The notes under the pieces are model-generated. The model was given only the letters and a program-made list of their open reading frames with translations. It did not search any database and was not told the DNA's origin. The position numbers and the translations under genes were made by a program. From contig SHXT01000007.1 of NCBI GenBank assembly GCA_009693175.1, positions 1-63,981 on the forward strand: a stretch of DNA of 63,981 bases. The letters are read 5' to 3'. Within the stretch, counting starts at the first letter, position 1, and the number at the start of each line of letters is the position of its first letter. Origin of the DNA: Candidatus Methylopumilus sp. Its GTDB lineage: Bacteria > Pseudomonadota > Gammaproteobacteria > Burkholderiales > Methylophilaceae. Below are positions 1 through 63,981 of the stretch, in pieces.

Positions 1-154
1 TCTCTATTGGAATTTTATACGTTTCATTTGCCCATTGGCCTAGATCAATCATTCTGCAACGTTCAGAACAAAATGGTCTGAATGTATTGGATAGATTGTA
101 TTCAATCATTTCATTGCATTGAGGACAATTAATGAAAGTAATTTTTGATGTCAT
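1..154 (-). CDS. yacG: DNA gyrase inhibitor YacG (partial, runs off window start)
   Basis: Only the first 51 codons are inside the window; the stop lies beyond base 1. The translation carries the zinc-binding pattern CPQC (Cys10, Cys13) and CSERC (Cys29, Cys33), followed by the MIDLGQW segment typical of YacG. In the family this small zinc protein binds gyrase and blocks its DNA binding. Its ATG overlaps the zapD stop as ATGA (151-154), so it is translationally coupled as the last gene of a coaE-zapD-yacG operon. The visible part looks intact. Identification is firm from the cysteine spacing and the neighbours. Confidence 0.88.
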   Translation of the reverse strand, partial: MTSKITFINCPQCNEMIEYNLSNTFRPFCSERCRMIDLGQWANETYKIPIE

Positions 155-918
155 AGCGAAGCAAGAGCATAGCTAAATTTAAAATTCAATTTTGTAGGTT
201 CTTTTTCTAAATTTTTATTAAAATGATAAAAGAAAAAATTAACTGTATATTTATTTGCACTGATTTCAGGTATAATCCTTAAATTGGTTGGGATTTGAAT
301 CATAATTAAGTCAAATGTCTTCAAAGGGTTAATAGATTTTTGGTATTTATCGCTTTTTAATTTAATTAACTCAGTGACGTATTGGTTCCTTAATATCGAC
401 AGAATAATTGCAGAAGTTTCTTTAAATACTATAAGTGGTTGGGCCCAAATTTTAAAACTTTCTAATTTATATTTTTTTGAATTATAACAAACCCAGTCAT
501 TAAAATTTGGAAAATCTACATTTAAGAGACCGCCAGGCGCAGTAATCCTCTTTTTAATTTGTTCTAAAAATAGGTTGTTATTAAAATTAAATCCAGGCTT
601 TACATCCATAGACTCTAATTTTTTACGTGCAATCTTTATTTTTGAAATGACTTTCGTTGGATCTAATTTACCCTCTTTAAGGCCTTCTGTTAATGTGAGC
701 GCCAAATGTTTCTTTTCCTGTCTTTCAAGTTCTTGAAGAAAATCAATCTTTATATCAGACCTTGAAACGAGCTGGACTATTTCAAAGAGAGTATTAAAAC
801 AAGAGAATTCAAAGTAATCATGAGAGTTTTTTAATTGAAACTCAAATTTTTTATAAATCTCTTCAATGCGGAGCAATCTTCGAGTACGCTCATTAAGTGG
901 AAATTCGAATAGGGTCAT
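151..918 (-). CDS. zapD: Cell division protein ZapD
   Basis: A 255-residue protein, close to the roughly 250 residues usual for ZapD (DUF1342). It opens with FEFPLNERTRRLLRIE, the family's conserved N-terminal signature, followed by a largely helical region. ZapD is a cytoplasmic protein that crosslinks FtsZ filaments at the division ring. It lies between coaE (15-base gap upstream) and yacG (ATGA overlap downstream), the standard proteobacterial order. No signal peptide or membrane segment is visible. Assignment rests on the N-terminal motif, length and synteny. Confidence 0.9.
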   Translation of the reverse strand: MTLFEFPLNERTRRLLRIEEIYKKFEFQLKNSHDYFEFSCFNTLFEIVQLVSRSDIKIDFLQELERQEKKHLALTLTEGLKEGKLDPTKVISKIKIARKKLESMDVKPGFNFNNNLFLEQIKKRITAPGGLLNVDFPNFNDWVCYNSKKYKLESFKIWAQPLIVFKETSAIILSILRNQYVTELIKLKSDKYQKSINPLKTFDLIMIQIPTNLRIIPEISANKYTVNFFFYHFNKNLEKEPTKLNFKFSYALASL

Positions 919-933
919 ATTAGCTCTTCATTA

Positions 934-1569
934 TTAATTTTTATTCGTATTATCGGGTTGATTTTGTTTATCGACAACTAAATTTAAATATTTATTGTGT
1001 ATTTTTTTAATGTTACTGGCGAGCATTTTTAGTGAGCCATTATTAAAAACTACATCATCCCCTTTTTTAATGCGTGCATCACGATCAATTTGATTAGCAA
1101 TAACAGATTGGATTGTAGATTCATCTACTTCATCTCTTTTTTTTACACGATCAATTTGATTCTTTATTTCGCAATCAATAACGAGTGATCGTGAAATAAA
1201 ATTGATGTATTGATTTGTTTCAAATAATAATGGAATGTCGATAACTATATAAGTTTCATTAGAAAGTACAGCTAATTTTTTTTTGACATCATTGAGTATT
1301 TTTGGATGGAGAATAGATTCAAGTTTTATTTTTTGTTTTTTGCTTGAAAAAATAATTTCCTTTAATTTTTTTCTATCTAATTGATTTTTTTCATTAAATA
1401 GAGTGTTTCCGAAAGAGAGTTTTATTTCTTTTATAGCATCGCTATTAGTCTCTGTAATTTCTTTTGAAATTTTATCGAGATCAATGACCTTAACATTAAA
1501 TGATTCAAATATTTTTAAAGCTTCACTTTTGCCAGATCCAATACCGCCTGTCATTCCGATAATCAGCAT
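934..1569 (-). CDS. coaE: Dephospho-CoA kinase
   Basis: A 211-residue P-loop kinase that phosphorylates dephospho-CoA at the 3' hydroxyl, the last step of coenzyme A synthesis. The Walker A motif GMTGGIGSGKS sits at residues 5-15, followed by a VIDLDKISKEI segment matching the family's VIDAD-I-A motif, and later DIPLLFE and a basic lid region (RVKKRDEVD). Length agrees with E. coli CoaE (206). It is first in the coaE-zapD-yacG set and starts with ATG. In many relatives pilD precedes it; here a divergent small ORF does. Confidence 0.95.
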   Translation of the reverse strand: MLIIGMTGGIGSGKSEALKIFESFNVKVIDLDKISKEITETNSDAIKEIKLSFGNTLFNEKNQLDRKKLKEIIFSSKKQKIKLESILHPKILNDVKKKLAVLSNETYIVIDIPLLFETNQYINFISRSLVIDCEIKNQIDRVKKRDEVDESTIQSVIANQIDRDARIKKGDDVVFNNGSLKMLASNIKKIHNKYLNLVVDKQNQPDNTNKN

Positions 1570-1700
1570 GATTTACCTTAATTTATAACTTATTTGATTA
1601 TGAGATGGTTTCACTATTTTTTAGATTATATAAATAAATTTACTTGAATTTTAAAAATTAATCACCATGTAAGCTTTATGAATGATTTAAACTATAACTT

Positions 1701-2051
1701 ATGAGTGAATTACAAAATACTTTTAAAGAGCTTACGCCTTCTGAGGATCAATCAGCGTGGGCTGATTTAGTTATTTGTCGTGTGGAAGTAGATTTACCCA
1801 ATTGGCTTACTCAGCTCGCAGGCGGGAGTAATTGGCAGGTTTATTCTGAATCTGAATATGATCATTCAATTAGCTTTTCACTGCGCCAAGGTAAGAAAGA
1901 AGCCGAAGTTACTTTATTCCATAATGGCTATGCACAAGTCGATCTTAATGGAAAGTCTATTTTTGATGGATCTATTACTTCGGGAGCCAATAATTGTGCG
2001 CATCTTAGCTATTATCGGGCCGATAATGGTGATCCTATTGTGTTAAATTAA
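1701..2051 (+). CDS. Hypothetical protein, 116 residues, family not recognised
   Basis: I do not recognise this protein. It is a short, acidic, soluble-looking polypeptide with no signal peptide or membrane segment. The first 35 residues look helical; the rest alternates polar and hydrophobic residues in a way that suggests a beta-rich fold (SISFSLRQ, AEVTLFHNGYAQVDLNG, HLSYYRADNG). It starts with ATG, ends in TAA, and its end overlaps the convergent ispB stop by four bases. It faces away from coaE across a 131-base gap. Codon use looks like its neighbours, so transfer is not indicated. It may be a lineage-specific protein. Confidence 0.7.
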   Translation: MSELQNTFKELTPSEDQSAWADLVICRVEVDLPNWLTQLAGGSNWQVYSESEYDHSISFSLRQGKKEAEVTLFHNGYAQVDLNGKSIFDGSITSGANNCAHLSYYRADNGDPIVLN

Positions 2052-3016
2052 TAATCTCTTAAAGCTACAAAAGTCATAAGTTCTAACAATGCGTTTTTGT
2101 ATACAGAAGGTTCAATATGCCGAATAAGCTTCGCACCTTTATCTATTTCTTCTTTTGCAAGCTGCCTTACATATTCTAGTGCTTTCGTCTCTTCAACCGC
2201 ATTAAGAACACTTTCTAATTCAGTTAAACCACCATTCTCAATAGCCGCTCTAATAATATTTTTTTGCTGATTATTGCCTTTTTTCATAGTGTATAAAAGT
2301 GGCAACGTAGGCTTCCCTTCTGCAAGGTCATCGCCTAAATTTTTTCCTATTTCTGCAGGATTGCCTGATAAATCAAGAACATCATCAATGAGTTGAAAAG
2401 CAATGCCCATATGTTTACCAAATTGAGCTAGAGTCTTGATATCGGATTCATTTGCCTTTCCTATAATGGCTCCAAGTTCCGCAGCAGATTCAAATAATTT
2501 AGCAGTTTTATAATAAATAACCTTTAAATAATCTTCATCTTCAATGGCGGCATTGTGAATATTTAATAGCTGGAGTACCTCGCCTTCAGCGATCGTATTT
2601 GTTGTGTTCGCTAATACCTCCATAACTTTCATATGATTTATGCCCACCATCATTTGAAATGCTCGCGAATAGATGAAATCACCCACTAAAACGCTCGCAG
2701 AATTACCAAAAATCGTATTTGCTGTCTTATGATTTCTGCGTGTTGTTGATTGATCAACAACATCATCATGAAGAAGAGTTGCTGTATGAATAAATTCAAT
2801 TACCGCGGCCAGCTCGTGATGTTCTTTATAAATAGGCCCAAATAATCCACCCACTAAAAGTAAGGTGCTAGGCCTTAGATGTTTGCCACCACCTTGAATA
2901 ATATGGCCTGCAACTTGATTGATTAAAAGTACTTCCGAGTGAAGGGAGGCGCGAATGACCTCATTAACGGCTAATAAATCACTTTTAATTGGGGATAAAA
3001 TGGCGCTAAGAGTCAC
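2048..3016 (-). CDS. ispB: Polyprenyl (octaprenyl) diphosphate synthase
   Basis: A 322-residue trans-prenyltransferase matching E. coli IspB in length. The first aspartate-rich motif DDVVD lies at residues 84-88 and the second, DDVLD, near residue 210; both coordinate magnesium-bound diphosphates. GGGKHLRP near residue 43 and GDFIYSRAFQM are also family hallmarks. The enzyme extends farnesyl diphosphate to the long side chain of ubiquinone, supplying the ubi hydroxylases at 40775-43098. It is divergent from rplU, the common proteobacterial arrangement. Exact chain length cannot be read from the sequence. Confidence 0.93.
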   Translation of the reverse strand: MTLSAILSPIKSDLLAVNEVIRASLHSEVLLINQVAGHIIQGGGKHLRPSTLLLVGGLFGPIYKEHHELAAVIEFIHTATLLHDDVVDQSTTRRNHKTANTIFGNSASVLVGDFIYSRAFQMMVGINHMKVMEVLANTTNTIAEGEVLQLLNIHNAAIEDEDYLKVIYYKTAKLFESAAELGAIIGKANESDIKTLAQFGKHMGIAFQLIDDVLDLSGNPAEIGKNLGDDLAEGKPTLPLLYTMKKGNNQQKNIIRAAIENGGLTELESVLNAVEETKALEYVRQLAKEEIDKGAKLIRHIEPSVYKNALLELMTFVALRDY

Positions 3017-3113
3017 AAAAACAAGGCTTAATGGTGGTTTAAAGGCTTATTTTAACATAGCTCATCTTCGAGCTTTGTATAAGGAGATAGCTCAAATCTT
3101 TAAGTCTTAGAAT

Positions 3114-3142
3114 TTGCTTAACAGGCCTAATTTGAGTATAAT
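3114..3142 (+). promoter_or_regulatory. Sigma-70-type promoter for rplU-rpmA
   Basis: TTGCTT at 3114-3119 and TATAAT at 3137-3142 are separated by exactly 17 bases. The -10 box is perfect consensus. Transcription would start near 3149, giving a leader of about 34 bases before the rplU ATG at 3183. This is the best-looking promoter in the window, as expected for ribosomal protein genes. Confidence 0.75.
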
Positions 3143-3182
3143 TCGCGATTCTTTTAAAGTTGCTAAAGTTTGAGGTTTTATC

Positions 3183-3497
3183 ATGTACGCAGTAATCAAA
3201 ACAGGTGGAAAGCAATATCGCGTTAATCAAGGCGATAAGCTAAAGATTGAGAAAATAGTTGGTGATGTAGGCGCAATTGTTGTCTTAGACCAAATTTTAT
3301 CAGTCGTTGATGGTGATAAAGTGACGATTGGTTCGCCTATCGTGAGAGGCGCTAGCGTAACAGCTACTCTAGTAAATCAAGGACGTCATGATAAGGTAAC
3401 AATTTTTAAGATGCGACGCAGAAAGCACTATCGTAAATCTCAAGGCCATAGACAAAGTTTTACCGAGATTCAAATTGACAAAATATTAGCTAAATAA
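3183..3497 (+). CDS. rplU: 50S ribosomal protein L21
   Basis: A 104-residue protein, nearly identical in length to E. coli L21 (103). It begins [14 protein letters not shown], the universal L21 start, and has the conserved basic stretch [16 protein letters not shown] that contacts 23S rRNA. It is the first gene after the promoter at 3114-3142 and is followed by rpmA 22 bases downstream, the invariant bacterial rplU-rpmA pair. Confidence 0.98.
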
Positions 3498-3519
3498 CTT
3501 TTAAGTATAAGGATTAATC

Positions 3520-3777
3520 ATGGCACATAAAAAAGCAGGCGGAAGTTCAAGAAATGGTCGTGACTCACAAGCCAAACGTTTAGGCGTGAAGGCATTTGGC
3601 GAGCAGGTTGTTTCAGCTGGTAGCATTATTGTTCGCCAACGTGGCACCAAGATGCACCCAGGCGTATATGTAGGCATGGGCAAGGATCATACACTTTTTG
3701 CAAAGGCTGATGGTAAGGTAACATTTACTATCAAGGGCGCATTAAAACGTAAAACCGTTAATATTGTTCCAGCCTAA
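3520..3777 (+). CDS. rpmA: 50S ribosomal protein L27
   Basis: An 85-residue protein, the same length as E. coli L27. The N-terminus [16 protein letters not shown] reaches toward the peptidyl-transferase centre in other bacteria. There is no cleavable N-terminal extension of the Firmicutes type. AAGGA precedes the ATG at good spacing. It ends 18 bases before the hairpin terminator at 3796-3824. Confidence 0.98.
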
Positions 3778-3795
3778 GCAATTCTAGGATTCTAT

Positions 3796-3824
3796 AAAGC
3801 CCTGTCAGTTGATAGGGCTTTTTT
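3796..3824 (+). terminator. Intrinsic terminator between rpmA and obgE
   Basis: An 8-bp perfect stem, AAAGCCCT (3796-3803) pairing with AGGGCTTT (3814-3821), closes a 10-base loop and runs into a T tract through 3824. This is a canonical rho-independent terminator placed just 19 bases before the obgE ATG. It should reduce transcription from the ribosomal protein pair into obgE-proB-purE-purK. Confidence 0.85.
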
Positions 3825-3833
3825 ATTTGGTAA

Positions 3834-5976
<2,143 letters not shown>

Positions 5977-5997
5977 GATTTTTAAAGGGAGTTTTAC

Positions 5998-6498
5998 ATG
6001 GCAGAAAATAAAAAACTTGTAGCAATCATTATGGGGTCTGATAGTGATTGGCCAGTGATGAAATTTGCTGCACAGATGCTTGCAGATTTTAAAGTGCCTT
6101 ATGAGGCACAAGTCATTTCAGCCCATCGAACCCCAGATCTTATGTTTAAATTTGCCGAAGATGCAGCACAAGAAGGCTATCAAATTATTATTGCAGGAGC
6201 TGGTGGCGCAGCGCATCTTCCAGGAATGGTGGCTTCTAAAACAACATTACCAGTCTTAGGAGTTCCGATTCCATCAAAACATCTTAAAGGCCAAGATTCT
6301 TTATTATCGATTGTGCAAATGCCAAGAGGTATTCCAGTTGCAACATTTGCAATTGGTGAAGCTGGAGCTGCGAACGCCGGTCTTTTTGCTGTCTCAATTT
6401 TAGCGCACGAAAATAAAGTATTAGCAAAAAAACTTTCAGCGTTTAGAGCAAAACAGGCTAAAAAAGTTATTGGCAAGAATTTATTGGAGCAACCTTGA
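5998..6498 (+). CDS. purE: N5-carboxyaminoimidazole ribonucleotide mutase (PurE)
   Basis: A 166-residue class I PurE, matching E. coli (169). GSDSDWPVM at 13-21 and the catalytic-region SAHRTP with His43 are clear. It isomerises N5-CAIR to CAIR in purine synthesis, directly using the product of PurK encoded next door. AAAGGGAG provides a ribosome site before the ATG. Its TGA stop overlaps the purK TTG start as TTGA. Confidence 0.97.
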
Positions 6499-7685
6499 GC
6501 CGTTTAAATAAAACACTTTTACCTCCCACTATGTTGGGCATTCTAGGCGGTGGCCAATTAGGCCGTTTTTTTGTTATTGCTGCACATGAAATGGGTTACA
6601 AAGTGACGGTGTTAGATCCGGATCCTCATAGTCCTGCAGGCGCTATTGCTGATGTTCATTTATGTAAATCCTATAATGATTTAGCAGCATTGGAAGTCAT
6701 AATAAATACATGTCAAGCTGTTACAACCGAATTTGAGAATGTGCCTTCAGATAGCATGGATTTTTTATCCAAAAAAATTAATGTCAGCCCTTCTGCAAAT
6801 TGCGTCAAAGTAGCGCAACATCGCATGCTTGAAAAAACTTTTTTAAAAGATGCAGGACTCCCAGTGGGTCCTTTCGAAGTGATTCATACAGAAAAAGATA
6901 TCCCCTCTGATTCTTCTTCAATATATCCTGCTATTTTGAAAGTTGCACGTTTTGGTTATGACGGCAAAGGGCAGGCAAAAATAGCTTCACAAAAAGAGGC
7001 GATAGCAGCCTTTAATCAGTTTTCAAAACAAATCTGCGTATTAGAAAAAATGCTTCCTTTAGATATGGAAGTATCTTTGGTTTTAGCGCGAGATTATCAA
7101 GGTAATATTGAGACATTTGATGTGTCAGAAAATATTTATACGAATGGTATTTTAGATATATCGATTGTACCAGCACGCTCAGAAGACAATATTAATGATT
7201 TGGTAAAGCAACTTGCAAAACAAGTGGCTAATGCTTTGAATTATGTAGGTGTTTTAGGCGTTGAATTTTTTATTAGTGAAGGCAAAGTATTGATCAATGA
7301 AATTGCACCTAGACCTCATAATTCTGGACATTACACAATTGATGCTTGTGTTACTAATCAGTTTGAGCAGCAAGTAAGAATTTTAGCTGGATTACCTCTT
7401 GGCAGCCCTCGACTCCAATCATCTGCAGTGATGGTAAATTTACTAGGAGATATTTGGATGCAAGGTGAGCAAAAAGAACCTGATTGGGATAAAGCATTTA
7501 AAGAAGACTCCCTAAAAATGCATCTCTATGGTAAATATGAAGCAAGACCGGGCCGAAAAATGGGACATTTTACAGTGATCGAACAAAATCCAGATGTAGC
7601 CTTTGATAAGGCCATGAAGGTGAGAAGCTTTTTAGGGATTACCAAATATCAAAGAGAGACTCTCTCTTTGATATTAAGCCATTGA
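6495..7685 (+). CDS. purK: N5-carboxyaminoimidazole ribonucleotide synthase (PurK)
   Basis: An ATP-grasp enzyme of up to 396 residues that carboxylates AIR using ATP and bicarbonate. [11 protein letters not shown] near the start, [10 protein letters not shown] and the [13 protein letters not shown] segment are diagnostic. A TTG at 6495 overlaps the purE stop and has GGAG eight bases upstream, so I prefer it; an ATG at 6531 is the alternative. The last 14 codons contain one arm and part of the other of a 31-base palindrome, and the gene overlaps the convergent rpsT by 12 bases. Confidence 0.95.
7645..7675. terminator. Perfect 15-bp inverted repeat shared by purK and rpsT ends
   Basis: Bases 7645-7659 are the exact reverse complement of 7661-7675 around a single centre base (7660). 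The palindrome lies inside the purK coding end and its right arm covers the first two bases of the rpsT stop codon (7674-7676). It would fold into a long hairpin at the 3' end of both convergent transcripts. No long T tract follows on either side, so it may protect 3' ends or act as an atypical bidirectional terminator. Confidence 0.6.
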
Positions 7686-7937
7686 TTTGATCGCTGCGTT
7701 TAAGCGGTGTTTATGACGTGATGTTTTATTCTTATGAATAATCTTTTTATCAGCAATACGATCAATTATTGAAACATTTTCTTGAAAAGATGTTTTTGCA
7801 ATAGTTTTATCGCCTGATTGAATTGCCTTAATAATTTTTTTAATTGCAGTACGCAAAGTTGAACGCAAACTTGCATTGTGAGCTCGTTGCTTCATTGCTT
7901 GACGGGCACGTTTTCTTGCTTGTGCGGTATTTGCCAT
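7674..7937 (-). CDS. rpsT: 30S ribosomal protein S20
   Basis: An 87-residue, very basic helical protein, equal in length to E. coli S20. It starts [13 protein letters not shown] and has the family's [12 protein letters not shown] and [11 protein letters not shown] segments. It binds 16S rRNA early in 30S assembly. AAGGA lies upstream of the ATG, and a promoter with 17-base spacing is visible at 7979-8007. It is divergent from murJ, the classic rpsT/murJ arrangement. Confidence 0.98.
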
Positions 7938-7978
7938 GTTTATCCTTAAAGTTAATATCTTTTATTACGAAGGCGAGA

Positions 7979-8007
7979 ATTTTAGCGATATTTGAGGTTT
8001 TATACAA
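7979..8007 (-). promoter_or_regulatory. Sigma-70-type promoter for rpsT
   Basis: On the minus strand TTGTAT (8007-8002) and TAAAAT (7984-7979) are 17 bases apart, giving a start near 7972 and a leader of about 35 bases. The -35 box lies within a 7-bp inverted repeat (GTTTTAT at 7997-8003, ATAAAAC at 8009-8015), which could be an operator or coincidence in AT-rich DNA. The rest of the 211-base rpsT/murJ gap shows no gene. Confidence 0.55.
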
Positions 8008-8148
8008 GATAAAACACTCATTTTAGCCTTAAATTTAAGCTATATTCCTTGATATTCTAAGCTTGCCAATATTTTTTTGGGAAATCTTGATAAAACGACC
8101 TCCATGTTAAAATCTTTTCATTTAGTCATACGTGAATAGATAAATTCT

Positions 8149-9684
8149 ATGAATCTTCTTAAAGCACTCGCAACCGTCGGAAGCATGACTTTTGTATCAA
8201 GAGTTTTAGGTTTTGTGAGAGACAGTTTAATTGCCAAGATATTCGGTGCAGGTATGGAAACAGACGCCTTTTTTGTTGCATTTAAAATACCTAATTTATT
8301 AAGACGTATTTCGGCGGAAGGTGCTTTTTCTCAAGCCTTTGTTCCTATCCTTGCTGAATATAAAAAAAAGCGCACCTATGAAGCTACACATCTTTTAATT
8401 AATCATGTGTGCTCATTATTAAGCTTATTTCTTATTGGAGTTACATGTATTGGTATTTTTGCAGCACCCTGGCTTGTTTACATAAGTGCTCCAGGGTTTA
8501 TCGAACATTCAGAGAAATTTCAACTGACTGTTGATTTATTGAGAATTACATTCCCTTATATCTTTTTTATTTCTTTAGTATCTATGGCGGGTGGCATTCT
8601 CAATACTTTTAATAAATTTTCTGTACCAGCTTTTACACCAGTTTGGCTTAATTTATCTTTTATTTTTGCAGCATTATTTTTTGCAGACTATTTTGATCGT
8701 CCTATTTTAGTTTTGGCTTGGGCTGTATTTGTAGGGGGTGTGCTTCAATTGATTTTTCAGATTTCTTTTCTAAGAGAAATTGGATTCATTCCAAAATACC
8801 AATTAGATCTTAAAGATGAAGGTGTGTGGAGAATTATAAAACTTATGGGGCCTGCAATCTTTGGAGTATCCATAGCCCAGTTATCTTTACTCATTAATAC
8901 TATTTTTGCATCCTTCCTAGAGACCGGAAGTGTTTCATGGCTTTACTACGCAGATCGTTTGATGGAATTCCCAGCAGGTGTATTAGGTGTGGCATTAGGT
9001 ACCATCTTACTCCCGAGCCTATCCAAATCTTATTCGGGAAAAGACCCAAAAAAATATTCAGGTTTGCTCGACTGGGGATTGAGATTAACTTTTATTCTTG
9101 CAGCGCCTGCAGCTGTTGCTCTCGCTGTTTTATCACTACCCCTCATTACAACTTTATTTCATTACGGCGCTTTTAATACACATGATGTTTTAATGACTCA
9201 AGAAGCTACGATTGCATATAGCTTTGGACTGCTGGGGTTAATTATGATTAAAGTGTTAGCGCCTGGTTTTTATGCAAGACAAAATATTAAGACACCTGTA
9301 AAAATTGCACTCTTTACTTTATTTTCGACACAGCTTATGAATATGCTATTTATTGGCCAGTTTAAGCATGCAGGTTTGGCTCTCGCTATAGGCTTGGGTG
9401 CGTGCCTCAATGCAAGTCTTCTTTATTATCATTTAAGAAAAGGAAATTATTACAAGCCGCATAATGGGTGGCTTCAGTTTTTAATTAAACTTTTTATAGC
9501 TTTAATTTTAATGGGGCTCACATTATTTTATTTAAAAGGGGATTCTTCACTTTGGCTTGAATATTCAATTTCAAAGAGACTATTTTATTTAACAGTACTT
9601 ATTCTTGCAGGATCAGGCGTTTATTTTAGTGCGCTTTGGATGATGGGATTAAGGCTTCAATCATTTATACGCAGAGCCATTTAA
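8149..9684 (+). CDS. murJ: Lipid II flippase MurJ
   Basis: A 511-residue integral membrane protein, identical in length to E. coli MurJ, with about 14 hydrophobic segments. The N-terminal GSMTFVSRVLGFVRD and the NLLRRISAEGAFSQAFVP segment are family signatures; the arginines line the central cavity that binds lipid II. It moves the peptidoglycan precursor to the periplasmic side. It begins a murJ-ribF-ileS-lspA operon. A weak promoter candidate (TTGATA 8087-8092, TAAAAT 8108-8113) has a short 15-base spacer, so I do not list it separately. Confidence 0.96.
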   Translation: MNLLKALATVGSMTFVSRVLGFVRDSLIAKIFGAGMETDAFFVAFKIPNLLRRISAEGAFSQAFVPILAEYKKKRTYEATHLLINHVCSLLSLFLIGVTCIGIFAAPWLVYISAPGFIEHSEKFQLTVDLLRITFPYIFFISLVSMAGGILNTFNKFSVPAFTPVWLNLSFIFAALFFADYFDRPILVLAWAVFVGGVLQLIFQISFLREIGFIPKYQLDLKDEGVWRIIKLMGPAIFGVSIAQLSLLINTIFASFLETGSVSWLYYADRLMEFPAGVLGVALGTILLPSLSKSYSGKDPKKYSGLLDWGLRLTFILAAPAAVALAVLSLPLITTLFHYGAFNTHDVLMTQEATIAYSFGLLGLIMIKVLAPGFYARQNIKTPVKIALFTLFSTQLMNMLFIGQFKHAGLALAIGLGACLNASLLYYHLRKGNYYKPHNGWLQFLIKLFIALILMGLTLFYLKGDSSLWLEYSISKRLFYLTVLILAGSGVYFSALWMMGLRLQSFIRRAI

Positions 9685-9693
9685 GTTTTATAA

Positions 9694-10599
9694 ATGCAAG
9701 TATTTCGTCATTTCCCAATAATTTCAATAGAGCCCATAGGTCTTACCATCGGTAATTTTGATGGCATACATATAGGACATCAAGCGCTCATTCAAAAACT
9801 TATAGAAGAATCTAAAGCAAGAAAATTAATACCTTCAGTTATGACTTTTGAGCCTCATCCAAAGGAATTTTTTACGCCAGAAAATGCACCTTCGCGCCTT
9901 ACAAGCTTAAGAGAGAAATTGGAGTTTTTTTTAAGCTATGGAATTAAAAAAGTTTTTGTGTGTGCGTTTAATCAAAAATTTGCGAATATTTCTAGCAATA
10001 TATTTATGCATCAGATTTTAAAAGAGCAGCTCCAGGCAAGGTTAATTATTGTAGGAGATGATTTTCGTTTTGGAACTAAACGGTCAGCAGGTATTGAAGA
10101 TTTAAGAAAAAATTTATTTGAATTATTTGAGGTTTCAAGAGTGGATATTGATGGCAGGCGAGTATCTAGTTCAATTATTAGAGATCATTTAAAAGAAGGT
10201 CGGTTTAAGGATGTTACTCATTACTTAGGTAGACCTTATATGATTAGTGGGAAAGTTGTTGAGGGAGATAAGCGTGGCAGAAGTATGGGGTTTCCAACAG
10301 CTAATATCCATATGAAACATATAAGACCCGCGCTAACTGGTGTATATGCGGTAAAATTAGGAAATAAAAATGGTGTTGCTAATCTTGGAGTTAGACCTAC
10401 AATCGCTGGCATACCAAAGCTTTTACTAGAAGTTCATTTACTCAATTTCAATGAAGACATTTATAGGCAACATGTTCAAGTGACTTTTTTGGAAAAAATT
10501 AGAGATGAAATAAAATTTAAAAATATCGATGCATTAATTGAACAAATCAAAAAAGATATTTTGTATGCAACTCATTATTTTGAAAAACAAAGAATATGA
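9694..10599 (+). CDS. ribF: Bifunctional riboflavin kinase / FAD synthetase
   Basis: A 301-residue protein (E. coli RibF 313) with two domains. The N-terminal nucleotidyltransferase half has [11 protein letters not shown] near residue 23 and makes FAD from FMN. The C-terminal flavokinase half has the [16 protein letters not shown] segment near 190-205 and phosphorylates riboflavin. Its stop overlaps the ileS ATG as ATGA (10596-10599). The product supplies cofactor to the flavin hydroxylases encoded at 40775-43098. Confidence 0.96.
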
Positions 10600-13367
10600 C
10601 TGAAGAAAATAAATATAAATTAAATTTACCTGTTACACCATTTCCTATGCGTGGTGATCTTGCAAAGCGTGAGCCTGTTTGGGTTAAGCGTTGGCAAGAT
10701 TCAAAGTTGTATCAAAAAATTAGACAAAAAAGAAAAGGCGCTAAAAAATTTATTTTGCATGATGGTCCACCATACGCTAATGGAGACATCCATATTGGAC
10801 ATGCTGTTAATAAAATTTTAAAAGATATTATTGTTAAATCGAAAACTTTATCAGGCTTTGATGCACCTTATGTACCTGGCTGGGATTGTCATGGACTTCC
10901 TATTGAGCTTGCTGTTGAAAAACTTCACGGTAAAGATATTGACGCCAAAAAATTTAGAGAGCTTTGTCGAGAATACGCTGCAACACAAGTTGAAAAACAA
11001 AAAAATGATTTTATTCGTTTAGGAGTATTGGCTGACTGGGATAGTAACTATCTTACGATGAATTTTCAAACTGAAGCCGATATCATGCGCGCACTCGGTG
11101 ATATTCATAAGCATGGCTATCTTTATCAAGGTAGCAAACCTGTTCATTGGTGTGTAGATTGTGGCTCAGCTTTAGCTGAAGCTGAAGTTGAATATGAAGA
11201 TAAAACTTCACCTACGATTGATGTTGGCTTTAGAGTAAGCGACATTGATGAACTTAAAAATATTTTTAATATCAAAGAAGTGCAGAATGCTTTTGCGATT
11301 ATTTGGACAACAACACCATGGACACTTCCCGCAAATCAAGCAGTATGTGTTCGTCCTGATTTAACTTATGGCTTATACAGTACAAGCAAAGGATATCTCA
11401 TTCTTGCTGAAGAGCTTGCCAAAAAAAATCTTACACAATATGGTTTAGAAGCATCTAATAAATTAGCCTCATGTAAAGGTTTGGCACTTGAACATTTGAA
11501 ACTTAATCACCCTTTGTATAAAAAAAATATATCAATTATATGTGGTGATCATGTAACTATAGAAGCAGGTACCGGTTTGGTTCATACAGCACCCGCCCAC
11601 GGCTTAGAAGATTATGCAGTAGGTATGCGATATAACTTACCTGTAGATAATCCTGTGAATGAAGAAGGTAAATTCTATTCTTTTGTAGAGTACTTTTCAG
11701 GAATGAGCATTTGGGATGCCAATGCAAAAATTATTGAAATATTGGATGCAAATAAATGTTTGTTTAAGTCGAAAAAATTATCACATAGCTACCCACATTG
11801 CTGGCGTCACAAGACGCCTGTTATTTTTAGAGCGACACGTCAATGGTTTATAGGTATGAATCAAGAAAATAATAAACAGACATTACGCGACAAAGCAAAT
11901 GATGCAGTAAGTCATACCATTTTTTATCCAGAGTGGGGCAAGGCTCGCCTAGAGGCTATGATTAAAAATCGCCCTGATTGGTGTGTATCTCGTCAAAGAA
12001 ATTGGGGTGTTCCCATGCCTTTTTTTGTACACAAAGAGACCTACGAGCTGCATCCACGTACAAATGAATTTACTGAGACGATAGCTAAAGAAGTTGAAAA
12101 GTCAGGTATCGAAGCTTGGTTTAATTTAGATCCAAAATCATTGCTTGGTGAAGATGCAAAGCAATATAAAAAAATCAGTGACACATTAGATGTATGGTTT
12201 GATTCTGGAACCACACACGCTTCAGTGTTAAAAAAACGTGAAGATTTATCTTTTCCTGCAGATCTTTATTTGGAAGGTTCAGATCAGCATCGAGGCTGGT
12301 TTCAATCTAGCTTATTAACCGGTTGCGCTATCGATGGCAGAGCACCTTACGATTCTCTTCTTACTCATGGTTTTGTTGTAGATGGCGGCGGGCATAAGAT
12401 GAGTAAATCAAAGGGAAATGTTGTCGCCCCTCAAAAAGTTATGGATCAATATGGAGCTGATATTTTAAGGCTCTGGGTAGCTTCTACCGATTATTCTGGC
12501 GAACTTACTATTTCAGATGAAATTTTAAAACGAGTTGCAGAAGGGTATCGACGTATTCGAAATACTTTACGCTTTCTATTAGCAAACCTTGGTGATTTCG
12601 ATGCAAAGAAAGATTTATTGCCTGTTAAAGAATGGTTGTCGATTGATCGTTTCGCATTACATTTAACACACCAACTTCAAGATAAAGTGAAAAAGGACTA
12701 TGCATCTTATGAGTTTCATTTATGTATACAAAAGTTTGTAAGTTTTTGTTCTGAAGACTTGGGTGGATTTTATCTCGATGTTTTAAAAGATCGCCTCTAT
12801 ACGTTAAGTGAAAATTCAAAGGCACGAAGAGCTGCACAAAGCGCAATTTTTCATATTACACATTCTTTAATGAGACTTATGGCTCCAGTATTAAGCTTCA
12901 CTTCCGATGAGATTTGGAAAATTTTAATGCCTGATAGCGATGACTTTATTTTTATGGATCAATGGTACGACATCCCGTCTCACGGTTTAAATGCTCGCGA
13001 TCTTTTAGCATGGGAACACATTATTCATGTGCGCGCTATTGCAAATAAGAAAATTGAAGAACTTAGGGGAAAGGGGCTTGTAGGTTCTTCACTTCAGGCT
13101 GAAATAGATATCTACGCCTCGGGGGATATTTACCAATCACTTTCTATGGTTAATGAAGACCTTAAGTTTGCGATGATTACATCACGTGCAAAACTTCATG
13201 AAAGACAAGGTGATTTGCATATTGATGTATATGCAAGTAAGCATAAAAAATGTGATCGCTGTTGGCATTATCGAGAGGAAGTTAGAATGCAAAAGGAGCA
13301 TCCTACTATTTGTAATCGATGTACGAGTAATCTATTTGAACACGGTGAATTACGATCTTATGCGTAA
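10596..13367 (+). CDS. ileS: Isoleucyl-tRNA synthetase
   Basis: A 923-residue class I synthetase (E. coli 938). HIGH lies at 66-69 and KMSKS near 601-605, with the CP1 editing domain between. A C-terminal zinc site, CDRCWHYR followed by CNRC, is present. It charges tRNA-Ile in the cytoplasm. Translation is coupled to ribF through ATGA and to lspA through an 8-base overlap, the conserved ribF-ileS-lspA order. Confidence 0.98.
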
Positions 13368-13827
13368 GTACTTTTTGATTGCATTATCAATTGTCTTTTT
13401 AGATTTTTTATCTAAACAATGGATATTTGATCATATGGAATTAGGTGCGGCTATTATCATTAATTCATTTTTTAATATTGTACATTTTCAAAATACTGGG
13501 GCTGCATTTAGTTTTTTAAGTCATGAATCTGGTTGGCAGAGATATTTTTTTATAGGGATTTCATTATTAGCCATTTTTATTATTATTCGTTTAATTAATC
13601 AGCGACTAAATCAACCTTTTTTATGTTTAGCATTTTCATTGATTCTTGGCGGTGCTATGGGTAATTTATTAGATAGAAGCTATTATGGTTTTGTGATTGA
13701 TTTTATTTACGTACATTACGATGAATATTATTGGCCAGCCTTCAATTTGGCTGATAGCTTTATTTCGTTAGGTGTTGCTTTAGTTTTTTATGATGCATTC
13801 AAATATAAAAAACCTTTGTTAGGGTAA
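13360..13827 (+). CDS. lspA: Lipoprotein signal peptidase (signal peptidase II)
   Basis: A 155-residue inner-membrane aspartyl protease with four hydrophobic segments. Catalytic residues are Asp114 in FVIDF and Asp132 in [14 protein letters not shown] (45-52) and GNLLDR (101-106) are conserved. It cleaves prolipoproteins before the lipid-modified cysteine, including LptE and the beta-propeller lipoprotein encoded here. The reading frame is open from 13186, but the ATG at 13360, overlapping the ileS end, gives the normal length and N-terminus. Confidence 0.95.
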
Positions 13828-13829
13828 TT

Positions 13830-14468
13830 ATGCCTGACTGGAAAAAACTTATAGAAGGTAAAATAGCACTCGCTAAAAAAGGAATGAAGCGAAGTGAATC
13901 AAATACGAAAGATCGAATTCCAGCAGGACAAACTTTAACGACTAAATTTCCTATTTTAGATTTAGGCATTCGCCCAGAAATTGATGAAACAAATTGGACG
14001 CTTAAAGTTTTTGGTCTTGTTGAAAAAGAAATTGTACTGGATTGGAAAGCTTTATTAGACCTTCCTCAGACAAAAGATGTTTCCGACTTTCACTGTGTGA
14101 CTTGCTGGTCTATGTTAGACGTGCCTTGGGAAGGTGTTCTAGCAAGAGATATTTTAAGTTTGGCCAAGCCGCTAGAAAAAGCACGCTATGTCACACTTCA
14201 TAGTTACGATGATTACACCACAAATATACCATTAGAGATTATGTTAGATGATGATGTGATCGTAGCACATCATGTTTTTAATAAACCTTTAGAAAATGAA
14301 CATGGTGGGCCAGTGAGATTAGTAGTCCCTAAGCGTTATGCTTGGAAAAGTGCTAAGTGGTTAAAAGCGATTGAGCTTCATACCGAAGACAGGCCAGGGT
14401 TTTGGGAGGTACGTGGTTATCATAATGATGCTGATCCTTGGCTCGAAGAAAGATTTTCGGATGATTAA
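13830..14468 (+). CDS. Sulfite oxidase-like molybdopterin-dependent oxidoreductase
   Basis: A 212-residue protein of the sulfite oxidase/MsrP molybdopterin-binding fold. FHCVTCWS contains Cys89, in the position of the molybdenum-ligating cysteine, with an extra Cys92. GGPVRLVVPKRYAWKSAKW and GYHNDADPW are further family landmarks. No Tat or Sec signal is visible, so this is the compact cytoplasmic-type member rather than periplasmic MsrP, and no MsrQ-like membrane partner is adjacent. It begins two bases after lspA. The substrate is unknown. Its stop codon is immediately followed, in the same frame, by a clpB fragment. Confidence 0.85.
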   Translation: MPDWKKLIEGKIALAKKGMKRSESNTKDRIPAGQTLTTKFPILDLGIRPEIDETNWTLKVFGLVEKEIVLDWKALLDLPQTKDVSDFHCVTCWSMLDVPWEGVLARDILSLAKPLEKARYVTLHSYDDYTTNIPLEIMLDDDVIVAHHVFNKPLENEHGGPVRLVVPKRYAWKSAKWLKAIELHTEDRPGFWEVRGYHNDADPWLEERFSDD

Positions 14469-14843
14469 CAAGTGATTAAGCTTGCCGTGATGGGAGAAGT
14501 TAAAAATTATTTTCGTCCAGAGTTTATTAATCGTATAGATGAAGTCGTTGTATTCCATGCATTAGCTGATGATCATGAGAAATCGATTGCATCAATACAA
14601 TTGCAAAATTTAAAAGATCGTTTAGCTCAACTTGAAATGAAAGTTGAAATTACAGAGGCTGCACTTAATGAGATTTCTAAAGAAGGATTTGATCCTGTGA
14701 ATGTTGCAAGACTTTTAAAGAGAGCAATCCAGTCTGAAATTGCAAATCTTCTTGTTAAATAAATTTTAGCGGGGTATTTTATGGCAAAAGATACAATTAA
14801 GATTGATAGTGTTTCAGGTAAACTTAAATTTACTAAAATTTAG
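14469..14843 (+). pseudogene. clpB: C-terminal remnant of the ClpB disaggregase gene
   Basis: The frame reads as the end of ClpB: FRPEFINRIDEVVVFH, then the D2 small domain to NLLVK. An in-frame TAA (14760-14762) interrupts it, after which the ClpB-like tail ILAGYFMAKDTIKIDS continues to a TAG ending at 14843. The first roughly 750 residues are absent; the fragment begins directly after the stop of the molybdoenzyme gene. The sensor-2 region reads DPVNVARLLKR instead of the usual DPxYGARPLKR, so constraint has been lost. A GTG-initiated 96-codon ORF at 14472-14762 exists, but I regard it as non-functional. Confidence 0.88.
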
Positions 14844-14858
14844 AATTAATCATGCTCT

Positions 14859-15278
14859 ATGAAACAATCTAGTAAATTATTGGCGATCCAAACATCGGGT
14901 CGCCATTTTTATGATATAACAAATCAAATCACTGATTGGGTTAATCAATCAGGCTTTAAAGAAGGGTTACTTACCTTATATGTTCAACATACATCAGCTA
15001 GTCTTTTAATTAATGAAAATTATGATCCTGATGTATTAGTTGATTTGGAAAGTTTTTTTGAGCGCTTAGTACCTGATGGTGACTCTCTTTTTATTCATAC
15101 TGCTGAAGGTAAAGATGATATGCCAGCACATATTAGAAGTGCGTTAACACAAACAAGCATTTCGATACCTATTTATCAAGGTAAAGTAGCATTAGGACAG
15201 TGGCAAGGTATTTTTTTATATGAACATCGTTATCAATCACATCAGCGTCGAGTGCTGATGCATGTGATAGGTGAATAA
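14859..15278 (+). CDS. yjbQ: YjbQ family protein (UPF0047)
   Basis: A 139-residue protein, the size of E. coli YjbQ (138). Family features include LYVQHTSASLLINEN, the DMPAHIRSAL segment and the GTWQGIFLYEHR-like motif near the C-terminus (here GQWQGIFLYEHR). Members have a compact trimeric fold with a metal-binding histidine cluster; a weak thiamine-phosphate synthase activity has been reported, but the cellular role is unsettled. It ends one base before the convergent EnvC-like gene. Confidence 0.88.
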   Translation: MKQSSKLLAIQTSGRHFYDITNQITDWVNQSGFKEGLLTLYVQHTSASLLINENYDPDVLVDLESFFERLVPDGDSLFIHTAEGKDDMPAHIRSALTQTSISIPIYQGKVALGQWQGIFLYEHRYQSHQRRVLMHVIGE

Positions 15279-15279
15279 T

Positions 15280-16509
15280 TTATTTGATCGAAGTCCAAGC
15301 TAATGGATCAAAAGGTTTGCTAAGCTTTCTGAGTTCAAAATAAAGTCCGTTAAATTCATTGCCACCTGTATTCCCGACCAAAGCAATCACATCTCCTCCT
15401 CGCACAATTTCTCCAGTCTTTTTGATTGTCGATTGATTGTTGCCATAAAGGCTCATATAGCCATCACCGTGATCCACAATAATAAGATTTCCAAAGCCAC
15501 GTAACCAATCAGCAAAAACGACACGGCCTGTTGCAATAGATTTCACTTCATTCCCTTCATTTGATTTAATAAATAAACCCTTCCACGAGAGACCAGTATC
15601 TTCTCGGGGAGAGCCAAATCGATTAATCACATCGCCTTTAACAGGCAAGCTTAATTTTCCTCGTAATGTTTCAAATTTTTCACCTGCAAAAGTTTCTGTC
15701 GGTAATGTTTCATTTCTAACTACAGGCGCTCTTGCAGATGTTTTATCTTCTTTTCTTGAAGGTATAGGTGCTGAAGGTATTTTTGATAAACGATCTACAA
15801 GGTTAGTCAATCTTTTTTCGTCACGAGTTAATTTTTGAATTTCATTTCTTTGGGAGTTTATTTTTGAAGATAAGCTTACCAGTAATTTTGCACGTGATTT
15901 TTTTTGTGATTTAAGTTCTGCGCGCTTCACTTCTTCTTTTTGTTTAAGCGTTGCAATCTCTTTTAATTTTTGAGAAGTTTCAAGACTGAAAGCTTCAATC
16001 TTTTTAAGATTACTTTGCATTTGGTAGATATTCTTGGCTCGTGCTTTTGCAACGTAAGAGTAATATTGAATATTTCTTGCGACAACACTTGGATTTTCAG
16101 ATTGAATGATCATTTGTAAATAACCAGGTTCGCCATGGAGATATTGTTGATAAATTTGTTGGCCCAACATTTTTCTTTGAGTATCAACTTGAGATTCAAC
16201 GCTGTCAGATAGATTTTTTAACTCTTGTAACTTAGTATAGTTTTTCTTTTGTTGTATAGAAATCTCATAAAGTGATCGATTAGTGTCGCTAATAAGCTTT
16301 TCACTTTTTTTTAATGTGTCTGTTACATCTTCATGCGTCTTTTGAGTACCACTTAATTCTTTTTTAAGCTGGTCAATTTTTTCATGAACAGCATTTAAAT
16401 TTTCTTTGGCAGAATCTATTTTAGTGATGGCATAAGTTATATGGGATAAAAAAATAAACCATAATAAAAACCATTGAATGATACGTAAGATATTGCGTTC
16501 GTTAATCAT
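15280..16509 (-). CDS. envC: EnvC-like murein hydrolase activator (degenerate M23/LytM domain)
   Basis: A 409-residue protein with an N-terminal hydrophobic export signal (about residues 8-28), a long coiled coil (about 30-245) and a C-terminal LytM/M23 fold (about 285-405). Active M23 peptidases use an HxxxD and an HxH zinc site; here the equivalents read WKGLFIKS, SLYGNN and LYFELR, so zinc ligands are missing. This is typical of EnvC, which activates amidases at the septum rather than cutting wall itself. It overlaps the gpmI stop by eight bases. Confidence 0.87.
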   Translation of the reverse strand: MINERNILRIIQWFLLWFIFLSHITYAITKIDSAKENLNAVHEKIDQLKKELSGTQKTHEDVTDTLKKSEKLISDTNRSLYEISIQQKKNYTKLQELKNLSDSVESQVDTQRKMLGQQIYQQYLHGEPGYLQMIIQSENPSVVARNIQYYSYVAKARAKNIYQMQSNLKKIEAFSLETSQKLKEIATLKQKEEVKRAELKSQKKSRAKLLVSLSSKINSQRNEIQKLTRDEKRLTNLVDRLSKIPSAPIPSRKEDKTSARAPVVRNETLPTETFAGEKFETLRGKLSLPVKGDVINRFGSPREDTGLSWKGLFIKSNEGNEVKSIATGRVVFADWLRGFGNLIIVDHGDGYMSLYGNNQSTIKKTGEIVRGGDVIALVGNTGGNEFNGLYFELRKLSKPFDPLAWTSIK

Positions 16510-18043
16510 TCAATTGAATAAGGTTTTGTCCTGTCATCTCGCTAGGTTGTTCTTCACCCATGAGATGTAAAAGGGTTGGTACGATATCACAGAGTCTTCC
16601 ATTAGGCTTAATGTGAGCTTTTCTACCCACATAAAGAAAAGGTACAACATTAGTCGTATGTTGTGTATGTGCTTGTTTATTTTTGTAGTCTTTCATAGTT
16701 TCTGCATTACCATGATCAGCTGTAATAATCACTTCACCTCCAATAGACTCCATAGCGTTCACTACTTGACCAATACATTGGTCAAGCGCTTCCATAGCTT
16801 TAATCGCTGCACCAAGATCTCCTGTATGACCAACCATATCAGCATTTGCAAAATTACAAATAATTGCTTGATATTTTTTGCTATGAATGGCTTGGGTTAA
16901 TTTTTCTGCGACTTCAAATGCGCTCATTTCTGGTTTTAGATCATAGGTGGCAACTTGGGGGGAAGGAATTAATATACGATCTTCACCTTCGTATACATTT
17001 TCATTGCCGCCATTAAAAAAAAACGTTACATGCGGATATTTTTCTGTTTCTGCAATGCGCAATTGTTTTAATCCCAATTTAGAAATATATTCACCAAAAG
17101 AGTTTTTAATTGATACATATTTAAAAATAGCACATGATTTTTTGTCATTTTGATCGTACTGTGTCAAGGTAAAGTAGTCAGTAATATTAATTTTCTTTTT
17201 GCGAGTAAAGTGACTGAAGTTATCTTGTAAAAGTGCCTCTGTGATTTGTCGTGCACGATCTGATCGGTAATTCATAAAGACCACTGTATCGCCATCTTTT
17301 ATGGTGGTAGCCTTTTTATCAGAATCATGAATAGATGTAGGCTTCATAAATTCGTCGGTTTCTTCTTTTTTGTAAGCTTCATGAATTGCATTTGAGGCAT
17401 TTGTGGCATGAATAGAAGATCCTGAGGTAAGCATATCGTAGACCATTTCAATACGTGGCCAGCGTTTATCTCGATCCATGGCGTAATAACGACCCGATAT
17501 CGAGGCTATTTGACCGATCCCTATACTCTTTAAATGTGATTCAAGTTGTTCAATATAGAAAAGTGCACTTTTAGGAGGGGTGTCGCGACCGTCTAAAAAA
17601 GGATGGATATAAACATCTTGAAGCTCACAATGCTTTGCTAATTTTAACATTGCATAAAAATGATCAATATGGCTATGAACGCCTCCATCGGAAAGAAGAC
17701 CTAAAAGGTGTAATGCTTTTCCATTTTCTTTTAGTTTTTTAAATGCATTAATTAATGTAGTATTTTTAAAAAACTCACCTGTGGTGATACTCGAATTGAT
17801 TCTTTCAAGATCTTGATGCACAACACGACCTGCACCTATATTTAGATGGCCCACTTCTGAATTGCCCATTTGCCCCTTAGGAAGACCTACAAATTCTTCA
17901 GAAGCATTAATAAAGCTATGTGCATATTTATCCCATAAGTTATTCCAGTGAGGCATTTTAGCTTGTGCAATGGCATTATGGTCTTCATCGTCTCGATGAC
18001 CAAAGCCATCTAGGATGATAAGAAGGACAGGTTTTTTTAACAT
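16502..18043 (-). CDS. gpmI: 2,3-bisphosphoglycerate-independent phosphoglycerate mutase
   Basis: A 513-residue manganese-dependent mutase (E. coli GpmI 514) interconverting 3- and 2-phosphoglycerate. LLIILDGFGHR at the start and GQMGNSEVGHLNIGAGR, containing the phosphoserine nucleophile, are diagnostic; ADHGNAE supplies metal ligands near the end. The frame is open to 18106, but the ATG at 18043 (MLKKPVLLI) matches the family N-terminus; an ATG at 18055 is possible. It is co-transcribed with the EnvC-like gene and faces away from the glutaredoxin gene. Confidence 0.96.
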   Translation of the reverse strand: MLKKPVLLIILDGFGHRDDEDHNAIAQAKMPHWNNLWDKYAHSFINASEEFVGLPKGQMGNSEVGHLNIGAGRVVHQDLERINSSITTGEFFKNTTLINAFKKLKENGKALHLLGLLSDGGVHSHIDHFYAMLKLAKHCELQDVYIHPFLDGRDTPPKSALFYIEQLESHLKSIGIGQIASISGRYYAMDRDKRWPRIEMVYDMLTSGSSIHATNASNAIHEAYKKEETDEFMKPTSIHDSDKKATTIKDGDTVVFMNYRSDRARQITEALLQDNFSHFTRKKKINITDYFTLTQYDQNDKKSCAIFKYVSIKNSFGEYISKLGLKQLRIAETEKYPHVTFFFNGGNENVYEGEDRILIPSPQVATYDLKPEMSAFEVAEKLTQAIHSKKYQAIICNFANADMVGHTGDLGAAIKAMEALDQCIGQVVNAMESIGGEVIITADHGNAETMKDYKNKQAHTQHTTNVVPFLYVGRKAHIKPNGRLCDIVPTLLHLMGEEQPSEMTGQNLIQLND

Positions 18044-18054
18044 AGTAGAAGGCA

Positions 18055-18108
18055 TGTGTGTGTGACTAAAGATTAATGAATTATAATGCTTGTCATTAAA
18101 ATACACAC
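18055..18108. promoter_or_regulatory. Symmetric promoter region between gpmI and grxC
   Basis: ATTATAAT at 18080-18087 is its own reverse complement and so gives a perfect TATAAT on both strands. Exactly 17 bases beyond it on each side are TGTGTG (18059-18064) and ACACAC (18103-18108), occupying both -35 positions, part of a flanking TG/AC inverted repeat. The -35 hexamers are poor matches to TTGACA. The layout suggests one bidirectional promoter serving gpmI (minus) and grxC (plus). Confidence 0.5.
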
Positions 18109-18137
18109 TCTCAAACTTTCATTAAAATTAGCGCACT

Positions 18138-18398
18138 ATGAAACCTATTAAGATGTATACCAGTGCTTATTGCTCTTATTGCTCAAATGCAGAGAAACTT
18201 TTATCGAGTAAAGGTGTAAGTCATATTGAAAAAATACGTGTAGATGAAGACTTAAGTATTTTAAAAGAAATGATTGAAAAAACAGGACGTCGAACTGTGC
18301 CACAAATTTATATAGGTGATTATCATGTGGGCGGATTTGATGATTTAAGGGCGCTTGACTTAAAGGGTGAGCTTGATGATCTCCTTAAAATATCTTAA
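18138..18398 (+). CDS. grxC: Glutaredoxin 3
   Basis: An 86-residue thiol oxidoreductase (E. coli Grx3 83). The dithiol active site CSYC lies at Cys12-Cys15, with the cis-proline segment RTVPQIYIG and the GGFDDLRAL glutathione-binding end. It reduces protein disulfides with glutathione. It lies directly upstream of secB, the grxC-secB-gpsA cluster shared with E. coli. Confidence 0.94.
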   Translation: MKPIKMYTSAYCSYCSNAEKLLSSKGVSHIEKIRVDEDLSILKEMIEKTGRRTVPQIYIGDYHVGGFDDLRALDLKGELDDLLKIS

Positions 18399-18467
18399 AA
18401 GATTACTTTTTATTTTATTTAAATATTCTCGATAAAAAGATAGAATGCTCTATTCATTTAAATAACA

Positions 18468-18483
18468 GCATCCCTTTGGATGC
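18468..18483 (+). promoter_or_regulatory. Stem-loop in the secB leader
   Basis: GCATCC (18468-18473) and GGATGC (18478-18483) form a perfect 6-bp stem around the loop CTTT, ending 16 bases before the secB ATG at 18500. A possible -10 (TAGAAT, 18441-18446) lies upstream. The hairpin could influence secB translation; function is unproven. Confidence 0.4.
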
Positions 18484-18499
18484 ACGACTGGAAAATAAC

Positions 18500-19024
18500 A
18501 TGGCAGAAAAAAAGAAAGTGGTCTCTAAGTCAACTAAGACAAAAAAAAGCGTCAAAATCGATCCCCAAGCAAATGGAACTTCACAGCCTGGGTTCGCTAT
18601 TGAAAAACTTTTTCTTAAAGACGTTTCAGTTGAAGTGCCAAATTCCCCTGAAATATTTACACAGCGTGAAGCGCCTCAAATTGCTATTGAATTAGCTAAT
18701 TCAGCTAAGCCGCTTTCAGATGGCTATTTTGAAGTAGCGCTTAAGATAACTGTGACATCAAAGATTACAGATAAAACAGCTTTTTTAATTGAAGTGACTC
18801 AAGCAGGTATTTTTGCAGTACGTAATGTTCCTGATGAGAATCTTGAAATGCTTCTTGCCATCACATGCCCTAATATCTTATTTCCATATGCACGTGAAGC
18901 TATTTCAGATTTAGTGGTTAAGGCAGGTTTTGCACCAGTGCTTTTAAATCCAATTAATTTTGAAGCGCTTTATATGCAACAAAAGCAGGAAAAAGTAGGT
19001 AATGCGGTTGGCACAAAAAACTAA
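18500..19024 (+). CDS. secB: Protein-export chaperone SecB
   Basis: A 174-residue SecB, slightly longer than E. coli (155) because of a lysine-rich N-terminus. FAIEKLFLKDVSVEVPNSP opens the core domain, and CPNILFPYAREAISDLV is the most conserved family segment. SecB holds preproteins unfolded and passes them to SecA. I prefer ATG 18500 over the in-frame TTG at 18476, which lies in the leader hairpin. It overlaps the following SH3 gene by 23 bases. Confidence 0.96.
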   Translation: MAEKKKVVSKSTKTKKSVKIDPQANGTSQPGFAIEKLFLKDVSVEVPNSPEIFTQREAPQIAIELANSAKPLSDGYFEVALKITVTSKITDKTAFLIEVTQAGIFAVRNVPDENLEMLLAITCPNILFPYAREAISDLVVKAGFAPVLLNPINFEALYMQQKQEKVGNAVGTKN

Positions 19025-19466
19025 GTTTTTCTTACGTTATTTTTTTGTATGGATTGTGTGTGTAATGTCTCAATCCGCTTATGCTGAATTTCGATCTGTC
19101 ACTTCACCTAAAACAATCCTCTATGAAGCGCCTTCAGTTACAACTAAAAGAATTTTTTTAGTAGGTGAAGGTTATCCATTAGAAGTGATTGTCAATCTTG
19201 GAGAATGGTTAAAAGTAAGGGATCCTTTAGGTACTTTAAGTTGGGTAGAGTCTAAAAATCTACAATCTAAAAGAACTGTCATTGTTAAAGTTGATAAAGC
19301 TGATATCTATAAAGATCCTGAATCGAAATCACCTCTTGTTGCAAGCGTTGAAAAAGATGTTGTGATCGAATTAGCCGATCCTCTTATTTCGAATGGATGG
19401 ATTAAGGTACATTACCAACAAGATCTTGATGGGTACATTCAAACTTCTCAAGTATGGGGTATTTAA
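19002..19466 (+). CDS. Exported bacterial SH3-domain protein
   Basis: A 154-residue protein with a Sec-type signal peptide (about residues 8-28, ending SAYA) and two SH3-like repeats. The first reads YEAPSVTTKRIFLVGEGYPLEV with GEWLKVRDPLGTLSWV; the second has IYKDPESKSPLVASVEKDVVIEL with GWIKVHYQQDLDGYI. Such periplasmic SH3b domains are thought to bind peptidoglycan. It sits between secB and gpsA, overlapping secB and ending four bases before gpsA. Specific function is not known. Confidence 0.85.
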   Translation: MRLAQKTKFFLRYFFVWIVCVMSQSAYAEFRSVTSPKTILYEAPSVTTKRIFLVGEGYPLEVIVNLGEWLKVRDPLGTLSWVESKNLQSKRTVIVKVDKADIYKDPESKSPLVASVEKDVVIELADPLISNGWIKVHYQQDLDGYIQTSQVWGI

Positions 19467-19470
19467 TTAA

Positions 19471-20472
19471 TTGAAAATTACAGTCTTAGGTGCAGGTGCC
19501 TGGGGTACTGCTTTGGCGATGCAAATTAGCCAAAAACATGCAGTAACTTTGTGGGCTAGAAATGCAGGACATATTTCTGGTATGCGGAAGGCTAGATCAA
19601 ACCCTCTTTACTTGGGAGATTTTCCTTTTGGCGACCAATTAATGCTCGAAGATAATCTAGCTTCGGCAATTAAAGGTGCTGAACTTATTTTATCAGTTGT
19701 ACCTACCTCTGGTTTTAGATCTACTTTAAAGGAAATTAAATCTTTAAATCATAAAGCCTCTGTTATCTGGGCTAATAAAGGGTTAGAAACTGGTACTGCA
19801 AAATTACCACATGAAATTGCGATGGAAGAATTAGGAGACCCTAAAAAAACCGGACAACATTGGGGCGGTTTGTCAGGCCCTAGCTTCGCGGCTGAATTAG
19901 TAAGATCTCTACCTACCGCATTAACTTTAGCTGCGACAGATGAGTCATTTACACAAAGTTTAGCTTCGATGATTCACGGTAATAATTTACGCGTATACAC
20001 GAGTCAAGATGTTATTGGTGTTTCTGTCGGAGGTGCTCTTAAAAATGTGATTGCGATTGCTGCCGGTATTTCAGATGGTATGGGATTCGGAAATAATGCC
20101 CGCGCTGCTTTAATTACACGAGGTTTAGCTGAAATCACGCGTTTTGGAATGAGCTTGGGTGGTCAAAAAGATACTTTTACAGGTCTTACAGGTGCGGGGG
20201 ATTTGATTCTTACTTGTACTGGAGATTATTCAAGAAATCGTGAAGTAGGATTACGACTGGCTAAAGGTCAAATTATTGATGATGTGCTTAAAGGTTTAGG
20301 TCATGTTGCTGAAGGTGTTTATACAGCAAAAGAAGTTGTCAATCGCGCTAAAGCACTCCATGTATCAATGCCTATTACGCACGAAGTGAATCAGGTATTA
20401 AGTTTCGGTAAATCGCCTAAAGAAGCTGTGATTGATTTATTAGGCCGTGAGCAAAAATCAGAAGTGTATTAA
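19471..20472 (+). CDS. gpsA: NAD(P)+-dependent glycerol-3-phosphate dehydrogenase
   Basis: A 333-residue enzyme (E. coli 339) reducing dihydroxyacetone phosphate to sn-glycerol 3-phosphate for phospholipid synthesis. The Rossmann motif GAGAWGTALA lies at residues 7-16; GLSGPSFAAEL, the catalytic lysine region GGALKNVIAIAAG and TGAGDLILT are clear. It starts with TTG four bases after the SH3 gene; no nearby ATG fits. Its stop is two bases from the convergent trmL stop. Confidence 0.96.
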   Translation: MKITVLGAGAWGTALAMQISQKHAVTLWARNAGHISGMRKARSNPLYLGDFPFGDQLMLEDNLASAIKGAELILSVVPTSGFRSTLKEIKSLNHKASVIWANKGLETGTAKLPHEIAMEELGDPKKTGQHWGGLSGPSFAAELVRSLPTALTLAATDESFTQSLASMIHGNNLRVYTSQDVIGVSVGGALKNVIAIAAGISDGMGFGNNARAALITRGLAEITRFGMSLGGQKDTFTGLTGAGDLILTCTGDYSRNREVGLRLAKGQIIDDVLKGLGHVAEGVYTAKEVVNRAKALHVSMPITHEVNQVLSFGKSPKEAVIDLLGREQKSEVY

Positions 20473-20474
20473 TT

Positions 20475-20939
20475 CTAAATTCCATCTTTAAATTCATTTT
20501 GTCGCCATGCTTCATAAAGAAGAATAGCTGCAGCATTTGATAGATTCAAACTTCGACTATTTTTCACCATAGGAATTCTTATTTTGTTTTTTTCATCGAA
20601 CTGATTTCGAATAGATTCAGGCAGTCCTCGAGTTTCAGGTCCAAATAAAAATATATCCCCCTTCTTGTAATTAAATGAATGGTACGGCGTACCTCCTTTA
20701 GTAGTTACAGCAAATATGCGGTGTTTACTATGTAGAGATTTAAATGCTTCAAAATTTTGATAGGTTTTTACAGAAGCATATTCATGATAATCAAGCCCTG
20801 CGCGGATAAGTTGTTTATCCTCCAAACTAAACCCCAATGGCTCAATTAAATGAAGTTCGGTATCTGTATTTGCGCAAAGCCTAATAATGTTGCCTGTATT
20901 AGGAGGAATTTCAGGTTCAAAAAGAGCGATTGAAAACAT
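20475..20939 (-). CDS. trmL: tRNA (cytidine/uridine-34 2'-O)-methyltransferase TrmL
   Basis: A 154-residue SPOUT methyltransferase, the size of E. coli TrmL (157). IALFEPEIPPNTGNIIRLCANT opens the protein and LFGPETRGLP and IPMVKNSRSLNLSNAAAI form the knotted SAM site. It methylates the wobble ribose of tRNA-Leu. The frame extends to 21002, but the ATG at 20939 gives the conserved N-terminus. It faces away from bioB. Confidence 0.94.
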   Translation of the reverse strand: MFSIALFEPEIPPNTGNIIRLCANTDTELHLIEPLGFSLEDKQLIRAGLDYHEYASVKTYQNFEAFKSLHSKHRIFAVTTKGGTPYHSFNYKKGDIFLFGPETRGLPESIRNQFDEKNKIRIPMVKNSRSLNLSNAAAILLYEAWRQNEFKDGI

Positions 20940-20967
20940 AAAATATAACAACTGATTAATTTTTATA

Positions 20968-21005
20968 CAATTGTAACAAATTATAGTAAAATAACTTAAC
21001 AATTG
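20968..21005. promoter_or_regulatory. Inverted repeat upstream of bioB, candidate biotin operator
   Basis: CAATTGT (20968-20974) and ACAATTG (20999-21005) are exact 7-bp arms 24 bases apart. The inner parts, TTGTAACAA (20971-20979) and ACTTAACAA (20994-21002), resemble the BirA half-sites TTGTAAACC / GGTTTACAA; the TTGT-to-ACAA span is 32 bases against 34 in E. coli. A TATAGT lies between the arms. The match is partial. Confidence 0.4.
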
Positions 21006-21053
21006 ATTTTTAATGTTATTTTTACAATTAAATCATATAGATAGGGAGTTATA

Positions 21054-22067
21054 ATGATTGAGTCTCAGCTAAATGTTAGTCCGCAACCCATTCAATTTGA
21101 AAAAAAACCCCCAAAAATTAAAAAAAATCCCCTAAAAGACCGTTGGTCAATCGCTGAAATTGAAGCTTTGTATGCACTACCCTTTAATGACCTTATGTTT
21201 CAAGCTCAAACAATTCATCGAAAACACTTCAATCCAAATGCAGTTCAGGTGAGTACACTTTTGTCGATTAAGACAGGAGGATGTTCAGAAGATTGTGGAT
21301 ATTGCCCTCAGTCAGGTCGTTATGACACAAATGTCGAGAACGAGGCCATGATGCCTATTAATGAAGTATTGAAAGCCGCGAAAGCTGCCAAAGAAGCTGG
21401 AGCAAGTCGTTTTTGTATGGGTGCTGCCTGGAGAAGTCCAAAAGATAAAGATTTAAAATCAGTGTTAGAAATGATTCGAGAAGTTAAAAAAATGGGACTC
21501 GAAACCTGTGCGACACTTGGCATGCTTAAAAATGGCCAAGCTACACTGCTTAAAGAAGCGGGGCTTGATTATTACAATCACAATTTAGATACCGCACCTG
21601 AATTTTATGGTGATGTGATTTCTACAAGGGTCTATCAAGATAGACTTGATACATTAGACCGTGTTCGAGAAGCAGATCTTCATGTATGTTGTGGTGGTAT
21701 TGTGGGGATGGGGGAGAGTAGACGTGAACGTGCAGGACTGATTGCTCAACTAGCAAATATGGAAAAGCAGCCTGAGAGCGTGCCGATTAATTTATTAACA
21801 CAAGTTGAAGGCACACCACTTCATGGCACCGAGCCGCTCGACCTTTTTGAGTTTGTAAGAACCATCGCTGTTGCAAGAATTACGATGCCAAAAAGTTATG
21901 TGCGACTGTCCGCTGGAAGACAAACCATGCATGAAGGTATTCAATCACTAGCCTTTTTAGCGGGTGCCAATTCAATTTTTTATGGTGAAAAATTATTAAC
22001 CACAGCTAATCCGGATGTAAAAGTTGATCAAGCTTTATTTGGTAAGTTAGGTATTCAACCTATTTAA
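21054..22067 (+). CDS. bioB: Biotin synthase
   Basis: A 337-residue radical SAM enzyme inserting sulfur into dethiobiotin. The cluster motif CSEDCGYC gives Cys77, Cys81 and Cys84, and [22 protein letters not shown] and SAGRQTM are further signatures. AGGGAG precedes the ATG at good spacing. A lysine/proline-rich stretch (about 18-30) precedes the conserved core that begins [10 protein letters not shown]. It leads a bioB-bioF-bioH-bioC-bioD operon; bioA is not in the window. Confidence 0.97.
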
Positions 22068-22074
22068 GTTTGTG

Positions 22075-23262
22075 ATGCTAGATCAAATTCATCGTGAACT
22101 TCAATCTTTAAAAGAAAATAATCTTTTCAGAACAAGAAAATTATTAAGCGGTAAATTAGGATCCAAGCTTCTTCTTAATAATCAACGTTATTTAAGTTTT
22201 TGCTCGAATGATTATTTAGGTCTTTCACAAAATAAATCTATTCAAGATGCTTTGATTGAAGGTATTCATTTATCTGGTAATGGCATGGGTGCATCTCATC
22301 TCATTTCAGGACATCATGAATTTCATGAGGCATTTGAAAATGCATTTAGTAAAGAGCTTAATTTCGAAAGAGCACTTCTTTTTTCATCAGGCTATATGGC
22401 GAATATGGGAGTGGTTTCTGCATTGGTTGGAAAACATGACACTATTTTTTCTGATAAATTAAATCATGCATCCTTAAATGACGCATCGATTCTTTCTCGA
22501 GCCAATCATAAAAGATACCGACATAATGATATGAATCATTTGGAAGAGTTGCTTCGTGAGTCACGATCAAAATTTAAGCTCATTATTACAGATGCTCTGT
22601 TTAGCATGGATGGTGATTTAGCAAATATTCCTGATTTGCTTCAATTATGTGAAGGCTACGATGCTTATCTTTATATTGATGATGCACATGGTTTTGGTGT
22701 TTTAGGTGAAAAAGGTAAAGGTATATTGCAATATTTTCTTGACCAAAAAAAAATTAAAACACCTCATTCATTAAGAATTATTTATATGGCAACACTAGGC
22801 AAGGCTGCAGGTATTCATGGGGCTGTAGTTGCATCCTCAAATAATATTATTGAATATCTTATTCAGAAATCAAAACAATATATTTATACAACTGCTATGC
22901 CAGCTTTTCTTGCTTACGGGCTGACAGAATCTTTAAATCAAATTGTAAAAGCTGATCAAGCAAGAATAAGCTTAAAAGAGATTATTGATTCTTTTAGAAG
23001 CAAAATGATGTTAAAGAAAATTACCTTAGGTAATTCTTCAACACCGATTCAGCCAGTAATTGTTGGGAGCGAAATTAATGCATTGAAATTAAATCAATTG
23101 TTAATGGATGTAAGAATTTATGTGCCAGCTATTAGACCACCTTCAGTACCTCAGGGCGCTTCAAGATTAAGAATATCATTCTCAGCATTACATACACATC
23201 AAGATGTGATGACTTTAATTAAAAATATACTGGATTTTGAAAGTCATTTAGATGCATATTAA
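22075..23262 (+). CDS. bioF: 8-amino-7-oxononanoate synthase
   Basis: A 395-residue PLP enzyme (E. coli 384) condensing pimeloyl-ACP with alanine. CSNDYLGLS, GSGNGMGASHLISGHH-like residues, IDDAHGFGVLG and the PLP-lysine region TLGKAAGIHG (Lys near 243) are present. The frame starts GTG-ATG; I use the ATG at 22075. The 3' end overlaps bioH by 11 bases. Confidence 0.95.
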   Translation: MLDQIHRELQSLKENNLFRTRKLLSGKLGSKLLLNNQRYLSFCSNDYLGLSQNKSIQDALIEGIHLSGNGMGASHLISGHHEFHEAFENAFSKELNFERALLFSSGYMANMGVVSALVGKHDTIFSDKLNHASLNDASILSRANHKRYRHNDMNHLEELLRESRSKFKLIITDALFSMDGDLANIPDLLQLCEGYDAYLYIDDAHGFGVLGEKGKGILQYFLDQKKIKTPHSLRIIYMATLGKAAGIHGAVVASSNNIIEYLIQKSKQYIYTTAMPAFLAYGLTESLNQIVKADQARISLKEIIDSFRSKMMLKKITLGNSSTPIQPVIVGSEINALKLNQLLMDVRIYVPAIRPPSVPQGASRLRISFSALHTHQDVMTLIKNILDFESHLDAY

Positions 23263-24013
23263 AAGAATAGGCCATGGGAAAGATCTGGTTCTCATTCATG
23301 GATGGGGTATGCATAGTGGTATATGGGAGCCTGTTATTGAAAATTTTTCAAACCAATATACGCTTCACCTTGTTGACATTCCTGGTATGGGAAAGAGTCC
23401 GGTGATTGCCCCTTACGACTTAAATCATTTAGCTAAAGTTATAAGCAAAGAATTGCCACTAAATTTTGATATTTTAGGATGGTCTTTAGGAAGCCTCATC
23501 GCTTTAAAGATGAGTCTTCTTTATCCAAATAAAATAAATCGTATAGTTTTAGTGGGGGGGACACCTTGTTTTATCAACCAGGCAAATTGGAGTTATGGTG
23601 TAGATGTAAAAGATTTTAATGATTTTGCAAATAAGCTTTTTAAGAATTACAAATCAACGATGATAAATTTTTACACTTTACAACTTATGCATTCAAAAAA
23701 TATTAAGGTTTTAATTAAAAAACTTAAAAAGATGAATGAAGAATTAGATTCGCAAGAAGTAAAATCATTGCAGCTAGGCCTTGATATTTTATTAAAAAAT
23801 GATTTAAGAAATGAAATTAATCAAATTAAACATCAAACGCTTCTAATGGTAGGCGAATTGGATCGCTTGACACCTAAATCAGCATCTTTATGGATGAAAA
23901 GTCAGTTAAAACAAGGGCAATTAAAAGTGATTGAAGGTGCATCACATATTCCTTTTTTATCTCACCCAGAAATTTTTTTTAATCATCTTGATCAATTTTT
24001 GTTAGCAGCTTAA
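23252..24013 (+). CDS. bioH: Pimeloyl-ACP methyl ester carboxylesterase BioH
   Basis: A 253-residue alpha/beta hydrolase (E. coli BioH 256). The oxyanion segment HGWGMHSGIW is near residue 15, the nucleophile Ser78 lies in GWSLG (76-80), GELDRLTP carries the aspartate and GASHIPFLSHPE the catalytic histidine. It removes the methyl group added by BioC, releasing pimeloyl-ACP. Position between bioF and bioC supports the assignment over a generic hydrolase. Confidence 0.93.
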   Translation: MHIKRIGHGKDLVLIHGWGMHSGIWEPVIENFSNQYTLHLVDIPGMGKSPVIAPYDLNHLAKVISKELPLNFDILGWSLGSLIALKMSLLYPNKINRIVLVGGTPCFINQANWSYGVDVKDFNDFANKLFKNYKSTMINFYTLQLMHSKNIKVLIKKLKKMNEELDSQEVKSLQLGLDILLKNDLRNEINQIKHQTLLMVGELDRLTPKSASLWMKSQLKQGQLKVIEGASHIPFLSHPEIFFNHLDQFLLAA

Positions 24014-24015
24014 TC

Positions 24016-24885
24016 GTGAATAAAAATAGCATCGATAAAAAAAGAGCTCAAGCATCTTTTAATAAGGCTTCATCTTCTTATGAAGATTCTGCTATTCTTC
24101 AGAAGCATGTATTAGGAGAAATGTTTACTAGACTGAAGTTACTTAAAATTAATCCAGAAAGTATTCTTGATTTAGGTTGTGGTCTAGGGAATGCTGGACC
24201 TAATTTAAAAGAAACCTACAAGCCTCGTGATCTTATTTATCTGGACTTTGCATATAATATGTTAAAAAAAGCAGAGCAAAAAAATACAGATCATTTTATA
24301 AAACTATTTACGAATAAAACTAAACAACAATTTATCTGTGCAGATATGGAGGCTATTCCTTTAGAAAAAAATAGCATAGATATGATATGGTCAAGTTTAT
24401 CTCTTCAATGGTGTAATGATCTTGATAAAGTATTTACTCAAATAGCCGAGACATTAAAACATAATGGACTCTTTGTTTTTAGTACTTTTGGGCCAAGTAC
24501 CCTTCATGAATTAAGAACTTCGTTAGCGTCCTTTTCACAGTATTCACATGTGAATCAATTCATAGATATGCATGATATTGGTGATGCTCTTGTGCGTTGC
24601 GGCTTATCAGACCCAGTCTTAGATGTTGATCGGTATACGCTTACCTATAAAGAATTTAAAGGTATTATGTATGACCTTAAGAATATTGGTGCTCGCAATG
24701 CACTTCAAGGAAGAGCAAAAGGCATGACTGGAAAAGGATTTTTATATCAGCTAGAAAAACTGTATGAAATTTATAGATCTGATGGAAAATTACCTGCGAG
24801 TTATGAAGTTGTATATGGCCATGCTTGGAAAGTCAAAAAATCTCTTGATGAATCGTTAGTTGTTAAATTTTATCCAAAAAAATAA
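24016..24885 (+). CDS. bioC: Malonyl-ACP O-methyltransferase BioC
   Basis: A 289-residue SAM methyltransferase that methylates malonyl-ACP to start pimelate synthesis. The SAM motif ILDLGCGLGNAGP is near residues 50-62, and SSLSLQWCNDL is a BioC hallmark. The start is GTG at 24016, two bases after bioH; there is no closer ATG. It is a little longer than E. coli BioC (251). It overlaps bioD by one base as TAATG. Confidence 0.94.
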   Translation: MNKNSIDKKRAQASFNKASSSYEDSAILQKHVLGEMFTRLKLLKINPESILDLGCGLGNAGPNLKETYKPRDLIYLDFAYNMLKKAEQKNTDHFIKLFTNKTKQQFICADMEAIPLEKNSIDMIWSSLSLQWCNDLDKVFTQIAETLKHNGLFVFSTFGPSTLHELRTSLASFSQYSHVNQFIDMHDIGDALVRCGLSDPVLDVDRYTLTYKEFKGIMYDLKNIGARNALQGRAKGMTGKGFLYQLEKLYEIYRSDGKLPASYEVVYGHAWKVKKSLDESLVVKFYPKK

Positions 24886-25577
24886 TGAATACATATTTTA
24901 TTACTGGGACCGACACTCATATTGGAAAGACAGCTATTACTTGTAGCTTGATTGCTAAATACATTTCAAAAGGTTTTCGTGTGGGAGGTATGAAACCTAT
25001 AGCTGCTGGCTGTTATATAGAAGATGGGTATCTTATATCAGATGATGTTAGAAAGATTATTGAAGTAAGTAATATTGATTTGAATCTCGATGAAATTAAT
25101 CCTTATCGATTTAAGCCACCTATAGCCCCGCATATCAGTTTCAAAAAAAATAAAAGTGAGATTGATATTCGTCTTATCCAAAATAATTTATTATCTCTTC
25201 AAAAGGAAACGGATTATATTTTTATTGAAGGGGTAGGGGGGTATGCCGTACCTTTAAGTGAGACTATTTCGACAGCTGATTTAATAGACGCACTTAATAT
25301 CCCAGTTATTCTTGTAGTAGGAATGAAGTTAGGTTGTATTAATCATGCTTTATTAACGATTGAATCTATAATGCATAGGAAACAAAATATCTGTGGCTGG
25401 GTAGCTAATCGCATTGATCAGCATATGTTAGCTTACGAAAAAAATTTTTCTTTTTTAAAAGAAAGAATTAAAGCGCCTTGTTTAGGAGAGGTACCATATC
25501 TGAATAATTTTAATCCTCATATAGCATCAAAATTTATTGATATATCAAAACTTAATGATAAAGGTGATGCATTTTAA
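24885..25577 (+). CDS. bioD: Dethiobiotin synthetase
   Basis: A 230-residue P-loop enzyme (E. coli 225) closing the ureido ring of dethiobiotin. GTDTHIGKTAITCSL near residues 7-21 is the nucleotide loop; GGMKPIAAGC and EGVGGYAVPLSE follow. It ends the bio operon, and its 3' end overlaps the convergent nadD by 26 bases, without a recognisable terminator. Confidence 0.96.
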   Translation: MNTYFITGTDTHIGKTAITCSLIAKYISKGFRVGGMKPIAAGCYIEDGYLISDDVRKIIEVSNIDLNLDEINPYRFKPPIAPHISFKKNKSEIDIRLIQNNLLSLQKETDYIFIEGVGGYAVPLSETISTADLIDALNIPVILVVGMKLGCINHALLTIESIMHRKQNICGWVANRIDQHMLAYEKNFSFLKERIKAPCLGEVPYLNNFNPHIASKFIDISKLNDKGDAF

Positions 25578-26211
25578 TATATTTGGCGATTGTTTCGGGT
25601 ACGAGATGTGTAAGACTTTTTCCTAAATGAATAGCATCTCTAATTTGAGATGATGAAATGTCAAGATAGTCAAATTCCTTGAACATTATTATGCCATGAG
25701 GAGAGTTATAAAGATCATCTACATTTTCAGTAACTCTTTTATTCCATTCTTTTTTTAATGCAGTTGTTAATTGATCTTTTTTGATAGGAGCTTCACTTCT
25801 TTCCACAATCAATATATGGCAATAATTAAAAAGTTCTTCCCATAGATGCCAAGATTCGAGCTTAAGAAAAGCATCACTTCCTATCAAAAAACAAAGCACT
25901 TCATCCTCCTTTTTTTCTTCATCAAGACTTTTTAATGTATCAATCGTATAAGAAGGTTTAAAGTCATTTTTATTTTTTTTAATTTCACGATCATCAATCA
26001 TAAAGCTTGGGTATGATTTTAGTCCGATGATAAGCATTTCCATGCGATGCTTATTTTCTAGAATTATATTTTTATGAGGTGCTAATCCTGATGGGATAAA
26101 AAGAACTTTTGATAAAGAAGCTAAGGCTTTCCATTCTTGAGCTAATTTAATATGGCCATAGTGTATTGGATCGAATGTGCCACCTAATACACCTATAAGC
26201 TTCAAACACAT
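25552..26211 (-). CDS. nadD: Nicotinate-mononucleotide adenylyltransferase
   Basis: A 219-residue enzyme (E. coli 213) making nicotinate adenine dinucleotide. GGTFDPIHYGHIKLA near residues 10-24 is the nucleotidyltransferase signature, and ISSSQIRDAI is the second conserved motif. It is the last gene of the minus-strand block and lies three bases after proA. nadC, the preceding pathway step, is at 59622-60488. The rsfS-rlmH genes that often follow nadD are absent here. Confidence 0.95.
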   Translation of the reverse strand: MCLKLIGVLGGTFDPIHYGHIKLAQEWKALASLSKVLFIPSGLAPHKNIILENKHRMEMLIIGLKSYPSFMIDDREIKKNKNDFKPSYTIDTLKSLDEEKKEDEVLCFLIGSDAFLKLESWHLWEELFNYCHILIVERSEAPIKKDQLTTALKKEWNKRVTENVDDLYNSPHGIIMFKEFDYLDISSSQIRDAIHLGKSLTHLVPETIAKYIKMHHLYH

Positions 26212-26214
26212 TCC

Positions 26215-27474
26215 TTATTTGCGTATATGGCCATTGCCTAATACAACATATTTCAATGAAGTTAATCCTTCAAGACCTACAGGCCCTCTTGCATGTAATT
26301 TATTTGTTGAAATACCAATCTCGGCACCGAGACCATATTCAAAACCATCTGCAAGTCGAGTCGAAGCATTAACCATGACGCTACTTGAATCAACTTCTTT
26401 TAAAAATCTCATCGCGTGCTGATGATTTTCTGTCACGATAGCATCAGTATGATGCGATGAATATTTATTAATATGATGAATTGCATCATCCATATCGTTC
26501 ACAATTTTGCATGAAATGATTGCATCAAGATATTCAGTGTAAAAATCATCCTCATTCGCAGCTTTAATACCCTTAACAAGCTTTAAACTTTCTTTGCAGC
26601 CGCGCACTTCAACTTTATGTTGGTTTAACATTTTTACTATTTTAGGCAAGTAATCACGAGCAATATCTTTTGAGATTAAGAGCGATTCAGTTGTATTGCA
26701 TGTACCCAATCTTTGAGTTTTTGAGTTTTCAATAATCTTGAGCGCTTTACTTAAGTCTGCATCGCTATCTACAAAAACGTGACAATTTCCATCTAAGTGC
26801 TTAATGACAGGCACGGTAGCCTCATCACTAATCATTTTGGTTAAACTTTTTCCACCTCTTGGAATAATGACATCGATATAATCATTAAGGCCAATCATTC
26901 CTTTAACAATAGATCTATCGGTTAAATCGATCACTTGAACAGCCTGTGTTGAAAGGTTTGCTTTTTTAAGCGCTTCATGAATAAGACTACTTAAAGCAAT
27001 ATTAGAATGGATAGACTCACTACCACCTCTTAATATGATGGCATTGCCTGATTTTATAGATAAACTTGCTGCATCAATAGTTATATTTGGACGAGATTCA
27101 TAAATCATACCTATAACGCCTATCGACACACGCATTTGACCCACTTGAATACCTGATGGACGCATATGCAAATGCATAATTTCACCTATAGGATCTCTAA
27201 GGTAGATAATGTTTTGTATGCCTTTGATCATCAAATCAATTGTTTTACTCGAAATAATGAGGCGATCAATAAAAGCACGATCTAATTTATTTTTTTTAGC
27301 CTCTTTAACATCTTTTTCATTGGCTTTAAGAATGATTTTCGTTTTTGAATTTAAGAGTTGAATTAAATGACTTAATGCATCATTTTTTTGTTGAGTTGAT
27401 GCCATTGCCATTAAGCGCGAGACTTTTTTTGCTACTTCGCCAATTTTTTTAAGGTATTGATTAGTATTTATCAT
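26215..27474 (-). CDS. proA: Gamma-glutamyl phosphate reductase
   Basis: A 419-residue aldehyde-dehydrogenase-fold enzyme (E. coli 417) that reduces glutamyl phosphate in proline synthesis. The catalytic cysteine is in LGTCNTTES; GMIYESRPNITIDAASL and NASTRLADGFEYGLGAEIGIS are characteristic. It sits between holA and nadD, while its partner proB is with obgE. A 39-base gap separates it from holA. Confidence 0.96.
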   Translation of the reverse strand: MINTNQYLKKIGEVAKKVSRLMAMASTQQKNDALSHLIQLLNSKTKIILKANEKDVKEAKKNKLDRAFIDRLIISSKTIDLMIKGIQNIIYLRDPIGEIMHLHMRPSGIQVGQMRVSIGVIGMIYESRPNITIDAASLSIKSGNAIILRGGSESIHSNIALSSLIHEALKKANLSTQAVQVIDLTDRSIVKGMIGLNDYIDVIIPRGGKSLTKMISDEATVPVIKHLDGNCHVFVDSDADLSKALKIIENSKTQRLGTCNTTESLLISKDIARDYLPKIVKMLNQHKVEVRGCKESLKLVKGIKAANEDDFYTEYLDAIISCKIVNDMDDAIHHINKYSSHHTDAIVTENHQHAMRFLKEVDSSSVMVNASTRLADGFEYGLGAEIGISTNKLHARGPVGLEGLTSLKYVVLGNGHIRK

Positions 27475-27513
27475 AGGTGAATTATACGCGTTAAGAATTT
27501 ATCTTGTATAGGA

Positions 27514-28542
27514 TCAAATTTTTCGGCCTCGCGATGCTATTTTTGCAAGACCTAAACAAAGTCTTGTTATTTCAAGCCAAGCATCTCCTGATGAGACACC
27601 TTTAGATATTTTATCGATTTCAGATAGTTTTTGAATAGCGGCTCTTAAATGTTTTGTTGAAAAGAAAGATAAAGATTTTTTAACATGTATAAGCCTGTCT
27701 CCAAATATTCTTGATTTTGTAAGATGGCTATCTAACGATTGACTTTTAAAATCAAGCTCTTTAACTTCAAGCATGGGTTTTAAAACCCGTGAAAGTGAAC
27801 TTGTAATGCTGATTGGATTTTGACCTTCTTCTTTTAAGAAATTAAGGGTGGATATGGTTTTTTTCTGGTCACCATTCAGTAAATATTCAGTCAATTCAAA
27901 AGCATCATAACGAGATACATTGGAAATGGATTGAGAAACTTTTTCGTAGGAGATAGATTGATTTGGGAAAAGTAGTGTCAGTTTATTTAATTCTTGATCT
28001 GCAGCTAGCATATTGCCATGAACAAAATGACTAATCAGTTCAATACTGTTTTCATCGAGGTTGATCGAAAGTAAAGAAGCTCTCTTTTTTAGCCATGAGT
28101 GGAGTTCATTTGGTTTAATTTCATTGAGCCTTATCGTATAAGATACCTTTTTAATTTCTTTAAACCATTTTTGTAATTTAGTTTCTTTATCAACCTGGGG
28201 TAGGTGAACAACAAGAAGATCATCGCGAGAAAATGTTTTTAAAATCTCATAAAAAGATTCACCGCCTTCTGTATTTATTTTGCCAGAGAGGATAGTTATT
28301 TCAATGATACGTTTTTGAGAAAATAAACCCTGGGAAGAAAGAGATGAGGCGCATTCATTCCATTTAAAATAACGATCAACTGTAAAATCCAGTTTTTCTG
28401 TGTAGCCCTGCTTTTTAGCAAATTGGCGAATGATATCAAAAGCTTCTTTTCTTGAGAGTGCCTCATCCCCCAAAAGAAGAAATTTTGATTTCTGATTTTT
28501 TTGAAGCTCTCGACTAAAAGCTTCGGAATCAAATGCTGTCAT
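27514..28542 (-). CDS. holA: DNA polymerase III delta subunit
   Basis: A 342-residue clamp-loader subunit (E. coli HolA 343) that opens the beta clamp. FLLLGDEALSRKEAFDIIR at the start is the typical HolA opening, and DAFELTEYLLNG and the C-terminal helical collar are recognisable. It follows lptE by three bases, matching the conserved leuS-lptE-holA order. Sequence similarity in this family is low, so synteny adds weight. Confidence 0.93.
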   Translation of the reverse strand: MTAFDSEAFSRELQKNQKSKFLLLGDEALSRKEAFDIIRQFAKKQGYTEKLDFTVDRYFKWNECASSLSSQGLFSQKRIIEITILSGKINTEGGESFYEILKTFSRDDLLVVHLPQVDKETKLQKWFKEIKKVSYTIRLNEIKPNELHSWLKKRASLLSINLDENSIELISHFVHGNMLAADQELNKLTLLFPNQSISYEKVSQSISNVSRYDAFELTEYLLNGDQKKTISTLNFLKEEGQNPISITSSLSRVLKPMLEVKELDFKSQSLDSHLTKSRIFGDRLIHVKKSLSFFSTKHLRAAIQKLSEIDKISKGVSSGDAWLEITRLCLGLAKIASRGRKI

Positions 28543-28545
28543 TAC

Positions 28546-29031
28546 TTATTTTTTAATAAGCTCAATTTGATTGAATAGATTTGTAATAGCTTCAATACGC
28601 ATAGATTCATTAATCTGCTTTTCTTCTTCTTCTTTGCCAATAACATTTGAATCGCTATAAGTAAAGTCTCTTCGCATTTCCAAGACATTTTCTTGGCTCC
28701 AAGTTTCGCTATCAATAGTTTTAATACGGTAACGAACTCTATAAAAAATTTCATATTCTCGAACGAGACCCTGGCCGCTTAATGAAAGAATTCTTTTTTC
28801 GCTTTCTTCGCCAAGAAGTTCTACTCTTAATTCAGGATTTTCTGTGGGCGTAACTATTTCGACTTTATTGCTAATTAAGACTTTTTTAAGATTTTTTGTA
28901 AAGCTTAACTCCTTACCTTCAAGACTTATTGTCTTAAATGACATCTCTCTTATGCCTTTCATATGAAATCCGCAGCTTGCGATAACCAAAAGAGTTAATA
29001 TGGCTATAATCTTTTTATGTAAAAAGTTCAT
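28546..29031 (-). CDS. lptE: LPS-assembly lipoprotein LptE
   Basis: A 161-residue outer-membrane lipoprotein with a signal peptide ending in the lipobox VIASC, lipidated Cys20, followed by GFHMKG, the family start. It plugs the LptD barrel (35295-37601) and helps insert lipopolysaccharide. It is shorter than E. coli LptE (193) but has the expected alpha/beta pattern. It sits between leuS and holA with gaps of three bases. Confidence 0.93.
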   Translation of the reverse strand: MNFLHKKIIAILTLLVIASCGFHMKGIREMSFKTISLEGKELSFTKNLKKVLISNKVEIVTPTENPELRVELLGEESEKRILSLSGQGLVREYEIFYRVRYRIKTIDSETWSQENVLEMRRDFTYSDSNVIGKEEEEKQINESMRIEAITNLFNQIELIKK

Positions 29032-29034
29032 CGT

Positions 29035-31491
<2,457 letters not shown>

Positions 31492-31495
31492 TTAA

Positions 31496-32167
<672 letters not shown>

Positions 32168-32213
32168 TTATATCAGCCGATATTCATTTCACATGGCTAT
32201 AAGTTGGCATAAA

Positions 32214-32978
32214 TTAATCTAGATAGTTTGAAATTTTTACGAAATCTGATACTGATAAATTTTCGGCTCTTAATTGAGAATTTATATCAATCTTTTCAAA
32301 GTCATTTTCATTCATAAAAGCCTTGAGTGTATTGCGAATGGTTTTTCTTCTTTGGGAGAATGCTTCTTTTACAATCATTCCAAATTGATCAATATTATTC
32401 GCAATAAAAGGGCAGGTTTCGTAAGGTATGAGCCTTACAAAAGATGATTCTACTTTAGGTTCAGGTTCAAATGATTCTTTGGGCACATGGACAAGATGTT
32501 CTATTCTAAAATAATATTGAAGCATCACAGACAATCTCCCATATGCTGAAGATGAAGGTATTGCGATCATACGGTCTACAACTTCTTTTTGTAGCATGAA
32601 ATGGAGGTCTTTAATAATTACAATGTTTTCAATACATTTAAAAAGAATAGGTGTTGAAATGTTATAGGGTAAATTGCCAACAATTCTTATTTTTTGATTG
32701 AATTGATGGAAGTTAAAATTTAAAACATCTTCATTGAATATTGTAATGCTGTTTTTTGAATATTCATTTTTCATCCAATTTACAATATCTCGATCAAGCT
32801 CAATCGCAAATAAATGTTTAGTTTTTTCAAGAAGAGCTTTAGTTAAAGCCCCAAGACCCGGACCTATTTCAATTAGGAGATCATTTTGGAGAGGGTTAAT
32901 TGATTGAATGATTGCATAAATGATAGAAGTATCTTTTAGAAAATTTTGGCCAAATTTTTTCTTAGCAATATATTTCAT
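32214..32978 (-). CDS. rsmA: 16S rRNA dimethyladenosine transferase (KsgA)
   Basis: A 254-residue methyltransferase (E. coli 273) that dimethylates A1518 and A1519 of 16S rRNA as a late assembly checkpoint. KKKFGQNFLKD at the start, LIEIGPGLGALTKALLE (SAM site) and VGNLPYNIS (catalytic NLPY) are unmistakable. Its ATG overlaps the pdxA stop by four bases, following the conserved surA-pdxA-rsmA order. Confidence 0.97.
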   Translation of the reverse strand: MKYIAKKKFGQNFLKDTSIIYAIIQSINPLQNDLLIEIGPGLGALTKALLEKTKHLFAIELDRDIVNWMKNEYSKNSITIFNEDVLNFNFHQFNQKIRIVGNLPYNISTPILFKCIENIVIIKDLHFMLQKEVVDRMIAIPSSSAYGRLSVMLQYYFRIEHLVHVPKESFEPEPKVESSFVRLIPYETCPFIANNIDQFGMIVKEAFSQRRKTIRNTLKAFMNENDFEKIDINSQLRAENLSVSDFVKISNYLD

Positions 32979-33958
32979 GAATGTGACTTATGTGCCAATT
33001 CAATAGCCAAATCAATGGCGCTATAAAAACTACTTGGGTCTATGTTTCCATTGCCGGCTAAATCAATAGCAGTTCCATGATCTACAGAAGTTCTAATGAT
33101 AGGAAGGCCAAGCGTCACATTAACACCCATACCAAAATTAGCATGTTTGAAAACTGTAAGACCTTGATCATGATACATCGCTAAAAAGCAGTCAGCTTTT
33201 TGGATATATTTTTCTGTAAAAAGTGTATCTGCAGAAAGTGGACCTTCAATTAACATACCTTCCAATCTTAATTTTTTAATGACAGGTATAAGAATATTAT
33301 TTTCTTCTGAACCCAAAACACCACTTTCTCCAGCATGAGGATTAAGGCCTGCGACAAAAATTTTTGGATGATTTATTTTAAATCGATGAATAAGGTCGTG
33401 TTGAATTGTTCTTAGTGTATTTTCAAATTTTTCGGGTGTAATTAAATTACTTACTTGAGATAGAGGAACATGCGTTGTAACAAGAGCAACTTTCATAGAC
33501 TTAGAGGCTAGCATCATCACTTCATTTTTGGCATGAGTGTAATGAGCAATATATTCAGTATGGCCTGTAAAAGGCTGGCTTTTATTTATAATGCTTTTTT
33601 GGATAGGTGCTGTGACAAGAGCGTCATAAGATTTATTTAGACAACCATCTAATGCAAGATTTAATACTTTAATAACGTAGCTATTATTTTTGACATTAAG
33701 TACTCCTGCTTGAATAGGTTCGGAAGCGGAAATATGATGAATGAATAACGAATGATCACCTTTATGCTCTGCAAGTTTATCTTCTTGAAATGTAATAGTT
33801 TTTTTAAGTTGAGAAGCTCTATCAAACAAAGCTTTTTTATCACCAATAACTGTAATAAAAGCTGGAAATTTTTTGGCGCTAAGAAGAATACAAAGATCAA
33901 GACCAATGCCTGCTGGTTCGCCTGAACTTATGACGATATGTGGCTTAAAGGTGCTCAA
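32975..33958 (-). CDS. pdxA: 4-hydroxythreonine-4-phosphate dehydrogenase
   Basis: A 327-residue enzyme (E. coli 329) of pyridoxal 5'-phosphate synthesis. SSGEPAGIGLDL near the start, the metal-binding histidine in GHTEYIAH, AGLNPHAGE and MYHDQGL are diagnostic. It starts nine bases after surA and is coupled to rsmA. PLP from this pathway serves BioF and is buffered by YggS, both encoded in this window. Confidence 0.97.
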   Translation of the reverse strand: MSTFKPHIVISSGEPAGIGLDLCILLSAKKFPAFITVIGDKKALFDRASQLKKTITFQEDKLAEHKGDHSLFIHHISASEPIQAGVLNVKNNSYVIKVLNLALDGCLNKSYDALVTAPIQKSIINKSQPFTGHTEYIAHYTHAKNEVMMLASKSMKVALVTTHVPLSQVSNLITPEKFENTLRTIQHDLIHRFKINHPKIFVAGLNPHAGESGVLGSEENNILIPVIKKLRLEGMLIEGPLSADTLFTEKYIQKADCFLAMYHDQGLTVFKHANFGMGVNVTLGLPIIRTSVDHGTAIDLAGNGNIDPSSFYSAIDLAIELAHKSHS

Positions 33959-33967
33959 AATAAAAAA

Positions 33968-35284
33968 TTAAAAGTCGTCTTCTAATTTAAGTTCAATAAA
34001 AGAGCGGTCACGTAATTCTTGAAGCCAATCTTCGTAAGCCTGCTCTGATTTTTGCATTTTTAGTTCTCGTTTTGCTGTAAATCGAGTAGATTCATTAGAC
34101 ATATCTTGTGATCTTTTTTCGAGAACTTGAATAAGATGCCACCCAAAAGGAGTTTTAATAGGGTCACTAATTTTATTAATTGCAAGTTCTTTCATAGTCT
34201 TTTCAAATTCTGGAACTGTATCACCTGGATTTATCCATCCAAGATCCCCACCATTATTTGCAGAAGGGTCTTCTGAATATTGTTTTGCCATATCTTCAAA
34301 TTTTGTACCATTTTCTAGCCGCTCTTTAATGGAAATAAGTTTTTGACGGCCTTCGTTTTCTGTTGTAATTTCTGAAAGTTTAATAAGAATATGTCTGACA
34401 TGTGTTTGGTCTACGACGATCGCAGGATTTGACTCTTTCTTGTTGATAAGCTTAAGAATATGAAAGCCACTAGGACTTCTTAGGATTCCAGTTAATTTAC
34501 CCACTTCTGTTTTTTTAAGGGCATCCAAAAATAACACTGGTAAATCCGATGACTTTTTCCAGCCAAGTTTTCCGCCTTCAAGCGCGTTAGGTGTTTCTGA
34601 AAATGCTGCCGATACTTGAGTGAAATTTTTGCCTGACTGGATTTGTTTAGTAGCCTCTTCAGCTTTATTTTTTAAGCCTTCAATTTTTTCAGGCGAAGAA
34701 TCTTCTGGAATACGAATTAATATATGTGCCACCTCAAATTCATCTTGAATATCTTTTAATCGAGTATTGAGGAAATTATCAATTTCACCATCTGTAATAA
34801 CAATTTTGCTATCAATTTCTCTTTCCTTTAATTGTGAAATTGTAATTTCATTTCTTATTTCTTCTCTAATTTTATAAAAATTAGATCCATTTCTCTCTAT
34901 ATCTTTTTTAAAGTCCGCTAAGCTGAGTTTTTTTTCAGACGCTAAGCGTTCAGTAGTTTTGTCAACTTGAATGTCGCTTACTTTTAATCCAGTTTGATTT
35001 GCGTATTGAATTTGGAGGCTATTTTGAATCAATCTCTCAATTACTTGTTTTTTTAAGATATCTTCTGGAGGGATTTCAATTTTCTGATTTTTTAGATTTA
35101 TCTTTACTGAAGATATTTTTCCTTCTAACTCTTTTTCTGTGATAACTTCGTTATCAACAATAGCAATTATGCGGTCAAGTCGTTTTATATTTTTTTCAGA
35201 TCTTGCGTGCGCAAATGACATTAATATTAAATTCATAAAAAGAAAAATGAACGAGCAAGAAAGTAATAGTTTTCTAAGTGACAT
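33968..35284 (-). CDS. surA: Periplasmic peptidyl-prolyl isomerase and chaperone SurA
   Basis: A 438-residue protein (E. coli 428). A signal peptide (about 1-27, ending SFAHA) precedes the N-terminal chaperone region (about 30-195), two parvulin domains opening with EVAHILIRI and VRHILIKL, and a C-terminal helix. It escorts outer-membrane proteins, including LptD, across the periplasm. The frame is open to 35425, but the ATG at 35284 gives a proper signal peptide; it lies 10 bases after lptD. Confidence 0.95.
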   Translation of the reverse strand: MSLRKLLLSCSFIFLFMNLILMSFAHARSEKNIKRLDRIIAIVDNEVITEKELEGKISSVKINLKNQKIEIPPEDILKKQVIERLIQNSLQIQYANQTGLKVSDIQVDKTTERLASEKKLSLADFKKDIERNGSNFYKIREEIRNEITISQLKEREIDSKIVITDGEIDNFLNTRLKDIQDEFEVAHILIRIPEDSSPEKIEGLKNKAEEATKQIQSGKNFTQVSAAFSETPNALEGGKLGWKKSSDLPVLFLDALKKTEVGKLTGILRSPSGFHILKLINKKESNPAIVVDQTHVRHILIKLSEITTENEGRQKLISIKERLENGTKFEDMAKQYSEDPSANNGGDLGWINPGDTVPEFEKTMKELAINKISDPIKTPFGWHLIQVLEKRSQDMSNESTRFTAKRELKMQKSEQAYEDWLQELRDRSFIELKLEDDF

Positions 35285-35294
35285 ATTGGATAAG

Positions 35295-37601
35295 TTAATT
35301 AAAGTTTGCTTGACGATTTGCATCAGGAATTTGGTTAACTGTTCTTGCACCAGGGACGTTTCTGTATAAGAAAGAATTAAGTTTGTTAGGGTCTGTGCCA
35401 ATATTACCAAGACCATTAAGCTCAAGTTGTACGAAAAAGGTGTAGTTAGCCGTAGGACTTGTAGCTAAAGAAATTCTGTCAAAGAGAGTTCTAGCTGCCC
35501 AACATCCGCCATCGTATTCAATACCGGCAACAGTTTCAATAGTCTGCGAACTTTTTAAGTCATAGTTAAATCTTCCGATAGAATAAAAGCGATTACCAAG
35601 TGGCCATTGCCCAGCTATATTTATTTCTTTAAGTGACTGTGTGCTATCAAGAACGTTATCAATCTTACGGTAACTTAGGTTAATAATTTTTCCTGGCTCA
35701 GGGTTGTATCGAGAGCTAATTGTATTTCTGAGTATTTTATCTTTTGAAGGATCGTATTGCCACATACCATCTAAATTTAAATTATTCATTAGTCTTGTTG
35801 TTAGGCCTGCAAATAAATCAGAATTACTTTTATTGCTATCAGTCACGTTAAAATTAGTTGTGTCTAAGAAAGTCAGACGATCATCAAAGTAAAATCTTTG
35901 TGCAATAATTCCAGTTAATCTTTCTTTTCCATTGTTGTCGATAAATTTTGTAGTCAATGCGGCGGTAAGCTGGTTTGCATCATTAATACGATCTTGCCCA
36001 TTAAATTGATTTTCTAAAAATAATGTCTGCATATTAAGATCTGATAGCCCTGTATCAAATAAAGGTAATTTTTTTTGATCATTATTTGGGATATAAACAT
36101 AAAATAATCGTGGCTCTAATGTCTGAGTAAAAATTTGATTAAAAATATTTATTGATCGATCAAAATACATGCCACTATCAATTGACATAATTGGGGTCAC
36201 AATATTTTGACTCTTAAATGTTGTTGTACTGTCTAAATTATTTAGATTATAAGATCGAATATTAGTAGAAAGCTTTGGTTTGACATATCCATAAGTTTGA
36301 TTAATAGGGATAGTAATGCTTGGAGTTAAGCTAAGGCGAGATCCTGTAACTTTATCATTACCAGTAAATTTAAACTTGTCATCCCTGTCAAAATAAGTCC
36401 ATTGTGAATTAAAATTGGTAACATAATTTCCATAATCTCTTTTTCCAGAAAGATTAAATTGTGGCAGTCTTTGATAAGGTGAATTATCTATTGTAGTGAG
36501 TGTTTGATATTTTTCAGTAACTGCACCAAATTTAAAATTATCACTTGAGTAATTAATATTTACTCGCTGAGGTAAATTAACCACACTGGTTTGTTGAATT
36601 ATTGTTGCTAGGTCTGAAAAATAATTATTATCAGAGACTTTTTGAAAATCATACGAACCTGACCAACCGTTACCAAAGTTATGTTGATGCTGAAGATTAA
36701 TAAAGTAACGATTATCTTTTCCGCTTGCTTCATCATGGCTCATTAACTGAATTTTATCTTTACCTGAATAATTTTCACCCATATAGCGAAATTCACCATC
36801 TGCTTGCGGACCTCTTTTACCTAAATAACGAGCTGTAAGGGTTGCATCTTTATCAGGGGAAATATTAAAGTAATAAGGCATTTGGAAATCAAAACCACTT
36901 TTAGTAGTACTCCCAAAAGTAGGGGTAAGAAATCCAGATTTCCGATTATTATTTAAAGAGAAATTAATATAAGGTGTATAAAGAATAGGCACGCCTTTAA
37001 ATTCAACAATAGCATTTGAGCCATTTATTCTTTCGGTTTTGTTGTTCACCTGCATTTGACTTGTTTTTAAGTACCAGTCATTAGAATCTGCTTCACAAGT
37101 TGTAACGCGACTGTATTCCATACGTTTTTTATCTTCACCCTCAAAGAAAATAGTTTTAGCATTACCTCGATAATCGTAAACTCTTTTTGTAATCTTAATG
37201 CCATTGGAAATTCTAGATGTTAGTTTCTTATTAGATTCAAACTTAAACGTAGTATTATCGATGCGACCTGTTTCATCACTTAGCTTGAAGTCAAGGTTAG
37301 AGCCTTTTAGTGACATATTACCAAGTTCAATGCTTGTATCTCCTCTGGTAATAAGTTTTTCTGAAACTTCATCGTACTCAATTATTTCAGATTTAATGGT
37401 TTTATTATCTTTTTTGAGGATGGCATTACCCCTAGCCTTCATTTTCCGATCAAGAAGTGTTTCAAGGCTGTCCCCCTCAATTTCAACTGATCCTTTAGAA
37501 ATTGCTGGAGATTGCTTTTGAGGTACTACTTCTTCGGTAGAGGCAGGTAGAGAAAAAAATAAAAGCAACAACCATAACGTCGAGTTTGTTTTTCTAAACA
37601 T
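35295..37601 (-). CDS. lptD: LPS-assembly outer-membrane protein LptD
   Basis: A 768-residue protein (E. coli 784) with a signal peptide (to about residue 21), an N-terminal jellyroll that receives lipopolysaccharide (about 30-190), and a large beta-barrel of alternating aromatic and polar residues. Only two cysteines remain in the mature chain, Cys169 and Cys700, in place of the four in E. coli; they could form the single inter-domain disulfide. It begins the block that also encodes its partner LptE and chaperone SurA. Confidence 0.96.
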   Translation of the reverse strand: MFRKTNSTLWLLLLFFSLPASTEEVVPQKQSPAISKGSVEIEGDSLETLLDRKMKARGNAILKKDNKTIKSEIIEYDEVSEKLITRGDTSIELGNMSLKGSNLDFKLSDETGRIDNTTFKFESNKKLTSRISNGIKITKRVYDYRGNAKTIFFEGEDKKRMEYSRVTTCEADSNDWYLKTSQMQVNNKTERINGSNAIVEFKGVPILYTPYINFSLNNNRKSGFLTPTFGSTTKSGFDFQMPYYFNISPDKDATLTARYLGKRGPQADGEFRYMGENYSGKDKIQLMSHDEASGKDNRYFINLQHQHNFGNGWSGSYDFQKVSDNNYFSDLATIIQQTSVVNLPQRVNINYSSDNFKFGAVTEKYQTLTTIDNSPYQRLPQFNLSGKRDYGNYVTNFNSQWTYFDRDDKFKFTGNDKVTGSRLSLTPSITIPINQTYGYVKPKLSTNIRSYNLNNLDSTTTFKSQNIVTPIMSIDSGMYFDRSINIFNQIFTQTLEPRLFYVYIPNNDQKKLPLFDTGLSDLNMQTLFLENQFNGQDRINDANQLTAALTTKFIDNNGKERLTGIIAQRFYFDDRLTFLDTTNFNVTDSNKSNSDLFAGLTTRLMNNLNLDGMWQYDPSKDKILRNTISSRYNPEPGKIINLSYRKIDNVLDSTQSLKEINIAGQWPLGNRFYSIGRFNYDLKSSQTIETVAGIEYDGGCWAARTLFDRISLATSPTANYTFFVQLELNGLGNIGTDPNKLNSFLYRNVPGARTVNQIPDANRQANFN

Positions 37602-37793
37602 GGAATTTTGCTGAAGGAATAAGCAGGGATGCTATAGTTTTAATTTTGAATATTTCATAAACGATAAAATCTCATATTTTAACTATTTTATCAACTTAAA
37701 TTTATTAATAATCAGGTAGTTATATAATTTACTTCATTAAGCGCACTGCTTAAAAGATACAATTTTTTTAAAAATTACTAGGCATTTTTTATT

Positions 37794-38774
37794 GTGACTC
37801 GTGAACTGCAAATTGCTGCATGGTTAAATAATGTACTTAATAATCAAGAGTATACGATAAATCCTGCATCATCAGACGCCAGTTTTCGTAGTTATTCCCG
37901 TGTTATTTCAAACAATCAATCTTATATATTGATGGATGCGTCTCCTGATAAGGAGAATTCGAAACCTTTTGTTGAAATAGCAAATATTCTTCTTAAGGCT
38001 GGATTGAATGTTCCAAAAATTTACGAGGCAAATCTTAAAGAAGGGATTTTGTTATTATCAGATTTAGGTAATAAAACTTACCTTGAACAACTTAATCATC
38101 AAAATGTATCATCGCTCTATAAGGATGCTTACCTAGCGCTTATTAAAATGCAAAAAAATGCCGAGACTCATTCGCTTAAAGTCTATGACGGTTCATTATT
38201 AAGACAAGAGTTACAATTATTTTCTGATTGGTATTTAAAATTTCATAAATCTTATGAAATGAATAATTTAGAAAAAAATACACTAGATTCAATTTTTGAT
38301 TTATTGGTTAAAAATATTCAGTCTCATGCTCAAGTTTTTGTGCACAGAGATTTTCATTCGAGAAATTTAATGTTTTGTGATGGAGCGCCGGGTGAAAATC
38401 CAGGTATTTTAGATTTTCAAGATGCAGTTAAAGGATCCATTGTTTATGATGTTGTCTCGTTATTCAAAGATGCTTACATTGTTTGGGATGAGACAGAAAT
38501 AATGGATTGGTTGATTCGATATTGGGAATTAGCAAAGAAAAATGGACTTAAGGTTCATGAAGATTTTGCAGAATTTTATAGAGATTTTGAATGGATGGGG
38601 GTTCAAAGACATTTAAAAGTTTTAGGTATTTTCGCCCGTTTAAACTATAGAGACCATAAAGCAAATTTTTTAAATGATTTGCCATCCGTTGAAAATTACT
38701 TAAGAAGAGCTTGCGAGCGCTATAGAGACCTACATCCTTTAGTAAAGTTAATTAATAAATTAAGTCCAATATAA
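37794..38774 (+). CDS. amgK: N-acetylmuramate/N-acetylglucosamine 1-kinase AmgK
   Basis: A 326-residue aminoglycoside-phosphotransferase-fold kinase starting at GTG 37794. VFVHRDFHSRNLMF supplies the catalytic aspartate and asparagine and GILDFQDAVKGS the metal aspartate. In Pseudomonas and many betaproteobacteria AmgK phosphorylates recycled sugars at C1 and MurU, encoded four bases downstream, converts the product to UDP-MurNAc. The adjacency supports this over a generic phosphotransferase. The 192-base gap to divergent lptD holds no gene; I see AT-rich sequence and no convincing promoter pair. Confidence 0.88.
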   Translation: MTRELQIAAWLNNVLNNQEYTINPASSDASFRSYSRVISNNQSYILMDASPDKENSKPFVEIANILLKAGLNVPKIYEANLKEGILLLSDLGNKTYLEQLNHQNVSSLYKDAYLALIKMQKNAETHSLKVYDGSLLRQELQLFSDWYLKFHKSYEMNNLEKNTLDSIFDLLVKNIQSHAQVFVHRDFHSRNLMFCDGAPGENPGILDFQDAVKGSIVYDVVSLFKDAYIVWDETEIMDWLIRYWELAKKNGLKVHEDFAEFYRDFEWMGVQRHLKVLGIFARLNYRDHKANFLNDLPSVENYLRRACERYRDLHPLVKLINKLSPI

Positions 38775-38778
38775 CTTT

Positions 38779-39447
38779 ATGAGAGCTATGATTCTAGCGG
38801 CAGGTAAGGGCGAGAGAATGAGCCCTTTAACAGACAAAATACCAAAACCGCTTTTAGAGATTTTAGGCAGGCCATTGATTGCCTGGCATTTAGAAAAATT
38901 AGCTAAGGCTCATTTTAAAGAGATAGTGATTAATCACGCATATTTAGGTGAAATGATTGAATCCTATGTTGGGGATGGCTCAAAATGGGGCCTTAAGGTT
39001 GATTATTCGAGGGAAGGCAATCCCTTAGAGACAGCCGGAGGTATTAAAAGAGCACTACCGCTTTTAGGCAATGAACCATTTTTGGCGATCAATGCAGATG
39101 TATTTACAGATCTAGATTACAGCATATTAAAAAATAGGAACTTAAATGATTTTCAAGGTCACTTAGTTATGGTTGAAAATCCCGCCCATCATCCTTATGG
39201 GGATTTTGTTTTAAACAATAACCAAATTGAACTGGAAGGAGAAAATAAGCTAACTTTTTCTGGCATAGCTATTTACCAGCCAGAAATATTTAAAGAAATT
39301 AATATAGAGCCTGTTGCAAAATTGGCACCTATACTTAAGAAATTAATTGATAGAGGATGTATTAGTGGTGAAAAATATCATGGGCTTTGGTTTGATATAG
39401 GAACGCCAGTAAGACTAGAAGAAATTAATTTTTTTCTAAAAAATTAG
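38779..39447 (+). CDS. murU: N-acetylmuramate alpha-1-phosphate uridylyltransferase MurU
   Basis: A 222-residue nucleotidyltransferase. LAAGKGERMSPLTDKIPKPLLEI near residues 6-28 is the sugar-nucleotide signature, and LETAGGIKRALPLL and NADVFTDLD follow. It makes UDP-MurNAc from MurNAc-1-phosphate, a recycling route that bypasses de novo MurA/MurB. It is tightly coupled to amgK. A 20-base gap leads to pepP. Confidence 0.9.
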   Translation: MRAMILAAGKGERMSPLTDKIPKPLLEILGRPLIAWHLEKLAKAHFKEIVINHAYLGEMIESYVGDGSKWGLKVDYSREGNPLETAGGIKRALPLLGNEPFLAINADVFTDLDYSILKNRNLNDFQGHLVMVENPAHHPYGDFVLNNNQIELEGENKLTFSGIAIYQPEIFKEINIEPVAKLAPILKKLIDRGCISGEKYHGLWFDIGTPVRLEEINFFLKN

Positions 39448-39467
39448 CCATTTTAAATTAATCGAAG

Positions 39468-40778
39468 ATGAATAATAAAAATTATCAAGAGTTTAAAAAA
39501 AGAAGAGAGGTATTAACCAATAAAATTGGTGATGGCGTAGCTATTATTTTTAACGCTAACGAAGTAATTAGAAATCGAGACAGTCGTTATTCTTATCGTC
39601 CAGATAGCTATTTTCATTATTTTTCAGGGTTTACTGAGCCCCAATCTGCATTGATTATTTTGGGTGGAAAATCTCCAAAAACTATTTTGTTTTGTCGCAA
39701 TAAAGATATTGAAATGGAAATTTGGAATGGTTTCATATATGGGCCCAAAAAAGCAAAAGAGCTTTTCTTATTTGATGAGACTTACGACATAAGTTTATTA
39801 GATGATATTGCTCTAAAAGAAATTGCGGGACACGAAAAAATATATTATCGAGCAGGGCAAGATGTTTTAATTGACCAAAAAATTAACTATTGGATAAAGC
39901 AATTAAGAGAAAAGAATAGAAGTGGTATTAAGGCACCATATTTGGTCGAAGATATAAGTTCTGTAGCAGATGAAATGCGGCTTATAAAAAGTGATTTTGA
40001 AATTGATATTATGCGACGTTCAGCAGAGATTGCTTCTCTAGCGCACAATCGTGCAATCAAATTTGCAAAACCTCACATATATGAATATGAAATCGAAGCT
40101 GAAATTTTGCATGAGTTCATGAGACACGGCATTCGTTCACCAGCATATCAATCCATCGTTGCTTCTGGGGGAAATGCATGTACATTACATTACGTTGACA
40201 ATAATTCTAAAATTCAAGATGGTGATCTTATCTTAATAGATGCTGGATGTGAGTTAGAAGGTTATGCGTCTGATATATCAAGAACATTTCCTGTGAGTGG
40301 TAAATATACAAAAATACAAAAAGATTTTTATCAAATGGTATTGGATGCTCAAAGTGCGGCATTAAAAAAAATATCACCTAAGCATCAGTGGAATGACCCT
40401 CATGAGGCAGCTTTGTCAGTATTGATTGATGGGTTTAAAGAATTTGGCTTATGCCATGGAAGTCGTGATGAAATTTATGAAACAGGCGCTTATAAGGAGT
40501 TTTATATGCATAGGACAGGTCACTGGCTAGGCCTTGATGTTCATGATGCAGGAGAATATAAAAATATATCAGACGAATGGAAACAATTAAAACCGGGCAT
40601 GACTTTAACTGTCGAGCCAGGATGCTACATTAGACCATCTCCAAAAATATCTAAAGAATTTTGGAATATTGGAATTAGAATTGAAGACGATGTATTAGTC
40701 ACGCAAGATGGACACGAAGTGCTTACTAAAGATAGCCCAAAAACAATAGAGGCTATTGAGGCATTGATGGCGAAATGA
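39468..40778 (+). CDS. pepP: Xaa-Pro aminopeptidase
   Basis: A 436-residue M24 metallopeptidase (E. coli PepP 441). The N-terminal domain includes YRPDSYFHYFSGF; the catalytic pita-bread domain has ligands in LIDAGCELEGYASDISRTFP, HRTGHWLGLDVHDAG, and TVEPGCYI and IRIEDDVLVT. It removes N-terminal residues preceding proline. Its TGA overlaps the next ATG as ATGA, reproducing the E. coli pepP-ubiH-ubiI order. Confidence 0.96.
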   Translation: MNNKNYQEFKKRREVLTNKIGDGVAIIFNANEVIRNRDSRYSYRPDSYFHYFSGFTEPQSALIILGGKSPKTILFCRNKDIEMEIWNGFIYGPKKAKELFLFDETYDISLLDDIALKEIAGHEKIYYRAGQDVLIDQKINYWIKQLREKNRSGIKAPYLVEDISSVADEMRLIKSDFEIDIMRRSAEIASLAHNRAIKFAKPHIYEYEIEAEILHEFMRHGIRSPAYQSIVASGGNACTLHYVDNNSKIQDGDLILIDAGCELEGYASDISRTFPVSGKYTKIQKDFYQMVLDAQSAALKKISPKHQWNDPHEAALSVLIDGFKEFGLCHGSRDEIYETGAYKEFYMHRTGHWLGLDVHDAGEYKNISDEWKQLKPGMTLTVEPGCYIRPSPKISKEFWNIGIRIEDDVLVTQDGHEVLTKDSPKTIEAIEALMAK

Positions 40779-41935
40779 AAAAACCAGAATACCTCATTGT
40801 GGGGGCTGGCCCAGTTGGACTGATACTTTCATTACTACTAGCCAAACAAAATAAAAGCTCACATCTTTTAGAGTTGAGAAAAAAAAATGATGCACATTCA
40901 GATAGGCGTGCATTAGCACTTTCGTACGGGACAAAAATAATTCTTGAAAATCTTGGCATATGGGGCTTATTAAAGAAAAAAGTTACAGAAATTGAAAGCA
41001 TTCACACAAGTCAAAAAAATAGCTTTGGACGCACTTTATTATCCGCTCATGAATATAATTTGCCAGCACTAGGTTATGTTGTTTCTTATGGAGATCTATC
41101 AAAAGCACTTGAAAATGAGATTAATAAATATTCACTTATCAAGATTACATATGAATTTGAAGTATCGACTATAAAAAATGATAAAAATAAATCTATTTTA
41201 TATGGTCTTAATAAAGATTTACCTATCGAAACACTACTTTTAATACTAGCTGATGGTGGAAAAAATACTGCAGACTTAATTCAAGGTCTAAAAAGAAAAG
41301 AAACAAGTTATAACCATACCGCGCTTGTTACAAAAGTTATTTCTGAAATTCCACCTAATAAAGTAGCATATGAAAGATTTACATCTATGGGACCCATCGC
41401 ACTTTTACCTAACGGACCTAAAGAGTTTTCATTGGTGTGGACAGGTGAAGATAGTGTGATTAATGGCCTAGCTAAAACTACTAAAGATATGTTCTTGAAG
41501 AAATTACATGAACATTTTGGGGAAAGAGTTGGAGAATTTGTTGATTGTGATAAATTTATTACCTTTCCATTAAAAAAAATTACTCTTGAAGAATTTCCAA
41601 AATCACATATGGTTATTATTGGAAACTCTGCACAAACAATGCATCCAGTTGCTGGGCAAGGTTTTAATACTGGAATTAGAGACGCTTATGAATTATCAAA
41701 ATTAATTAATGAATCAGAATTATCTTACGTAGGTTCTGAGGCATTTATTAATCAATATTATGTATCAAGGCAATTAGAAACAAAAAAAACACTTTTCTTC
41801 ACTGATTCATTAATTAATATATTTTCAAATGATTTAGTCGGACTATCAGCAGTAAGAGGAATTAGCTTATCTCTTTTGGACAACTTCCAGCCAATTAAAA
41901 ATTTTTTAGTGACTAAAATGAGTTTTGGTAAATGA
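40775..41935 (+). CDS. ubiH: Ubiquinone biosynthesis FAD-dependent hydroxylase (UbiH position)
   Basis: A 386-residue flavoprotein monooxygenase. The FAD motif GAGPVGLILSLLLA is near residues 10-23, a DG-type segment (ADGGKNTA) is mid-protein, and the second FAD motif IGNSAQTMHPVAGQGFNTGIRDA is clear. The family hydroxylates the quinone ring. Position after pepP argues for UbiH, but the ring carbon attacked cannot be told from sequence. It is coupled by ATGA at both ends. Confidence 0.88.
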   Translation: MKKPEYLIVGAGPVGLILSLLLAKQNKSSHLLELRKKNDAHSDRRALALSYGTKIILENLGIWGLLKKKVTEIESIHTSQKNSFGRTLLSAHEYNLPALGYVVSYGDLSKALENEINKYSLIKITYEFEVSTIKNDKNKSILYGLNKDLPIETLLLILADGGKNTADLIQGLKRKETSYNHTALVTKVISEIPPNKVAYERFTSMGPIALLPNGPKEFSLVWTGEDSVINGLAKTTKDMFLKKLHEHFGERVGEFVDCDKFITFPLKKITLEEFPKSHMVIIGNSAQTMHPVAGQGFNTGIRDAYELSKLINESELSYVGSEAFINQYYVSRQLETKKTLFFTDSLINIFSNDLVGLSAVRGISLSLLDNFQPIKNFLVTKMSFGK

Positions 41936-43098
41936 AAGAGGAATTCACTGATGTTTTAATTTTGGGCCCAGGTCTTGTGGGTATGGCTACTTTAATAGCC
42001 TTAGAAAAATACACTATCAATACAGCGCTTTTGTTAGATTCTAAAATCACTAAAAATAGAGCACAAGATCCTAGGTTTTACACGATTACACCTGGCGTTA
42101 AAAAATGGTTTGAAGAAAATGATATATGGACTTTTTTATCTAAAAAATCAGTATCTATTGTAAAAACTATTATGGTTTATTCAGGCAAAGAAAATACATC
42201 ATTAAAATTTGATGCTTATGATGCAGGGATCAATGAACTTGCATTTATTGTAAGTCACGATGATTTAGAAAAAGCATTCATTGATCGATTAGCTAAAATT
42301 AATTATAAAGAAATTAAGACTAACAAACTTGAATCTTTAACTGCTGGTATTAATGATATAAGCCTTGTATATGGAAACGATAAAAAGCATAAATTTAAGT
42401 TAGTTATCGGAGCTGATGGGTCAAATTCTTGGGTGCGGACTCAATCATCAATACATTTTAAAAGTAAAAATTTTGATCAGACAGCGATAGTTTTTAATAT
42501 TAAAAACTCTAAAGCGCATCAAGGATGTGCCTACCAAAAATTTATGCATCATGGCATTTTAGCGTTATTGCCAGTCAATAAGGATGAGTTTGCCGTTGTT
42601 TTCTCTTTAAATAATAATATAGTAGATGACTATAGAAATTTAGATGATGCTATGTTTATTCAGAAACTAAAGGATGAAATGTGCGAGATGTTTAGCGATA
42701 TTATTTTACTAACAAGGCGACAATATTTTCCTTTAGAGATGAAAATTAATGAATCCTTAATTTCGGATCGAGTTTTACTTATAGGAGATGCTGCACATCA
42801 GATTCACCCTCTTGCCGGGCAAGGCTTAAATTTAGGATTAAGAGATGTAATCGAGCTTGATAAATTGTTATACTCTAATAAAAAGTATCATCATGATCTT
42901 GGATTAAAGTATTTTCTTAAAAAATATAATCGCATTAGAAAGACCGATATATTATCCTTTAGTTATTTAACAGAACAATTAAGTTATCTTTTTTCTTCTA
43001 AAAATCATATGGTTAATCTTCTAGTTAATTTTGGACTTAATAAAATTAATCAAAATCAGTTGATTAAAAAAAATCTTATAAGGAAAGCAATTCATTAA
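41932..43098 (+). CDS. Second UbiH/UbiF/VisC-family FAD hydroxylase
   Basis: A 388-residue paralogue of the preceding gene. GPGLVGMATLIALE forms the dinucleotide fold, GADGSNSWVR the middle motif, and LIGDAAHQIHPLAGQGLNLGLRDV the second FAD motif. It occupies the place of E. coli ubiI (visC), and may act at C5 or C6. Betaproteobacteria vary in how many ubiquinone hydroxylases they keep, so I leave the symbol open. It ends three bases before the DsbC gene. Confidence 0.87.
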   Translation: MKEEFTDVLILGPGLVGMATLIALEKYTINTALLLDSKITKNRAQDPRFYTITPGVKKWFEENDIWTFLSKKSVSIVKTIMVYSGKENTSLKFDAYDAGINELAFIVSHDDLEKAFIDRLAKINYKEIKTNKLESLTAGINDISLVYGNDKKHKFKLVIGADGSNSWVRTQSSIHFKSKNFDQTAIVFNIKNSKAHQGCAYQKFMHHGILALLPVNKDEFAVVFSLNNNIVDDYRNLDDAMFIQKLKDEMCEMFSDIILLTRRQYFPLEMKINESLISDRVLLIGDAAHQIHPLAGQGLNLGLRDVIELDKLLYSNKKYHHDLGLKYFLKKYNRIRKTDILSFSYLTEQLSYLFSSKNHMVNLLVNFGLNKINQNQLIKKNLIRKAIH

Positions 43099-43101
43099 AT
43101 T

Positions 43102-43818
43102 ATGGATTTAAAAAAAACTATTGTATTTATTGTATTTTTTTTACCGCTTTATTTAATAGCAGATGAAGCTAATTTGAAAAAAATGATTGAAGCTTTATAT
43201 CCAAAATATAAGGTGGAGAGCATAAAGAAAACTTCTTATAGTGGACTTTATGAAGTGTTTATGGGTGGCCAAATTATTTATACGGACGATAAATTTTCAT
43301 TTCTTATTGCAGAGGGCCATATCGTTGATCCTAAAACAAAAAAAGATTTAACGGGGGAAAGGCTTGAAGATTTAACCAAAATTGATTTTTCTTCTTTACC
43401 GCTTGCATCCGCAATTAAAACAATTAAAGGAAATGGGGCGAGAAAGCTTGTTGTTTTTGCAGATGTTGATTGCCCTTTTTGTAAGCGATTAGAAAAAAAT
43501 GAATTTACTCATTTAAATGATATTACGATTTACACATTTTTATTTCCTATCGAGAAGTTACATCCTGATGCCAAGAATAAATCGCAACTGATATGGTGCG
43601 CTAAGGACAAGTCTAAAGCCTGGCTTGATTGGTCATTAAATGACACGCTTCCTTCTGACAAAACAACATGTGAAGTACCAACAGAAAAAAACTTAGAATT
43701 AGGTGCCAAATTAGGTATTACATCAACACCGACCTTGATTTTTTCTGACGGGAGAAGGATGTTAGGTGCTCAGCCTTTCGAAGAGATAGAAAAGATGCTA
43801 AATAGCACTAAATCTTAG
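43102..43818 (+). CDS. dsbC: Periplasmic disulfide isomerase DsbC
   Basis: A 238-residue exported protein (E. coli DsbC 236). A signal peptide (to about residue 20) is followed by the dimerisation domain and a thioredoxin-fold domain with active site CPFC (Cys124, Cys127) in FADVDCPFCKRLE and cis-proline in TSTPTLIF. Two further cysteines (IWCAKD and TTCEVP) could form the structural disulfide. It reshuffles wrong disulfides, relevant for LptD. Confidence 0.92.
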   Translation: MDLKKTIVFIVFFLPLYLIADEANLKKMIEALYPKYKVESIKKTSYSGLYEVFMGGQIIYTDDKFSFLIAEGHIVDPKTKKDLTGERLEDLTKIDFSSLPLASAIKTIKGNGARKLVVFADVDCPFCKRLEKNEFTHLNDITIYTFLFPIEKLHPDAKNKSQLIWCAKDKSKAWLDWSLNDTLPSDKTTCEVPTEKNLELGAKLGITSTPTLIFSDGRRMLGAQPFEEIEKMLNSTKS

Positions 43819-43840
43819 TCCATTTTAACTGATAAATAAC

Positions 43841-43869
43841 TTGACATTTGCAGTAAATCAACGTAAAAA
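43841..43869 (+). promoter_or_regulatory. Promoter of the cold-shock gene
   Basis: A perfect -35 box TTGACA (43841-43846) is followed after exactly 17 bases by TAAAAA (43864-43869). The start site would be near 43876, leaving an untranslated leader of about 115 bases before the ATG at 43991. Confidence 0.7.
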
Positions 43870-43875
43870 AGCTCC

Positions 43876-43990
43876 CAGGTGTTTGTGTTCGAGTTTTTTT
43901 AGCCGGCTTTAATTTATATTTAAGTAGTGCTTTAGTTCTTGATTCAAACTTTTGGGGGGCCTCCCTTGTTTAAAGTTAAGGATTTATGAA
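43876..43990 (+). promoter_or_regulatory. Long 5' leader of the cold-shock gene
   Basis: About 115 bases lie between the predicted start site and the ATG. The stretch contains a G/C-rich block, GGGGGGCCTCCC, flanked by AACTTT and AAAGTT that could close a hairpin just before the AAGGA ribosome site. Long structured leaders act as temperature sensors in cspA-type genes. I see no match to the E. coli cold-box. Confidence 0.45.
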
Positions 43991-44194
43991 ATGGCAACAG
44001 GTACAGTAAAGTGGTTTAATGATTCAAAAGGTTTTGGTTTTATTACTCCTGATGATGGTGGTGATGATTTGTTTGCTCACTTCTCAGCAATCGTAGACAC
44101 AGGATATAAAAGTCTTAAAGAAGGTCAAAGAGTAACTTTTGACGTTACAGATGGACCAAAAGGCAAGCAAGCTTCAAATATAAATAAAGCTTAG
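43991..44194 (+). CDS. Cold-shock domain protein (CspA family)
   Basis: A 67-residue single cold-shock domain, starting [21 protein letters not shown]1 (KGFGFI) and RNP2 (DLFAHF) bind single-stranded nucleic acid, melting RNA structure. AAGGA precedes the ATG at 43991; an in-frame TTG at 43952 is not needed. It is a single-gene unit with its own promoter and a strong terminator at 44214-44238. Which csp paralogue cannot be told. Confidence 0.95.
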
Positions 44195-44213
44195 TTTCAA
44201 ATTAAATAAATAA

Positions 44214-44238
44214 GGCCCGCGTAAGCGGGCTTTTTTTT
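44214..44238 (+). terminator. Intrinsic terminator after the cold-shock gene
   Basis: GCCCGC (44215-44220) and GCGGGC (44225-44230) form a perfect G/C stem around GTAA, followed by eight T residues (44231-44238). This is the strongest terminator in the window. Its T tract runs into the stop codon of the convergent icd gene (44237-44239). Confidence 0.93.
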
Positions 44239-45475
44239 ACATGTAACTTATGATTGCATCAGCAAAACTATTGGTAGATAGCGCAGTGACATTATTTAGT
44301 TGAGATGCAAAATCTTGAGTAACCTTCTGGTTAAGTAAGGTCTTTCTAAACGCTAATAAAAGAATATCAGCGGCAGTTTCCCAACCTATATGCCGCAACA
44401 TCATCTCTGCTGAAAGAATTAATGAGCTAGGATTAGCAATATTTTTGCCTGCAATATTTGGTGCAGTGCCGTGTGTTGCTTCAAAGATGACTGTGGAATC
44501 AGATAAATTGGCTCCTGGAGAAATGCCAATACCTCCAACTTGGGCCGCTAATGCGTCAGAAATATAATCCCCGTTAAGATTAAGAGTAGCCACTACGTCA
44601 TATTCACTAGGGTGAAGTAGAATTTCTTGTAGAAAAGCATCTGTAATACAGTCTTTAATAATAAGGCCATTGTTACATTGAAGGCCAGATTTTCCTTCAA
44701 TAGGTTTAGCATCAAATTCATCCTGTGCTAATTGATAGCCCCATTCTTTGAAGCCACCTTCAGTAAATTTCATAATATTGCCTTTATGAACCAGTGTGAC
44801 TGATTTCTTTTTATGTTTTATAGCATATTCAATTGCTTTTCTTATAAGCCTCTGACTTCCTTCCTTAGAAACAGGTTTGATGCCTATAGCTGTAGACTCA
44901 GGAAAGCGTATTTTATTTTTAATACCTAATTCAGAAATCATTTGGATTATCTTCTTTGATTCTTCTGAATAAGCAGGCCATTCAATACCTGCATAAATAT
45001 CTTCAGTATTTTCTCTAAAAATAACCATGTTAGTTTTTTCGGGATTTTTTAAAGGACTTGGAACACCACTGAAATATTCAATAGGCCTTAAGCAAATATA
45101 AAGATCAAGATTTTGTCTCATTACTACATTGAGTGATTTTAAACCACCGCTCACTGGAGTAGTAAGAGGCCCCTTAATAGAAACAACAAAGTCTTTCATT
45201 ACATTAAGCGTTTCCTGAGGTAGCCACGTATCTTCGCCATAAGTTTTAGTAGCTTTTTCTCCTGCATAAACTTCCATCCAAGCAATGTTTTTTTCTCCAG
45301 CATAAGCTTTTAAAACGGCGTGATTTACTACTTTTATCATTGCTGGTGTGATATCTACCCCAATACCATCCCCTTCAATAAATGGGATAATGGGATTGTC
45401 TGGAACATTCAAAGTTAAATTTGAGTTAACAGTAATTTTTGATGCATTTTTTGGAAAATTAATTTTACTAAGCAT
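44237..45475 (-). CDS. icd: Isocitrate dehydrogenase, NADP-dependent
   Basis: A 412-residue enzyme (E. coli Icd 416) converting isocitrate to 2-oxoglutarate. [17 protein letters not shown] at the start, [14 protein letters not shown] with the substrate arginine, [13 protein letters not shown] and [17 protein letters not shown] are diagnostic. In methylotrophs with an incomplete citric acid cycle, it would mainly supply 2-oxoglutarate. It is monocistronic, divergent from rluE with a 20-base gap. Confidence 0.96.
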
Positions 45476-45495
45476 TCGTACTCACTTTAAGTTTA

Positions 45496-46032
45496 ATGAA
45501 AATATTATTTAATAAGCCCTATGGCGTAGTTTGTCAGTTCAGTAAACATGATAATCATAAAACGTTGAAAGATTATATTCCAATACCTAATGTTTATTCT
45601 GCAGGTAGACTTGATACAGATAGTGAAGGTTTAATTATTCTAACTGATGATGGCTTATTTCAACATCAAATTAGTGATCCAAAATATAAAATGCAAAAAA
45701 CTTACTGGGCCCAGGTTGAAGGCATTCCAAAAGAAAGCGATTTAGAGGTATTAAGAGGGGGTATTGATTTAGGTAATTTTGAAACTTTATCTGCTGATGT
45801 AAAAATTATTGATGAGCCTAAAACATTATGGGAGAGAGTGCCGCCTATTCGAGAAAGAAAAATGATTCCCACAACTTGGCTTGAAATCAAAATATCAGAA
45901 GGTAAAAATCGCCAAGTGAGAAGAATGACTGGAAAAATTGGATACCCCACTCTAAGACTAATTCGTTTTGCGATCGGATCTTACAAGTTAGATGGGTTAG
46001 ATCTTGGTGCCTATAAAATTATCTATGAGTAA
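45496..46032 (+). CDS. rluE: 23S rRNA pseudouridine synthase, RluE type
   Basis: A 178-residue RsuA-family enzyme. NKPYGVVCQFSKHDNHKTLKDYI opens it as in E. coli RluE, and the catalytic aspartate lies in AGRLDTDSEGL; EGKNRQVRRMTGKIGYPTLRLIR is the C-terminal signature. It lacks an S4 domain, as RluE does. It is shorter than E. coli RluE (217), mainly at the N-terminus. Its end overlaps the following ATG by eight bases. Confidence 0.87.
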   Translation: MKILFNKPYGVVCQFSKHDNHKTLKDYIPIPNVYSAGRLDTDSEGLIILTDDGLFQHQISDPKYKMQKTYWAQVEGIPKESDLEVLRGGIDLGNFETLSADVKIIDEPKTLWERVPPIRERKMIPTTWLEIKISEGKNRQVRRMTGKIGYPTLRLIRFAIGSYKLDGLDLGAYKIIYE

Positions 46033-46759
46033 AAAATTAGTTTTAATTCTGCAATTCTATGAGGCTGAAGGCCCAGGTTATTTGGCTGATTTCTTAATTC
46101 AAAATGCTATTCAATATCAATTAGTTAAAATAGATCAAATGGAAAATGTTCCCGAGTCTATTTCTGACTATGCTGGAATAGTTTTAATGGGCGGCCCTAT
46201 GAGTGTAAACGATAATTTACCATGGATCGATAAAGTGATTATGTTAATTCAACAGGCTATGCGATTTAATGTTCCAGTGCTTGGGCATTGCCTTGGGGGT
46301 CAATTGATGAGTAAAGCGTTAGGTGCAATAGTTAAAAAAAACACTCGTAAAGAAATTGGCTGGTTTTCAGTAAAAACACAAAGAAATAATTCGCAAGAAA
46401 TACAAGAATCTCAAAAATGGTTTAATGATTTATCTGAATTTGATGTTTTTCATTGGCATGGCGAAACATTTGAATTGCCCGAAAATGCAGTCCACCTTTT
46501 AAGCAATCAAAATTGTTACCACCAGGCTTATTGCTATTTAGAAAAGCATATTGCATTTCAATGCCATATTGAAATGACCCCTTTAATGGTTAAAGATTGG
46601 GTGAGAGACGGGATGGCTGAAATTGAGAATGAAAGAAATAAAGAATCGATACAAATGCCAGAAGTGATATTAGATAATCTTTCGACCCGATGTGATCGAT
46701 TAAATCAGTTGGCATGTAGAGTTTATGAATTGTGGATTAAAGGATTGCGATCCCATTAA
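46025..46759 (+). CDS. Class I glutamine amidotransferase-like protein
   Basis: A 244-residue protein with the GATase fold. The nucleophile elbow GHCLGGQLM holds the cysteine, and the histidine and glutamate come from the AFQCHIEM segment. It resembles the stand-alone GMP-synthase-like family, but no synthetase domain is present and the substrate is unknown. The frame is open from 46004; the ATG at 46025, overlapping rluE, gives the natural start. A 50-base gap precedes aroC. Confidence 0.85.
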   Translation: MSKKLVLILQFYEAEGPGYLADFLIQNAIQYQLVKIDQMENVPESISDYAGIVLMGGPMSVNDNLPWIDKVIMLIQQAMRFNVPVLGHCLGGQLMSKALGAIVKKNTRKEIGWFSVKTQRNNSQEIQESQKWFNDLSEFDVFHWHGETFELPENAVHLLSNQNCYHQAYCYLEKHIAFQCHIEMTPLMVKDWVRDGMAEIENERNKESIQMPEVILDNLSTRCDRLNQLACRVYELWIKGLRSH

Positions 46760-46809
46760 TAAGTATACGATTATGATAAAATTTAACTACATTTACACAA
46801 AGCATATCT

Positions 46810-47895
46810 ATGTCAGGTAATACTTTAGGCACTTTATTTACACTTACTTCTTTTGGCGAGTCTCATGGCGCCGCTATCGGAGGTATTGTTGATGGCTGTC
46901 CACCAGGTTTAGATTTATCGGAAGAAGATTTGCAAATAGATTTGGATAGAAGAAAGCCTGGCACTTCAAAGCATGTGACTCAACGCAATGAAGAAGATAA
47001 GATTGAGATTCTATCTGGTGTATTTGAAGGTAAAACCACAGGTGCACCTATAGGCTTCATTATTCGTAATACTGATCAACGAAGCCAAGATTATTCAAAA
47101 ATTAAAGATATATTTCGTCCTGGACACGCAGATTACACATATGCGCACAAATATGGCTTAAGAGACTATAGAGGCGGTGGAAGATCAAGTGCTAGAGAAA
47201 CAGCAGTCAGAGTGGCTGCTGGTGCAATTGCGAAAAAATGGTTACTTAAAAAATACGGAATTAAAGTGCGTGCTTATTTAAGTCAAATGGGCGCCATTCA
47301 TATTACATTTAAAAATTGGGAGGATGTAAATCAAAATCCATTTTTTTGCCCTAATCAAGAACAAGTATCTGAACTAGAAAAATATTTAGATGGCATACGT
47401 GCCGATAGAGATTCCGTGGGTGCAAAAATTACCGTGGTTGCTGAGAGTGTCCCTGTAGGTTTAGGTGAGCCAGTTTTTGGAAGATTAGATGCTGAAATTG
47501 CTTATGCAATGATGAGTATTAATGCTGTAAAAGGTGTTGATATTGGTGAAGGTTTTGGTTCTATTATTCAAAAAGGGAGTGAGCATGGAGATGAATTAAC
47601 CCCTCAAGGATTTTTAACGAACAATGCAGGCGGTATTTTAGGCGGTATTTCTACAGGGCAATCCATTATCGCTCACGTAGCTTTTAAACCAACATCAAGC
47701 ATTCCTCAGGATCGGAAATCAATTAATATAAAAGGCGAGGCTGTCCTTATGCAAACAACAGGTCGTCATGACCCTTGTGTTGCTATAAGAGCAACACCTA
47801 TCGTTGAAGCTATGTTAGCTTTAGTTATTATGGATCAAGCATTAAGACATCGAGCCCAAAATGCAGATGTAATTTCTCACGCCCCTAAAATTTAG
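46810..47895 (+). CDS. aroC: Chorismate synthase
   Basis: A 361-residue enzyme, the same length as E. coli Aro[20 protein letters not shown] near residues 14-32, [18 protein letters not shown] and [18 protein letters not shown] are the three family signatures. It uses reduced FMN to form chorismate, the branch point for aromatic amino acids and ubiquinone. Its TAG overlaps the MFS gene's GTG by one base. Confidence 0.98.
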
Positions 47896-49064
47896 TGAGT
47901 TTCAGCCATAATCTTCATTGGCGTTTATCACGCTTTTATTTTTTTTATTATTTCTTTGTAGGTTCTTTCGTCCCTTATTGGGGCATTTATCTACAATCAC
48001 AAGATTTCTCACTTTCCAGCATCGGTATTCTTCTCTCTTTATTTCAAATTAGTCGTATCGTTGCGCCTAATTTTTGGGGTTGGTTAGCTGACCATACAGG
48101 ACATCGAGTTAAATGGATAAAGCTGACATCATTTTTAGGGTTAATTGGTTTTATAGGTGTTTTTTGGGCTAAAGGATTTTTTTGGATCTTTTTAGTAATG
48201 TTAGCGTTAAGTTTATTTACGAGTTCAACATTACCTCTCGCTGAATCATTAACGCTCGCACATTTAGCAACTACAGATGGGCATTACAGCAGAATAAGGC
48301 TATGGGGATCGATCGGATTTATTGCGGCATCTTTATTTTTAGGTTATTTAATTGACCTTCAAGGCATTAATATTCTATTGTGGGTTTTATTAATAGCTCA
48401 AGCCATTATATTTTTATTATCAAATACTATTCCTGAAACTCAAGAGCCACAAAATGAAAAGAATGCTTTGTCTATTTGGAAAATCATTAAAACACCTTCT
48501 GTCATAGCACTTTTAATTGGCTGCACTTTGATGGTTTCAGCACATGGAGTACTTTACAATTTTTATTCAATCTATCTTAAAGAGTACGGTTATAGCAGTG
48601 GTACGATAGGATGGCTTTGGGCTGTCGGTGTCATTTGTGAAATTTTAATTTTTATGGCAATGCCAAAAATTTTACGTCGTTATTCACTTAAAACAATTCT
48701 ATTGATGAGTTTATTTTTAGGTGTTATTCGATTTATTCTTATTGGTGCGTCTCCTGATCATTTATATTTATTATTTATAGCGCAAATGTTTCATGCGGCA
48801 ACTTTTGGAAGCTTTCATGCAGCATCTATTGAAGTCATTGCTTATTATTTTAAAGGACGAAATCAAACAAGAGGGCAGGCAATCTATAACAGTGTAGCTT
48901 ATGGTATTGGTGGGACTGTTGGAGGTTTAGGTGGTGGTTATTTAATACAGTTCCTTGGCGGACAGCTTGGTTTTATGATTGCTGCAATATCACCTTTAAT
49001 TGGATTTATAGTGATTTGGTTTGGGTTAAAACTAGAAATTAAGGGCAATAAAATATTTGGTTAA
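47895..49064 (+). CDS. MFS transporter (HcaT-like, 12 membrane segments)
   Basis: A 389-residue major facilitator with 12 hydrophobic segments and the loop motif NFWGWLADHTGHRVK between segments 2 and 3. It resembles the phenylpropionate-permease-like subfamily (MFS_1_like), but the substrate cannot be inferred. It begins with GTG at 47895, overlapping the aroC stop by one base, a linkage seen in other betaproteobacteria. It converges on folE2 with a 17-base gap. Confidence 0.87.
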   Translation: MSFSHNLHWRLSRFYFFYYFFVGSFVPYWGIYLQSQDFSLSSIGILLSLFQISRIVAPNFWGWLADHTGHRVKWIKLTSFLGLIGFIGVFWAKGFFWIFLVMLALSLFTSSTLPLAESLTLAHLATTDGHYSRIRLWGSIGFIAASLFLGYLIDLQGINILLWVLLIAQAIIFLLSNTIPETQEPQNEKNALSIWKIIKTPSVIALLIGCTLMVSAHGVLYNFYSIYLKEYGYSSGTIGWLWAVGVICEILIFMAMPKILRRYSLKTILLMSLFLGVIRFILIGASPDHLYLLFIAQMFHAATFGSFHAASIEVIAYYFKGRNQTRGQAIYNSVAYGIGGTVGGLGGGYLIQFLGGQLGFMIAAISPLIGFIVIWFGLKLEIKGNKIFG

Positions 49065-49081
49065 GCTGGGTCTGACGACAA

Positions 49082-49873
49082 TCACCTTTCAATTAATGCG
49101 TAAGCGGAATGATTGTGGATAGATTCAAAGTTTTCAGACTCTACAACAAAGTGATTAATTCTTTTTTCTAATTTTAATTGAGCAGCAACATCTCTTACCA
49201 TATCTTCTACAAACTTAGGATTGTCATAAGCTTTTTCAGTTACATATTTTTCATCAGGTCTTTTTAGTAAACCATAAAGCTCAGATGAGGCTTGCTTTTC
49301 TATAAGCTCAATTAATTCTTCTATCCAAATAAATTTATTGATTTCAGCAGTGACTGTGACATGAGATCTTTGATTATGAGCGCCATAGTCTGAAATTTTC
49401 TTTGAGCATGGACAAAGGCTTGTCACTGGGACAATAACTTTAATTGTATTTTTAAATTTCCCGGCAACAATTTTTCCAATAAAACTTACTTCGTAATCCA
49501 AAAGACTTTTGACGCCTGAAATAGGTGCGGTTTTATTAATAAAGTAAGGAAATGTCATTTCAACATCACATGATTTAGCTTCAAGTCGCTTAATCATTTC
49601 TCTTAAAATATTTTCGAATGATTCAACGGATATTTCTCTTTCATTCATGTTTAAGATTTCGACAAATCTTGACATGTGTGTGCCTTTAAAATTGTGAGGT
49701 AAATAGACGTACATATTAAATATCGCAACGGTATGTTGAGCCCCGCCCGTTTTGTCTTTTACCAGTACAGGGTGTCTTATGGATTTAATGCCAACTTTAT
49801 CAATATCCAAACTCCTTAAATCAGGCGAATTTTGGACATCTTCAATAGGGCATACGTGATTAATTGTCGTCAT
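49082..49873 (-). CDS. folE2: GTP cyclohydrolase FolE2
   Basis: A 263-residue GTP cyclohydrolase IB. SMRHPV-type opening (here KSIRHPVLV), [35 protein letters not shown] with the catalytic cysteine, and [10 protein letters not shown] are typical. It starts tetrahydrofolate synthesis from GTP and can use metals other than zinc. It follows dxs by 35 bases but has its own promoter candidate at 49900-49928. Confidence 0.94.
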
Positions 49874-49899
49874 AATAAATAGTTATATTTCAATACTTG

Positions 49900-49928
49900 A
49901 GTATAACACTAGGTTAATTTTTTCTCAA
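49900..49928 (-). promoter_or_regulatory. Promoter for folE2 at the dxs end
   Basis: On the minus strand TTGAGA (49928-49923), inside the last dxs codons, is followed after 17 bases by TATACT (49905-49900). Transcription would begin near 49893, 20 bases before the folE2 ATG. No classic Zur palindrome is present. Confidence 0.55.
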
Positions 49929-51747
49929 TTGATTTGATAATGGATGCAGCATCTAAACCATATTTTTTACGCAGTTGTTCTTGGCTACCTTGTTCAACAA
50001 ACTTATCAGGTAGGCCAAGACATAATGATTGGCATTTTAAATTATATTCACTTATCACTTCTAAAACCGCTGATCCAGCGCCACCTAATATTGCATTTTC
50101 TTCTAATGTTACAAGGAGCTTATGTGATGATCCTAAATCTTTAATTAATTTAATATCGAGAGGTTTAATAAATCTCATATTAATCATAGTTGCATTAATC
50201 TTATCTGCAGCTTTTAAAGCTTCATCTAACATATTGCCGAAAGCCAATAGAGCAATCTTTTTACCTTTTCTAATTAATTCAGCTCTACCTATTGGAATAG
50301 TTGTCATCTTGAATTTGATAACGGATCCTGGGCCAGAGCCTCTTGGATAGCGCACTACTGAAATACCTTTAAATTTAAATCCTGTAAAAAGCATTTGGCG
50401 GCATTCATTTTCATTGCTTGGCGCCATAATGACAATATTTGGAATGCATCTTAAGAATGAAAAATCAAAACTTCCTGAATGTGTAGGGCCGTCTTGCCCA
50501 ACAATGCCGGCTCTATCTAAAGCAAATAACATAGGAATATTTTGTAATGCGACATCATGTATTAATTGATCATAGGCTCTTTGAAGAAAAGTTGAATAAA
50601 TAGCAATTACAGGCTTGTAATTTTCACAAGCAAGTCCGGCTGCAAAAGTTATTGCATGTTGCTCAGCGATTCCTACGTCAAAAAAACGATCAGGGAATTT
50701 TTCTGCGAATTTATTTAAGCCTGAACCATCTGACATAGCCGGAGTAATTGCACAGAGTCTTTTGTCAATATTCGCCATATCAACGATCCACTCTCCGAAT
50801 ACATCGGTATAGGTAAGTTTTTTTATTTTTGATGACTGTATGCCATCATTAAGATCAAACTGACCAACACCATGAAATTTATTAGGATCAATTTCTGCAG
50901 GCTCATAACCAAACCCTTTTTGAGTAGCTACATGAAGAAATTGCGGACCTTTAAGTTCTTTAAGATTAGTCAGTGTATCAACGAGAGCATTAATATCATG
51001 GCCATCAATAGGTCCAATATAATTAAATCCAAATTCTTCAAATAAAGTTCCAGGAATAACCATGCCCTTTACATGCTCCTCAGCTCGTTTAGCGAATTCA
51101 AGCATTGGAGGAATAGCAGATAAAACAGCTTTACTTGAGCGTTTAATATTTCCGTATAGATTACCCGACATAAGTTTCGCTAAATAATTATTGAGTGCAC
51201 CAACATTTTTAGAAATCGACATATCGTTGTCATTTAAAATAACTAAAATATTATTGTCTGAGTCTCCAGCATTATTAAGGCCCTCAAAAGCCATGCCTGC
51301 AGTCATAGCACCATCACCAATAATTGCAATCGCTTTATATTTTAAATTTTTCTTTTTAAGCGCTTCAGCCATACCCAAAGCTGCTGATATTGAAGTGCTT
51401 GAGTGTCCGGTACCAAAAATATCATAATCACTTTCTGATATCTTTGGGAAACCTGAAATTCCACTTATAGTTCTTAAGGAATTCATTTTCTTTTTTCTTC
51501 CAGTAAGAATTTTGTGGGCATAGGTTTGATGCCCGACATCCCATATAAATTTATCATGAGGACAATCAAAAATGTAATGGAGTGCTACAGTCAGCTCAAT
51601 AACGCCAAGATTCGATGAGAGATGACCGCCTGTTTTTGAAACGCTTTCAATAATAAAACTTCTAATCTCACCGCATAGAGTAATCAACTCTGTGCGAGTA
51701 AGTTTTTTTAAATCTTTTGGTGAATTTATTTTATCTAGAAGATTCAT
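49909..51747 (-). CDS. dxs: 1-deoxy-D-xylulose-5-phosphate synthase
   Basis: A 612-residue thiamine diphosphate enzyme (E. coli 620) making DXP from pyruvate and glyceraldehyde 3-phosphate, the entry to isoprenoids. GGHLSSNLGVIELTVALH near the start, GDGAMTAGMAFEGLNNAG (thiamine site) and DRAGIVGQDGPTHSGSFD are diagnostic. It follows ispA by one base, so the first enzyme of the pathway and a prenyl synthase share an operon. Confidence 0.97.
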   Translation of the reverse strand: MNLLDKINSPKDLKKLTRTELITLCGEIRSFIIESVSKTGGHLSSNLGVIELTVALHYIFDCPHDKFIWDVGHQTYAHKILTGRKKKMNSLRTISGISGFPKISESDYDIFGTGHSSTSISAALGMAEALKKKNLKYKAIAIIGDGAMTAGMAFEGLNNAGDSDNNILVILNDNDMSISKNVGALNNYLAKLMSGNLYGNIKRSSKAVLSAIPPMLEFAKRAEEHVKGMVIPGTLFEEFGFNYIGPIDGHDINALVDTLTNLKELKGPQFLHVATQKGFGYEPAEIDPNKFHGVGQFDLNDGIQSSKIKKLTYTDVFGEWIVDMANIDKRLCAITPAMSDGSGLNKFAEKFPDRFFDVGIAEQHAITFAAGLACENYKPVIAIYSTFLQRAYDQLIHDVALQNIPMLFALDRAGIVGQDGPTHSGSFDFSFLRCIPNIVIMAPSNENECRQMLFTGFKFKGISVVRYPRGSGPGSVIKFKMTTIPIGRAELIRKGKKIALLAFGNMLDEALKAADKINATMINMRFIKPLDIKLIKDLGSSHKLLVTLEENAILGGAGSAVLEVISEYNLKCQSLCLGLPDKFVEQGSQEQLRKKYGLDAASIIKSIEKKLT

Positions 51748-51748
51748 A

Positions 51749-52636
51749 TTAATGCGTGCGAGTCATAATTAATTCAGCAATTCCAGCTAAATAACAAGCT
51801 TTGTTCCCAAAAGGCTTTATTGAAGCCAAGGCTTTTTTATAATATGTAGTAGCAAGTTTCTTGGATTCAGAGATACCCAGTAAGGATACAAATGTAGATT
51901 TATTATCTTTTTCATCTTTTCCTGGTGTTTTGCCTAGTGTTTCTTGATTTGCTTCTTTATCAAGAATGTCATCTTTAATTTGAAACATAAGCCCAATAGA
52001 TCTTGAATAAGCATCGATTCTATCCAACGTATTTTTATCGCTATTATTTGAAGCCATTACCGCCATTAAGCATGAAGCATTAATAAGAGCACCTGTTTTA
52101 TATTGATGCATTGTTTCGAGTTCATTAAAAGAAATTTTTTTATTTGTATTCTTAATATCTAAAGCCTGTCCTTTTGCCATACCGTCGATTCCGATAGCAT
52201 TAGAAAAAATATGAATAATTTTTAATTGATTTTCAGGTTTAATAGAGAGTGATGGTGAAGATAAACATGAGAAAGCAAGTGATTGAAGTGCATCGCCAGC
52301 AAGAAGCGCTGTGTTTTCACCGAATTTCTTATGACAGGATAATTTTCCTCGCCTCAAATCATCATTATCCATGCAGGGCATATCATCATGAACTAATGAA
52401 TAAGCATGCAAAAATTCAACGGCACATATAATTTTTTCAATAGTCATTAAATCTAACTCAACAATTTCTGCAATAGCAAATACAAGTATTGATCGTATTC
52501 TTTTCCCGCCGTTAAGAATGCTATATCTTATAGCTTCATTTAAATCAGATTCATTATTGGGTTGAGGTAAATTTTTTTCGAGCAGAGACTCAATAAGTAC
52601 TTGTTTTTTAGGAAGCCACTCATGAAAACTATTCAT
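51749..52636 (-). CDS. ispA: Farnesyl diphosphate (geranyltranstransferase) synthase
   Basis: A 295-residue prenyltransferase (E. coli IspA 299). The first aspartate motif DDMPCMDNDD and second DDILD are present with GGKRIRSILVFAIAE. It builds farnesyl diphosphate used by IspB. The frame is open to a TTG at 52657; I prefer the ATG at 52636, which overlaps the xseB stop by eight bases. The xseB-ispA-dxs order is conserved. Confidence 0.95.
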   Translation of the reverse strand: MNSFHEWLPKKQVLIESLLEKNLPQPNNESDLNEAIRYSILNGGKRIRSILVFAIAEIVELDLMTIEKIICAVEFLHAYSLVHDDMPCMDNDDLRRGKLSCHKKFGENTALLAGDALQSLAFSCLSSPSLSIKPENQLKIIHIFSNAIGIDGMAKGQALDIKNTNKKISFNELETMHQYKTGALINASCLMAVMASNNSDKNTLDRIDAYSRSIGLMFQIKDDILDKEANQETLGKTPGKDEKDNKSTFVSLLGISESKKLATTYYKKALASIKPFGNKACYLAGIAELIMTRTH

Positions 52637-52847
52637 CAGAAGGTTTGAATTGCTCAAGTTTATTTTCTGAAGAAAGCATCAAAATTTTCTGTTCAATTTC
52701 TTTGAGGGAATCTTGGCATAGCTGAAGTAGAAGGATACCTTTTTCGTAGGATTTGATTGAATCTTCAAGAGTCATATCACCTTGTTCCATTTTTGTCACA
52801 ATAGACTCAAGTTCTTTAAGATTTGTTTCGAGTGAGTTTTTATTCAT
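52629..52847 (-). CDS. xseB: Exodeoxyribonuclease VII small subunit
   Basis: A 72-residue helical protein (E. coli XseB 80). FELNLKELESIVTKMEQGDM-like sequence (here LETNLKELESIVTKMEQGDM) and LEDSIKSYEKGILL are the family core. It joins XseA in the nuclease that degrades single-stranded DNA. xseA is not in the window. It overlaps ispA and follows the esterase gene by nine bases. Confidence 0.94.
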   Translation of the reverse strand: MNKNSLETNLKELESIVTKMEQGDMTLEDSIKSYEKGILLLQLCQDSLKEIEQKILMLSSENKLEQFKPSDE

Positions 52848-52856
52848 AAAAATTAT

Positions 52857-53507
52857 TTATTTATTAAGTGATTGATTGAAAAAAATTGATAAATCATCAA
52901 TTTCTTTTTCACATATCTCATGTCCCATTTCATATTTTTCAAAATTCGTAGAATTAAACTTATTTGATAGCTTTTCGAAAGAATTATTAGCAATTGTTAT
53001 ATTTATAACATTATCATATAGACCATGAGCCATAAAGATAGGGATGTTTATTAAATCATTTTGTATGGGATTTAAAAGTTTTTCTTTTAAAGGGAGATAG
53101 CCTGATAATGCTGCTATACCGCCTAATTTTTTTTGATATCTCAATCCTAGATAAAAACTCATTACAGCACCCTGAGAAAATCCCCCGATAATAATTTTGT
53201 TAGAGTCGATTCCAAGTGATATTTGTTCTTCAATCAATTGATAAATAAATACACTTGATCTTTTCATACCTATTTCATCCTCATCTTTTTCTAAGGATAG
53301 ATCGTATAAATCATACCAAGCTCTCATTTCAAAACCTTGATTAATTGTTATTGGCTGATAAGTCGCATGAGGTAAGATAAATCGTATTTTATTAAATTGG
53401 AGTCTTGTGAATATTTCTTGAAAATCAAATCCATCAGCCCCTAGGCCATGAAGAAATATTACTGAGCCTATAGGCGGCCCTTTACTATCAATAATAATAG
53501 GAGTCAT
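52857..53507 (-). CDS. Carboxylesterase/phospholipase family hydrolase
   Basis: A 216-residue alpha/beta hydrolase of the carboxylesterase II type. FLHGLGADGFDF carries the oxyanion loop, GGFSQGAVMSFYLGL the nucleophile serine, AHGLYDNVI the aspartate and GHEICEKEI the histidine. The cytoplasmic family cleaves short acyl esters; the physiological substrate is unknown. It is the first gene of the xseB-ispA-dxs run, isolated from mxaD by a terminator. Confidence 0.88.
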   Translation of the reverse strand: MTPIIIDSKGPPIGSVIFLHGLGADGFDFQEIFTRLQFNKIRFILPHATYQPITINQGFEMRAWYDLYDLSLEKDEDEIGMKRSSVFIYQLIEEQISLGIDSNKIIIGGFSQGAVMSFYLGLRYQKKLGGIAALSGYLPLKEKLLNPIQNDLINIPIFMAHGLYDNVINITIANNSFEKLSNKFNSTNFEKYEMGHEICEKEIDDLSIFFNQSLNK

Positions 53508-53511
53508 AAAT

Positions 53512-53541
53512 AAAAAAAGCAGAATTTTATTCTGCTTTTTT
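53512..53541. terminator. Bidirectional-looking terminator after the mxaD-like gene
   Basis: AAAAAGCAGAAT (53514-53525) pairs perfectly with ATTCTGCTTTTT (53529-53540) around a three-base loop. A-rich and T-rich ends make it terminator-like on both strands; the relevant reading is minus, ending the mxaD-like transcript 15 bases after its stop. Confidence 0.85.
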
Positions 53542-53555
53542 ATACATAAATTATC

Positions 53556-54077
53556 TTATTTTGATTCAGCTAATTTTTTAAGTGCTGGAAGGCCTGCATC
53601 ATAAATTTCATTTACAGCTTTCAGTGCTGATTCGTCGTCTTGACCTGCTGGAATGGGGGGGTTGAGTTTGTAAACTCTATAAAAACGACCCACCCAAGTT
53701 ACGTTAGATTCATTAGGATTAGAGCCTTTTGTAACAACGATAAATGAATTGTAGTCAGCTACAGGTACTGCACCTTCTACGATCTCGTATTTAAGCTTCA
53801 TAGCTTCGTCATCAATACCCTTGAGTCTTTCAATGACTTTGCCACCTGACTTCAATGTAAGCGTTCTTAATGTATCTTCACCTTTTTTTTCTACCTTGAT
53901 ATCAATTATAAGAGGTTCCCATTTCTGAAAACCACCAAAATCCTTAACAATAGCCCAGACTTTGTCTGGTGAGGCGCTGATCGTAATTGATTTTTCAACT
54001 TTTTGAGGCGATGGACCGTGAGCAAATACGCTGAAAGATATAAAAATAAGGAAAATACCGGTAATAATTTTTTTCAT
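53556..54077 (-). CDS. mxaD: MxaD-like SRPBCC family protein (methanol oxidation)
   Basis: A 173-residue exported protein. A signal peptide (about 1-19, ending VFAHG) precedes an SRPBCC/polyketide-cyclase-like domain with SPDKVWAIVKDFGGFQKWEP and YNSFIVVTKG. MxaD in Methylophilus assists electron transfer from methanol dehydrogenase to cytochrome cL. Here no dehydrogenase gene is adjacent; the neighbour is a beta-propeller lipoprotein. Its upstream gap carries TATAAT (minus, 54118-54113) and AAGG before the ATG, so it likely has its own promoter. A generic SRPBCC role cannot be excluded. Confidence 0.8.
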   Translation of the reverse strand: MKKIITGIFLIFISFSVFAHGPSPQKVEKSITISASPDKVWAIVKDFGGFQKWEPLIIDIKVEKKGEDTLRTLTLKSGGKVIERLKGIDDEAMKLKYEIVEGAVPVADYNSFIVVTKGSNPNESNVTWVGRFYRVYKLNPPIPAGQDDESALKAVNEIYDAGLPALKKLAESK

Positions 54078-54138
54078 TTTAATAAGACCTTTGGTGTTTA
54101 ATTAACCTGCTAATTATAAATTGTTTTTCTCTATAAAC

Positions 54139-55077
54139 TTAGTCAATTTTAATAAATTGACCAAACGAACGACTTTGTTTACCTGTTTTAATTTCATATA
54201 AGTACTCTTGTTTAACTAGATCTATAATAGAAATAGAATCACTTCTCCAATTTGAAGTTATTAGTAAATTATTTATTTCGTCAATATCAATGCCTTCTGG
54301 ATTTCCGCCCACTTTAATTTTTTTGATTTCTTTTTTCTTTTTCAGATCAACGACACTGATATCGTCATCTTGAGTATTCGTAACAAAAATAAATTGATTT
54401 TTAACATCAGATACCACCCCGTAAGGATGATCTCCAACTTTAATTGTTTCCAAGTTAAACGTATTGGTATCTACTATAGATATTGAATTATCCAAAACAT
54501 TCACAACAAAAAGTAAGTCTTTTCTAAAAAATATACCATAAGGGTGATTTCCTACTTTAATCTTTTTGATGAGACTTAAATCAAATTGGTTATATATTTC
54601 AATGGTATTTTCATCACGATTAGAAATAAAAAGATACTTACCCTTATTGTCACAAATCATCCCGGACGGAGATTTCCCTACAGTTATTTTTTTAAAGACT
54701 GTTAAAGATTTCGTTTCGATAATAAAAATTTCATTATTAACCCAATCGCTGACATAGATGTAATCTTCATAAGTCGATTTGGTTATTCCGACAGGCGTCC
54801 CACCAACTTTTATTTTTTTTATTAAGTTATTTTTATGAAGGTCTAAAACATCAACAGAACCATCATTGGCATTCGTAATAAACCCATAAGACTGCTTTAA
54901 AGAAATAGCAATACCTACAGGGCCTTTGCCGACAGTAATTTCGTGTGTAACTTTTTTATTTTTAATATCAACAACACTCACTGTGTCAGACCCCTGATTG
55001 GTGATATAAGCAATCGGTAAACTTGAGCATGCGCTAAGCAACAGATATAAAATAAGTAAAAGAATATTTTTATGCAT
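54139..55077 (-). CDS. YVTN-type seven-bladed beta-propeller lipoprotein
   Basis: A 312-residue protein with a lipoprotein signal (LLLSAC, lipidated Cys17). Seven repeats of about 42 residues each contain a (I/V)xVGxxPxG-type turn: VGKGPVGI, VGGTPVGI, VGKSPSGM, VGNHPYGI, VGDHPYGV, VGGNPEGI and a divergent TGKQSRSF. This predicts a seven-bladed YVTN beta-propeller on a membrane anchor. Related propellers occur near PQQ dehydrogenase genes. It lies 61 bases upstream of the mxaD-like gene on the same strand. The ligand is unknown. Confidence 0.87.
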   Translation of the reverse strand: MHKNILLLILYLLLSACSSLPIAYITNQGSDTVSVVDIKNKKVTHEITVGKGPVGIAISLKQSYGFITNANDGSVDVLDLHKNNLIKKIKVGGTPVGITKSTYEDYIYVSDWVNNEIFIIETKSLTVFKKITVGKSPSGMICDNKGKYLFISNRDENTIEIYNQFDLSLIKKIKVGNHPYGIFFRKDLLFVVNVLDNSISIVDTNTFNLETIKVGDHPYGVVSDVKNQFIFVTNTQDDDISVVDLKKKKEIKKIKVGGNPEGIDIDEINNLLITSNWRSDSISIIDLVKQEYLYEIKTGKQSRSFGQFIKID

Positions 55078-55175
55078 TATAATTTTAGTTTTTTCGTAAT
55101 AGATTCTAGCTTTAATTAGGGCTTTTATTTAAACTAAATCTATGAATAAATTAAAGAAATTCTTAAGGTAGATTC

Positions 55176-55649
55176 ATGATTGATAAAGATGGCTATCGTC
55201 CAAATGTTGGCATTGTAATTTGTAATGCTGATAATCAAGTTTTTTGGGCCAAGCGTGCACAAGAGCATGCATGGCAATTTCCACAAGGGGGCATTCAAAG
55301 GGGAGAAAGTCCAGAAGAAGCAATGTATCGAGAACTTATGGAAGAGGTCGGGTTAAAACCGCATCATGTCCAAATACTTGGTCGAACTAAACATTGGTTA
55401 AAATATGAAGTGCCTTCCCAATGGGTTCGAAGAGATTATAAAGGAACTTATAAAGGCCAAAAACAAATATGGTATCTCTTGAGAATGAAGGGAGAAGATA
55501 CGGATATTTTTTTAAGAAATACCAAAAAACCTGAGTTTGATGCATGGCGGTGGCATGATTACTGGATGCCTCTAAATGAAGTGATCGAATTTAAGAGAAA
55601 TGTGTATCGGTTAGCCTTAAACGAACTTCGTTCGTTTGTAGATAGTTAA
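55176..55649 (+). CDS. rppH: RNA pyrophosphohydrolase
   Basis: A 157-residue Nudix hydrolase (E. coli RppH 176). The Nudix box spans residues 38-60 (GG at 38-39, REL and EE in the 52-57 region), preceded by WQFPQG. RppH removes pyrophosphate from mRNA 5' ends and triggers decay. [11 protein letters not shown] is the standard N-terminus. AAGG precedes the ATG. It ends one base before the convergent psd stop and carries an 8-bp hairpin in its last codons. Confidence 0.95.
55619..55637. repeat. Perfect 8-bp hairpin in the last codons of rppH
   Basis: AAACGAAC (55619-55626) pairs with GTTCGTTT (55630-55637) around TTC. A run of T residues follows only after 17 bases (55654-55660), inside the convergent psd end. 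It may serve as a non-canonical 3' end signal for rppH. Confidence 0.4.
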
Positions 55650-55650
55650 A

Positions 55651-56295
55651 TTATTTTTTTAATTCAGCGATAATCGTTTCACCGTTAAAAACCTTTTCAC
55701 CTAAAGTAACTTTTATCTTTGAATCGGTAGGGAGGTATAAGTCAACTCGTGAACCAAATCTTATAAAACCATATCTTTCACCTACTTTCAATATATCCCC
55801 TTTGTTGGCATAACATAAAATTCTTCTCGCAATCAAACCTGCAATTTGAACGCATGTAATATCAAAGCCTTCTTTAGTTTTTAGGTGAAGTGCACATCTT
55901 TCATTTTCCAAGGAGGCTTTTGATAATGTAGCATTTAAAAATTTGCCAGGGAAATACCATTTATTCATAATAGTTGATTTGATGGGAGTTTTGTTTGAAT
56001 GAACATTGAATACATTCATAAAAACACTTACTTTAATAGCGCGCCGATTAAGATATTCATCCTTACATTTTTCAATTACAATTACCTTGCCATCCGCTGC
56101 TGAAATTACCATATTCTTCTTGGAAGGCGTATTCCTTTTTGGATCTCTAAAAAATTGCAGGATAAATAAAGAAATAGCCCAAAGTGGAATTGACCATAAA
56201 GCACATATACTAAATATTAGAGCTGATATCGCGATTGAGCCTGCCAAGAAAGGCCAGCCTTCTTTTGCAATGATAGGGTAAGTGTTTTTTACCAT
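55651..56295 (-). CDS. psd: Phosphatidylserine decarboxylase, short form
   Basis: A 214-residue proenzyme of the short Psd-B class, about two-thirds the length of E. coli Psd. Two hydrophobic segments lie in residues 15-48. ADGKVI, the FMNVFNVHSNKTP segment and the self-cleavage region RFGSRVDLYLP, with serine as the future pyruvoyl group, are clear. It makes phosphatidylethanolamine at the inner membrane. It lies five bases after ilvC, the usual ilvC-psd linkage. Confidence 0.93.
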   Translation of the reverse strand: MVKNTYPIIAKEGWPFLAGSIAISALIFSICALWSIPLWAISLFILQFFRDPKRNTPSKKNMVISAADGKVIVIEKCKDEYLNRRAIKVSVFMNVFNVHSNKTPIKSTIMNKWYFPGKFLNATLSKASLENERCALHLKTKEGFDITCVQIAGLIARRILCYANKGDILKVGERYGFIRFGSRVDLYLPTDSKIKVTLGEKVFNGETIIAELKK

Positions 56296-56300
56296 TAAAA

Positions 56301-57326
<1,026 letters not shown>

Positions 57327-57337
57327 TCAGTTTTAAT

Positions 57338-57829
57338 TTATACTTTTAAAATTCTATCACCGCGTCCAATTCCTGACGCTCCAGTTCTCACTGTTTCTAA
57401 AATAGCTGCCTTATCAATGCTTTCAATATAAGCATCTAATTTACTAGAAGATCCTGTTATCTCAATAGTAAAAGAACTATCAGAAACATCGATAATCCTT
57501 CCTCTAAAGATATCGCACATTCTTTTCATTTCATCGCGATATTGAGCATTTGCTTTTACTTTAACAATCATCAATTCTCGCTCAATGAAACGACCATCAT
57601 TAAGATCTAGCACCTTTACAACATCGATTAATTTATTAAGTTGTTTAATGATTTGCTCAATAATTTCATCTGATCCGGAAGTTACAATTGTCATTCTTGA
57701 AAGTGTGGGATCTTCCGTAGGCGCAACGGTTAAGGATTCAATGTTATAGCCTCTGGCAGAGAACAAGCCTGAAACTCTAGATAATGCACCAGATTCATTT
57801 TCCATTAAGAGAGAAATGATGTGTCTCAT
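57338..57829 (-). CDS. ilvH: Acetolactate synthase regulatory subunit
   Basis: A 163-residue ACT-domain protein, the same length as E. coli IlvH. MRHIISLLMENESGALSRVSG and the glycine-rich valine-binding residues of the first ACT domain lead, followed by a second ACT-like domain ending SGIGRGDRIL. It stabilises the catalytic subunit and gives valine feedback. Its start abuts the ilvI stop. Confidence 0.97.
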   Translation of the reverse strand: MRHIISLLMENESGALSRVSGLFSARGYNIESLTVAPTEDPTLSRMTIVTSGSDEIIEQIIKQLNKLIDVVKVLDLNDGRFIERELMIVKVKANAQYRDEMKRMCDIFRGRIIDVSDSSFTIEITGSSSKLDAYIESIDKAAILETVRTGASGIGRGDRILKV

Positions 57830-59548
57830 TTAAAGATCCTCAGCAATGATCATTTCTGATAAGCCTTTTCCATTTGGAATCATTGGGAATACATTCTCTT
57901 TTTGGTCGGTAATAAAATCCATAAATACTAAACGTTCTTTAAGTTTATTACTGAAAGCTTCTTTTAATGCAGGCTCAACATCGCTCGGCTTCTCTATTTT
58001 CATGCCAACATGACCATAAGACTCAGCTAATTTTACAAAATCAGGAAGTGCTTCCATATAAGATTCTGCATAACGATTTCCATAAAAGAATTCTTGCCAC
58101 TGTCTTACCATACCCATATATCGATTATTGAGATTAATAATCTTGATTGGCAAATGAAATTGTTTGCAGGTAGATAATTCTTGTATACACATTTGTATAG
58201 AAGCTTCCCCTGTTACACAGGCAACTTTTGCATCGGGGTGTGCTAATTGAGTTCCCATTGCATAAGGTAATCCAACGCCCATTGTTCCCAGACCTCCTGA
58301 ATTAATCCATCTCCTAGGTTTATCAAATGGATAATATTGAGCAGCCCACATTTGGTGCTGGCCTACATCAGAAGTTACAAATGCATCACCTTTTGTTACT
58401 TTATGCAGCGTTTGAATAACAAACTGAGGCTTAATAAGTTGCTTGTCATTTTTAAAGCTTAAGCAGTTCATTGATCTCCACTGTTCAATTTCCTTAAACC
58501 AGTTTTTAAGAGAAATATTTTGCTTTATTTTTTCTTTCGACAAAAGATCGTTAAGATCATTAAGTACTGATATAACATCTCCAACAATAGGAATATTTAT
58601 CTTAACTCTTTTGGATATTGAAGACGGATCAATGTCTATATGAACAATTGTTTTTGGTTTCGATAAAAAATGTTCTGGGTTACCAATAACCCTATCATCG
58701 AAGCGAGCGCCAACTGCTAATAATACGTCACATTCTTGCATTGCCATATTAGCCTCATATGTGCCATGCATGCCTAGCATACCAAGAAATTGTTTATCAC
58801 TTGCTGGGAAGCCACCAAGGCCCATTAGCGTGCTTGTAATAGGAGATCCAATAGTACGAACAAATTTAGTTAATTGCGAAGAAGCGTTTCCAAGTACAAC
58901 ACCGCCACCTGAATATATCATCGGTCTTTTTGCACTTAAAAGAAGTGATAACGCCTTTTTAATTTGACCGCTATGACCTTTAATAATCGGATTATAAGAT
59001 CTTAAATGTACTGATTTTGGGTAATTAAATTCATATTTTTCAGCAGTGATATCTTTTGGGATATCTACCAGAACAGGACCAGGCCTTCCGCTTGACGCAA
59101 CATAAAAAGCTTTTTTAATTGTAGATGCAATATCTTTAATATCCTTAACTAAAAAATTATGTTTAACGCATGGACGTGTAATACCAACAGTATCGCATTC
59201 TTGAAAAGCGTCTTGTCCAATTGCATAAGTTGGAACTTGACCGCTAATAATTACTATAGGTATGGAATCCATATAAGCGGTAGCAATGCCTGTGACGGCA
59301 TTTGTAGCTCCAGGACCTGAAGTAACAAGAGCCACCCCAACTTTTCCAGTAGATCTTGCATAGGCGTCAGCGGCATGAACCGCTGCTTGTTCGTGACGAA
59401 CTAAAATATGCTTAAATTTATTTTGCTGAAAAACAGCATCATAAATATTAAGAACTGCGCCACCAGGATAACCAAAAACGAATTTGACTTTTTCCTCGTG
59501 AAGACAGCGAATAACAATTTCTGCTCCAGAAATGTAGTTTGAGCTCAT
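57830..59548 (-). CDS. ilvI: Acetolactate synthase catalytic subunit
   Basis: A 572-residue thiamine diphosphate enzyme (E. coli IlvI 574). Catalytic Glu53 lies in VRHEQAAVHAADAYAR; VTSGPGATNAVTGI and GDVISV to the GLGTMGVGLPYAMG region, with cofactor motif GEASIQMCIQEL and NNRYMGMVRQW, are clear. GEASIQ replaces the more usual GDGS/GDAS at the start of the cofactor motif. It begins the ilvIHC-psd operon behind a candidate operator at 59591-59619. Confidence 0.96.
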   Translation of the reverse strand: MSSNYISGAEIVIRCLHEEKVKFVFGYPGGAVLNIYDAVFQQNKFKHILVRHEQAAVHAADAYARSTGKVGVALVTSGPGATNAVTGIATAYMDSIPIVIISGQVPTYAIGQDAFQECDTVGITRPCVKHNFLVKDIKDIASTIKKAFYVASSGRPGPVLVDIPKDITAEKYEFNYPKSVHLRSYNPIIKGHSGQIKKALSLLLSAKRPMIYSGGGVVLGNASSQLTKFVRTIGSPITSTLMGLGGFPASDKQFLGMLGMHGTYEANMAMQECDVLLAVGARFDDRVIGNPEHFLSKPKTIVHIDIDPSSISKRVKINIPIVGDVISVLNDLNDLLSKEKIKQNISLKNWFKEIEQWRSMNCLSFKNDKQLIKPQFVIQTLHKVTKGDAFVTSDVGQHQMWAAQYYPFDKPRRWINSGGLGTMGVGLPYAMGTQLAHPDAKVACVTGEASIQMCIQELSTCKQFHLPIKIINLNNRYMGMVRQWQEFFYGNRYAESYMEALPDFVKLAESYGHVGMKIEKPSDVEPALKEAFSNKLKERLVFMDFITDQKENVFPMIPNGKGLSEMIIAEDL

Positions 59549-59590
59549 AGAATTCTTGATTGTAATTAATGAGATAGCTATAAAGCCTCA

Positions 59591-59619
59591 ACCTTAACGC
59601 TTTAAGCGTATTTGGTCAA
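59591..59619 (-). promoter_or_regulatory. Candidate promoter with palindromic spacer upstream of ilvI
   Basis: On the minus strand TTGACC (59619-59614) and a weak TAAGGT (59596-59591) are 17 bases apart. The spacer contains ACGCTTAAAGCGT (59609-59597), a 6-bp-arm palindrome directly next to the -10. The -35 begins two bases after the nadC stop. Such placement suits a repressor site, but the -10 is poor. Confidence 0.4.
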
Positions 59620-59621
59620 GT

Positions 59622-60488
59622 TTAGAGATTTTTAAAAGTCTCAATTTTCATAGATAAATCAATTGCTTTGATGTTTTTTGTGAGTGAACCTAGAGAAATT
59701 CTGTCTACGCCAGTAAGCGCAATTTTTTTAACATTTTTTAGTGTGATATTTCCTGACGCCTCGAGAACGGCTCTTCCTCCGTTAAGAAGCACGGCTTTTT
59801 TAAGATTTTTAATATTAAAGTTGTCTAATAATATATTCTTAAAGCCTAGTTTTATTACTTTTTCAAGTTGATTGAGCCTTTCAACCTCGATTTGTATGTT
59901 TTTATTCTTTGAATATTTCAATGCAAGTGGCAATAGATCATCCATTTTTTTTGAAGATTTAATATGATTTTCTTTGATAAGGATTTGATCATAAAGTCCG
60001 ATGCGCTGATTATTTCCACCTCCAATAGTAACAGCATATTTTTGTGCAATTCTTAAACCGGGGATAGTTTTGCGTGTGTCAAAAATTTTTGTATCTGTAT
60101 TTGAAATAGCTTTGACGTACTTGCAAGTAATAGTAGATGTGGCAGATAGGGTTTGTAAAAAATTAAGCGCCACTCGCTCACCGCTTAGAATTGATTTAAC
60201 TTTGCCGTAAATCTCACAAAGCCTCTGATTTTTTTTTACAATCTCACCTTCTCGAATAAACCACTTTATTTTGATTTTTGGGTCTAGCTTATGAAAAACA
60301 GAGTTGAACCAAGGAATGCCTGAAATTAAAGCTGATTCTTTGGATTTAACATATGCAATTGCAAATGATTTTTCATCAATTAATTGCGCAGATAAATCAA
60401 TTTCTCCTATATCTTCTTGAAGTGCCATTGCTACATTCTTATGAATGGCCTCGATCAAAGTTTTTTTATTTATTTTTGAGCTTTGCAT
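59622..60488 (-). CDS. nadC: Nicotinate-nucleotide pyrophosphorylase (QPRTase)
   Basis: A 288-residue enzyme (E. coli NadC 297) forming nicotinate mononucleotide from quinolinate. ERVALNFLQTLSATST, DTRKTIPGLRIAQKYAV and GGGNNQRIGLYDQILIKENH are diagnostic, and the barrel ends with LEASGNITLKNV and GVDRISLGSLT. I use the ATG at 60488; an upstream in-frame ATG at 60506 exists. The product feeds NadD (25552-26211). Confidence 0.96.
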   Translation of the reverse strand: MQSSKINKKTLIEAIHKNVAMALQEDIGEIDLSAQLIDEKSFAIAYVKSKESALISGIPWFNSVFHKLDPKIKIKWFIREGEIVKKNQRLCEIYGKVKSILSGERVALNFLQTLSATSTITCKYVKAISNTDTKIFDTRKTIPGLRIAQKYAVTIGGGNNQRIGLYDQILIKENHIKSSKKMDDLLPLALKYSKNKNIQIEVERLNQLEKVIKLGFKNILLDNFNIKNLKKAVLLNGGRAVLEASGNITLKNVKKIALTGVDRISLGSLTKNIKAIDLSMKIETFKNL

Positions 60489-60506
60489 AATGTAGAAGCT
60501 TATCAA

Positions 60507-60514
60507 ATTATAAT
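60507..60514. promoter_or_regulatory. Palindromic -10 element between nadC and the GST gene
   Basis: ATTATAAT gives TATAAT on both strands in the 54-base divergent gap. Matching -35 boxes are weak (CATAAT for plus, TTAATT for minus, each at 17 bases). It could start both transcripts, leaving leaders of roughly 22 bases (plus) and 12 bases (minus). Confidence 0.35.
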
Positions 60515-60542
60515 AAATTTAGTTTTTTAAATTAAGGAAAAA

Positions 60543-61115
60543 ATGAAACTCTTTTATTCAAACAATAGCCCTTATGCAAGAAAAATAAGAATTCTCATTG
60601 ATGAGAAAAAAGTTAATATTATTCTAGAGAAAGTTGTGCTAGCTGATAAAAATTGTCATATTAATGAATACAATCCTTTAGCCAAGGTCCCTACATTAGT
60701 AGCAAATGATGTGTCTATTTTCGATTCACCTGTTATAGCTGAATATATTGATTATAAAAGTGGCCCTTTTTATTTAATACCTATTGATTTTGATAAAAAG
60801 ATATTAGTAAAAAGATGGGAGGCTATTAATGATGGATTATGTGATGCTGCTGTAGTTATTATGTTAGAAAAACGTAGACCTACCTCAGGACAAAATTTTG
60901 ATGTTTTTGAGAAGCAAAAGAGTAAAATAAAATTAAGTCTGCAATGGCTTAATCAAGAAATGGAAGGTAAAAAATATTATTTAGAGGATACATTTTCATA
61001 CGCTGATATCGCAGCTGGCAGTGCATTAGGGTTCGTGAAATTAAGATATCCTGAAATTGACTTCAAAAATGAATATCTAAATTTACATCATCTATATGAA
61101 TTGCTTATGCAGTGA
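60543..61115 (+). CDS. Glutathione S-transferase family protein
   Basis: A 190-residue protein with a thioredoxin-like N-terminal domain ([27 protein letters not shown] with cis-proline, [11 protein letters not shown]) and a helical C-terminal domain ([14 protein letters not shown]). Ser9 or Tyr11 would be the glutathione-activating residue. A ribosome site AAGGA precedes the ATG. The substrate is unknown. Its end overlaps the convergent mnmA by 11 bases. Confidence 0.88.
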
Positions 61116-62232
61116 TCATCTTTTCAGACAACTTTACCTGAGCCTTATCTATAGAGCTTTCAATAATGGCCCCACCGAGACATACATTGCTTTCATAGAC
61201 CACCACTGACTGTCCTGGAGTAATTGCCCATTGTTTTTGCCCAAAAAATATCTCAACAGAGTCATCTTTTATCATATCTATTTCACAAGGTGCGTCAGGT
61301 TGACGATATCTTATTTTCGCTCCATATACCCAATGATTTTTTGGCAAAGATTCATTTATCCAATGAGTTTTTTTTGCAATTAATCCATCTTTAAATAGAA
61401 GGGGATGCTCATGCCCCTGAGCAACAATAAGTGTATTTTCTTTGATATTTTTTTCAGCAACAAACCAAGGCTCTCCATTGCTCGTTTTTGATCCGCCAAT
61501 GCCTAATCCTTGTCTTTGACCCAAGGTATAAAACATTAGGCCTATATGTTCGCCTAAAATTTCCCCATATTCGTTTTTGATAGGACCAGGTGAATTTTCT
61601 ATATATTTGTTTAAAAATTCGGCAAAAGGTCTTTCGCCAATAAAACATATGCCTGTAGAGTCTTTTTTATCGTTGTTATGTAAACCCTCTTTCTTAGCAA
61701 TTTCTCTTACATCTTGTTTAAGGAGATGACCTAATGGAAATATAGATTTTGAGAGTTGGTGTTGATTAAGGCGATATAAAAAATAACTTTGATCTTTAGT
61801 TGAGTCATTAGCCTTAAGGAGACTATATAGGCCATCATTTTCCTTAATTTGCGCATAATGGCCAGTCGCAATTTTATCTGCACCCATTAAAATTGCATGA
61901 TTTAAAAAAGCATTAAATTTAATCTCAGAATTACATAAGATATCTGGATTGGGAGTTCTGCCACTTTTAATTTCATTAATAAATTCAGAAAATACTTTCT
62001 CTTTATATTCTTTACTAAAATTAACCACTTCAATGTCAATACCAATTTTATCAGCCACAGATACCGCATCAATGAGGTCTTGTTTACTTGAACAATATTC
62101 ATCGTCATCGTCATCTTCCCAATTTTTCATGAAGAGACCAACCACTTTATAACCTTGATTTTTAAGAAGTAAAGCAGTAACCGAGGAATCCACACCTCCA
62201 GATAAACCTACAATGACAGTGGAATTATTCAT
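61105..62232 (-). CDS. mnmA: tRNA-specific 2-thiouridylase
   Basis: A 375-residue enzyme (E. coli 368) that thiolates U34 of Glu, Gln and Lys tRNAs. The ATP pyrophosphatase loop GLSGGVDSS is at residues 9-17; the catalytic cysteines are in [11 protein letters not shown] and [11 protein letters not shown]. An acidic run DDDDDE occurs near residue 40. It follows proC by five bases. Confidence 0.97.
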
Positions 62233-62237
62233 TAAGA

Positions 62238-63041
62238 TTAATTAAATTCTAAGCCAAGTTTTTTTGATTTTTCATAAGCGGCTCGAGTTGCTTTTGAAAG
62301 AGTCTCATTCAATTTATTTAATTCGAGTTGTTTTAAGGCTTCTTCTGTTGTACCACCTTTTGAAGCGATTGATGAAATAAGATTTTGAAGATTATCTAAT
62401 TGGTTTTTTGCTAAATAGGATGCCCCCAAAAAAGTTTTGCTACATAATTTTTCAGCTTCTTTTCTTGATAAACCTAATTCCATAGCTGATTCAATAAATG
62501 CATTAAGAAAATAAAATACATAAGCTGGACCACTTCCCGAAACAGCTGTCACTGCATCCATTTTAGATTCATTATCTAACCATATAAATTCTCCAATGGC
62601 TTGAGCAATAACCTCTACGGCATCTTTATTTTTTGCGGTTAAGTTTTCCTTTGTGAATAAGGCTGTAATCCCAAGCTGGATTTGAGCGCACATATTGGGC
62701 ATAGATCGGACGATATTTGTATATCCATTTATCCATTTTTCAATAGATTGGATTTGAATCCCTGCGGCAATAGATAGAATAAGTTGTTTTGAAATTTGAT
62801 TAGATATAGATTTTAAAAGGGCTTCAGCTTGCTGAGGTTTAACAGCAAGTACAATAATTTCATCTATAACTATCTGCTTAAATTCTGCTTGTACAAGAAT
62901 TTTAAAGTCGTTTTCTATGGATATTCTTTTTTCATGATCCAATTCAATAACACGAATGAGTGTAGGGCTATAATTTTTATTTAATAGGCCACTAATCATA
63001 GCTCTAGCCATGTTTCCACCACCTAAAAAACAAATATTCAA
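62238..63041 (-). CDS. proC: Pyrroline-5-carboxylate reductase
   Basis: A 267-residue enzyme (E. coli 269) catalysing the last step of proline synthesis. [16 protein letters not shown] is the dinucleotide fold, [18 protein letters not shown] the substrate loop, and [13 protein letters not shown] and [11 protein letters not shown] the C-terminal signature. Its ATG overlaps the yggS stop as ATGA, the widely conserved yggS-proC pair. Confidence 0.97.
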
Positions 63042-63751
63042 TTACCACTCCTTTTAGTTTTTATTTCCCTTGCCCCAAAAATAGCCGTACCAATTCTAAC
63101 AAGATTTGAACCATATTCGATCGCTAGTTTGAAGTCATTCGACATACCCATTGATAATGTATCGATAGGATTGATTTGTTTTTTTAATTCAACATAAAGC
63201 ATATGCATTGATTTAAATTCATTAATAACCTGGTTAATATCTTCTGTATTTGAAGGTATAGACATAATACCCCTTAGTTTAAGCTTAGGAAGGTCTTTGA
63301 GGATCTCAGTAAATTCATTTAAATATTCTTGAGCATTATTTATTGCTATGCCGCTTTTAGTTTCCTCGCCGCTTGTATTAATTTGGATACAAATATTTAA
63401 AGGAGGGGCATTGACAGGTCTAAAGTCATTAAGAAGTTTCATGATTTTAAGTCTATCAACGCTATGTACCCAATCAAAATTTTCTGCAATGAGCTTACAT
63501 TTATTGCTTTGAATAGGACCTAAAAAATGCCACTGAATTGCTAATTGTTTTAAATGTAATTTTTTGTCAATGGCTTCTTGAAGGTAATTTTCCCCAAAAT
63601 TTATGATGCCAGCATCAAATGCTGTGATGATTTTATCAAAAGACTGGCCTTTACTTACAGCGACAAGAGTAATGTTTTCATGAAAGCAACTCTTATTAGC
63701 TTCTTCAATATTTTGACTTATACAGGAGATATTTTTTGAGATTGATAACAT
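63038..63751 (-). CDS. yggS: PLP homeostasis protein YggS (COG0325)
   Basis: A 237-residue single-domain PLP protein (E. coli 234). LVAVSKGQSFDKI contains the PLP lysine, Lys34; GENYLQEAIDK, WHFLGPIQSNKCK, and SMGMSNDFKLAIEYGSNLVRIGTAIFG are family signatures. It has no known catalysis and buffers pyridoxal phosphate. A terminator ends only about 12 bases before its ATG. Confidence 0.96.
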   Translation of the reverse strand: MLSISKNISCISQNIEEANKSCFHENITLVAVSKGQSFDKIITAFDAGIINFGENYLQEAIDKKLHLKQLAIQWHFLGPIQSNKCKLIAENFDWVHSVDRLKIMKLLNDFRPVNAPPLNICIQINTSGEETKSGIAINNAQEYLNEFTEILKDLPKLKLRGIMSIPSNTEDINQVINEFKSMHMLYVELKKQINPIDTLSMGMSNDFKLAIEYGSNLVRIGTAIFGAREIKTKRSGN

Positions 63752-63762
63752 AATAAATAAAA

Positions 63763-63795
63763 AAAACCAAGCAAGTTTGAAGTTTGCTTGGTTTT
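63763..63795 (-). terminator. Intrinsic terminator of the histone-like gene
   Basis: AAAACCAAGCAA (63763-63774) pairs with TTGCTTGGTTTT (63784-63795). Read on the minus strand the stem is followed by a long T tract (about 63766-63754), a classic terminator ending close to the yggS ATG at 63751. Confidence 0.85.
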
Positions 63796-63803
63796 AGGCT
63801 GTT

Positions 63804-63844
63804 TAGCAACAGAGAACTTGCTAATAAAAGAGGACTTAAAGTCC
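63804..63844 (-). repeat. Two further stem-loops in the 3' region of the histone-like gene
   Basis: TAGCAA (63804-63809) pairs with TTGCTA (63818-63823), and GGACT (63832-63836) pairs with AGTCC (63840-63844). With the terminator at 63763-63795 they make three consecutive hairpins between the stop codon and yggS. Confidence 0.5.
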
Positions 63845-63852
63845 CGTTATAT

Positions 63853-63981
63853 CTATCTCTTTTTAGCTGCTGGTTTTCTTTTAGCTGCTGGTTTTCTTTT
63901 AGCTGCTGGTTTTTTCTTAGCTGCTGGTCTTCTTTTAGCTGCTGGTTTTCTTTTAGCTGCTGGTTTTCTTTTAGCTGCTGG
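63853..63981 (-). CDS. Histone H1-like Lys/Ala/Pro-repeat protein (partial, C-terminal end)
   Basis: Reading minus from the window edge, the frame repeats P-A-A-K-R-K until a TAG at 63855-63853. Variants are KRR and KKK, and the last residues are PAAKKR. The start and any N-terminal domain lie beyond base 63981. Such tails occur in histone H1-like, AlgP-like or HU-fused nucleoid proteins of proteobacteria and bind DNA by charge. At least 42 residues are visible. The terminator hairpin at 63763-63795 follows. Function is inferred from composition only. Confidence 0.78.
   Translation of the reverse strand, partial: PAAKRKPAAKRKPAAKRRPAAKKKPAAKRKPAAKRKPAAKKR
63865..63981. repeat. 18-base tandem repeat coding for the histone-like tail
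   Basis: Six complete 18-base units (first at 63865-63882, last at 63955-63972) plus half a unit (63973-63981), consensus agctgctggttttctttt on the plus strand. Units at 63901 and 63919 differ by one or two bases. The length keeps the reading frame, so unit number can vary without frameshift. Confidence 0.92.

Follow-up and report, generated by a model that had tools for sequence, protein, structure and literature searches.

ClpB, the HSP100 protein represented by TIGR03346, is generally regarded as the principal disaggregase of bacteria, and gene remnants of reductive evolution are a known kind of feature in streamlined or symbiotic bacteria. The locus described here lies in a window of 63,981 nt (the whole stretch of DNA that was analysed; GC content 34%) and holds a gene remnant that shares with ClpB the sequence, locus and frame of the C-terminal 124 codons, including the ClpB_D2-small domain. 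It differs from ClpB in having no N-domain, D1, middle domain or D2 ATP-binding motifs, in its premature stop, and in the loss of the glycine and the following proline of sensor 2. Like other remnants of reductive evolution it is a stress gene that has been truncated and is decaying where the ancestral gene stood, in a genome of ~1.2 Mb; what sets it apart is that separate lineages of a single family have lost the gene and bear their scars at the same end of it. No earlier report of clpB loss in the Methylophilaceae was found in the open-licence PMC literature. The main text of two papers on streamlining in this family uses "clpB" 0 times (PMC6794327, PMC10872708), and the open text of PMC11978286 names it once, within a list of proteins. 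Our reading, to which we give a probability of about 0.92, is that the stump is what remains of the genome's only clpB after a deletion, with separate losses in other lineages.

Structure of the clpB remnant

The remnant occupies positions 14469-14843 of the forward strand and corresponds to codons 737-860 plus the stop codon TAG of an ancestral 860-codon clpB. Its one-frame translation reads QVIKLAVMGEVKNYFRPEFINRIDEVVVFH...LLVK*ILAGYFMAKDTIKIDSVSGKLKFTKI*, where the first asterisk is the in-frame TAA at 14760-14762 and the second the terminal TAG at 14841-14843. Aligned with the intact ClpB of a related genome (G008, 860 aa), it begins at residue 737 and reaches the C-terminal end with zero indels, and the 736 missing N-terminal residues make up 86% of the G008 protein. 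In the own-genome search the likeness between remnant and intact ClpB (E = 5.5e-61) was far beyond chance. A preliminary description of this DNA had reported a broken C-terminal piece of clpB here, with 85-90% of the gene missing upstream, an in-frame TAA followed by more ClpB-like tail, and NVARLL in place of YGARPL at sensor 2; all of these points, coordinates included, were borne out by the comparison with related genomes.

A functional ClpB has two AAA+ modules with Walker A and B motifs, a sensor-2 GAR in D2 and a C-terminal D2-small domain. Walker A and B of both ATPase domains (residues 206, 275, 608 and 677) all fall within the missing 736. The sensor-2 GAR of D2 is VAR in the remnant, and the surrounding YGARPL of the nine relatives with an unbroken clpB at this site has become NVARLL. 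The D2-small domain is recognizable: Pfam PF10431 (ClpB_D2-small) matches the 96-residue part at 1.5e-14, and all 81 profile positions are matched only when the remnant is read through one TAA. This premature TAA (14760-14762, forward strand) stands where the same nine relatives (seven with full and two with contig-cut copies) have GAA (Glu). It closes a 96-codon open stretch (14472-14762, forward strand, GTG start possible) that covers the end of the D2 large domain and most of D2-small and from which ATP-binding motifs are absent.

Both neighbors of the remnant are intact and on the same strand. To the right lies yjbQ (UPF0047, 14859-15278), which is also the right neighbor of clpB in relatives, and to the left a gene for a molybdopterin oxidoreductase-domain protein of 212 aa ("oxM", 13830-14468), which forms the left border of the deletion. 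A phage origin of the locus (13830-15278) was considered and rejected, as phage records gave no match.

The clpB locus in the genus

We compared 16 genomes of the genus, including the one that bears the remnant (G000). A full 860-codon clpB was found in seven of them and contig-cut copies in two more (G006, G012). All nine copies directly precede yjbQ, and six of the seven full copies share a contig with lspA, so the lspA-yjbQ region of relatives, whose comparison the preliminary description had proposed, does carry intact clpB. A close copy of the oxidoreductase gene is present in half of the genomes (8/16), and five have it on one contig with clpB (G002, G003, G004, G013, G015). In G005, G007 and G009 clpB is absent and a scar is present. 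G001 and G010 had no ClpB match above the ClpA level, and their yjbQ was not found either; G011, which is 62% complete, had no clpB match. Restricting the comparison to the nine genomes with completeness of 90% or more and contamination of 5% or less leaves six with clpB and three without (G000, G005, G009). ClpB in a further record, L155 (Methylopumilus universalis), is 81% like that of G008.

The lspA-yjbQ interval (window 13828-14468; L079-L092) differs in content across the genus, holding a varying set of accessory genes. According to Pfam, the interval in G008 encodes a DUF2946 protein, a TonB-dependent receptor and two proteins with sub-threshold matches (one including an AhpC-TSA match, the other sub-threshold matches only), that of G003 an outer-membrane-type Phenol_MetA_deg protein and a redoxin-type protein, and that of G004 a histidine kinase and a response regulator.

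In G000, clpB codon 737 follows immediately after the oxidoreductase stop. The same two points lie 4.2-8.1 kb apart in five relatives, and this interval is absent from G000. The junction (TCGGATGATTAACAAGTG, 14457-14474, forward strand) shares letters with both flanks when the printed sequences are compared by eye, and the reading frame is identical on its two sides. Letters in common with the relatives' clpB are GATGATTA and CAAGTG, the closest copy being that of G014, which has exactly GATGATTATCAAGTG; the rest depart from it at a few positions. In common with the end of the oxidoreductase gene is ATTAACAA, exact in G013, and its counterpart in other relatives is ATTAGCAA, ATTAGTAA or ATTAACAT. 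Going by these letters, a short imperfect homology is likely the joint of the deletion.

The order lspA, oxidoreductase gene, variable accessory genes, clpB and yjbQ, as in five relatives, would be ancestral. The deletion would have taken the accessory genes along with the promoter and codons 1-736 of clpB, and from the flanks and shared letters observed we infer that it probably proceeded in a single step by recombination at the short imperfect homology. The stump would then have gained its stop and sensor-2 changes, and could not have disaggregated proteins after losing the ATPase motifs.

Decay of the remnant

Among 111 residues invariant in the nine relatives, 12 are changed in the remnant, one of them to a stop, compared with 0-2 private changes in each relative at residues invariant in the other eight. 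Because G000 sits on a long branch (0.145 vs 0.008-0.052 for the other genus rows), neighboring genes were used as a control: for each gene, the mean amino-acid difference between G000 and the other genomes was divided by the mean difference of those genomes from one another. The ratio was 4.53 for the remnant vs 1.34-2.48 for seven neighbors: murJ 1.34 (on two relatives), ribF 1.62 (on four), and, on seven to eight relatives each, ileS 2.00, lspA 2.00, oxM 1.92, yjbQ 2.29 and envC 2.48. With the largest instead of the mean divergence among the others the contrast shrinks, to 1.96 vs 1.20-1.59.

The divergence of the remnant is mostly synonymous, yet amino-acid change is in excess. Its dN/dS against relatives is 0.08-0.10, compared with 0.00-0.05 for intact pairs, a value that alone does not show neutrality, as most of the divergence predates the loss. 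Constraint on the stump nevertheless appears relaxed from the excess in the ratio together with the 12 of 111 changes. Given the low dN/dS and the lack of indels, the loss is young relative to the G000 branch. The preliminary description had left two alternatives, a recent loss or a partial duplication; with no other clpB copy found in the genome and a full clpB standing at the same locus in relatives, the first is upheld, recent meaning on the scale of the species' own branch. The clpB loss of G000 is thus best described as a true one by deletion, probably recent, and one of several in the family.

Repeated loss of clpB in the Methylophilaceae

The preliminary description could not show that clpB has been lost more than once in the family, nor that other lineages have clpB stumps of their own in front of yjbQ. 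G005, G007 and G009 have a common scar, different from that of G000, in the spacer before yjbQ (L084, L085, L086). About the last 38 clpB codons are left there, with frame-breaking indels and stops, and G009 has a further deletion besides. In G007 and G009 the stretch preceding the scar matches the clpB upstream region to ~50 bases before the clpB start. These three genomes fall in the same 100/100 clade as G008, whose clpB is intact, although the inner order of this clade is unresolved. Parsimony on the genus tree gives three changes of clpB state, with starred branches forcing two for the lost group.

A separate truncation was found in G072, of genus g15, in which residues ~750-857 are kept before yjbQ in an open frame (L103:1129-1504), adjoining a TonB-dependent receptor gene. 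Its breakpoint lies ~13 codons from that of G000; GARPL is intact in the piece, whose open frame has no start codon before an internal GTG. Five other g15 genomes without clpB (G062, G071, G078, G082, G090) had no clpB match preceding yjbQ in the stretches examined, and the weak ClpB matches in three of the five were in or near envC.

The family survey covered 187 genomes, 119 of them good, which were split by hand at 1.6 Mb with sizes and completeness rounded. Genomes were counted as lacking clpB when the best match was no better than the ClpA level (~1e-121 to 1e-125), with the addition of G072 (1.3e-32); partial clpB copies with better E-values than the ClpA level were scored as present. 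Under this definition clpB is lacking in 10 of the 32 good genomes of at most 1.6 Mb (G000, G005, G009, G062, G071, G072, G078, G082, G090, G097) and in one of the 87 larger ones (G121). The Fisher value for loss against genome size, 5e-6, is descriptive only, as relatives are not independent and most of the eleven are multi-contig drafts. Repetition of clpB loss across separate lineages of the family, mostly with very small genomes, looks real.

A possible role of the clpB 3' end for yjbQ

One alternative, compatible with a deletion of clpB, concerns why its end is still there. The clpB 3' end may survive by holding expression signals of yjbQ (a promoter, a leader or translational coupling), in which case deletions could reach but not cross the stump, and the protein would be dead with its control DNA functional; we regard this as possible but doubtful. 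In each of the three scar types (G000; G005/G007/G009; G072) the end of clpB still adjoins yjbQ, as such a constraint would have it, but the five clpB-less g15 genomes keep yjbQ with no clpB match before it, and in G066 and G069 clpB is on other contigs and oxM or lspA precedes yjbQ instead. Across eight genus clpB copies (one of them 5'-cut), the last 12 codons show 5% synonymous differences vs 28% overall, rank 6 among 849 windows; several of the windows with still fewer differences sit at the clpB 5' end. In six g15 genomes clpB overlaps the yjbQ start and its last window ranks first of 488, a signal that the coding overlap largely explains. The three decayed scars have 9/117 mismatches to G008 and no indel in the last 39 nt, against 18/137 plus indels in the part above, but this mismatch contrast is weak. 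A possible yjbQ promoter, TTGATA-16-TAAATT, lies inside the clpB 3' end (14803-14830, forward strand); as a motif match it is no better than chance (one found, 2.4 expected), and G009 alters the last base of its second hexamer. Only tentatively, then, might the repeated deletions have been bounded by a hidden yjbQ control element, such that lineages converged on the same stump, conserved while the protein dies.

Other readings of the stump and the search for a second clpB

The 96-codon frame might instead encode a novel small protein consisting of the ClpB C-terminal domain alone, perhaps acting as a modulator of ClpA or DnaK. Its 96 codons are open, the GTG three bases past the oxidoreductase stop is positioned for reinitiation, and the independent truncation in G072 left a comparable C-terminal piece that is open and retains GARPL. 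However, the remnant has lost conserved motif residues, gained a premature stop and changed at an accelerated pace, the corresponding tail in G005/G007/G009 is broken by indels and stops, and in G072 the frame has its first start only at the GTG inside the piece. We consider a small protein very unlikely.

Whether clpB is whole in the organism and the interval was dropped by a misjoin bears on the assembly, a 35-contig draft of 1.17 Mb that is 97% complete and is the one genome available for its species, with relatives that carry clpB. A misjoin would not explain why the stump carries a premature stop and substitutions that relatives do not share. A full-ClpB query found no N-terminal part of clpB on the genome's contigs, nor is there a close TonB receptor of the interval, the G008 query giving two weak matches only (E 4e-4 and 9e-4). 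The position of the junction, ~14 kb into the 64 kb contig C1, fits a deletion rather than a misjoin, as do the weak receptor matches. The single-contig genomes G005 and G009 are without clpB too, and an assembly artefact is thus extremely improbable.

The genome was searched with the remnant fragment, Pfam PF10431 and full ClpB. Across the 35 contigs, ClpB-type matches were limited to the remnant, a ClpA-like gene on contig C32 (756-codon frame, 36-46% identity) and, with PF10431 only, a ClpX-like protein on contig C33, the names ClpA and ClpX being our assignment from reading the sequences. No second clpB copy was found in this 97%-complete genome by any of the three queries, which also answers the proposed check for a full clpB elsewhere. 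Replacement of ClpB by another HSP100 was considered and rejected, as PF10431 led only to the ClpA-like protein, the remnant and the ClpX-like protein. A partial duplication beside a full copy, for which no supporting evidence was found, can be dismissed given that no second copy was found and the stump occupies the clpB locus of relatives. With seven full copies before yjbQ in relatives and no intact copy found elsewhere in the genome, the stump is best taken as a pseudogene made by deletion.

Remaining chaperones and implications

DnaK was matched in all 16 genus genomes, in 14 of them over the cut-off, including the four that lost clpB (G000, G005, G007, G009). In G008 the dnaK match (C4:8190-9943) comes in two parts, the second of which contains a stop; a frameshift or an assembly error may lie behind this. 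RpoH was matched in 15 of 16 genomes and over the cut-off in 13, again including all four losers; G003 and G006 have partial copies, and G011 (62% complete) gave none. HSP20 was found in G002 only; the other 15 genomes showed none, clpB-bearing or not, so that nearly the whole genus seems to have lost the small heat-shock protein arm. The sequence TTGAAA-13-CCCCATGT (G002; CCCCATAT in the other four sequences compared) stands in front of intact clpB. Set against the sigma-32 consensus, it looks like a sigma-32 promoter, and in the scars of G005, G007 and G009 the sequence of this type appears decayed by eye.

From the absence of the gene we infer a cell without the ClpB half of the DnaK-ClpB disaggregase, with DnaK and RpoH kept. 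The loss may have been tolerated through few heat shocks in open water and through streamlining. As a pseudogene the stump is unremarkable, and so is the death of a gene in a genome that is shrinking; the recurrence of the loss is moderately interesting. Repeated loss of ClpB with DnaK and RpoH kept is a natural experiment on when disaggregation is dispensable, and sister genomes that are intact at the same locus allow the comparison.
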